The notes beneath the pieces are model-generated. The model had not been told where the DNA came from. It saw only the letters and a list, made by a program, of their open reading frames with translations, and did not search any database. A stretch of 38,123 nucleotides of DNA. Origin: an uncultured Thiotrichaceae bacterium. GTDB taxonomy: Bacteria > Pseudomonadota > Gammaproteobacteria > Thiotrichales > Thiotrichaceae. The number at the start of each line of letters is the position of its first letter. The stretch's first letter is position 1. The stretch is taken from positions 1-38,123 of the forward strand of contig CACVAY010000040.1 of NCBI GenBank assembly GCA_902727985.1, read 5' to 3'. Shown in pieces: positions 1 through 38,123 of the stretch. The translations under genes and the position numbers were made by a program.

Positions 1-6
1 TGTTGC

Positions 7-471
7 TTAAGTGTTGGTTTCCAACCCTTCGATTTGAATTTCAGCATTGCCAGGAGCCACTAACTCGACTTTATTCACTTCTTCTCGAATCATTCGACCA
101 TTTACTTCTGCACCGACTTCCATTTCCAAGAGGTTGTAATGTACATCACCAGTAATTTTGGCATTAGGGTAAAGCTCAATCTTTTCTCCGATATAGACGT
201 TACCTTCAATCGCGCCATTAACAATAAGGTTGTCAACTTTAAGTTCACCGATAATTTTTCCATTATCACTCAAGATCAAGATTGAATTACTATTCTCGCC
301 TACGATATTTCCGTGTATTTCTCCATCAACTCTCATTACACCACTAAAGTTGATATCGCCCTGTAAGGTGGTAGATGCTCCGATTAGGGTATTCACCTCT
401 GCCTTTTCATTACTCGAAGAAGGTTGCGGTGCTGGTTGTGATATTTTTTTGCTATTACCCTTTTTGAACAT
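7..471 (-). CDS. Bactofilin (polymer-forming cytoskeletal protein)
   Basis: This 154-residue protein belongs to the bactofilin family, cytoskeletal proteins that polymerise without nucleotide into filaments at the inner membrane and act in cell shape, envelope remodelling or localisation. A short basic, Ser/Pro/Gln-rich N-terminal tail (about residues 1-27) precedes a regular alternation of hydrophobic and Gly residues (about 28-125) typical of the right-handed beta-helix, including the ladder-like turns DGEIHGNI, NGAIEGNV and NAKITGDV. A short tail closes it. The ATG at 471 has a good Shine-Dalgarno site (AGGAG, 8 bases upstream). It lies downstream of the coiled-coil membrane protein and argC on the same strand, an association I recall from other gammaproteobacteria. 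The 269-base gap upstream holds an FNR-like box, so it may have its own promoter. The family call is firm; the cellular role is not. Confidence 0.93.
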   Translation of the reverse strand: MFKKGNSKKISQPAPQPSSSNEKAEVNTLIGASTTLQGDINFSGVMRVDGEIHGNIVGENSNSILILSDNGKIIGELKVDNLIVNGAIEGNVYIGEKIELYPNAKITGDVHYNLLEMEVGAEVNGRMIREEVNKVELVAPGNAEIQIEGLETNT

Positions 472-596
472 TCTCTAAACTCCTAATTGTGGCGAATCTT
501 GCAGATGCTGATAACATTAACCTAAGAATTGGGGATATAAAACATACCGTCACAATATTTAATTAATGAATGATTCATTGATTGTACTTAAACCCC

Positions 597-610
597 TTGA
601 TATCAATCAA
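597..610. promoter_or_regulatory. Perfect FNR/ANR-type box upstream of the bactofilin gene
   Basis: The sequence TTGATATCAATCAA matches the FNR/ANR consensus TTGAT-N4-ATCAA at all ten defined positions. It lies about 130 bases upstream of the bactofilin start, in a 269-base AT-rich gap. A TACAAT hexamer on the minus strand (586-581) is nearby but is not at the spacing of a class II FNR promoter. Binding is inferred from the sequence only. Confidence 0.4.
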
Positions 611-747
611 TTGAAATAATATAGCATGATCTTATCCAGAAAACCGCGTAAATGCACCCTTCGCATTGCTCAATTTTCACCACTTCTCGGGTATAAGTAG
701 CACCTATCAGATTTATAAAATAGACCTTGGTAAGTGGCTGTAATGCT

Positions 748-1503
748 TCACTTAGACTGTTTCATGAGATTTATCCAGATATAGGATTTCTTCTGGGTTG
801 TCAGTTTCTTGTTTTTGGGTATTACCCACACATCAACATTACTCACTTTAAACCCTTCAGGTAATTTGATCTTTCCTTCGAAGCTAGCATACTGTTTGAG
901 ATTAAAACGCAAATCGGGCTGGCTATCCCCGAGATGAAGATCTCGATAGGTATAGGTAACCTTTTTTTGTGACTCTGTGCCTGAAAAACGAAGCAAGTAT
1001 TGACCTGTTACTTCATCTATACCACGCATTGATTTGGATAGAATCAAGGTAAACGCGTATTTTCTCGTCTTTTCGTCATTACGATTGACGGGCTTGATAC
1101 CAAAATAACGAACCCGGATACCTTTTTTTTGCTCAGATGCGGAGAGGATATTTTCGTATAACAGCAATTTTTCCCTAGCAGACTTTAGGTCATCTTCACT
1201 TTTGGTAAGTTTCTGATTGAGCTGAATATTAGTGTCTTGCTGAATTTGCTTGTCGCGAGATAAAATCAGTAATTCCTTCTTCAGTGCTACCAGTTCTGTC
1301 TCAAATGATGATAATTGCTGTTGGTTTTGTTCATATCCAAGGACAGTTTTGGGATCAAGTAAGTAACCTTTGGTATAGAGGTAATAGCCACCTGCTAAAA
1401 TACTTAGCAGCAAAATAAGGAACATACTCCAGCCACCAGAGCTGGAGGTGTTTTTCTTTGTTCCAGATGTCAGATCCAGAGCATCGTCAATATCTACTTT
1501 CAT
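748..1503 (-). CDS. Single-pass membrane protein with coiled coil (DUF6776-like)
   Basis: The 251-residue product has a cytoplasmic N-terminus of about 25 residues, one strong membrane helix (about 26-43), a long heptad-like charged region (about 57-118) that should form a coiled coil, and a C-terminal domain rich in beta-strand patterns (about 125-250) containing aromatic and basic segments. This architecture fits the DUF6776-type proteins I associate with bactofilin genes in gammaproteobacteria; the name is from memory. The ATG at 1503 has no clear Shine-Dalgarno sequence. It lies between argC and the bactofilin gene on the same strand. A role in anchoring or organising the bactofilin polymer at the membrane is inferred from context, not shown by any motif. 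Confidence 0.8.
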   Translation of the reverse strand: MKVDIDDALDLTSGTKKNTSSSGGWSMFLILLLSILAGGYYLYTKGYLLDPKTVLGYEQNQQQLSSFETELVALKKELLILSRDKQIQQDTNIQLNQKLTKSEDDLKSAREKLLLYENILSASEQKKGIRVRYFGIKPVNRNDEKTRKYAFTLILSKSMRGIDEVTGQYLLRFSGTESQKKVTYTYRDLHLGDSQPDLRFNLKQYASFEGKIKLPEGFKVSNVDVWVIPKNKKLTTQKKSYIWINLMKQSK

Positions 1504-1562
1504 TATTATTTTTAGTATCTATAAATATCATTAATTAAAATTATGCGACTTTTTAGCAATGC

Positions 1563-2591
1563 TTATGGTAAAACGCCGGGTACGTTAATACCCAAAATCT
1601 CTTCTAAACCCAGCATCAGATTCATATTCTGCACCGCTTGACCTGCTGCACCTTTAACCAAATTATCAATAACAGACAAAACCACTACTTTGTCACTATT
1701 TGGCAAACGATGAACCGCCATCCGACACGTGTTTGAGGTTTTTACTGAACGGGTTTCTGGATGCTGCCCTGCTGGTAAAACATCGACAAACGCTTCATTT
1801 TTGTAGAAGTCTTCATAGAGGCTTTGCAAGTCATGTTCTGCTAATACCTTAGTATAAATCGTTGCATGGATACCTCTAATCATCGGCAACAAATGTGGCA
1901 CGAAAGTGAAGTCTACCTCTTCACCTGAGACAAGACTCAATGTTTGTGCAATTTCTGGTTGATGACGATGTCCACCAACGTTATATGCCTTGAAACTATC
2001 ACCCGCTTCGCATAATAAAGTCCCAACATTGGCTCCACGCCCTGCTCCACTTGCACCGGATTTGCAATCAGCAATAATGCCACCGAAATCTGCTATTCCA
2101 TTCTTAACTAGTGGCAATAACCCCAATGTAACTGCAGTTGGATAACAACCCGGGTTTGCTACCAATAATGCATCTTTGATCTGCGCACGATTTAACTCAG
2201 GCAACCCGTATACCGCACTTTCTACTAAATCGGGACTTGCGTGCTCCATACCATACCAATGTTTCCAAATGCTCAGATCCTTAATCCGATAATCTGCGGC
2301 CAAATCAATAACCTTGATACCCTTATCAAGTAATACCTGTGTGCCTTTCATAGCGACGCCGTTTGGCGTTGCGAAAAACACCAAATCACAATCAAACAGA
2401 CTCTTATCATCAGGGTTCACGAATACGTTATCAACAAAGCCGCGTAGATTGGGGAACATGGCATCAACACGCGTACCAACATTGCTGCGTGATGTCACAG
2501 CATGAACACAAATTTGTGGGTGGACTGCAAGAATTCTTAATAATTCCACACCGGTATATCCTGTTGCACCAACGATTCCAATCTTTTGCAC
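1563..2591 (-). CDS. argC: N-acetyl-gamma-glutamyl-phosphate reductase
   Basis: ArgC catalyses the NADPH-dependent reduction of N-acetylglutamyl phosphate to the semialdehyde, the third step of arginine synthesis, in the cytoplasm. The nucleotide-binding motif GATGYTG is at the N-terminus, and the active-site cysteine lies in NPGCYPT (residue 149 with the start used here). The GHRHQPEI segment and the [11 protein letters not shown] segment are also typical. The chosen start is GTG at 2591, giving a 342-residue protein of normal length beginning [11 protein letters not shown], with a purine-rich AAAGAAG just upstream. A TTG at 2630 would add 13 residues with no family match. hemJ is divergent, with 110 bases between the genes. 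Confidence 0.97.
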
Positions 2592-2701
2592 GATAATCTT
2601 CTTTTCAATGATAAAGCGGTATAATAGCAAACAGCCCTCATGAGTGACATGTAAAAACGCACTCTCAACTCAACACTATTAAATTTCTTGGAGCACACAC
2701 T

Positions 2702-3121
2702 ATGTACTTATGGGTTAAAGCCTTGCATATTATTTTTCTGGTTACTTGGTTTGCTGGACTATTCTACCTACCACGTCTGTATGTCTATCATTCGATGCCT
2801 GAGCACAAGGGAGCTTACCAACTCTTCAAGGTGATGGAGCGTCGCTTGTTCATTATGATGACGATTGGCGGTGTTTTAACTGCCGTATTTGGCATATGGT
2901 TAATTTCACTGAATACTAGCGTGTTCGCTGGCGGTTGGTTTCATGCCAAATTGCTCTTTTTAGCATTACTGATTGCTTACCATATTTGGTGTTATCGCAT
3001 TATGGTCACTTTTCGTCATGATCAAAACACGCGTTCACACAAATGGTATCGCATGTTTAATGAAGCGCCCAGTTTCTTATTAATCGTGATTGTGGTTTTA
3101 GTGGTGACAAAACCATTTTAA
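2702..3121 (+). CDS. hemJ: Protoporphyrinogen IX oxidase, HemJ type
   Basis: HemJ is the membrane protoporphyrinogen oxidase used by many proteobacteria in place of HemG or HemY, in the penultimate step of haem synthesis. The 139-residue protein has about four hydrophobic segments and the family's N-terminal signature LWVKALHIIFLVTWFAG, with His9 in the first membrane helix, followed by FYLPRLYVYH. The C-terminal NEAPSFLLIVIV segment is also characteristic. The start is ATG with TTGGAG eight bases upstream. It is divergent from argC and convergent with rppH. Confidence 0.95.
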   Translation: MYLWVKALHIIFLVTWFAGLFYLPRLYVYHSMPEHKGAYQLFKVMERRLFIMMTIGGVLTAVFGIWLISLNTSVFAGGWFHAKLLFLALLIAYHIWCYRIMVTFRHDQNTRSHKWYRMFNEAPSFLLIVIVVLVVTKPF

Positions 3122-3150
3122 ATGGCACCCATCGAACACAATGTTAATCC

Positions 3151-3185
3151 GTAGCCTGTGTTTCAGTTAGCTCGACACAGGCTAC
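3151..3185. terminator. Strong stem-loop between convergent hemJ and rppH
   Basis: An 11-bp perfect stem (GTAGCCTGTGT with ACACAGGCTAC) and a 13-base loop lie between the two convergent genes, 30 bases from each stop codon. On the plus strand it is followed by an A run, and there is no T run on either side in the correct orientation. It probably blocks or stabilises convergent transcripts but is not a canonical intrinsic terminator. Confidence 0.5.
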
Positions 3186-3214
3186 AAAAACGTAAAATTT
3201 GTTAATGCAATCTA

Positions 3215-3703
3215 TTAGCGGGATGAGCGGGTTTTATCGAGGATGGGTTTCAACTCTTGCAAAGCACGTTTATAAACTTTTCGTTTAAAATAGACCACCT
3301 CTTTGGAAGGATGCCAATATTCAACCCAACGCCATCCATCAAACTCAGGCTTATTGAAGGCGCGCAAATCGAAACAGGAATCATCAGAAAGCAGATGCAC
3401 TAGGAACCAGCGCTGCTTCTGCCCAATGCAGGTAGGTTTGGAATGGCTTCGAATCATGTGTTTGGGTAACTGGTAACGCAACCAACCATCCGTACATCCC
3501 AAAATCTGGATATGCTCAGGTTTCAAGCCAGTTTCTTCATGCAGTTCACGATACATAGCTTCTTCTGCTGTTTCACCTTGGTCAATTCCGCCTTGTGGAA
3601 ACTGCCATGAATGCTGACCTTGGCGCTTTCCCCAAAAAACCTGACCTTTGCAATTGCAAACGATGATTCCAACGTTAGATCTGTAACCATCTTTGTCAAT
3701 CAC
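3215..3703 (-). CDS. rppH: RNA pyrophosphohydrolase (Nudix)
   Basis: RppH removes pyrophosphate from the 5' triphosphate end of transcripts, starting RNase E-dependent decay. The 162-residue protein opens with the family signature [17 protein letters not shown] and has the Nudix box at residues 38-60, [20 protein letters not shown] followed by [12 protein letters not shown] before it is nearly invariant in RppH. The start is GTG with GGAG seven bases upstream; no in-frame ATG fits better. It is divergent from the HAD phosphatase gene with a 123-base gap that carries a G9 run. Confidence 0.96.
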
Positions 3704-3734
3704 GCATTTACTCCAGTGTTGTCTTTTTTAGTTA

Positions 3735-3743
3735 GGGGGGGGC
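3735..3743. repeat. G9 mononucleotide run in a divergent promoter region
   Basis: Nine consecutive G residues lie between rppH and the HAD phosphatase gene, about 30 bases before the rppH start and 84 before the HAD start. Runs of this length are slippage-prone. Whether it sits inside a promoter spacer cannot be decided by eye. Confidence 0.6.
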
Positions 3744-3826
3744 TAAAGACAGATTTTTTCATATTAACGATGATTCATCAAATTAGAATCGTTACAATTA
3801 TCGGAATTTTTCAACCTGAGATAATC

Positions 3827-4486
3827 ATGACCTTAGCCATATTCGATTTAGATAACACCTTACTAAGCGGCGACAGCGACTACAGTTGGGGGCAGTTCCT
3901 TGTCAATAAAGGCATTGTGGATAAACAGGACTATGCCGAAGCCAATGAAAAATTCTATAAGCAATATGCGTTGGGCAAACTCGATATCCATGCATTTAGT
4001 GCTTTTGCCTTTAAAGCACTTTCTGAAAACACCGATGAAACGCTTGCAGCATGGCACAATGAGTTTATGCAAGAGAGCATCTTACCCATCATGTCTACAA
4101 AAGGCATAGACTTGGTCAATGAACATCGCGAACTCGGACATACTTTATTGGTAATTACCGCTACCAATAGTTTTATCACAGCACCGATCGTTGAACACTT
4201 TGGCATTCCTCATTTATTAGCGACTGACCCGAAACGTGAAAATGGTAAATACACCTTGGAGATTGCTGGAACACCCTGCTTTCAGGAAGGAAAAGTCATA
4301 CGCCTTAATGCGTGGATTGCAAAGAATAACGAGAGCATGGAAGGTAGCTATTTTTATAGTGATTCACATAATGATCTGCCGCTGTTGAAGATGGTTGATC
4401 ACCCTGTTGCTGTTGATCCTGATGATACCCTTAAGATCTATGCTGAAGAAAATGAATGGCAAATTATGTCACTGCGCAACCCATAG
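3827..4486 (+). CDS. HAD-IB family phosphatase (SerB-like; possibly histidinol-phosphatase)
   Basis: This 219-residue protein has all four HAD motifs. Motif I is FDLDNTLL (nucleophile Asp7, acid/base Asp9), motif II is the ITATN region, motif III is Lys in QEGKVIRL, and motif IV is YSDSHNDLPLL. The subfamily IB helical cap lies between motifs I and II. It therefore hydrolyses a small phosphomonoester in the cytoplasm. Homologues beside rppH in pseudomonads have, from memory, been linked to histidinol-phosphate phosphatase activity; I cannot verify that here. The start used is the ATG at 3827, directly before the motif I strand. The open frame extends upstream to 3611, but that part overlaps rppH and has no family similarity. 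The Shine-Dalgarno site is weak. Confidence 0.88.
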   Translation: MTLAIFDLDNTLLSGDSDYSWGQFLVNKGIVDKQDYAEANEKFYKQYALGKLDIHAFSAFAFKALSENTDETLAAWHNEFMQESILPIMSTKGIDLVNEHRELGHTLLVITATNSFITAPIVEHFGIPHLLATDPKRENGKYTLEIAGTPCFQEGKVIRLNAWIAKNNESMEGSYFYSDSHNDLPLLKMVDHPVAVDPDDTLKIYAEENEWQIMSLRNP

Positions 4487-4567
4487 TCATTTCCACGACT
4501 CTCTACAAAGTGCTGAATTACTTTACTGTCATATTCTCAATATCAAACTACGCATGATTCAGTTAGG

Positions 4568-4695
4568 GAGCCTCTGATCAAGTCCAAACAATATTGGAAC
4601 CGAGGCTTTAGCCTTGCCTAACGTATTGAAAATACACTACGAAGGGCGAGACTAAAGTCCCGACTCCAAAGAAACTAGACTTGATCAGAGTTTCC
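4568..4695. mobile_element. MITE-like palindromic element with TTAGG target duplication
   Basis: This 128-bp non-coding element has 18-bp terminal inverted repeats (GGAGCCTCTGATCAAGTC on the left; GGAAACTCTGATCAAGTC read from the right, 16 of 18 identical). It is flanked by the direct repeat TTAGG at 4563-4567 and 4696-4700. The similarity between arms continues inward, with TTGGA and the CTTTAG core in both, so most of the element folds into one long imperfect hairpin. Each arm also holds a smaller hairpin around CTTTAG (AGGCTTTAGCCT in the left arm). There is no ORF, so a transposase would have to act in trans. It lies in the gap between the HAD gene and the convergent phosphatase gene and may also act as a terminator. 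Confidence 0.75.
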
Positions 4696-4712
4696 TTAGG
4701 TAATACATCAGC

Positions 4713-5312
4713 TTATAAAATTGATATGCGGCGTCCCCGCTTTTCTTCTATGAGCTGCACCATTCCTGCATAAGGGATATGAATCTGCTGTTGACTTGCC
4801 AGAGGTGTTTTCAAAACGATACACATCATAGCCCGCATGACACCCGCATGGGATATCAATAAAATACGTTTACCTTTGTACTTCTTAAACACCTTCTCTA
4901 AACTGGTTGCGACTCGCTCACTAAATTCATAGAGCGATTCCGCACCTTTAGGACGATTATTGACAGGGTCTTTATAAAAATCGGTGTATTTTCTTCCGAA
5001 CTTTTCCTTTACCTCATCAGGGGTCAAGCCTTCCCAAACACCATAACTTGCTTCACGAAAGTCGTAGACAATTTCGCAGGGCAATCGGTATTCTTTCTTT
5101 ACATCTTCCGCAAAATCTAAACAGCGACTCATGGGCGAAGTAATCACCACATCCCAGATGGAATGAATACGTAAATGGGTTTCGATTTGTTCATGCATTT
5201 GTGTCCAGCCAGGTTCACTGAGCAAATGATCAGTGCCTGAACCACGGTACATTCTGCCACCAAGGGGCTCTCCATGGCGAATACAATCAATTATTGTTTT
5301 TCTATGGGGCAT
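4713..5312 (-). CDS. Histidine phosphatase family protein (phosphoglycerate-mutase-like)
   Basis: The 199-residue protein belongs to the histidine phosphatase superfamily, which includes alpha-ribazole phosphatases (CobC), SixA and phosphoglycerate mutases. The catalytic RHG is at residues 12-14 with phospho-acceptor His13, Arg63 lies in ITSPMSRC, Glu87 is in FREASYGVWEG, and the second catalytic His155 is in LLISHAGVMR. The substrate cannot be told from sequence; no cobalamin genes are nearby. The ATG at 5312 follows directly after the T-rich tail of the clpA terminator, and the only Shine-Dalgarno-like bases (AGAGG) lie inside that terminator stem, 13 bases away. No better start precedes the RHG motif. 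Confidence 0.88.
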   Translation of the reverse strand: MPHRKTIIDCIRHGEPLGGRMYRGSGTDHLLSEPGWTQMHEQIETHLRIHSIWDVVITSPMSRCLDFAEDVKKEYRLPCEIVYDFREASYGVWEGLTPDEVKEKFGRKYTDFYKDPVNNRPKGAESLYEFSERVATSLEKVFKKYKGKRILLISHAGVMRAMMCIVLKTPLASQQQIHIPYAGMVQLIEEKRGRRISIL

Positions 5313-5324
5313 AAAATAAAAAAA

Positions 5325-5343
5325 GCCTCTTTGGGGAAGAGGC
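5325..5343 (-). terminator. Rho-independent terminator of clpA
   Basis: A 7-bp stem (GCCTCTT with AAGAGGC) closes a 5-base loop and, read on the minus strand, is followed by TTTTTTTATTTT. It lies 18 bases after the clpA stop codon. The T tract runs straight into the start codon of the next minus-strand gene. The four T residues on the plus-strand side could also give some bidirectional function. Confidence 0.85.
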
Positions 5344-5361
5344 TTTTCTACCGTTTAGGGT

Positions 5362-7647
5362 TTATGGGGTTACAGCTTCCTTTTCGAAGCTCATACTTAG
5401 TTTATCTTTTTTGACCGTTACGCGAACTGTTCCACCACCATCACTCAATTCTCCGAAGAGAATTTCATCAGCGAGTGGACGCTTTATATTTTCTTGAATG
5501 ACGCGGGTCATTGGACGTGCACCCATTAACGGATCATGGCCCTTTTCTGCCAACCAGCGTTTCGCCTTATCATCAACAATGATAGTCACTTTCTTCTCAA
5601 CTAATTGAGATTCAAGCTTTATCAAGAATTTATCGACGACCGATTCGATCACATCAATATCAAGTGCATTGAACTGAATCACCGCATCAAGACGATTTCG
5701 AAATTCAGGGCTAAACGCACGTTCAACCGCTTTTCCAGAATCCAATGTATGGTCTTGAGTTGTAAAACCCATTGATGAGCGATTGATATTCTCAGCACCA
5801 GCATTACTGGTCATCACCAAAATTACATTACGAAAATCAATCTTACGTCCGTTTGAATCGGTTAATGAGCCGTTATCCATCACTTGCAATAAGATATTAA
5901 ACACATCCGGGTGCGCTTTTTCGATCTCATCCAGTAATAACACAGCATGCGGATTCTTGTTGACAGCATCCGTTAACAAACCACCTTCATCAAAACCAAC
6001 ATAGCCAGGAGGCGCACCAATTAAGCGAGAAACGGTATGACGTTCCATGTACTCAGACATATCGAAACGTAATAACTCGATACCTAGATGCTCAGCTAAC
6101 TGGTTGGTAACTTCCGTCTTACCCACACCTGTTGGGCCGGCAAACAAGAATGAACCGATAGGTTTATGATCTTCACGCAAACCAGAACGAGCCATTTTGA
6201 TCGCGGTAGTCAACTGCTCAATCGCATCATCCTGACCAAACACAACACGCTTAAGATTCACATCAAGACGTTTCAAGATATCCATATCGGTACTAGAAAC
6301 TGTCTTCGGTGGAATACGCGCAAGCTTCGCTACAATCGCTTCAACATCTTTAACAGAAATCGTTTTCTTACGTGAAGAAGCTGATTGTAGTTGGCGATTT
6401 GCTCCGGCCTCATCAATGACATCAATTGCCTTGTCAGGTAAATGACGGTCTGTGATGTAACGTGCTGATAATTCGGCTGCCGCTTTCAATGCAGGATTCG
6501 TATACTTCACACGATGATGACTTTCGAAGCGTGACTTTAGACCTTGCAAAATCTTGATGGTATCTTCAACACTTGGCTCAGCCACATCAATTTTCTGGAA
6601 ACGACGGGCCAATGCATGGTCTTTTTCGAATACACCGTGGTATTCCTTATAGGTTGTTGAGCCAATACATTTTAACTCACCGGTTGCTAGCACAGGCTTA
6701 ATGAGGTTTGATGCATCCATGGTTCCACCAGAGGTCGCACCTGCGCCAATGATGATATGAATTTCATCAATGAATAACACTGCATGTTCTTCTTTCTTAA
6801 TTTGATTAAGCACCCCTTTTAGGCGCTTCTCAAAATCACCGCGATACTTGGTACCCGCAACCAAACCACCTAAATCTAAAGAATAGATAACGGCACTTGA
6901 TAGCACTTCAGGTACTTGGCCATCAACAATACGTTTTGCTAAACCTTCTGCTATGGCTGTTTTACCGACACCCGCCTCACCCACCAACAATGGGTTGTTT
7001 TTTCGGCGACGACAAAGCACCTGAACAGTGCGCTCAACTTCTTCATCACGCCCGATTAGAGGATCAATTTTGCCTTCACGCGCACTCTGATTAAGATTGG
7101 TGGCAAACTTTTCAAGCGGCGACTCTTTACGCTCTTCTTCAGAGTCGGACTCTAGTGAAGCTTCTTCCTCCATATCATCACCTAGCAGGTCTTTTAATGA
7201 GGGTTCATCATCCTCATATTTTTTCACACCGTGTGAAACGAAGTTGACGAGATCTAGACGGGACATATTTTGCTTGGTTAAGTAGTAAACTGCATGTGAT
7301 TCAGGCTCGCCAAAGATGGCAACCAGGATGTTTTCACCAGAGACTTCTTCTTTTCCGGAAGCCTGCACATGATAAACTGCACGCTGGATAACGCGCTGAA
7401 AGCCCAAAGTTGGCTGCGTATCACGCTCATCATCTGGCATGAGGACAGGCGTACTGTCATCAATAAAGGCATCAAGCTCAGTTTGCAAAATGTTGATATC
7501 AATCCCGCAAGCTCGTAATGCATCAGCTGCGCTAGGGTTGGTTGTCATTGAGAACAAAAGGTGTTCTACCGTGACAAACTCGTGCTGTTTGTTTCGTGCA
7601 TCACGAAATAAGGTGTTTATTGAATATTCTACTTCCGAACTAAGCAT
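5362..7647 (-). CDS. clpA: ATP-dependent Clp protease ATP-binding subunit ClpA
   Basis: ClpA is the double-AAA+ unfoldase that feeds substrates to the ClpP peptidase, with ClpS as adaptor. The 761-residue protein has the N-terminal Clp_N domain (about 1-145) and an acidic linker. D1 follows with Walker A GEAGVGKT (about 223-230) and Walker [10 protein letters not shown]2 has Walker A GPTGVGKT (about 504-511) and Walker [14 protein letters not shown]. The ClpP-docking loop seems to be SMGFTTQD, an MGF version of the usual IGL/IGF tripeptide. Two ATGs are adjacent; the second (7647) is preferred because GGAG then lies six bases upstream and the protein begins [10 protein letters not shown] as in ClpA homologues. 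clpP is not in the window. Confidence 0.97.
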
Positions 7648-7780
7648 CATGTACTCCTTCGTTTAGCCGCCTGCTGGCAAAAAATTAAACCCTTAGAGGA
7701 CTTTCTTCTTGTTCCATGGGCATAACACTCGTTACCAAATTTTAAAAGCATTCTTTAAGGACAAGCTATTAAAGACACTT

Positions 7781-8101
7781 TTAATTTTCTTCCATTGTAC
7801 ATAGCAGTGGATGCTCATGCTCTCGGGCGAACTGATTCACCTGAGCCACTTTGGTCTCCGCTATATCACGAGTGAAAATTCCACAGACTCCTTTGCCTTT
7901 GGTATGGACATTCAGCATAACGCGAGTGGCGCCTTCCTGATCCAGTCCAAAGAACGTTTTTAGAACCTCTACGACAAACTCCATGGGGGTGAAGTCATCG
8001 TTTAAAAGTATAACTTTATAGAGTTTGGGTTCCTTGACAATGGGTCGCGATTCTTGAACCGCCAATCCATTATCACCCTGATATTCGGTATCACCTGCCA
8101 T
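7781..8101 (-). CDS. clpS: ATP-dependent Clp protease adaptor ClpS
   Basis: ClpS binds N-degron substrates and delivers them to ClpA. The protein is about 106 residues: a flexible polar N-terminus, then the core fold from [20 protein letters not shown], through the [21 protein letters not shown] segment that forms the N-end-residue pocket and ClpA contact, to a short C-terminus. It lies 133 bases upstream of clpA on the same strand, the usual clpS-clpA order. The start is uncertain by two codons: ATG at 8101, or TTG at 8107, which has better spacing to AAAGG. A stable dyad lies just upstream (8125-8168). Confidence 0.95.
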
Positions 8102-8124
8102 ATTCAACCATTAACCTTTTGCTA

Positions 8125-8168
8125 TTGGTAAAAGTGTCACATCAAACGAGACACTAAAGTTTTACCAA
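8125..8168. promoter_or_regulatory. Large stem-loop or operator dyad in the clpS leader
   Basis: The arms TTGGTAAAA and TTTTACCAA (9 bp) enclose a second stem, GTGTC with GACAC, with a five-base bulge on one side and an 11-base loop. It ends 24 bases from the clpS start and close to its ribosome binding site. No T run follows, so it reads as a regulatory hairpin or protein-binding dyad, not a terminator. Confidence 0.45.
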
Positions 8169-8570
8169 CATGCCCGTTAAGAATATTTAAATGCATAAAA
8201 GGTTCAGAATTTCTTCATTCTTGCTATCTAATTGATCAATAGCGATATTCTTTCTGAGACATCTTTCACGCATGTAAATGTTTATTTTATCATCCAAAAA
8301 CACATTTCTTCGAATACCGTAGTGGTGAAGTGGGATTAGCCACTTACGATGAATTTAGTGTTCTGTCTGATCCGCTTCAAAGAACATATGGGCATTTCTC
8401 CCAAGATACAACTTGCTTATACCCAGCTGCATCAAAAGTAGACAAATCATCGTTACCTGTTTAACCCTACACTATCTACTCCGTAACCCATTAATAAGGA
8501 CAAAACAACTAGCTTGATGACACTGAAATCGCTATTCTTCGGACTTTAGAACTTCGGCAAAGGAAATACT
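8169..8570. other. Divergent intergenic region between clpS and the PfkB gene
   Basis: About 400 bases without a convincing gene. It must hold the promoters of both clpS and the kinase gene. A short dyad, AAGTGG-N6-CCACTT, occurs near 8328-8345. The longest ORF noticed is about 30 codons without a ribosome binding site. No strong sigma-70 promoter pair could be picked by eye. Confidence 0.5.
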
Positions 8571-9566
8571 GTGAAATATCATGTCTATGGCATTGGCAAT
8601 GCGCTAGTGGATAAAGAATTTGAAGTAAGTGACGAGTTTTTAGCAGAACACAATATTGAAAAAGGCATGATGTCACTACTTGATGAAGAAGCGCATCATC
8701 AATTATTGGATAAACTACAAAGTAATTTCTCGCTCAAAAAACGGGCTGGTGGTGGTTCTGCTGCAAACTCCATCGTGGCGATTAGCCAATTAGGTGGTAG
8801 TACATTCTATGCGTGCAAAGTAGCCAATGACGAATTCGGCTCCTTCTATTGTGAAGACTTACATGCTGCAGGCGTGCAAACTAAACTTGATGGTATTAAT
8901 GTCGATGGCCACACAGGTAAATGCATGGTTATGGTGACTCCTGATGCTGAGCGCACCATGAATACTTTTTTGGGGATTACCTCTGATTTCTCTGAAGAAG
9001 AATTGCATTTCGATGAATTAAAAAAATCTGAGTACCTGTATATTGAGGGCTACCTGGTCACTTCTGATATCTCACGCGCGGCAGCTATCCAAGCTAAGCA
9101 ATTCGCAAAAGAGAATAATATTAAAACAGCCATGACCTTCTCAGACCCATCTATGGTCACGTATTTCAAAGACGGTGTTACTGAAATGCTAGGTGATGGT
9201 GTTGATATTCTTTTCTGTAATGAAGAAGAATGCATGACATTTACCGGCAAAGATACACTTGATGATGCAATTGCTGAACTTTCTCGACAGGTTAGAAAAT
9301 TAGTTATCACACAAGGGAAAAATGGCGCGACTGTTATCCATGGCGAACAAAAGACGAATATTGATCCAGTAACAGCGAAAGCAATTGATACAAATGGTGC
9401 TGGCGATATGTTTGCTGGCGCATTCCTATATGGTGTTACACAGGGTTTGACGGATCAGCAAGCAGGTGATTTAGCCAGTGCAGCTGCTGCTAGGATAGTT
9501 TCTACCTTTGGTGCTCGTTTGGAATCTTCAGATTATAAAGAACTTCTAGAACAGTTCTCAGCATAA
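8571..9566 (+). CDS. PfkB family sugar/nucleoside kinase (adenosine kinase-like)
   Basis: The 331-residue protein is a ribokinase/PfkB-fold kinase of the group usually annotated as adenosine kinase in proteobacteria. It has the Gly-rich substrate-side motif GGGSAANS (residues 60-67) and the PfkB signature DTNGAGDMFAGAFLYG, where Asp279 is the catalytic base and GAGD forms the anion hole. The start is GTG with AAGGAA six bases upstream; the next residues, KYHVYGIGNALVD, match the family N-terminus. It is a single-gene unit with a terminator seven bases after its stop. The exact substrate (adenosine, inosine/guanosine or a sugar) cannot be decided from sequence alone. Confidence 0.9.
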   Translation: MKYHVYGIGNALVDKEFEVSDEFLAEHNIEKGMMSLLDEEAHHQLLDKLQSNFSLKKRAGGGSAANSIVAISQLGGSTFYACKVANDEFGSFYCEDLHAAGVQTKLDGINVDGHTGKCMVMVTPDAERTMNTFLGITSDFSEEELHFDELKKSEYLYIEGYLVTSDISRAAAIQAKQFAKENNIKTAMTFSDPSMVTYFKDGVTEMLGDGVDILFCNEEECMTFTGKDTLDDAIAELSRQVRKLVITQGKNGATVIHGEQKTNIDPVTAKAIDTNGAGDMFAGAFLYGVTQGLTDQQAGDLASAAAARIVSTFGARLESSDYKELLEQFSA

Positions 9567-9572
9567 ATCTTT

Positions 9573-9611
9573 GCCTCTTGGACTACATATGCGCACCAAG
9601 AGGCATTTTTA
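9573..9611 (+). terminator. Rho-independent terminator of the PfkB gene
   Basis: A 9-bp perfect stem (GCCTCTTGG with CCAAGAGGC), a 14-base loop and then ATTTTT directly after the stop codon make a typical intrinsic terminator on the plus strand. Confidence 0.9.
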
Positions 9612-9678
9612 CTTATTTCTTCAATGCATCACGAACTTTTTCGCCTATACCCACATGTTTATGTTGGCAAATTTGATC

Positions 9679-10614
9679 TCATGCCTTTCGAACCGGCGAT
9701 ACAAAACCATCTGGTTTGACCGCGAGTATAGATGACTGAGTGGTTTGCAAAATCTCTTCGGCCGTATTACCTATAAACAAACCTGGTATACCCACCCGGC
9801 CAACCGTTCCCATAACAATGATGTCTGCCTCGATTGAGCTTGCAACCCGATTAATAACGACCATGGGCTCTCCTTTAAGCATATGCACATTATCTTGCTT
9901 TACCTCATGTTCAAATCCAAACAAAAGTTTCTTGAGTCGATCCCGGTGAATCGCTTCTTCTGACTTTAACACGAGTTCTAGCTCGTCTTCAGGAATACGA
10001 AAGCGTCCCATACGAAATGTTGACTCACCATCAAGATGCCAGGCATGTGCAACATCCACTTGCGCATCTTCCCGCTGGGCAAGAGAAACTGCCAATTGCA
10101 TAACCTGCTCATCACAACTGCACTCATACGAAGGCTCAAGCTCGACAGCCGCCAGCACGTGCTCGTAATACCGCTTGGCATTTGGCTTATCAATTAATAC
10201 CGGACATGGACATTTTCGTAGCAGGTGAAGATCATTACCACCAAAGAGGCGCTCACCAAAATCTAATGGTGGTCTGGCGACTTTAATCAGTAAATCATAT
10301 TCTCCAGATTGGACATATTTGATCACTTCAATAAATGGCTCACCGATCAGCACCTTACTGTAGAGAATGCTCTCGTGTTTTTCTAGCCCTTCAATGAGCT
10401 TCTCTAGAGCCATTTTTCGATCCTTTTTTAACATTTCTGTAAAATCGATGTTATGACTGGACTTAAGTTCTCTCGGTGTATCAACCGGTTTAATAACATC
10501 AACCAGTGTTAGGCGAGCCTCGTTTGCCTCGGCAATACTCAGCGCACGATGTAAGGAGGGTGTAGCATCATCCTTGCCATCAACAAAAAACATAATATTT
10601 TTAAAACGTTTCAT
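9679..10614 (-). CDS. Tandem universal stress protein (UspE-like)
   Basis: The 311-residue protein has two Usp domains in tandem (about 1-150 and 155-305), each an alpha/beta fold starting with a beta-strand (FKNIMFFVDG and YEHVLAAVE). The second has the ATP-binding signature MGTVGRVGIPGLFIGNTAEE. Usp proteins bind ATP or other ligands and help in energy stress. The start is the ATG at 10614 (MKRFKNIMFF) with AGGAG five bases upstream; the open frame extends further but overlaps the previous gene. It is the last gene of the antiporter operon, starting 26 bases after the previous stop, so it probably responds to ion or energy stress together with the antiporter. Downstream of the TGA the same frame continues for 21 more sense codons. 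Confidence 0.93.
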   Translation of the reverse strand: MKRFKNIMFFVDGKDDATPSLHRALSIAEANEARLTLVDVIKPVDTPRELKSSHNIDFTEMLKKDRKMALEKLIEGLEKHESILYSKVLIGEPFIEVIKYVQSGEYDLLIKVARPPLDFGERLFGGNDLHLLRKCPCPVLIDKPNAKRYYEHVLAAVELEPSYECSCDEQVMQLAVSLAQREDAQVDVAHAWHLDGESTFRMGRFRIPEDELELVLKSEEAIHRDRLKKLLFGFEHEVKQDNVHMLKGEPMVVINRVASSIEADIIVMGTVGRVGIPGLFIGNTAEEILQTTQSSILAVKPDGFVSPVRKA

Positions 10615-10640
10615 GGAATCTCCTAAACAACATTGAATGA

Positions 10641-12272
10641 TTAGCCCACACCAGCAGATAGCATAGCGATAATCAATAACGCCAGTAATATCAACCAAAG
10701 CAAGCCCTTGGAAATAAGTGAAATACCGCTGTCATCCTGTTGACTGGCCGATAAATAAAAGGGTCTTGAAAAAAACGGAGGGCGTTTTATTCTGCTTCTC
10801 AGATAAACAGGCCATGTAAAACGTAAAGGCTGTACTAGATGATAGAGGTCACCAGGTTGTGTCCATGGCGAAGGCTTAACCGTTGTTGTAAACCATCGCT
10901 TAAGTAATGCATAAATAGTAAGCGCCACAAACAGGATGATAAGACTCTTTAGGTCAAAACCTGTTTCGTAAGGCATAAACGGCCCCCACCATGCCACGGG
11001 GAGCAATAACCACCAGATCACTGTGTGATCAAATGTTTGCTGAGAGACTTGCCGAACAGGCTTGACTGTCTCGTGCTTCACTAAGTAAAGGAAATGCATC
11101 ATCATCAATGCTGAGGCCAGCCCTGCCATCACAAAGAAAGCCGTGAGTCCTTTAGCCGTCGCTTCAGCTAATTCGATCTTGACAGTAGCACCGCCACTAA
11201 AGGGCACAGCAACCATGCTCAAAGACAGAAAGATAATGCCTATTAATTTCAACCTATTGAAACCCCGTTGACGATAATCTGCAAGACCAAGAAAAAGCAT
11301 GGGTTTGAGTAACAAATGATGCATCGCAAACAGGGTTAACGCCGCCAGAATGAGCTCTTTTTGTGCAGGATATACCAATGCATAACCAAACAGAAAACTC
11401 ACAAAGCCCATTTTAGAGACACTTGAATAAGCAAGTACTGCCTTGGCCTCACGCTGCATCATCGCCAGCACAAAGCCCCAAAACACACCAAGAGCCCCCA
11501 ACCACAAGAGAACCTCACCCCATATCTGCATCCCATCTTCCGCCGCGGGCGCGAGAAAACGCATCCACCCCAATAAACCGGCTTTCATCATCGGCCCACT
11601 GAGAACAGCGACAGTAATTACGGGAGCCGCAGTGTAAGTTAATGGTAACCATGGGTGCAGCCCCGGCAATGCCAACTTTATGCCAAAACCCAATAAGATC
11701 AGGGCAACGGCAAGTCCAGGAAAGGTCTGTTCAACTAGATCAGCAAATTGTATGGATCCCACAGCATTGAATAGAATAATCATGCCAGCAAACAGTGCTA
11801 ATTCGCCGACGACTGTAAAGCCAAGGTACACCCTGGCAGCACGTCGTGCATGCTGGCTGGGCTTAAGAATAAGTCCATAAGCTGTTAACCCCATCATGGC
11901 AAAGCCAAGATAGAAGCTGACCATGTCAGCAGCCAAGATCAACAAGAAATTGCCAGCCATCGCCAGCATAAACAGACAGCGATATATCTGCGGAGAAGGA
12001 TGAGCGGGTTTTTCACGAATCATATAGAGAGTCGCGATTATCCAGATCAAACTACTGAACAACAGGAACATCTTTGCTGTTTGATCCAGTTGCCAATAAC
12101 TGCCCAATAACAACCAAGGCAGTTCAAGACTGGCACCCACTGGTACAAGAACTGCCACCACAAAAGCAAAAACAGGAGCCAAGAGTAAAGAACAGGCATT
12201 GCGCATAAAAAGGCTAGTAATACCCAGAACCAGCGGTAACGCGGGGGTTAATGAAAGCAATACATCATTCAT
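10641..12272 (-). CDS. Third NuoL/M/N-type antiporter subunit, lacking the key TM5 glutamate
   Basis: This 543-residue, strongly hydrophobic protein (about 14 membrane helices) aligns along its middle with the two other MrpD-like subunits of the operon. The lysines of the proton path are kept: Lys199 in FGIKLALPGLHPWLP and Lys230 in GPMMKAGLLGWMRF. The segment matching VTLELLGLSAVGL of MrpD reads LGFAMMGLTAYGL, so the usual TM5 glutamate is Ala125. It has a polar C-terminal insert (about residues 460-515) before a last membrane helix. The ATG at 12272 overlaps the previous stop as ATGA and has AGGGAG eight bases upstream. It may be a structural or differently coupled member of the complex; function is inferred. 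Confidence 0.85.
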   Translation of the reverse strand: MNDVLLSLTPALPLVLGITSLFMRNACSLLLAPVFAFVVAVLVPVGASLELPWLLLGSYWQLDQTAKMFLLFSSLIWIIATLYMIREKPAHPSPQIYRCLFMLAMAGNFLLILAADMVSFYLGFAMMGLTAYGLILKPSQHARRAARVYLGFTVVGELALFAGMIILFNAVGSIQFADLVEQTFPGLAVALILLGFGIKLALPGLHPWLPLTYTAAPVITVAVLSGPMMKAGLLGWMRFLAPAAEDGMQIWGEVLLWLGALGVFWGFVLAMMQREAKAVLAYSSVSKMGFVSFLFGYALVYPAQKELILAALTLFAMHHLLLKPMLFLGLADYRQRGFNRLKLIGIIFLSLSMVAVPFSGGATVKIELAEATAKGLTAFFVMAGLASALMMMHFLYLVKHETVKPVRQVSQQTFDHTVIWWLLLPVAWWGPFMPYETGFDLKSLIILFVALTIYALLKRWFTTTVKPSPWTQPGDLYHLVQPLRFTWPVYLRSRIKRPPFFSRPFYLSASQQDDSGISLISKGLLWLILLALLIIAMLSAGVG

Positions 12273-13771
12273 TGACGGTACTCCCTTGAAGCAATTAATT
12301 GCGCCCATTCAAGTGGACTAAAGGGCGCTGCGGCAAACAAACCAATGATTATGGCGATGGTTGCTGTTATGACCGGAGGCCACACCAATGTAGCTTTCAT
12401 TTCCTTATGCCCTGACTTTTTATATTCCTCCAACCACTCAGCTTTAGCAGGTTTGAACCATGCACGATATAGGATAGGCAGGAAATAGGCTGCATTGAGC
12501 AAACTGCTAATTAATAACACGGGGATAACCCAGAAACCTTGTCCTGCCTCTAATGCCCCCACACCGATATACCACTTGCTCACAAACCCTGCCACAGGAG
12601 GAATACCGATCATGCCTAGAGCCGCTATGGAAAACGACAGCGTCGTAGCTGGCATGACCTTGCCAATACCATCCATCTCGCTAACGCAGTGCACATTGTA
12701 TTTTTCCGCATAGTTACCCGCTGCAAAAAACAAGGTGATTTTCATCACGCCCTGATGTACTAGATGAACCACACCACCAATCGTTGCCAACGGCCCTACG
12801 ATGGCAGTACCCAATGCAATATAAGAAACCTGGCTTACTGTTGAATAGGCAAGACGCCGTTTCAGGTGATCTTGCGACAATGCTTTAATCGATCCATAAA
12901 TAATGGTGATAGCGGCAACGGCTCCAAGGAATGGCAGCAAATTCAACGAACTGGCAAATTCGACACCAAAGACATCATAGACCACTCGCACAATACCGAA
13001 AGCACCAGCCTTGACCACGGCAACGGCATGAAGCAGCGCGCTTACCGGAGCCGGAGCTACCATAGCTTGCGGCAACCAGCCGTGCAAAGGAACCAACGCC
13101 GCCTTCACTCCAAGACCAACGATCAACAATAGAAATATCCAACGCAATGCCCAAGGGTCAAGATGAGACATTTCAGCAAGAACACCGCCCTCAACGAAAT
13201 CAAGCGGCCCAGCGATTGTGCGCAACCATACCGCACCTATCAAAAGCAGAATGCCACCAGCCATCGTATAAGCAAGATAAATGCGTGCACCACGCACGGC
13301 CTTCGGTGAACCTTTATGCGCCACTAGAGGATAAGTTGCCAGAGTTAACAACTCATAAAAAATCACGAAGGTGAAAAGATTACCTGCTAATGCCAGCCCC
13401 ACAGTAGCGGTTACACACAAACTAAAAAAGCCAAAGAAGCGACTGCGATGGGGTGTACCTTCAAGGTAACCAATGGCATAAATTGTAGTTACCAGCCAAA
13501 GTATCGCTGAAAGTGAGACGAACAACACTGAAAGCGCATCTGCATGAAGTACCATTTCCATGCCAGGAGCCATTTCCCAACGTACTTCAATGGTTTTTTC
13601 ATGGAAAACACCCCAGATCATTAGACCAATTAGGCCAATTTTAGTCACTGCGCCAAATAGATTTAGCGTGGTGCGCATTCGAATGCTTTCTTCCTTAAGC
13701 AGGAAAATAATCAGACCTGGAAGCAACGAGCTAAGCAAAATCCACAACGGCAATGTGCCAAATATATCCAT
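12269..13771 (-). CDS. Second MrpD/MrpA-N-like antiporter subunit (NuoL/M family)
   Basis: The 500-residue membrane protein (about 14 helices) is a proton-conducting subunit of the complex I/Mrp family. The TM5 glutamate is present at residue 140 in FVIFYELLTLATYPLV, and the TM7 lysine at 223 in VGLGVKAALVPLHGWLP. APAPVSALLHAVAVVKAG is the conserved TM8 region, where the His and Lys pattern leans toward MrpA-N/NuoL and away from MrpD. It may therefore fill the place of the missing MrpA N-terminal half. The ATG at 13771 starts one base after the mrpD stop, with GGGG seven bases upstream. It overlaps the next gene by four bases. Confidence 0.9.
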   Translation of the reverse strand: MDIFGTLPLWILLSSLLPGLIIFLLKEESIRMRTTLNLFGAVTKIGLIGLMIWGVFHEKTIEVRWEMAPGMEMVLHADALSVLFVSLSAILWLVTTIYAIGYLEGTPHRSRFFGFFSLCVTATVGLALAGNLFTFVIFYELLTLATYPLVAHKGSPKAVRGARIYLAYTMAGGILLLIGAVWLRTIAGPLDFVEGGVLAEMSHLDPWALRWIFLLLIVGLGVKAALVPLHGWLPQAMVAPAPVSALLHAVAVVKAGAFGIVRVVYDVFGVEFASSLNLLPFLGAVAAITIIYGSIKALSQDHLKRRLAYSTVSQVSYIALGTAIVGPLATIGGVVHLVHQGVMKITLFFAAGNYAEKYNVHCVSEMDGIGKVMPATTLSFSIAALGMIGIPPVAGFVSKWYIGVGALEAGQGFWVIPVLLISSLLNAAYFLPILYRAWFKPAKAEWLEEYKKSGHKEMKATLVWPPVITATIAIIIGLFAAAPFSPLEWAQLIASREYRQ

Positions 13772-13772
13772 A

Positions 13773-15230
13773 TCAATTCCCCGCCAACGGACTAGCCAGA
13801 TTGACAAAATCCCACATCCAGGCAGAACCAAACCCGAGTACAACAGTTGCAGTTAGCGCAAGAATTAGCGCGGGTATCTCTTCACTGCCTTTAGCCATGA
13901 CTTTGCCAATGCTCTCATCTGGCCCAAAAGCATGTCCCAAAATGCGAAACATATAGCCCGCAGCGAGTAGCGAACCCATAGCAATAACCACAATCCACCA
14001 CCATTGACCCGTTTGAACCGCACTGGAGATCAAATACCATTTACCCAGAAAGCTGCCACTGGGCGGCAGACCAATAAGCGCCACACCTGCCAGTGCAATG
14101 ACAAAAATCGTTAGTGGCAAGGCACGCGCAGTACCGCCAAGTTCGGCGATACGATCATGTCCAGCCCGTTGCAACACTACACCCGAACTCAAAAACAAAG
14201 CGCTTTTGGCAAACGCATGCGTTAACGCAAGTAATAGAAAGGCAGCAAGCGCTGTATTTCTTTCTTCACCAACGGGGAAAGCCATAACCAACGGTATGAA
14301 AATAAAGAGATAGCCGAGTTGTGCCACCGTTGAATAAGCCGCCATTAACTTAAGCCGTTCCGCACGCAAAGCCTGCCAAGATCCCCATACAACAGCTAAT
14401 GCACCTAGCACACCTAACATAAAAGAGGCAGTCGGCTGTAAAACAGGAGAAAAAACATCAAACCAAAGCCTGATAATCAGATATACCGAGACCTTAACGA
14501 CCAAAGCCGACAAGGCCGCACTTACTGGTGCAGGCGCATTGGCATGCGCAGCAGGCAACCAGAAATGCATGGGAAACAACGCCGACTTGATCAACAAACC
14601 TGCTGTCATTAAAGCCAGTGCCAATTGCGCAGCAGGTTCTGCTTCAACGACTGTAGCCAGCATTGCAAGGTCAAGTACCCCATAGGCTGTATAGATTAGA
14701 GCGACACCCATCAGGAAAACCAGCGAGCCCAATAAACCAATCCCCAAATACCGGATAGCAGCCTGTACTGCAGCCCGATTATCACTTAACGCAGTCAAAC
14801 CAACAGCTGACAAACCAAGCAACTCTAGTGTGACATAGAGATTAAACAGATCACCAGAAGCCAACAGCGCGATAAGCGCCACCACCATCATCAGCCACAA
14901 TGGCCAGAACTGCGCTTTCTTGTGTGCATCCGTGAAATATGCACTCGCATAAAAACCGACCATGGTGACGACCAACATGGTCATTACGATAAATAATGCC
15001 GACATGGCATCAACTCTGAGCACAATACCCAGACCATCCTTCCAGCCACCCAGCTCATGAGTAATCGGACCAGATTGATAAACCTGGTAAACTAATGCAA
15101 CACTCGCCAACAGACCCAGAATCGAACCAGCAATCGCAATTGCAGTTCCCTTTTTTGGGAAAACCAGACTGAGCAATGAAGCTAATAAAGGTATGGCAAT
15201 CAGCCAGACAATGGCGTCATTAATCATCAT
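13773..15230 (-). CDS. mrpD: Cation/proton antiporter subunit D (MrpD/MnhD)
   Basis: The 485-residue protein has about 14 membrane helices and the hallmarks of MrpD. Glu136 is in LYVTLELLGLSAVGL and Lys215 in GLLIKSALFPMHFWLP, in the positions of the essential Glu137 and Lys219 of Bacillus MrpD (numbering from memory). ANAPAPVSAALSALVVKVSVY is the typical TM8 segment. MrpD carries part of the proton pathway of the Na+/H+ antiporter in the inner membrane. Two adjacent ATGs (15230, 15227) are possible; both overlap the end of mrpC by 8-11 bases, showing translational coupling. Confidence 0.93.
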   Translation of the reverse strand: MMINDAIVWLIAIPLLASLLSLVFPKKGTAIAIAGSILGLLASVALVYQVYQSGPITHELGGWKDGLGIVLRVDAMSALFIVMTMLVVTMVGFYASAYFTDAHKKAQFWPLWLMMVVALIALLASGDLFNLYVTLELLGLSAVGLTALSDNRAAVQAAIRYLGIGLLGSLVFLMGVALIYTAYGVLDLAMLATVVEAEPAAQLALALMTAGLLIKSALFPMHFWLPAAHANAPAPVSAALSALVVKVSVYLIIRLWFDVFSPVLQPTASFMLGVLGALAVVWGSWQALRAERLKLMAAYSTVAQLGYLFIFIPLVMAFPVGEERNTALAAFLLLALTHAFAKSALFLSSGVVLQRAGHDRIAELGGTARALPLTIFVIALAGVALIGLPPSGSFLGKWYLISSAVQTGQWWWIVVIAMGSLLAAGYMFRILGHAFGPDESIGKVMAKGSEEIPALILALTATVVLGFGSAWMWDFVNLASPLAGN

Positions 15231-15501
15231 AGCTTCGCAATCTCCTTCCGAGTGCCAGCGCCATCGCCATAGCACTCACAGCGACGACAATGCCAGTTAA
15301 CACCAAGGCATGAGGAACAGGATCAGCGGGCAGAGTCAAACCGCGATAAGCAATAGCTACAAAGGTTATGAACACGCCAGCTCCGCAGACATTGAGCGAT
15401 AATAGACGCAACAGCCAGTTATCATGAAGCAAGGCCCCACGCAGACCAATAACGAATACTGCCAAGCCTGCTAGCCCATAAAGTAATTCCTGCAGCATCA
15501 T
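15220..15501 (-). CDS. mrpC: Antiporter subunit C (MrpC/MnhC, NuoK-like)
   Basis: This 93-residue protein has three membrane helices and the NuoK-like pattern, with LLSLNVCGAGVFITFVAIAYRG in the middle and HALVLTGIVVAVSAMAMALALG as the last helix. MrpC is the small subunit homologous to NuoK of complex I and sits between the MrpA/B and MrpD parts. ATG at 15501 overlaps the previous TGA as ATGA, with GGAGGG six bases upstream. It overlaps mrpD by 11 bases. Confidence 0.93.
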   Translation of the reverse strand: MMLQELLYGLAGLAVFVIGLRGALLHDNWLLRLLSLNVCGAGVFITFVAIAYRGLTLPADPVPHALVLTGIVVAVSAMAMALALGRRLRSYDD

Positions 15502-16472
15502 GATGTACCCTCCTCCGTTTTATCAATTTTGACTGCAGACTGCGTTTTTTGTTGAGGCTTCGGCATACCTCCCAGATAGGCTAGCGTCAATGCCGCCGCG
15601 ATAGATAAAGTCGCCGCTGCTTCAATCAACAAAATCAACATCTTTGCCAGCTCCTTGCTGTAAGCCAGAAAATGACCATTGATAAGTAACATTACGATGC
15701 CTGTAATGGTAAACACACCTATTCCGATCACTAATAACCAGCGCATACTTGAATCATTCAGCATGCTATCGACACGGACACCAGTCATCGACATTAAGAT
15801 AAAGGCAGCGGCCAGCATCGCACCGGCCTGGAATGCACCGCCAGGTGCATGCGCTCCTACCCATAACAAATAACCTGACGTTACAATCAGTATCGGAGCC
15901 AGCCACCGCACCATGGCAATCAAAATAGGCTCGCCTTTGCCAAAATCTCGTTGCTTTGTTCCCATCGCCAGCACCACCAACACCGCGGTGAAGACAACCG
16001 CCAGCTCTAGCAAGGTATCGTAAGCTCTAAAGTTGAGCAGTACGGCAGTGACGGGATGACTGACGCCACTTTCAGGCGTTGTTATCAGTACGTTTTCAGC
16101 CAACCTGACACCATCCGAACGCTCAAGCGCATGCCACAACCCCCATGCTAGTAAGACGAATAGAGCCAGAGAGGCTGCATTAATACCCCAAACATAGAAA
16201 CGCGATGTCTCAGACGATAGCGATGTCTGTTCTGTGTAGTCACGCATTGCCTTAAGCAATAACGCACCAGAAATACCCGCGCCAATAATCGCCTCCGCCA
16301 GAGCTAGATCAGGTGCTTTCAAACGAGCCCATATGACGGCTAATAACAAGCCAAATGCCACAAACAGAGTCACGCCACGCTTGATCTCTTTGGTGTTACA
16401 CGTCAGCCATGCCAGACCTAGCAGAATAAACAAAATCAGAATATCGAAACTCAGCAGCAACCAATCATTCAT
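15498..16472 (-). CDS. mrpB: MrpA C-terminal (MbhD/MbhE-like) and MrpB fusion subunit
   Basis: This 324-residue protein seems to join three units that are separate in archaeal Mbh. An MbhD/DUF4040-like N-terminus (about 1-85) contains the conserved RLKAPDLALAEAIIGAG with Glu60. An MbhE-like part (about 95-180) contains VLLNFRAYDTLLELAVV. An MnhB domain (about 190-300) contains GYLLWVGAHAPGGAFQAG. In classical Mrp the first two are the C-terminal end of MrpA. About nine membrane helices are visible. It probably forms the ion-path region between the antiporter subunits. The ATG at 16472 (MNDWLLLSF) has GGGAG eight bases upstream and overlaps the mrpG end by eight bases. The tail is charged and soluble. 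Confidence 0.9.
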   Translation of the reverse strand: MNDWLLLSFDILILFILLGLAWLTCNTKEIKRGVTLFVAFGLLLAVIWARLKAPDLALAEAIIGAGISGALLLKAMRDYTEQTSLSSETSRFYVWGINAASLALFVLLAWGLWHALERSDGVRLAENVLITTPESGVSHPVTAVLLNFRAYDTLLELAVVFTAVLVVLAMGTKQRDFGKGEPILIAMVRWLAPILIVTSGYLLWVGAHAPGGAFQAGAMLAAAFILMSMTGVRVDSMLNDSSMRWLLVIGIGVFTITGIVMLLINGHFLAYSKELAKMLILLIEAAATLSIAAALTLAYLGGMPKPQQKTQSAVKIDKTEEGTS

Positions 16473-16752
16473 TGGGTTTTCTCCCGCGTAGAGCATGGCG
16501 AGCAATAAGGTGCGAAGACACTGAGCTTGCAGCCATTACCAGTAACCAGATCAAAAGCATTTTTAGGCTATTAATCAGATCCGACTCAAGCATGGCAACT
16601 CCGATAGCAACAAACGCCAGCCCCACATTGTCAGCCTTTGCAAGTGCATGCAGTCGAGAAAAAAGATCGGGTAAACGAAGCAAGCCAACACTACCAGCAA
16701 AAAAGAAACAGACCCCGATGAAAATACTTAATACAGCAAGGTAATCAATCAT
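16465..16752 (-). CDS. mrpG: Antiporter subunit G (MrpG/MnhG)
   Basis: This 95-residue protein has three membrane helices and the MrpG core GSVGLLRLPDLFSRLHALAKADNVG, matching the family's RxPDxxxRxHAxxKAxTxG pattern. It is a small structural subunit needed for Mrp assembly. ATG at 16752 lies eight bases after AAGGA; a GTG one codon upstream is also possible. It overlaps mrpF by eight bases and the next gene by eight bases. Confidence 0.93.
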   Translation of the reverse strand: MIDYLAVLSIFIGVCFFFAGSVGLLRLPDLFSRLHALAKADNVGLAFVAIGVAMLESDLINSLKMLLIWLLVMAASSVSSHLIARHALRGRKPNE

Positions 16753-17032
16753 CACTGGTTTCCTTACGCGTTACCGCTACGGTTATAACAACAGCTAGCA
16801 AGGCAAGCACGAGCGCCACATCATAGAGTGCTGGTATATTGAGCAAGAATGCTAGTAGCAACAATAGTGCTGCTCCCCCTGTTCCAAGCAACAGCAAGGC
16901 AGTAAATCGGTCTTCTATATCCGGCCCCACATAGCTTCTGATCAACCCAACAGCCAGTCCGACTAGTAACAATCCCATGGCGATCAATACAGCAAAGTGA
17001 GAGAATGACGTAGTTAAGGCGTCAGCTATCAT
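16745..17032 (-). CDS. mrpF: Antiporter subunit F (MrpF/MnhF)
   Basis: This 95-residue protein has three membrane helices. The conserved GPDIEDRFTALLLLGTGG contains the Asp residues typical of MrpF, and IPALYDVALVLALLAVVITVA is the third helix. MrpF is a small subunit of the Mrp complex. ATG at 17032 has GGAG six bases upstream and overlaps the end of mrpE by 11 bases; the longer frame from 17056 has no ribosome binding site. Confidence 0.93.
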   Translation of the reverse strand: MIADALTTSFSHFAVLIAMGLLLVGLAVGLIRSYVGPDIEDRFTALLLLGTGGAALLLLLAFLLNIPALYDVALVLALLAVVITVAVTRKETSDD

Positions 17033-17525
17033 GTTCTTCTCCAAATAATGCAGCAATCTTGTGCTCCAGACGCTTCAAGCCTTCTAGCGCCCCCCCCTGG
17101 TTATCCAAAATATGAATGTGAATGTGCTGATCTTTAACATCCACACTGAGAGTTCCGGGCAAGAGACTAATACTCCCCATAAAAAAATATCGAGCAGCCG
17201 GGCTCTCTAAACGTATCGGGTAGTCGTAAAAGGTACTTGTCAAAGATAACCTAGGCGTCAGTACCTTGCGACTAACATCCCAAGCCCCCTTGACAGACTC
17301 GACAATGAAATACAGCAGAAAAAGCACCAGACCTTTTAGACGTAGATGCCCTTGCAATTTTGGAGATGCGTTATCCCGTAGCTGCCCCCAGATAGCCCAG
17401 GCAAGCAGAAGAAAAGGAAAACCCACAAGCCAAGAAGACAATTCTCCCTCACTCAGTAACACCCAGAGTCCAAGAAGAGAAATAATCACCGGTATTGATG
17501 AACGTAGTGTTCGGCTGTTGATCAT
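17022..17525 (-). CDS. mrpE: Antiporter subunit E (MrpE/MnhE)
   Basis: The 167-residue protein has two or three N-terminal membrane helices and a cytoplasmic C-terminal part with the diagnostic SISLLPGTLSVDVKDQHIHIHIL. MrpE assists assembly and full activity of the antiporter. ATG at 17525 (MINSRTLRSS) gives a normal family length, though its Shine-Dalgarno sequence is weak (GGCGG); a TTG at 17555 would add ten unconserved residues. Near the 3' end, codons for Gln-Gly-Gly-Ala contain eight consecutive G residues (17090-17097), a slippage-prone run. It is the first gene of the operon. Confidence 0.92.
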   Translation of the reverse strand: MINSRTLRSSIPVIISLLGLWVLLSEGELSSWLVGFPFLLLAWAIWGQLRDNASPKLQGHLRLKGLVLFLLYFIVESVKGAWDVSRKVLTPRLSLTSTFYDYPIRLESPAARYFFMGSISLLPGTLSVDVKDQHIHIHILDNQGGALEGLKRLEHKIAALFGEEHDS

Positions 17526-17936
17526 GCGAAACCGCCATTTCCTTGCTTCACGCAAGTATGACGTCTAAATAACTCAGTAATTCGAGGTAATATATTTTTA
17601 TGGCAGTAATGCCAATCTCTTTTGATAGACATACTGTTAATAAGTCTTATAAAAATAGTTTGATATGAGTTTGTAATTTTCATGGCTAGCAACTTGATCT
17701 CCATGTCACGATGACTAGCCCAAATATATACTATTAATGAAACTAATAATAGATGCAAATCACCACAACAAAAATCGAACTATATTTTTGATATGCTCGA
17801 ATAATACGATTCATTAACATGATATATTATTCGTTTTTTCCGAATTATAAATACGAAATGATCGAATTTTATTCACATAAGGTTTTATACTAGGATCAGT
17901 AGTGCAGGCGTTATGAATAACTTATGGAGAACCAAA
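17526..17936. other. AT-rich divergent gap between mrpE and the DUF533 gene
   Basis: About 410 bases, clearly richer in A+T than the flanking genes. It holds the mrp promoter candidate, a dyad CGAATAATA (17798-17806) with TATTATTCG (17825-17833) followed by six T residues, and further CGAAT copies at 17841 and 17863. A possible -10 (TATACT, 17886-17891) precedes the DUF533 gene. A 78-codon minus-strand frame reading into mrpE lacks family features and is not called. Confidence 0.5.
17587..17615 (-). promoter_or_regulatory. Candidate promoter of the mrp operon
   Basis: On the minus strand TTGGCA (17615-17610) and TATTAC (17592-17587) are 17 bases apart, giving a leader of about 55 bases before mrpE. 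The -35 overlaps the dyad TGGCAGTAATGCCA (17601-17614), which could be an operator. No expression evidence is available. Confidence 0.4.
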
Positions 17937-18545
17937 ATGACTGGACTTAACAATCTACATGAACATCACACCCACGCTACCAACCTAAAAGAAAATCAAC
18001 GCGTTCATTCGTTATCAAAAAACCATGATAGGCACATTGGCCGCCATACATATAGATTTAGCGGTGTAGCTGCAGTAGCGTCTTTAGCTTTTGCTGCATA
18101 CAAGCGATACACAGAGGAACAGGCAAGAGCTTCGGCTTTCCTTCCTGATGGAAGAGATACTTTAGCTTACCGTCAATTAGGGGTAACACTTGCACGAGCC
18201 ATGATCGCCGCAACTCATGCTAGCGGAGAGATGAGCTCAGAAGAGAAAGAGGAGCTTATATCTGAGACACATATATTGGATATTGACAAACAAAGCCAAG
18301 CACTCCTGATAAATGAAATCAATAATCCAGCAAACATTCAAAGTATCGTTGACAGCGCATCTAGCATAGAAGAGGCCGCTGAGATTTATACAACGTCGTT
18401 ACTAGCTATTGAATTCGATAACATAAACGCCCGCAATTACCTCATCATGCTAGGTGCAAAATTGGAATTACCGATAAAGCTAATCTGGGAAATAGAACAG
18501 GAAGTCTATACACAATGGGCCTTTGATAACTTACACGTAGCTTAA
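17937..18545 (+). CDS. DUF533 family protein (YebE-like)
   Basis: The 202-residue protein has a His-rich polar N-terminus (about 1-40, many HH and H residues), a short hydrophobic segment (FSGVAAVASLAFAAYKRY, about 42-59) and a C-terminal helical DUF533/TerB-like domain. Typical features of that domain are TLARAMIAATHASGEMSSEE, AAEIYTTSLLAIEFDN and ARNYLIMLGAKLELP. Function of the family is unknown; YebE of E. coli is an inner-membrane envelope-stress-associated member. The chosen ATG at 17937 has GGAG seven bases upstream, much better than the ATG eight codons earlier. It is divergent from the mrp operon and convergent with the double-AAA gene. The His-rich tail might bind metal, but that is inference. 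Confidence 0.82.
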   Translation: MTGLNNLHEHHTHATNLKENQRVHSLSKNHDRHIGRHTYRFSGVAAVASLAFAAYKRYTEEQARASAFLPDGRDTLAYRQLGVTLARAMIAATHASGEMSSEEKEELISETHILDIDKQSQALLINEINNPANIQSIVDSASSIEEAAEIYTTSLLAIEFDNINARNYLIMLGAKLELPIKLIWEIEQEVYTQWAFDNLHVA

Positions 18546-18608
18546 ATACAATGTAATCTGAACTAGACGGAGAGTATTGTAAACAACTTCAGAGAAAGGG
18601 CTAATGCT

Positions 18609-18773
18609 ATGAAGCTTAGGACCTTTTCAAGGATCCACAATGAGATTCATGCAGCTAGAGAAAAATGCTCTATGATTGCTTCAATGCTGCAAACGACATG
18701 TTGGAAAAACAGCCCTCAAGCTATGGCCGCAATCGATGCGACCATAGCAAGAGTAAAGAAAGAATGCGAATAA
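18609..18773 (+). CDS. Small hypothetical protein (54 residues)
   Basis: An ATG at 18609 has GAAAGGG eight bases upstream and opens a 54-codon frame ending with TAA at 18773, just before the stop of the convergent AAA gene. The product starts MKLRTFSRIHNEIHAAREKC, is basic and helical in pattern, and holds three Cys residues. I do not recognise it. It lies 63 bases after the DUF533 stop with no terminator between, so co-transcription is possible. The good ribosome binding site is the main support. Confidence 0.45.
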   Translation: MKLRTFSRIHNEIHAAREKCSMIASMLQTTCWKNSPQAMAAIDATIARVKKECE

Positions 18774-18783
18774 TTAAAAATTT

Positions 18784-20940
18784 CTAATCAACAACAAAAC
18801 CAATATTCTTAAACTTGCCCTTTTCTTTGAACTCAATCTCACGCTTCAAACCGTCGAGTAAAGAGTTACAATCTAAAGCACCTTTCGAAAAACGATTTTG
18901 ACGAACCACCGTGGCAAAATCACCCGGCGTTAATCCACGTAAAGCACGTACTTTTTGCTCTAAAGAATCATCCTCTAAATGCACACCAAAATCAGCAAGC
19001 ACTTGCTTGTACAATTCCCAACCCTGCTCTGGCTTGATAAAATCAAATTTGATCTTCAAATCAAAACGACGCAATGACGCTTGATCAAGGTTATCCATCA
19101 AATTCGTCGAACAAAGGAAAACACCTTCAAAACGCTCCATTTGCGTCAACAACTCATTGACCTGAGAAATCTGCCATGACTGACTAGCACGCGAACGATC
19201 CTGTAAGAAGCTATCTGCCTCATCAAGAAGCAACACACCCTCTTCATCCATTGCCTGATCAAACATACGCGCAATTTGCTGCTCGGTAACACCCACATAA
19301 GGGTCGAGTAAATCCGAGGCTCTTTTGAGAATCAGAGGCTTATCCAGAACTTCTGAGATATGACGTGCATACTCACTCTTACCGGTTCCAGGTGGGCCAT
19401 AAATACAGAAACGACCCTGCCCACATTTCTGTAAACCATCTTGCAATGACTCTAAATCAAAATCAGCATTCAACACATCAGGACGATACGACAAAGGAGA
19501 CGTTGCTCCTTTTGAAAGATTTTTGTCATAGCCCATCGCATGCAATGTATTACTGATTACACGCTCAAGACTTTGCTCTCGTTCTTCACGTTCCGCCAGA
19601 TCCAATTCACCAACCACTTTTGCAGCACGGGCGATCAAGCCTGGTGCGAGATCTTCATTTAGAGAGACCTTCTTCACCCAACTTTCAGATACACCCAATT
19701 TTTCAGTATGTTGCGAAATGATCTTAATACGTGTTTTACGGGGTGGCGTCTTCAACTCCATCACATAATCAAAACGACGTAAGATCGCCTCATCAATATG
19801 ATGAATCACATTGGATACCCAAATCGCAGGCACTTCATTTTCTTCAAGCACCATATTGAACCACCCCTTTTTCGAATCAGTGCTCGTACGAATACCAAAA
19901 CGTTCCATACTACCATCACGAATAAAGACATCTTCAATTTCATCGAACAGGATAATGGTATCTTGCTTACGCTTTAAGACCTGCTGACACAACTGATAAG
20001 CATCGACACGTCCTTGATACATGATCGCATCTTCATCACCATCAACGGTGGTCACTTCGTATAGTGTATATTTAAGGTCTCTCGCTAGAGTTCTGACTAA
20101 TTCGCTCTTACCCGTTCCAGGTGGGCCATAGATGAGTACATTACTACCCACCAGTGACTTACTGGCAGCGGCATTTAAGTAACGCACCAAAATATCGTAG
20201 TCTTCCTGAATATGCGCAAAATCCTGAGGGACAAGATTAGCCTTTCGACCCGGCATGAAGAAACGCTTCAGCGACTCCATAATGTCCGCTTCTTCCTCAT
20301 CAAGTAAAACATCAGATATCTCATCTAAAATACTGATTTGATATTCTAAATTAGTATGTTCGTCACGCGAAAGACGCACTAACCCCGTCTTGTTCAATAA
20401 GCCTTCACTAGATAAAGCTTGACGAACTTGCGGCACTTCCAAACCCAGAATCGTCGCTAAAACGCTCACAACACTGTGCGAAGAAATATCGCCTAGCACA
20501 TCACAAATACCTTCTAAATCACGGACGCTATGCAGCAAAACACCAAACGCTAACAGGTGCTTTTCAACAGGATTCAGATCAATCAGTTCCGCGAGCTTAT
20601 CAATATTTTTGTAGAGCGTTCCATCATACTTAATCTCTTTTTTAAGATACTTATCATTCTGCTTTAGCAAAATCTTGCGGAACTTCTTTTTGCTTAACTC
20701 ATTATCTTCATCATATTTATCAAGCAGGTTCTCTAACCCAACCGCAGCCAACGCGCGCTCATTACCATATAGACCAAAGGAAATATCCATCAGGGTATAA
20801 CCTTTTAAATCCAGCAAAATGCGTAGCGACCAAAGAATAATGATTTCTTGGTACTGTTCTGTGGGCGATGTAAAACTCTTCGACATATTTTTTAGTTTAC
20901 TTTTAATAGTTGCAGTGATGTATTCGATTGCATTTGACAC
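18784..20940 (-). CDS. Tandem AAA+ ATPase of unknown function
   Basis: The 718-residue protein has a helical N-terminal region (about 1-235) without a recognised domain, then two AAA+ modules. Module 1 has Walker A GPPGTGKS (about 272-279), Walker B IILFDEIED, sensor WVSN and arginine finger region ILRRFD. Module 2 has Walker A GPPGTGKS (about 515-522), Walker B VLLLDEADSF, sensor CSTN and SLRRFD. The pattern is that of Cdc48/FtsH-like classical AAA proteins that remodel protein substrates. No protease, membrane or zinc motif is visible. The start is GTG at 20940 with a strong AGGAGG four bases upstream; a TTG at 20967 is less likely. Function is unknown. It converges on the DUF533 gene. Confidence 0.85.
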   Translation of the reverse strand: MSNAIEYITATIKSKLKNMSKSFTSPTEQYQEIIILWSLRILLDLKGYTLMDISFGLYGNERALAAVGLENLLDKYDEDNELSKKKFRKILLKQNDKYLKKEIKYDGTLYKNIDKLAELIDLNPVEKHLLAFGVLLHSVRDLEGICDVLGDISSHSVVSVLATILGLEVPQVRQALSSEGLLNKTGLVRLSRDEHTNLEYQISILDEISDVLLDEEEADIMESLKRFFMPGRKANLVPQDFAHIQEDYDILVRYLNAAASKSLVGSNVLIYGPPGTGKSELVRTLARDLKYTLYEVTTVDGDEDAIMYQGRVDAYQLCQQVLKRKQDTIILFDEIEDVFIRDGSMERFGIRTSTDSKKGWFNMVLEENEVPAIWVSNVIHHIDEAILRRFDYVMELKTPPRKTRIKIISQHTEKLGVSESWVKKVSLNEDLAPGLIARAAKVVGELDLAEREEREQSLERVISNTLHAMGYDKNLSKGATSPLSYRPDVLNADFDLESLQDGLQKCGQGRFCIYGPPGTGKSEYARHISEVLDKPLILKRASDLLDPYVGVTEQQIARMFDQAMDEEGVLLLDEADSFLQDRSRASQSWQISQVNELLTQMERFEGVFLCSTNLMDNLDQASLRRFDLKIKFDFIKPEQGWELYKQVLADFGVHLEDDSLEQKVRALRGLTPGDFATVVRQNRFSKGALDCNSLLDGLKREIEFKEKGKFKNIGFVVD

Positions 20941-20967
20941 GAGGCCTCCTGCTTTCCAGCCGAGCAA

Positions 20968-21183
20968 GGTTGCAACTATAGGACATTCTTAGTGAAGTTT
21001 CACGATAAATGAGCGGTACTTACACTTATAACAGTTGCTTACCTGTTTATATAACCCTCTCTTACATCCTAAGATCAAGGAATAGATAACAATAAAAGAA
21101 ACTTATAAATACTTTTTCCGTATTTAAAGCACACAAACAATTCTTATTTTTCTTGGAAAAAGAACTCCTTCCTCTAAATAATT
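20968..21183. other. Gap between the two ATPase genes
   Basis: About 215 AT-rich bases with no convincing ORF. A weak dyad AAATAC-N7-GTATTT occurs near 21107-21126, and TTTTTC with GAAAAA near 21150-21162 could form a weak terminator for the upstream minus-strand gene. Confidence 0.35.
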
Positions 21184-22563
21184 TCAGCTAGTCACGACAG
21201 TTACAATCTCATCCAACCTTTCTACCAAATATAGCGGCAATGACAATAGCTGATAATTTACATCCTTGGTTTTGTTACCCTTCCTAATGGTCGTATTTAT
21301 TTCATAATGATCAGGCAGGTTCGCATCAAAACGGATAGCTAACTTCTGTTGCTTCTCACCCATAAATTGATGCAGTGATTTCATACTTCCCGTAGCTCCA
21401 GCCTTTATTTCTATGGGAAGAATTTGCCCTTGTAATGAAATGACAAAATCAACTTCTGCATTCGCTGATCGCCCTTCCCGTAACCAATAAGTTAGTTCGC
21501 GATTGGGACTTTCGGATAAAATAGCTTGCAGATGCTGACCGATAAATTGTTCTGCGATTGCGCCCTCATTAATGAGTTTCATTTCATCTAACTGAGAGAT
21601 AACTCTCCAGTTTAGCCCACTGATGGCATTCATCAGCCCTACATCTAAAAATAATAGTTTATAAACTTTTTCGTTGATATCTGCCTGTAATGGTAAACCG
21701 GAGCAATGGCTATGTATAACTTTGCTTATGACACGCGCCATTGCCAGTAATTCTAAATCTCCCTTGATTGTTGCGCTTTGATCCTGTGATGAAATATGAC
21801 TGTACTTAACCTTAGTCCCGATATTTCTCGCAGCAAAATTAAATACATTGAGTATACGATTAAGGTTTCTCGAACCAGCATACTTTGGGAAATCTTCTCG
21901 ATAGGTTTCAATGATTGAATTGTGAACTTCGCTCACTTCACGATAACTTCGTGTATCCGCATAGACAGCGACAGCTTCCGGCATTCCACCAATATAATAA
22001 TAGGATCGCAGCAGCTCCAACAATCGCTTATGTGCTATCTCACCGATGGAATCACCATATTGATAATTCAAAATTAGTTGGCTTAATTTCTCTTCACCAG
22101 TTGCTAGCAAAAACTCAGTAAACGTCATTGGCCCCATGTGCAAATATTGCACACGTCCTACTGGCATCGAAAACTGATGATCACTTAATGTAAACTCCAG
22201 TAAAGAACCTGCACTCACTACAGGCAACTCAGACTTATCCTCATAAAAATAACGTAAGGCTGGGATAGCCTCGGGAACAGCTTGGATTTCATCGAGAAAG
22301 AGTATGGACTCTTCATTTGCACTAGACATCTGTGGCAAAAATTCGATTTGTGCCAAAATCTTTTCTGGATCTTTTGTCTTGAACACATCCGCCAATTCTG
22401 GAAACCTTTCAAGGTTAACGTTTAACAAAGACAGTACCATTTCCTCTGAGAATAGCTCTACCAGAGTTGACTTTCCAACCTGTCGCGCACCTCTAATGAT
22501 TAAAGGTTTTCGGTTTTTGTTATTTAACCAACGTTTAAGGAATTGCAGTTGATGACGTTGCAT
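21184..22563 (-). CDS. AAA_14/DUF4143-type ATPase with PD-(D/E)XK-like C-terminus
   Basis: The 459-residue protein is of the widespread AAA_14 plus DUF4143 family. Its N-terminal P-loop domain has Walker A IIRGARQVGKST (about 22-33) and Walker B ILFLDEIQ. The central part includes YRVS-like EDFPKYAGSRN. The C-terminal DUF4143 region contains the nuclease-like pattern NAEVDFVISLQGQILPIEIKAG, matching the D-x(n)-ExK core. Members are abundant, patchily distributed and functionally unassigned; a role in DNA or defence is speculation. The start used is ATG at 22563 (MQRHQLQFLKRW), which matches the family N-terminus; its ribosome binding site is weak. An inverted repeat touches the start codon and 33-bp tandem repeats lie upstream. 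Confidence 0.88.
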   Translation of the reverse strand: MQRHQLQFLKRWLNNKNRKPLIIRGARQVGKSTLVELFSEEMVLSLLNVNLERFPELADVFKTKDPEKILAQIEFLPQMSSANEESILFLDEIQAVPEAIPALRYFYEDKSELPVVSAGSLLEFTLSDHQFSMPVGRVQYLHMGPMTFTEFLLATGEEKLSQLILNYQYGDSIGEIAHKRLLELLRSYYYIGGMPEAVAVYADTRSYREVSEVHNSIIETYREDFPKYAGSRNLNRILNVFNFAARNIGTKVKYSHISSQDQSATIKGDLELLAMARVISKVIHSHCSGLPLQADINEKVYKLLFLDVGLMNAISGLNWRVISQLDEMKLINEGAIAEQFIGQHLQAILSESPNRELTYWLREGRSANAEVDFVISLQGQILPIEIKAGATGSMKSLHQFMGEKQQKLAIRFDANLPDHYEINTTIRKGNKTKDVNYQLLSLPLYLVERLDEIVTVVTS

Positions 22564-22608
22564 TATTATCGTGGTTGTTATCTTTAAAACTTGATAATAA
22601 CACAAACA

Positions 22609-22690
22609 ATACGATTTTATGGGTGTGTTTTAATACTTTCAGTATGATTTTATGGGTGTATTTCAATACCACCAGTATGACTTCAGGCGC
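22609..22690. repeat. 33-bp tandem repeat, about 2.3 copies
   Basis: Units beginning at 22610, 22643 and 22676 share TA(C/T)GATTTTATGGGTGT and the palindromic part GTATTTCAATAC (GTGTTTTAATAC in the first copy); the third copy is truncated. They lie 46 bases upstream of the DUF4143 ATPase start and could be operator sites. TTATTATC (22563-22570) and GATAATAA (22593-22600) form an additional inverted repeat over the start codon. Confidence 0.65.
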
Positions 22691-22789
22691 ACTACTGACA
22701 AAAAAGCTCATGAGTGCAAGACTGTGAGTTTTTAAGTATGACTTAAGGGGTTGTAAAAATATGATTGGGAGGGGGAGGGAAAGTAATGA

Positions 22790-22819
22790 GCGGATACGAC
22801 CCGACAGGCCCGTATCCGC
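22790..22819 (-). terminator. Stem-loop downstream of gltD
   Basis: A 9-bp perfect stem (GCGGATACG with CGTATCCGC) with a 12-base loop begins 15 bases after the gltD stop. The sequence that follows on the minus strand is not a clean T run, so it may be a weak terminator, an mRNA 3' stabiliser or a REP-like palindrome. Confidence 0.5.
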
Positions 22820-22833
22820 AATTAAGTGGGCAT

Positions 22834-24285
22834 TTATCTTGGAAGATCAGTGTGACCCATTAGGTATTTATCCACGGTGTGCGCACATTGACGACCTTCA
22901 CGGATTGCCCAGACTACGAGCGATTGTCCACGACGCATGTCGCCAGCAGCAAAGACTTTTTCCGAAGATGTGAAATAAGCTTTATCACCTTCAGTGTCAC
23001 TTTTTACATTGCCGGCCTGATCAAGTTCAAGATCCAATTCATCTAACATGCCTGTATGTTCTGGGTGCACAAACCCCATGGCTAGTGTGATGATATCTGC
23101 AGGAAGTTCGAACTCAGAACCCACAACTTCTTGCATGTTCCAACGACCATCTTCACCCTGATCCCATTCGACGTTCACACATTTGATGGCTTTGATATTA
23201 CCATTGCCATCATCGACAAATGCTTTCGTTGCTGTTGAGAATAAACGCTCACAGCCTTCTTCTTGTGAAGACGATGTACGCATCTTGTTAGGCCATTCCG
23301 GCCACACCAATGCTTTATTCTCTTTTTCAGGAGGTCGAGGCATGATTTCAAGTTGAGTGACTGACTGAGCACCCAAGCGAATTGAGGTACCAATACAATC
23401 AGATCCTGTATCACCACCGCCGATAACCACAACGTGCTTATCTTTTGCAGAGATAACATGACTCTCATCATGAACCCCCTGCACCCACTTGGTATTGGCC
23501 TTTAGATAATCCATGGCATAGTAAACACCCTTCAGATCGCGACCTTCAGCAGGTAAATCACGGGGTTTTTCTGAACCACCTGTTAGCAATACAGCATCGA
23601 ACTCATCAACGAGTTGCTTTGCTGGAATATCGACACCGATATTCATATTTGTTTTGAACTCTACACCTTCGGCAGCCATTTGCTCCATACGACGATCAAT
23701 GATGTCCTTTTCAAGTTTGAAATCAGGAATACCGAAACGCATCAAACCACCAATACGATCTTCTTTCTCAAACAACACCACTTCGTGTCCAACACGCGCT
23801 AACTGCTGAGCCGCTGACATACCTGCCGGACCAGAACCGACAACTGCTACTTTCTTGCCCGTTTTGCTCTCTGCAATCTGCGGTGTAATCCAACCATTCT
23901 CGAAACCTTTATCAATAATCGCGCATTCAATCGATTTGATCGAAACAGGCACATCATCGATGTTCAGCGTACAAGACTCCTGACAAGGGGCAGGACAAAT
24001 ACGCCCTGTGATTTCAGGTAGGTTATTGGTTGAATGCAAAACATCCAACGCCTCTTTCCAATCCCCTTCGTAAACAAGATCATTCCAATCAGGAATCAGA
24101 TTGTTGACAGGACAGCCTTGGTGACAGAATGGAATACCGCAGTCCATACAACGAGCACCCTGCTTCTTCAGTTGCTCTTCACCCAGAGGAATAACAAATT
24201 CCTTAAAATGATGAATGCGCTCTTCAACACCTTTGTAACCTCGGTCCACACGAGGAAATTCTTTAAATCCAGTAGGTTTTCCCAT
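22834..24285 (-). CDS. gltD: Glutamate synthase (NADPH) small subunit
   Basis: GltD passes electrons from NADPH through FAD and Fe-S centres to GltB for glutamate formation from glutamine and 2-oxoglutarate. The 483-residue protein has the N-terminal Cys clusters CMDCGIPFCHQGCP and CPAPCQESCTL, which bind 4Fe-4S centres. The FAD-binding motif VVGSGPAGMSAAQQ follows, then the NADPH-binding VIGGGDTGSDC, and the C-terminal FAD motif FAAGDMRRGQSLVVWAI. ATG at 24285 has AAAGGAA about six bases upstream. It starts 11 bases after gltB on the same strand, forming the usual gltBD operon. Confidence 0.97.
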   Translation of the reverse strand: MGKPTGFKEFPRVDRGYKGVEERIHHFKEFVIPLGEEQLKKQGARCMDCGIPFCHQGCPVNNLIPDWNDLVYEGDWKEALDVLHSTNNLPEITGRICPAPCQESCTLNIDDVPVSIKSIECAIIDKGFENGWITPQIAESKTGKKVAVVGSGPAGMSAAQQLARVGHEVVLFEKEDRIGGLMRFGIPDFKLEKDIIDRRMEQMAAEGVEFKTNMNIGVDIPAKQLVDEFDAVLLTGGSEKPRDLPAEGRDLKGVYYAMDYLKANTKWVQGVHDESHVISAKDKHVVVIGGGDTGSDCIGTSIRLGAQSVTQLEIMPRPPEKENKALVWPEWPNKMRTSSSQEEGCERLFSTATKAFVDDGNGNIKAIKCVNVEWDQGEDGRWNMQEVVGSEFELPADIITLAMGFVHPEHTGMLDELDLELDQAGNVKSDTEGDKAYFTSSEKVFAAGDMRRGQSLVVWAIREGRQCAHTVDKYLMGHTDLPR

Positions 24286-24296
24286 TATGCTTTCCT

Positions 24297-27200
24297 TTAC
24301 GCTGCTGCTTGCTTTTGTTTCATGTTTTCTAATGCACGACGATAATCAATCGGCATGACTTTGATGAACTTCGGTAAGTAGGTTTCCCACTCATCGAGGA
24401 TCTTCTCGGCAACCGTTGAATCGGTGTAGAAGTGATGCTTCTGAATAAGATCTCTCAAACGTTCTTCGTCCGCTTCAGTTAAATCGGCGATGTCTTCTTG
24501 AGCCTCATCAAAGTCCATGCTCTCAAGTTCTACCATTTCCATGTTGCAATGATCTTTAAAGCCACCATCTTCATCAAGCACATAAGCTATACCACCGGAC
24601 ATTCCCGCAGCAAAGTTACGACCTGTTTCACCGAGTACAACAACGGTTCCACCCGTCATGTATTCACAACCGTGATCACCAACACCTTCGATGATGGCTG
24701 TTGCACCAGAATTACGAACCGCAAAACGTTCACCACCGACACCGTTGAAGTAACATTCACCTGCGATAGCACCGTAAAGAACGGTATTACCTACGATGAT
24801 ATTGTCTTCAGCGTTACCAATTTTAGCCTCTTCCGGCGGCGCTATAATCAACTTACCGCCAGATAGACCTTTACCGACATAGTCATTACCTTCACCAGCA
24901 AGATCAATCGTGACGCCTTTCGCGACCCAGGCACCAAATGACTGTCCCGCAGTACCACGAGCGTTAACCATAATGGTGTCTTCAGGTAAGCCTGCGTGGC
25001 CATACTTCTCAGCTACGCGACCAGAAAGCATGGCACCAAATGAACGATTGAAGTTTTGAATATCAATTGAGATTTCAACTTTCTCACCGTTTTCAAGTGC
25101 AGGCTGAGCTTGTGCGATTAATTCATTATCAATGGCCTTATCTAAACCATGATCCTGAGTCTTCGTCCAGCTAACATCGTCACCTTCCGCAGATTCAGGC
25201 TTATGTAGCATCTTCGTGAAATCAAGGCCGCGAGCTTTCCAATGATCCAAGGCTTTACGCATATTCAGACGATCAGATTGTCCAACCATTTCCTGGAAGG
25301 TTCTAATGCCTAATTTAGCCATAATTTGACGTACTTCTTCAGCAACAAAGAAGAAGTAGTTCACAACATGCTCAGGCTTACCCGTGAAACGTTTACGGAG
25401 TACAGGGTCTTGTGTAGCAACACCCACAGGGCAAGTGTTCAAATGACACTTACGCATCATGATACAGCCCTCTGCAATTAATGGAGCGGTAGCAAAACCC
25501 ACTTCATCCGCACCAAGCAATGCTGCGATAACCACATCACGCCCCGTACGCATACCACCATCAGCCTGCACACAAATACGATCACGTAGTTTGTTCATCA
25601 CTAATGTCTGATGCGTTTCAGCGAGACCAAGCTCCCATGAAGAGCCTGCATGTTTAATCGACGTAAGTGGTGATGCACCGGTACCACCATCAAAACCAGC
25701 AATGGTTACATGATCAGCATGAGCTTTAGAAACACCTGCCGCCACCGTACCTACACCGACTTCAGAAACCAGCTTCACAGAAACCCGTGATTTTGGATTA
25801 ACGCTTTTCAGATCATAGATCAACTGCGCCAAGTCTTCGATGGAGTAAATATCATGATGAGGCGGTGGAGAGATCAAACCAACACCCGGTGTTGAATGAC
25901 GAACTGCGCCAATCTGCTCATTAACCTTATGACCTGGCAGCTGACCGCCCTCGCCTGGTTTTGCACCCTGCGCAACCTTGATCTGAAGATCATCTGCATT
26001 CACCAGATATTCAGTGGTTACACCGAAACGCCCAGAAGCAACCTGTTTGATTGCCGAACGCTCAGGGTTCTTCGAACCATCTGCAAGCGGGATGAAACGA
26101 CGAGCTTCCTCACCACCTTCACCCGTATTCGATTTACCACCAATCTGGTTCATCGCAATCGCTAGCGTTGAATGTGCTTCGTGTGAAATACTACCAAATG
26201 ACATGGCACCTGTAGCAAATCGCTTAACGATTTCTGTGGCTGATTCAACCTCATCAAGCGGAATTTCAGCATCTGCAAAGTTGAAATCCATCAATCCACG
26301 GAAGTTAAGCAACTTCTCGTTTTGTTCATTGATAAGAGCAGAATATTCAGCGTAGGTTGATGCTGAGTTACCCCGTACAGCATGCTGCAATTTAGTAATT
26401 GTGTCAGGCGTCCACGCATGATGTTCACCACGCGTACGGTAAGCATAGTCACCACCCACATCAAGATGCTTTGCATAAATCTGCTTATCACCAAAGGCAT
26501 CCGAATGTAGACGTTCTGCTTCAGCTGCAACCTCAGCAAGCCCCACACCTTCAATCATCGTTGCAGTACCTTTAAAGTACTGATCGACAAATTTTGTCGA
26601 AAGACCGACCGCATCAAAAATCTGTGCACCACAGTAAGACTGATAAGTAGAAATACCCATCTTAGACAAGACTTTTTTCAAGCCTTTACCAACAGCTTTG
26701 ATGTAATGCTTCAATGCGGTGTCGATATCAATATCTGGGGCGATTTCGTTAAGATTTTTTTCAATGGTCTGGAAAACTAGCCAAGGGTTGATAGCTTCAG
26801 CACCGTACCCCGCTAAGGTTGCGAAATGGTGAACCTCAAGAGCCGCACCCGTTTCGATAACCAAACCTGTTTCTGTTCTAAGGCCCTTTTCAATCAAATG
26901 CTGATGCACTGCTGAAGTCGCTAACAATGAAGGAATCGGCAAACGACTAGCCGCAACATTACGGTCTGAAAGGATCAAAATATTGTAGCGCCCTTCTACT
27001 GCCTCTTGCGCCTCTTTACAGATAGCATCAAGCGCAGCTTCCATACCAGCAGCACCTTCGGATGCTGGATAGGTCATGTCCAGATTTTTCGTTCTGAAAT
27101 CACTCACGTTATCTTTGATATGTCGAATATTGTCTAAATCACGATTCGTAAGTACGGGCTGATCAGTCTCTAAACGTTTTTGTGCACCAGCATTGGTATG

Positions 27201-28859
27201 GCCCAACAAGTTTGGACATGGTCCAATCAAAGACACCAGTGACATAACGATTTCTTCACGAATCGGGTCAATGGGAGGATTGGTTACCTGTGCAAAGTTT
27301 TGCTTAAAGTAGTTGGAGAGATGACGGGAACGGTCAGATAAAACAGCATGAGGATTATCAGCCCCCATTGACCCAAGACCTTCCATACCTGTCTGCACCA
27401 TTGGCGTAAGGATGAATTTCAAGTCTTCTTGCGTATAGCCAAAAGCTTGCTGTGCATCTAACAATGCTTCATCACCCAAAGCACCAGGAATTGCACCATC
27501 TTCACACTCCAAATCAGAAACATGAATCTGTGTCTCATCTAGCCATGTTTGATAAGGATGTTCTTTTGCAAGCTCATCTTTCAGATCTTTATCGTCAACA
27601 ATACACCCTTTCTCTAAATCAATAAGAAACATTTTGCCAGGCTGTAAACGCCACTTTTTAACGATTTTCTCTTCAGGAATTTGCAAGACCCCCATTTCTG
27701 AAGCCATAACCACAAGATCGTCATCAGTGATCAAATAACGCGCGGGACGCAGACCATTCCTGTCTAATGTTGCACCAATTTGGCGACCATCAGTAAACGC
27801 AACCGCCGCTGGACCATCCCACGGTTCCATCAACGCTGCATGATACTCGTAGAATGCACGACGATCGTCATCCATAAGTTTGTTACCAGACCATGCTTCA
27901 GGAATTAGCATCATCATGGCATGCGTTAAATCGTAACCACCTGCAACAAGAAGTTCCAGGGCATTATCAAAACTGGCTGAGTCTGACTGACCTTCAGGAA
28001 TCAATGGCCAAATCTTATCAAGATCATCACCCAAAATATCTGATGCCATTGAATGACGACGTGCAGCCATCCAGTTCACATTACCCCGATTGGTATTAAT
28101 CTCACCATTGTGAGCAATCATACGGAATGGATGCGCCAAATCCCAAGTTGGAAAGGTATTTGTCGAGAAACGTTGATGAACAAGTGCCAAAGCAGAGATT
28201 ATTCGCTCATCAGTCAAATCAAGATAGAACTGACCGACCTGATTCGATAACAGCATTCCTTTATAGACAATAGTACGTGTTGACATTGAGCTTACGTAGA
28301 AACCAGTGCCATTTTCAAGGGTCTTAGCCTGAGCCGTTACCATCTTGTGCACAACGAAAAGTTTACGCTCAAGCGCTACCTGATCAGCAGCACCTTTACC
28401 AGTACCAACAAACACTTGGCGAATCACGGGTTCAGTCGGAAGAACACTTTTACCCAAACCAGAATTATCAACAGGCACATCTCTCCAACCAAAGAGTGTC
28501 AAACCTTCGGTTTCGATCGTTTCATTGATGAGATTTACCAATACATCACGTGCAGCTTCATCTTGTGGCAAGAAGATCATGCCAACGCCATACTCACCTT
28601 CATTTGGCAATGTGAAGTCTACAACATCGCTTAAAAACGCATGTGGAATTTGCAACAATATCCCTGCGCCATCACCAGCAAGTGGGTCAGCACCAACAGC
28701 ACCTCGATGCTCTAAGCGCTCAAGAATGGTAAGGCCTTGCTCAACTATAGAGTGCGACTTCTCACCCTTAATATGTGCAACAAAACCCACGCCACATGCA
28801 TCGTGTTCATTTCTTGGGTCATATAACCCAGTTTTTGGAGGAAGAACGCCTTGGCTCAT
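24297..28859 (-). CDS. gltB: Glutamate synthase (NADPH) large subunit
   Basis: The 1520-residue protein holds the class II glutaminase domain (about 22-430), the central domain, the FMN-binding synthase domain (about 830-1200) and the C-terminal beta-helix (GXGXG) domain. The predicted catalytic Cys22 lies in [14 protein letters not shown] and should become the N-terminus after removal of a short propeptide. The 3Fe-4S cysteines are in [31 protein letters not shown] and the GGGTGASP-like [13 protein letters not shown] mark the synthase site. ATG at 28859 is used; a TTG one codon upstream has better spacing to GAGG, so the start is uncertain by one residue. The enzyme works with GltD in ammonia assimilation. 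Confidence 0.97.
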
Positions 28860-28862
28860 CAA

Positions 28863-29316
28863 CTGTAAACCTCAATAAAATCCGTGTTGTTAAAACCTGA
28901 ATCTATAGCTTCAAAGTAGATTTAGGTAGAAATCACTTAGTCATGCTGACAAAAGAATAATTGAAACTCTTCAAATCTAAAGTGAAATTCTTACGATAGT
29001 AATAAATTGTTAAGAGCTTATCTTGATACAGAACCAGACTGATAAGATAAGATTTTACCTGCAACCCAGTACCCACAAATGAATAGTTAAGATAGCCTTT
29101 TTACATTCCCCTCAATGAGGTAAAGAAGACAACATCCACTTATCAGTTAAATGTGAACTTACGCGCAACATTATAGTAGCAGGCATAGAATTGTACACTC
29201 TATACGAATTTGAGTATAGAGTGCAATGACGGCATTAAATAGCGCGCTATTGATGAAATTTATAACAACAATTTTCTCTTCGAGCGCAGATAATTAGAGC
29301 ACGCTCCAGTGACTGT
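28863..29316. other. Upstream region of gltB with several dyads
   Basis: About 450 bases without a gene. It holds CTTATCTT/AAGATAAG (29017-29051, 19-base loop), CACTCTATAC/GTATAGAGTG (29196-29223, 8-base loop) and the perfect 14-bp palindrome AATAGCGCGCTATT (29238-29251). None has a T run, so they read as operator or RNA structures and not as terminators of zapD. The gltB promoter must be here, but no strong sigma-70 or sigma-54 site was recognised. Confidence 0.5.
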
Positions 29317-30084
29317 CTAAAATCCACAAACCGCCAAAGTAAAATCAACATTATCGCGAATTTGTATACCACGCTCGTCCAAGTTTTCTGTTGAAACAAA
29401 ACGAATAGAAAACCTTTGTTTTCCAGCACTTATTTCAGGATAATACTCTGTGCTTGCGGGCAAACCAACACGCAATAACTGATGGTTTTGATTTTTCATG
29501 CCACTCAGATTCGTTTGGTAAAAACCGTCATTCGCTTTCAACTCTTCCAAAGCAGCACTGTTTCGGATGAGATCCATGACGATTAAAATCGCTTCTTCTA
29601 ATTTTTGATAAGGCCCATACCACTCTTTTAAATCTTCAACAGCTATCTCTAGCGGCTGACTAATCCAATGATTAAAGATAGGTGCATCAAAACCATTTAA
29701 GCCACCCGTGATAGAAGCACGCTGTTTAATGAAATTAAATACATAATGTGATTTAAGATGTTGCCCAAGTTGACCATGATAGCCATAAAGCGCTTTGGTC
29801 TGCTCTTCCAGCTTGTCTAGTATTTCTTCATTCTTAGCATTTTGTTCCTGATCATTGTCTGTATAGCCACGAATCATTGTAGTTTGATGATCAAGAATCT
29901 TAAGAATGGCACTTTTAACATCGAGACGCGATGTCATCTCATGGATGTCCATGAGTAAAATCAGAGCAGACTGTACATTTTCCGTTGACTCATTACTGAC
30001 GTAATATTTATAACGATGAAATAACAGCTCTAGTCTCATGAAAAGACGTATTCTTTCATTGAGAGGTTGTTCATAAATAATCAT
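29317..30084 (-). CDS. zapD: Cell division protein ZapD
   Basis: ZapD crosslinks FtsZ protofilaments and helps Z-ring assembly. The 255-residue protein starts IIYEQPLNERIRLFMRLE, the family signature, followed by a helical domain (about 15-115) and a beta-rich C-terminal domain with FNHWISQPLEIAVEDLKEW and RFSIRFV. ATG at 30084 has GGGG eight bases upstream. It lies 37 bases after coaE on the same strand, the usual coaE-zapD order. The yacG gene that often follows is not found in this window. Confidence 0.95.
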   Translation of the reverse strand: MIIYEQPLNERIRLFMRLELLFHRYKYYVSNESTENVQSALILLMDIHEMTSRLDVKSAILKILDHQTTMIRGYTDNDQEQNAKNEEILDKLEEQTKALYGYHGQLGQHLKSHYVFNFIKQRASITGGLNGFDAPIFNHWISQPLEIAVEDLKEWYGPYQKLEEAILIVMDLIRNSAALEELKANDGFYQTNLSGMKNQNHQLLRVGLPASTEYYPEISAGKQRFSIRFVSTENLDERGIQIRDNVDFTLAVCGF

Positions 30085-30121
30085 CTAATAGTCCCCCTCA
30101 TGGAACCCCAGTATCACTTTC

Positions 30122-30727
30122 TTATTGTTCATGTCTATTGTCTTTAAAATTATTATGTAGTGCTTTTACTTGTTTTTCAAGCGCTTCCAATACGCCAGCG
30201 TTATGTATCACATAGGTAGCAAATTTCAAACGCTCGTCTCGAGAAACCTGTGCATTGATTATTTTTTCTGCAACAGCTTTCGATATATCATCACGCAGCA
30301 TCACGCGCGCCAACTGTTGCTCATAAGGGCAATCAACCACGAGAATTTCATCAAAATACGACTGATAGTTTTTTTCAATTAACAAGGGCACATCGACAAT
30401 GATATACGCCTCATCAGCCAATTTTTGTATTTGATGGCGAATTTCGAGGTTCACAGCAGGATGAATAATCTCTTCAAGTCTCGTTTTTGCAGAGGGATCA
30501 TTGAAAATGATGCCTTTCAACTTTTTTCGATCAAGTTCACCATTTGGTAAAACTATATCTTCACCAAAACTCGCAAGAATACCTTGATAAGCAACCCTCC
30601 CTGGCTGCACAAGATCCTTTGCGATGATATCCGCATCGACGATAGGCACACCATACGTTTCAAATAACCTGGTAACGGTTGATTTACCAGATGCTATGCC
30701 ACCGGTTAACCCAACATTTAATGCCAT
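30122..30727 (-). CDS. coaE: Dephospho-CoA kinase
   Basis: CoaE phosphorylates the 3'-hydroxyl of dephospho-CoA, the last step of coenzyme A synthesis. The 201-residue protein has the P-loop GLTGGIASGKST (about 6-17), the substrate-binding DADIIAKDLV, the HPAVNLEI region and VDVPLLIEKNY; the LID region contains DISKAVAEKIINAQVSRDER. ATG at 30727 lies six bases after the DUF2853 stop and has no clear Shine-Dalgarno sequence, so its translation may be coupled to that gene. Confidence 0.96.
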   Translation of the reverse strand: MALNVGLTGGIASGKSTVTRLFETYGVPIVDADIIAKDLVQPGRVAYQGILASFGEDIVLPNGELDRKKLKGIIFNDPSAKTRLEEIIHPAVNLEIRHQIQKLADEAYIIVDVPLLIEKNYQSYFDEILVVDCPYEQQLARVMLRDDISKAVAEKIINAQVSRDERLKFATYVIHNAGVLEALEKQVKALHNNFKDNRHEQ

Positions 30728-30733
30728 ATGACT

Positions 30734-31066
30734 TTAAATAAACACGGATTCTTTAGAAAACTTTTTCGTCAAAAGATAGTAAACAGTGATACGTGATTTC
30801 ATTCTAGAATCTTTCATAGTAGTACAGACGTCTTTCAATGCTACATCCATGTCATCTTCACTAATCGTTAAACCCAGCTTCTTCTTAAGGAAGTTTGTTT
30901 TAACACTAGTCAGCTCCTTCTTATCACTACATGCAACAGATGCTGAATCTCTTTTACGCATAACAATTGCATAATTCTTTGAAAGTGCAGCTACCAAAGC
31001 ATCATCAGCATTACTGTCATATTTTTTAATATCAACAATCGCCTTTTCATAAATATCGCTACTCAT
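30734..31066 (-). CDS. DUF2853 family protein
   Basis: The 110-residue protein matches the DUF2853 pattern: an acidic N-terminus (SDIYEKAIVDIKKYDSNAD), a central VACSDKKELTSVKTNFLKKK segment, then LGLTISEDD and CTTMKDSRMKSRITVYYLL near the C-terminus. It is a small, soluble, helical protein with no known function. ATG at 31066 has AGGAGAGG close upstream; upstream in-frame codons (to 31105) do not match the family. It lies between the hydroxylase gene and coaE, only six bases from coaE. Confidence 0.85.
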   Translation of the reverse strand: MSSDIYEKAIVDIKKYDSNADDALVAALSKNYAIVMRKRDSASVACSDKKELTSVKTNFLKKKLGLTISEDDMDVALKDVCTTMKDSRMKSRITVYYLLTKKFSKESVFI

Positions 31067-31122
31067 CGTACCTCTCCTTTGATTAATTATTACTATATCT
31101 AACATGAAGCAATGAAATATCT

Positions 31123-31797
31123 CTAAATTTCAACCCACTGCCTCATTAAATTTGAATATACATTACTAAGATGTCTTACATCGTCTTTAAGTTCAGGGTT
31201 TGTATGCAAGCGATCACGAACATCTGATAACTCACGCAAAACTGAACGTTTTTGTGCATCACGAACCAGACTCTGCGCCCATACGACTGCCACCAAACGT
31301 GTTCCGTCTGTTATTTCATTAACACGATGCAAACTTGACGATGGATAAACCACTACATCTCCAGCATTCATTTTTACTGTCTGTTCCCCAAACTCAGTCT
31401 GAATGACAAGCTCTCCACCTGCATATTCTGAAGGTTCATTCAAAAAAACAGTTGCTGAAACGTCCGTTCGATAGTTTTGCCCCATTGGCCCCATCACAGG
31501 ATCATCAACATGAGTGCCGTATTGCATACCTTTTGTATAACGTGCATAAAATGGGGTTGCCACACGCTGAGGCAATGCCGCTGTCTGGAATTCTGCATTC
31601 TCCAATAAGGTAGGCATTACCAAATGATTCAATTGCTGCATATACGGGTTTTCTGCGGCTAATTCCTGATTATTTTTAACGGCTTTCGCCTCTCTTCCAA
31701 CAGAGAGCTTCCCATCAACAAAGTCCGCATTTTTCAGCAGTTTTCGTATGATATGAAGCTGCTCGAAATTGAGCACTTCTTTTATCGTTACCAACAT
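31123..31797 (-). CDS. PKHD-type 2-oxoglutarate/Fe(II) hydroxylase (YbiX/PiuC-like)
   Basis: This 224-residue protein is a Fe(II)/2-oxoglutarate-dependent dioxygenase of the YbiX/PiuC group. The iron ligands are His96 and Asp98 in YGTHVDDPVMG and His157 in SSSLHRVNEI, with Arg167 for 2-oxoglutarate in TRLVAVVWAQS. Length and residue positions match E. coli YbiX. The substrate is unknown; family genes often sit near TonB-dependent siderophore receptors, but none is seen here. ATG at 31797 has AGG eight bases upstream. The divergent gene starts only 35 bases away. Confidence 0.94.
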   Translation of the reverse strand: MLVTIKEVLNFEQLHIIRKLLKNADFVDGKLSVGREAKAVKNNQELAAENPYMQQLNHLVMPTLLENAEFQTAALPQRVATPFYARYTKGMQYGTHVDDPVMGPMGQNYRTDVSATVFLNEPSEYAGGELVIQTEFGEQTVKMNAGDVVVYPSSSLHRVNEITDGTRLVAVVWAQSLVRDAQKRSVLRELSDVRDRLHTNPELKDDVRHLSNVYSNLMRQWVEI

Positions 31798-31832
31798 GTA
31801 GAATACCTATAATTAATTAGCAGAAGCATATC

Positions 31833-32156
31833 ATGATATTTAGAATTTTTGTGGATAGCCACGAACAACAAATTAATGTTCCTGACGAGATTTTAGAATC
31901 TGCAGGAGACTATTTCGATATGCTTGATAAAGATATGGATAATGGCTATCAAATGAGCCGCTCTTGGGTAGCTACCCCAGATCTTCACCAGCGTTGCCAA
32001 ATTGTATCAGACCGCATTCTAACCGCGATGGAAAGTGAGAATAAACAAACGGCAACGTTAATGGCTGCTTACATTTTAAAACGTGTCCCCAAAGCCTACG
32101 GCATGCATATTAATCTTGAGGGTGATATGACTCAATTTGAATTAGAAACACGATAA
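31833..32156 (+). CDS. Conserved small protein of unknown function
   Basis: The 107-residue soluble protein begins MIFRIFVDSHEQQINVPDEI and continues with an acidic, helix-rich middle (MLDKDMDNGYQMSRSWVATP, then QRCQIVSDRILTAME) and a C-terminal AAYILKRVPKAYG. I recall similar uncharacterised proteins in sulfur- and methyl-oxidising gammaproteobacteria but no named domain. Its promoter must overlap the start of the divergent hydroxylase gene; a TATAAT at 31808-31813 is a candidate -10. The ribosome binding site is weak. It is convergent with truA, ten bases apart. Confidence 0.8.
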   Translation: MIFRIFVDSHEQQINVPDEILESAGDYFDMLDKDMDNGYQMSRSWVATPDLHQRCQIVSDRILTAMESENKQTATLMAAYILKRVPKAYGMHINLEGDMTQFELETR

Positions 32157-32166
32157 TACGCTTTAG

Positions 32167-32949
32167 TTAACCAAAAACGGGCAGGCGTCGCTCGTTGGGC
32201 AAGGCAAAATTTTCAGGATAATTGGCTCTAACAAAATACAGCCCAGACGCAGCAGCCGTTGGGCCAGCTAGATTACGATTCTGTACTCGCAATAGCTCCC
32301 CCATCCATCCAATGGACTGCCCTCCTTGCCCAACCAAGATCAAAGAACCAACAATATTTCGCACCATATGATGCAAAAACGCGTTCGCTTTAATATCAAT
32401 ATAAATAAAATCCTGACTGCGATGCACAGTAATCAACTCTACATTGCGCATGGCATGTTTAGCCTGACACCCAGAGGCTCGGAAACTACTAAAATTCTGT
32501 TCACCCAATAAAGCCTGTGCAGCCTCATGCATCTTCTCAGCATCAAGCTCGTGATACACCCAACCAACCTTGTTATCCAAAATAGCGGGACGTGCTCGGT
32601 GGTTAAGAATCACATAGCGATATTCACGAGACGTTGCCGAAAAACGCGCATGAAAGTCTTCATCAACAGTTTGAATCCAACGCACCGCAATATCATCAGG
32701 TAAATTGGAATTACACCCCAACATCCAACCTTTGGTTGCACGCACTGCATTCGTCTCAAAATGAATCACTTGTCCAAACGCATGCACGCCACTATCAGTA
32801 CGTCCTGCACAGGTAACCTCAATTGGCTCGTTTGCCACTTTCGACAATACCGCTTCAACTTTATTCTGCACCGCTGTGGCATGACTTAAGCGTTGCCAAC
32901 CACAATAGTTTGTTCCCGCATATTCAATGCAAGCTGCAAGTTTCATCAT
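32167..32949 (-). CDS. truA: tRNA pseudouridine synthase A
   Basis: TruA makes pseudouridine at positions 38-40 of tRNA anticodon stem-loops. The 260-residue protein has the family N-terminus KLAACIEYAGTNYCGWQ, the catalytic Asp52 in CAGRTDSGVHAFGQVIHF, then REYRYVILNH and FLHHMVRNIVGSLILVG. Two adjacent ATGs (32949, 32946) are possible. It starts three bases after the stop of the HAD-IB gene, suggesting co-transcription. Confidence 0.96.
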   Translation of the reverse strand: MMKLAACIEYAGTNYCGWQRLSHATAVQNKVEAVLSKVANEPIEVTCAGRTDSGVHAFGQVIHFETNAVRATKGWMLGCNSNLPDDIAVRWIQTVDEDFHARFSATSREYRYVILNHRARPAILDNKVGWVYHELDAEKMHEAAQALLGEQNFSSFRASGCQAKHAMRNVELITVHRSQDFIYIDIKANAFLHHMVRNIVGSLILVGQGGQSIGWMGELLRVQNRNLAGPTAAASGLYFVRANYPENFALPNERRLPVFG

Positions 32950-32952
32950 GGC

Positions 32953-33540
32953 TTACTTGAAAACACGATAATGAGGCTCATCAGCAATCGCCAGCATTTC
33001 AGTGTCACCACTGCTATCCCCATAGGCGTAGATCTTATCGAATTGCTCTAGATCATAACTTGCTTTAATACGATCAACTTTTGCAGGACCATGGCAATTA
33101 GCGGGATTATATTCCCACTTCATTTTTCCGGCATCTTCTGTGAATTGTGTGCAGAGCAACTTCACCTCCTGTTTTTCACACCATGGTTGTAACCAATTCT
33201 TTAGAGAAGCAGAAACAACCACAACTTCATGCCCCTGCTCCTTATGCCATTGGATTTTATCTAAGGCCGACTCTTTTACAATATTCTGAATGGATTCATT
33301 TGAATAAGAGCTTCCATAGGCATCAAAATCACGAACAGCGATATCCCCAAACATCACCCGAAACATATTGGCTTTTGCCACATCATTTTTCATCAACTTC
33401 GCTTTAAACAACAAAATGTATGGACTAGCTTGAGCGAGTTTCAATACTAAACGCGCACCAAAAGTATGACGCAAGAAACACCAAAGACTATCTCGCGTCG
33501 AAATGGTGCCATCAAAATCAAAAAATGCGATTGCTTTCAT
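32953..33540 (-). CDS. HAD-IB family hydrolase (SerB/PgpC-like)
   Basis: This 195-residue protein has motif I FFDFDGTIS (Asp8 and Asp10), motif II VVVSASLKNW, a basic residue in GPAKVDRIKA and motif IV YAYGDSSGDTEML. The helical cap between motifs I and II has a hydrophobic stretch (LVLKLAQASPYILLFKAKLM). It fits the HAD subfamily IB group similar to phosphoserine phosphatase and to phosphatidylglycerophosphatase C; the substrate is not determined. It is upstream of truA on the same strand. Confidence 0.9.
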   Translation of the reverse strand: MKAIAFFDFDGTISTRDSLWCFLRHTFGARLVLKLAQASPYILLFKAKLMKNDVAKANMFRVMFGDIAVRDFDAYGSSYSNESIQNIVKESALDKIQWHKEQGHEVVVVSASLKNWLQPWCEKQEVKLLCTQFTEDAGKMKWEYNPANCHGPAKVDRIKASYDLEQFDKIYAYGDSSGDTEMLAIADEPHYRVFK

Positions 33541-33634
33541 AATGATTTATTCATTTTTGTTTATTTATAGTCAGTGGCGAAAGATTACTGAATACCTGTA
33601 GAAGAATCTAGCTTTAGATCATGAAATGTGGGAC

Positions 33635-34396
33635 TCATGTTATGAGCTTCATACTCAATAAAAAGATTGCCAGCAAAATAATAAGCCCCAACACTTTTTC
33701 CATAACCTTTGGGTTTAGTGTTGTTGCCCCCAATTTTGACCCCACAAAACCACCTAATACAACCGCTAAAGCCAAAGGCCAATACGCGAGGACATCCACT
33801 TCGTGATTTTGTAAACGTGCAAACAAACCCGCCAACGACGTGAGAAAAATAAAGATAGAGGCACAAGCCGCAGCTTCTTTGGCCGAACCTAAATTAAAAA
33901 TAAGAATTAACGGGATCAGATAGACCCCCCCGCCAATCCCAACAATTCCTGCAATAAGCCCCAAAATGGAACCTAAAACAATTGAAATCAGAACTTTCTG
34001 GGTATCCGTGGGATAAAAGCGCGTCGTTAACTCTCCCCAAATATAAATTTTTGCAGCCACTATCAGCAATGATGCCAGCAGAACATACTGAAACAGCTCC
34101 TTTCCGAGTTGAAGACTTCCTCCCACATACGCCATTGGCATGGAGCTAATAAGGAAAGGTAGAATTAACGCAAAACTTGCGTGCCGGTTTTTTATAAAAT
34201 GATAAGAACCAATTGCCGTAACAAATAAGTTAAGCGTTAACGTCAACGTAGGGATAGACACCACACTCAAGCCCACAATCGCCATTAATGCAGTGTAAGA
34301 AGAGCCACCTCCTAAACCTACCGAGGAATAAGCAAACGCAACGACGAAGAAAGTAACGGCCAATGCCCAAAGAGGCATCAATAGCACTTCACTCAT
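33635..34396 (-). CDS. Sulfite exporter TauE/SafE family permease
   Basis: The 253-residue membrane protein has about eight helices in two repeats, each carrying a Gly-rich loop: AYSSVGLGGGSSYTALM near the start and GLIAGIVGIGGGVYLIPLIL in the second half. This is the TauE/SafE pattern of permeases for sulfite, sulfoacetate and similar anions; the substrate is unknown here. ATG at 34396 overlaps the MOSC gene stop as ATGA, so the two are translationally coupled, which hints at a sulfur-related role for both. Confidence 0.92.
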   Translation of the reverse strand: MSEVLLMPLWALAVTFFVVAFAYSSVGLGGGSSYTALMAIVGLSVVSIPTLTLTLNLFVTAIGSYHFIKNRHASFALILPFLISSMPMAYVGGSLQLGKELFQYVLLASLLIVAAKIYIWGELTTRFYPTDTQKVLISIVLGSILGLIAGIVGIGGGVYLIPLILIFNLGSAKEAAACASIFIFLTSLAGLFARLQNHEVDVLAYWPLALAVVLGGFVGSKLGATTLNPKVMEKVLGLIILLAIFLLSMKLIT

Positions 34397-34878
34397 TCGT
34401 TCGTCATCACAAAAACCTCATCTCTCAAACGAATCTTACCTGAGCGAATAACTCGCGCAGTAATCCCTCCGTGACCTCGAACCGCGTTATACCCGCCCTC
34501 GCCAAACGTTGTTTCCATAAAAGAACAAGGATGACACAAGCCCGTGTATTCAAGAACCGCATCGCCAATCTGAAAGGTTTTGTCTTTAAGCGCTAACAAA
34601 TTGAGACTGCTCACACAGATATTACGGCGTAATAGCTCAGGCTTAACCGTTCCACGTCCCAATAAAGAAGCGATAACTGGCAAATGCTCTGTTTGTACTA
34701 AGGTGACTTGTCGTTTACCAGAGGTACCTGCATAACGATCTCCTAATAGACCTGAATTCGTCACAGCCTCGACTTCATTAACAACATTCATAGTGGCACG
34801 TCGCTCTGGGCGAAGTCCGATCCAATCAACTCTGCCACGTTGTGGCAAGGTTTCCAGCAGTTCAGTAACAGTAGGCAT
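34393..34878 (-). CDS. MOSC domain protein
   Basis: The 161-residue protein consists of a MOSC domain, the beta-barrel found at the C-terminus of molybdenum cofactor sulfurases and in YiiM/YcbX. Features include the N-terminal VDWIGLRPERRATMNVVNEV, GLLGDRYAG, the RRNICVSSLNLLAL segment, and the conserved Cys residues in GLCHPCSFME. It is a stand-alone MOSC protein that may bind Moco or carry sulfur. ATG at 34878 has AAGGAG five bases upstream. Overlap with the TauE/SafE gene suggests a shared function in sulfur handling. Confidence 0.9.
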   Translation of the reverse strand: MPTVTELLETLPQRGRVDWIGLRPERRATMNVVNEVEAVTNSGLLGDRYAGTSGKRQVTLVQTEHLPVIASLLGRGTVKPELLRRNICVSSLNLLALKDKTFQIGDAVLEYTGLCHPCSFMETTFGEGGYNAVRGHGGITARVIRSGKIRLRDEVFVMTNE

Positions 34879-34965
34879 ACGTTCTCCTTGTTCGAAGTTT
34901 TAGCAAGAAAGTGATAATGTAATAGACCTTTAAAAAGAGGATTCAATCAAAGGCTCATGTATATG

Positions 34966-34971
34966 TATAAT
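34966..34971 (+). promoter_or_regulatory. Candidate -10 box of parE
   Basis: A perfect TATAAT lies 29 bases before the parE ATG used here. A TTCAAT 18 bases upstream could be a weak -35. An in-frame ATG at 34970 overlaps the hexamer, which argues against that ATG being the start. Confidence 0.4.
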
Positions 34972-34999
34972 GCCTGCATCATTTCAAAAAAATAATACT

Positions 35000-36886
35000 A
35001 TGGCAACAAACTACAATGCCGCTGATATCGAAGTATTAAGCGGGCTTGACCCGGTGCGCAAACGCCCCGGCATGTACACAGATACCACACGGCCTAATCA
35101 CCTTGCCCAAGAGGCGATTGATAACAGTGTCGATGAAGCGTTAGCGGGGCATGCAGACAGAATTGATGTCACCTTGCATATTGATGGTTCCGTGTCGGTC
35201 ATTGATAACGGGCGGGGGATGCCTGTCGACCTGCATCCTGAAAAGAAAATACCCGGTGTAGAAGTTATCCTCGCAACACTGCATGCGGGTGGTAAATTCT
35301 CAGACAAGAACTATCAGTTCTCCGGCGGGTTACACGGCGTTGGCGTTTCAGTGGTTAATGCACTCTCTAAAAAACTGGAAGTGAAAATTAAACGTGATGG
35401 ACAAGAACATCTCATCATCTTTGAAGACGGCTACAAATCAAGTGACCTGGAAGTCATTGGAAAAGTCGGCATCAAAAATACTGGCACTTCCATTCGCTTC
35501 TGGCCAGATAGCCAATATTTCGACACCATTAACTTTTCGGTTAAAAAGTTACTGCATAACCTTCGCGCAAAAGCGGTTTTGTGTTCTGGTCTACACATTA
35601 CCTTCACCGAAGAGGCCAAAGACACAACGACCGAATGGCACTATGAAGATGGTCTAAAAGACTATTTGATTGAGGCAGTAGATGGGTTTGAAACTTTGCC
35701 TGAATCGCCTTTCATGAACACTTTTTCCTCTGAAAAAGAAGGTATCGAATGTGCACTTTTATGGCTCCCGGAAGGTGGACTTGAAGTGCAAGAAAGCTAC
35801 GTCAACCTGATTCCAACCTCACAAGGTGGTACACATGTCAACGGTTTACGCACAGGTATCACCGATGCTTTACGCGAGTTTTGCGAATTCCGCAATTTAC
35901 TACCGAGAGGTTTAAAGCTCTCGCCGGAAGATGTTTGGAGCAATATCAGCTTTGTACTGTCCTTTAAAATGCAAGACCCGCAATTTGCAGGACAAACTAA
36001 AGAGCGCCTATCTTCGCGCCAAGCCGCCAGCTTTATCTCTGGAACGATGAAAGATGCCTTTAGCCTGCATCTCAACCACCACAATGAGCTCGGTGAAAAA
36101 CTTGCAGAATATTGCATTAACAATGCACAAAAACGCTTACGCGCCAGTAAGAAAGTCATTCGTAAAAAAGTAGCAACAGGCCCCGCATTACCTGGCAAAC
36201 TCGCTGATTGCGCATCGCAAGATTTAAATCGCACCGAACTATTTCTTGTGGAAGGTGATTCTGCGGGAGGCTCAGCCAAACAAGCGAGAGATCGTGAATT
36301 TCAAGCTATCATGCCCTTGCGCGGCAAAATATTAAACACATGGGAAGTTCATCAAGATCAGGTGCTAGGTTCACAAGAAATTCATGATATTTCAGTCGCG
36401 ATTGGCGTTGATCCAGGCGCGGAAGACCTTGAGAAATTGCGCTACGGAAAAATCTGTATTCTCGCTGATGCCGACTCAGATGGTGCGCACATTGCAACAT
36501 TAATTTGCGCCCTATTCGTCAAACACTTCCGCCCTCTCGTTAAAGCCGGACATTTGTTCATCGCGATGCCACCACTATATCGGGTTGATGTTGGCAAAGA
36601 AAAGTTCTATGCCCTCGATGCATCAGAGCGCGAAGCCATTCTTGATAAAGTCAAAAAAGACAAGAAAAAAGGCAAGGTGACCGTTACCCGCTTTAAGGGC
36701 CTAGGTGAAATGAACCCCTTACAATTACGTGAAACAACCATGTTCCCAGACACACGCAGACTCGTGCAACTGACCATCGACGATGATGATGAAACGGATG
36801 GTTTAATGGATAAAATTCTTGCCAAAAAGCGCTCAGCGGATCGCAAATCATGGCTCGAAAGTAAGGGTAACCTCGCAACCATATGA
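35000..36886 (+). CDS. parE: DNA topoisomerase IV subunit B
   Basis: ParE is the ATPase subunit of topoisomerase IV, which decatenates chromosomes. The 628-residue protein has the GHKL ATPase domain (EAIDNSVDEALAG, IDNGRGMPVD, GGLHGVGVSVVNALS), the transducer domain (QTKERLSSRQAA) and the Toprim domain with EGDSAGGSAKQARDR and DADSDGAHI; the C-terminal RFKGLGEMNP is conserved. Its length is close to the 630 of E. coli. ATG at 35000 (MATNYNAADIEVL) is used because the ATG at 34970 lies in a TATAAT box. It overlaps murI by four bases (ATGA). parC is not in the window. Confidence 0.97.
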   Translation: MATNYNAADIEVLSGLDPVRKRPGMYTDTTRPNHLAQEAIDNSVDEALAGHADRIDVTLHIDGSVSVIDNGRGMPVDLHPEKKIPGVEVILATLHAGGKFSDKNYQFSGGLHGVGVSVVNALSKKLEVKIKRDGQEHLIIFEDGYKSSDLEVIGKVGIKNTGTSIRFWPDSQYFDTINFSVKKLLHNLRAKAVLCSGLHITFTEEAKDTTTEWHYEDGLKDYLIEAVDGFETLPESPFMNTFSSEKEGIECALLWLPEGGLEVQESYVNLIPTSQGGTHVNGLRTGITDALREFCEFRNLLPRGLKLSPEDVWSNISFVLSFKMQDPQFAGQTKERLSSRQAASFISGTMKDAFSLHLNHHNELGEKLAEYCINNAQKRLRASKKVIRKKVATGPALPGKLADCASQDLNRTELFLVEGDSAGGSAKQARDREFQAIMPLRGKILNTWEVHQDQVLGSQEIHDISVAIGVDPGAEDLEKLRYGKICILADADSDGAHIATLICALFVKHFRPLVKAGHLFIAMPPLYRVDVGKEKFYALDASEREAILDKVKKDKKKGKVTVTRFKGLGEMNPLQLRETTMFPDTRRLVQLTIDDDDETDGLMDKILAKKRSADRKSWLESKGNLATI

Positions 36887-37689
36887 CGAGCCAAGCGCCG
36901 ATTGGTATCTTCGACTCAGGGGTTGGGGGCTTGTCTGTCTTACATGACATACATCGCCTCCTTCCCCATGAAAACATCACCTACATCGCCGACTCACAAC
37001 ATGCGCCTTACGGGAACCGCTCCACACACTTTATCCAGAAGCGTAGTTTGGAACTCACTCAAGCACTGATTGATAAAGGCTGTAAACTCATTGTCGTCGC
37101 CTGCAATACCGCCACCACCGAGGCCATTCAGCATATTCGTGATCAAGTCGACTTGCCCATTATTGGCGTAGAACCCGCGATTAAACCAGCAGCAAGATAT
37201 TCCAAAAACCGCAAAATCGGCGTACTAGCCACCCAGCGCACCACCGACAGCAAACGTATCCGCGAACTGATTGAGCTTTATGCAGATCACTGCGAAGTAA
37301 GCCTACAAGCTTGTCCCGGCTTAGTTGAAATCATCGAAAGCAATGATCAACCAACTAATCTACATTTACTGGAAAACTATCTGCAACCGCTATTGGAAAA
37401 AGATATCGACGCACTAGTACTAGGCTGTACACACTATCCATTCATTCGTGAGCAGATTGAACAAATCATTGGGAATGACATCACCATTCACGAGACGGGC
37501 AAACCCGTTGCAGAGCAAATCAATCGCGTGATGCAGCAAGCTAACCTAGCGAATAAAAAAACAAAAATTGGAACGATAACGATATATTCAAGCTCCGATT
37601 CTACGGATAGCCATACAACCATCAGCAAATTATGGCCAAACCCCGCTATCCTGAAAAACCTCAACGAGGAAGAGCCAAAGCATGATTAA
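36883..37689 (+). CDS. murI: Glutamate racemase
   Basis: MurI makes D-glutamate for peptidoglycan. The 268-residue protein has the family start IGIFDSGVGGLSVL (Asp11 region), the first catalytic Cys in VVACNTATT and the second in VLGCTHYPF, with APYG in between. ATG at 36883 overlaps the parE stop, and the next gene overlaps its end by eight bases, so the three form one transcription unit. Confidence 0.96.
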   Translation: MTSQAPIGIFDSGVGGLSVLHDIHRLLPHENITYIADSQHAPYGNRSTHFIQKRSLELTQALIDKGCKLIVVACNTATTEAIQHIRDQVDLPIIGVEPAIKPAARYSKNRKIGVLATQRTTDSKRIRELIELYADHCEVSLQACPGLVEIIESNDQPTNLHLLENYLQPLLEKDIDALVLGCTHYPFIREQIEQIIGNDITIHETGKPVAEQINRVMQQANLANKKTKIGTITIYSSSDSTDSHTTISKLWPNPAILKNLNEEEPKHD

Positions 37690-37885
37690 ATCGATTGCCA
37701 TCATGTTCAATGGCTTTACTATATTCAGTATTCCTCTCATTCTGGCGATGCATTTTCGTTGTGATGAATACGAAAACAAGCCCATCCCCAAAATATCAGG
37801 CATCGTGCTATTAATAGGTTTGTTGCTGATTCAGCTCTATCACTTCGTCTTTTTGGAACACGCACTACTGTGGTATCAACATTGA
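37682..37885 (+). CDS. Small two-helix membrane protein, possibly a truncated gene
   Basis: The 67-residue product has two hydrophobic helices (IAIMFNGFTIFSIPLILAMHF and ISGIVLLIGLLLIQLYHFVF) with a short polar loop. It overlaps the murI end by eight bases and has GAGGAAGAG seven bases upstream, which favours translation. I do not recognise a family. The frame continues past its TGA for 26 sense codons to a second stop, so it may be the N-terminus of a decayed longer membrane protein or a complete small protein. Confidence 0.6.
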   Translation: MIKSIAIMFNGFTIFSIPLILAMHFRCDEYENKPIPKISGIVLLIGLLLIQLYHFVFLEHALLWYQH

Positions 37886-38123
37886 AGCTACGCAGCGCAG
37901 CCCTACTCTCATGCTGTGCTGCCTGCCTGCATACGTAATTTTGATTTGATATTTTCGTCTAATTGACGAATGATCAAATTTGCCATGATAACCTCACACA
38001 ACTCATTGCATTGAAATCACTGTACTCAATGACAGCACTCACTGCAATGCTATCTATTTATCGAGATCAGCCCATGAGACACTAATAACGCTTACACAGA
38101 GTCAGTGCAACGTTTGTTTGGTG
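37886..38123 (+). other. Window end without a called gene
   Basis: About 240 bases. The frame of the small membrane protein continues to 37963 after one TGA. A dyad of CATTG and CAATG, with further TGCA-containing copies, occurs near 38010-38050. No ORF of useful length with a ribosome binding site is seen before the edge. Confidence 0.4.

Follow-up and report, generated by a model that had tools for sequence, protein, structure and literature searches.

A Group-3-like, Mbh-ordered Mrp operon whose third antiporter-like subunit lacks the TM5 glutamate

A 38,123-nucleotide stretch of DNA from an uncultured Thiotrichaceae bacterium (hereafter the window) contains an eight-gene operon for an Mrp-type complex, a relative of respiratory complex I, with three antiporter-like subunits. 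Two of these, D1 and D2, keep the TM5-Glu/TM7-Lys pair, whereas the third, D3, is devoid of the Glu in all 48 sequences examined and carries a TM6 acid, thereby showing the ion-pair pattern of DabB, a combination that is new here. With roughly even confidence, we read the operon as coding for a Group-3-like, Mbh-ordered Mrp cation/proton antiporter whose MrpA is split; its coupled pumps would be D1 and D2, and D3 would be an accessory, uncoupled end subunit. As recovered from the open reading frames and their Pfam matches, the genes run on the minus strand from 17525 to 10641 in the order E, F, G, MbhD-MbhE-MrpB fusion, C, D1, D2 and D3, with a gene for a universal stress protein (Usp) beyond:

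17022..17525, minus strand: MrpE/MbhA-like protein, 167 aa (Pfam MNHE, 9e-24)
16745..17032, minus strand: MrpF/MbhB-like protein, 95 aa (Pfam MrpF_PhaF, 8e-10)
16465..16755, minus strand: MrpG/MbhC-like protein, 96 aa (Pfam PhaG_MnhG_YufB, 1e-24)
15498..16472, minus strand: MbhD-MbhE-MrpB fusion, 324 aa (Pfam MbhD, 4e-15; MbhE, 4e-4, below the cut-off; MnhB, 1e-15)
15220..15501, minus strand: MrpC/MbhG/NuoK-like protein, 93 aa (Pfam Oxidored_q2, 4e-13)
13773..15230, minus strand: D1, MrpD/MbhH-type antiporter-like subunit, 485 aa (best PDB match 6cfw_H, MbhH, 1e-54)
12269..13771, minus strand: D2, second antiporter-like subunit, 500 aa (assigned by its residues and its own clade)
10641..12272, minus strand: D3, third antiporter-like subunit, 543 aa (assigned by its TM5 and TM6 residues and predicted fold)
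9679..10620, minus strand: two-domain Usp, UspE-like (Pfam Usp, 6e-36, in two stretches)

Adjacent genes of the operon abut or share 4-11 bases, with a gap of 1 base between D1 and D2, and the Usp gene starts 20 bases past D3. The Pfam matches bring MrpB, C, D, E, F and G homologues together in one cluster, with D1, D2 and D3 as three Proton_antipo_M proteins. A full-length MrpA gene is absent from the open reading frames and Pfam matches of the operon: its NuoL-like part lies on separate genes and its C-terminal part corresponds to MbhD-MbhE, fused to MrpB. The MbhE match of this fusion scores 20.8 bits against a Pfam cut-off of 27, and the paralogue in the second such cluster of the genome (contig C15) has a match above the cut-off at the equivalent position. 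With the name correspondence of Mbh and Mrp subunits taken from an earlier study (PMC7419157), the arrangement E-F-G-(D, E, F fused)-C-D1 matches the A-H subunit order of Mbh. This order is kept in 29/36 loci of the operon type, which we found in proteobacteria, Gemmatimonadota, Planctomycetota and Verrucomicrobiota; its recurrence on so many contigs from several phyla indicates that the arrangement is not due to chance.

The Mbh-like order and sequence affinity, along with a NiFe hydrogenase gene on contig C140 of the genome, might suggest that the operon furnishes the membrane part of a redox complex. However, no redox gene adjoins it in the window; NuoH and the genes for the peripheral arm of complex I are absent from the cluster, the genome having a separate Nuo cluster on contig C47. 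The operons of relatives contain no redox gene, and their 46 flanking proteins include no recurrent redox neighbor. We accordingly reject this explanation, to which we assign only a very slight probability. DabA is likewise missing from the operon, the DabA-DabB pair of the genome being located on contig C54. The eight-gene, Mbh-ordered operon lacking both a full MrpA and an adjacent redox subunit, which the first-pass annotation had described, is borne out, as is its proposed link to a stress protein, since Usp recurs near or inside the operon in relatives.

Archaeal Mbh and Mbs share the A-H order with the window operon, and when D1, C and the fusion are compared with solved structures, it is mostly Mbh and Mbs chains that come closest, ahead of those of Mrp; in the case of the fusion they are among the closest (profile matches to 6u8y_E, 6z16_A, 6cfw_D and 7qru_A), and the MbhD Glu position is common to the fusion and archaeal Mbh. 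In contrast to these complexes, the window operon has no redox module and has added D2 and D3. The data do not discriminate between the Mbh-like ancestor that had been suggested and an Mrp-like one. The classical Mrp systems of Groups 1 and 2 (Bacillus, Dietzia), which are defined by a full-length MrpA or an MrpA-MrpB fusion that this operon lacks, share with it homologues of the C-terminal part of MrpA and of B to G; they differ in that the window operon is without a single MrpA, begins with E-F-G, has three antiporter-like subunits as opposed to two and lacks the MrpC histidines. It agrees with the published description of Group 3, whose clusters depart from the regular gene order or carry additional copies of D (PMC5703873). 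In the Group 3 Mrp of ‘Ca. Nitrospira alkalitolerans’, mrpD is followed by two NuoM/NuoL-like genes, which the authors took to be additional mrpA/mrpD-like genes, just as the window operon has two such extra genes, and no redox subunits are mentioned (Daebeler et al. 2020, PMC7784846). Similar three-pump clusters are already known from this organism and from haloarchaea, and the class is to that extent a described one; it is the D3 without the TM5 Glu that is new. By its published description, the N. alkalitolerans cluster differs from the window operon in adjoining BicA, presumably of the SulP family, much as the cluster on contig C15 is accompanied by SulP. The third subunit of the latter belongs to a different clade from the window D3 and keeps the TM5 Glu in 30/30 sequences.

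In our tree, D1, D2 and D3 each form a single clade with a support of 100/100, D1 being placed among MrpD/MbhH/NuoN and the other two elsewhere. We therefore take the three large subunits to be old, separate lineages and reject the idea that they are recent duplicates, which the first-pass annotation had named as a finding that would count against its reading, and their association is conserved in the recurrent gene order. The D2 lineage also holds subunits of a haloarchaeal cluster and of the pSymA nuo cluster of S. meliloti (the ‘green complex I’ of rhizobia, PMC9040806). In the latter, which unlike the window operon belongs to a redox complex, it is the first MrpD-like subunit that groups with D2, while the second groups with the C15-type D3 and not with the window D3. 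The three subunits evolve at different rates, with a mean pairwise identity of 64% for D2, the slowest, 49% for D1 and 33% for D3, the fastest. The number and state of D3 vary among relatives, some carrying one copy and others two, a fusion with D2, a degenerate copy or no D3 at all: a natural fusion in Pseudoalteromonas rubra supports the adjacency of D2 and D3, the Sedimenticola-type D3 is truncated and has lost further lysines, and D3 is missing at the Massilia locus.

Neither MrpA nor MrpD can do without its TM5 Glu and TM7 Lys (PMC5703873), and these residues make the inter-subunit coupling point with the TM12 Lys of the neighboring subunit (PMC7419157). D1 and D2 have the full set of key residues including this pair, the TM5 Glu being present in 36/36 D1 and 36/37 D2 sequences (the remaining one has Asp). 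In D3 it is found in 0/48, its place being always taken by Ala, Ser or Thr. All other kinds of pump subunit compared have this Glu, DabB excepted, and a search of the open-access literature recovered no paper on an Mrp-type subunit without it. The TM7 Lys is present in every D1, D2 and D3 sequence (48/48 for D3), and the TM6 acid, E157 in the window D3, is likewise found in 48/48 D3 sequences and elsewhere among those compared only in NuoL and DabB. Most D3 sequences also retain the TM12 Lys, and H206, P210 and other D3 positions are invariant (n = 27 sequences). One could regard the operon as an ordinary, functionally unremarkable Group 3 Mrp with D3 as a decaying duplicate, in line with its rapid divergence and its loss at one locus. 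We find this improbable, as D3 is retained across several phyla with its TM7 Lys, TM6 acid, H206 and P210 unchanged, and as its Glu has given way to just three residues rather than to random ones.

The window D3 has a NuoL-like predicted fold (mean pLDDT 85). Most D3 sequences have 174-235 residues past the TM12 Lys, as against about 88 in D1 and about 100 in D2, and NuoL, an end subunit, typically has such a long C-terminal tail. Any bracing helix in the window D3 would be tentative, since its tail is predicted mostly with low confidence (residues 485-522). A parallel in residues is DabB of the DAB inorganic-carbon pump, which like D3 is without the TM5 Glu and combines the TM6 acid with the TM7 Lys; in the tree DabB is placed apart from the D3 clade, tentatively, as it is a single, very long branch. 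The structure of DabB2 has Ile151 in place of the Glu and keeps a Lys235/Asp185 pair; an ‘open’ state was proposed, and the I151E substitution halved growth yield (PMC13144422). Alternatively, all three D subunits might pump, with the D3 TM6 acid standing in for the lost Glu to give three protons per cation, as the intact antiporter fold predicted for D3, its invariant TM6 acid and TM7 Lys and its mostly kept TM12 Lys would allow. However, the TM6 residue may not face the TM12 Lys of the neighbor, the identical pattern in DabB2 was interpreted as uncoupled or open (PMC13144422), and D3 is degenerate or lost in some relatives, which together make this unlikely. Thus, of the ‘extra proton-path subunits’ proposed in the first-pass annotation D2 is complete, but the plural does not extend to D3, and, given its residue loss and its degeneration or absence in some relatives, ‘more H+’ alone is not the reading we prefer.

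At the cation-handling end, E60, R149, D152 and E156 of the fusion are invariant (n = 10 sequences) and the MrpF-like subunit retains its Asp-Arg motif. However, the positions of MrpC Ser36/His37/His40 are Gly/Ala/Phe in this operon type, so that both cation-coordinating histidines are missing, a trio that was seen in one solved Mrp, is not shown to be family-defining and differs in Mbh/Mbs too. Further, Leu replaces the Thr of the TPGT motif in the MrpE-like subunit (T113, assigned by motif) and Ser the Pro of the SPVxxH motif in the MrpG-like subunit (P81, likewise). With these residues unconserved, Na+ transport is not assured, and the missing MrpC trio limits our claim to a system that works like Mrp and is Group-3-like, with no assignment to a classical group. 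The same replacements could mean that, with the cation site of its MrpC-like subunit rebuilt, the complex does not exchange Na+(K+) for H+ at all, and that it transports a different cation or uses protons to drive some other task; an Mrp with Ca2+/H+ activity is cited in a review (PMC5703873). Another ion, as raised in the first-pass annotation, is thus conceivable, but we judge this reading distinctly unlikely: the Mbh-type Glu of the MbhD part and the Arg-Asp-Glu of MbhE are invariant, neither the C15 cluster nor a haloarchaeal one has the histidines, and the NhaR and Usp neighbors indicate Na+ and stress.

As for these neighbors, the Usp has an NCBIfam UspE match of 147 bits, under the cut-off of 227, and in relatives Usp occurs beside or within the operon at two different gene positions. 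A LysR-type gene lies 3' of Usp (or D3) in the operons of seven relatives, several of them gammaproteobacterial, and NhaR scores above its curated cut-off in all three LysR genes scored; in the window genome NhaR is not beside the operon and is found on contig C149. These associations point to a probable role of the operon in keeping Na+ and pH in balance under stress. A supposed Usp fused to a haloarchaeal MrpE was dropped, as its N-terminal extra stretch of ~170 residues has no Pfam or PDB match.

Returning to the antiporter with an accessory D3, we infer that E, F, G, the MbhD-MbhE-MrpB fusion and C would constitute its cation-handling end, with D1 adjoining C as MrpD/MbhH does. D1 and D2 would then form the coupled proton-conducting pair, D2 taking the place of the N-terminal half of MrpA, and D3 would be added beyond D2. 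Its low identity, absence at the Massilia locus and truncation in the Sedimenticola type are the reasons for reading it as accessory. Lacking the TM5 Glu, D3 should be unable to couple to D2 through a Glu(TM5)-Lys(TM12) contact in the normal way; by analogy with DabB2, its TM7 Lys probably pairs with the TM6 acid instead. It might thus be a non-pumping end-cap, or a proton path that is always ‘open’ and supplies or modulates the complex. Against this reading, the retention of its TM7 Lys in 48/48 sequences suggests that some proton-related role remains. A more far-reaching reading, which we hold to be rather unlikely, is that D3 is naturally uncoupled and always open, such that two coupled pumps would be joined by one non-pumping conduit that sets the rate, threshold or stoichiometry; the open-access literature we read describes no such design in Mrp, Mbh or complex I.

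How Glu-Lys pairs couple one antiporter-like subunit to the next is a key question in the study of both Mrp and complex I. In this regard, the family presents a natural series, with two intact subunits and one Glu-less subunit in every member examined. Comparison of its D3 variants would test directly whether coupling requires the TM5 Glu and whether every antiporter-like subunit does carry a proton of its own, and this group of operons could thereby reveal what the TM5 Glu is for.

The first-pass annotation had described a Mrp-type antiporter operon in Mbh-like order in the window, and gene calls on the minus strand, with a Pfam match assigning each gene, bear out both the description and its placement:

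17525 to 10641, minus strand: eight-gene operon in the order E, F, G, MbhD-MbhE-MrpB fusion, C, D1, D2, D3

Here E, F, G and C are the MrpE-, MrpF-, MrpG- and MrpC-like subunits and D1-D3 the three antiporter-like subunits. Each Mrp gene shares 4-11 bases with the next, save that 1 base separates D1 from D2, and a gene for a two-domain universal stress protein (Usp) begins 20 bases past D3. The MbhE piece of the fusion scores below the Pfam cut-off; that of the paralogous fusion in a second cluster of the same genome, on contig C15, scores above it. Downstream on the same strand lie ClpA-like and ClpS-like genes (5362-8107; recognized by eye from translations). Divergent from the operon, 17913-18545 codes for a 210-aa protein with no NCBIfam match at 1e-10. 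The large protein encoded at 18784-20967 has two regions that look by eye like AAA-type ATPases. A DUF533 gene stands upstream of the operon in two relatives.

A search using one genome per species recovered 38 related loci: L051 and L053 belong to the C15 type, the other 36 to the window type. The complete order from E to D3 is present in 29 of the 36; in some the fusion is divided over two genes, and in some the Usp gene is placed between E and F. The others are contig ends or partial contigs, plus three variants: L030, with E relocated downstream; Pseudoalteromonas rubra L032 (8488-11718), in which D2 and D3 are joined in a single 1076-aa protein; and Massilia agrisoli L047 (6305-12004), without D3. 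In L047, D2 is followed by Usp-like and P-type ATPase-like genes (by eye). A tandem pair of D3 genes on a gammaproteobacterial contig (L024:5195-8538) brings the antiporter-like subunits there to four. Window-type loci occur in gamma-, alpha- and betaproteobacteria, Gemmatimonadota, Planctomycetota and Verrucomicrobiota, as well as on a Rhodobacteraceae plasmid. Across 274 genomes from the window's class, the window genome counted in, match tables give strong matches to window-type D3 (at least 115 bits) in 15 and to C15-type D3 (at least 165 bits) in 53; D2 adjoins window-type D3 in 13 of 14 loci from this survey (L062-L075).

Recent duplication of the large subunits, which the first-pass annotation had set against its own reading, is excluded because window-type D1, D2 and D3 each form a separate clade (support 100/100) in a tree of 102 sequences, with mean pairwise identities over 32 loci of 49%, 64% and 33%, respectively. 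D1 lies among MrpD, MbhH and NuoN; D2 groups with C15-type D2, the MrpD-like subunit of the Sinorhizobium meliloti pSymA nuo cluster and a haloarchaeal D2; and D3 is a long-branched clade of its own, apart from C15-type D3. D1, D2 and D3 are three old lineages.

MrpA and MrpD both require their TM5 Glu and TM7 Lys (PMC5703873), and at the Mrp coupling point a subunit's TM5 Glu is joined with the TM12 Lys of its neighbor (PMC7419157). Among 206 aligned sequences, this Glu is found in 36/36 D1, in 36 of 37 D2 (the remaining one has Asp) and in every included Nuo, Hyf, MrpA, MrpD, Mbh and Mbs sequence. Window-type D3 lacks it in all 48 cases (Ala 22, Thr 17, Ser 9) and keeps the TM7 Lys in all 48. 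D3 also bears a TM6 acid (Glu 39, Asp 9) aligned with D178 of E. coli NuoL, shared among the other compared sequences only by NuoL and DabB. This acid might take the place of the TM5 Glu, so that all three D subunits pump, which we consider unlikely. The same pattern, no TM5 Glu with TM6 acid and TM7 Lys kept, is seen in DabB2, in whose structure Ile151 replaces the Glu beside Lys235 and Asp185, read as stabilising an 'open' state; restoring the Glu (I151E) halved growth yield (PMC13144422). In the Sedimenticola type, most D3 proteins are missing the TM8, TM11 and TM12 lysines, and the tail is shortened or absent; that D3 in general is a decaying duplicate of no consequence appears improbable.

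Most D3 proteins have 174-235 residues beyond the TM12 Lys, a NuoL-like length (214) unlike that of D1 (~88) or D2 (~100). The AlphaFold model of the window D3 (mean pLDDT 85) has the whole antiporter fold, and its best structural matches are E. coli NuoL chains (Z ~40 over 460 residues); Mrp and other complex I chains come just behind. The model does not show a long bracing helix in this protein, since the linker preceding the last helix (residues 485-522) is predicted with low confidence. That the complex is an arm of a redox complex we regard as very improbable.

The MrpE Thr and MrpG Pro matter in Bacillus pseudofirmus; in most window-type sequences the corresponding positions, matched by motif rather than residue number, are Leu and Ser/Ala. 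An alignment of 10 sequences shows no variation at the Mbh-type Glu or at the MbhE Arg-Asp-Glu. In MrpC the cation is coordinated by Ser36, His37 and His40 (PMC7419157), positions that are Gly, Ala and Phe in the window type; those of Ser36 and His40 are Asp and His in Mbh, and Glu and Asn in Mbs. A different ion or function for the complex is an unlikely alternative, slightly less probable than pumping by all three D subunits.

Mrp-like clusters with three pumps are already known in outline and are annotated gene by gene in public records. The C15 cluster (L009:6000-15891) opens with SulP and MoaE, both assigned by eye, and continues with E, F, G, the fusion, C, D1 and D2; a gene for an 88-aa protein then separates D2 from D3. 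Likened by description, it resembles the Group 3 Mrp of 'Ca. Nitrospira alkalitolerans', where mrpD precedes two NuoM/NuoL-like genes and the cluster includes the bicarbonate transporter BicA (PMC7784846). C15-type D3 keeps the TM5 Glu in 30/30, yet its TM7 Lys is Asn in 17/30, including the window genome's own copy. Where nuoL would stand, the S. meliloti pSymA nuo cluster (L057:11113-18305) has a gene of the D2 type, one for an 84-aa protein and one for a C15-type D3, matching the arrangement of the C15 operon. On a haloarchaeal plasmid (L058:7180-15740) the order is E-F-G-DE-B-C-D-D-D, and the MrpE there is extended at its N terminus by ~170 residues that match no family or PDB entry. The window genome additionally holds a Nuo cluster and DabA-DabB-like genes.

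Sequence, gene order and phylogeny are direct observations; how the complex assembles, which ion it moves, its stoichiometry and what D3 does are inferred. At about even confidence, we read it as a Group-3-like Mrp antiporter: D1 and D2 would be its coupled proton subunits, and D3, having no coupling Glu, would be uncoupled from D2 and act as an accessory subunit at the end. As three-pump clusters are known and the open-access literature searched yielded no report of a Glu-less D3 class, we take the latter to be a new variant.

NhaR is the LysR-family activator of the E. coli Na+/H+ antiporter gene nhaA. In the closest relatives the Usp gene comes after D3, whereas the Sedimenticola type has it between E and F. 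A LysR-family gene comes after Usp in six relatives and directly after D3 in a seventh (L023); all three of these genes that were scored are NhaR above the curated cut-off (L016:8173-9072; L017:14085-14987; L020:14059-15048). NhaR closes the operon after Usp in several relatives, and in the window genome it is on a different contig. These associations with Usp and NhaR genes support a probable role for the operon in Na+/pH stress.
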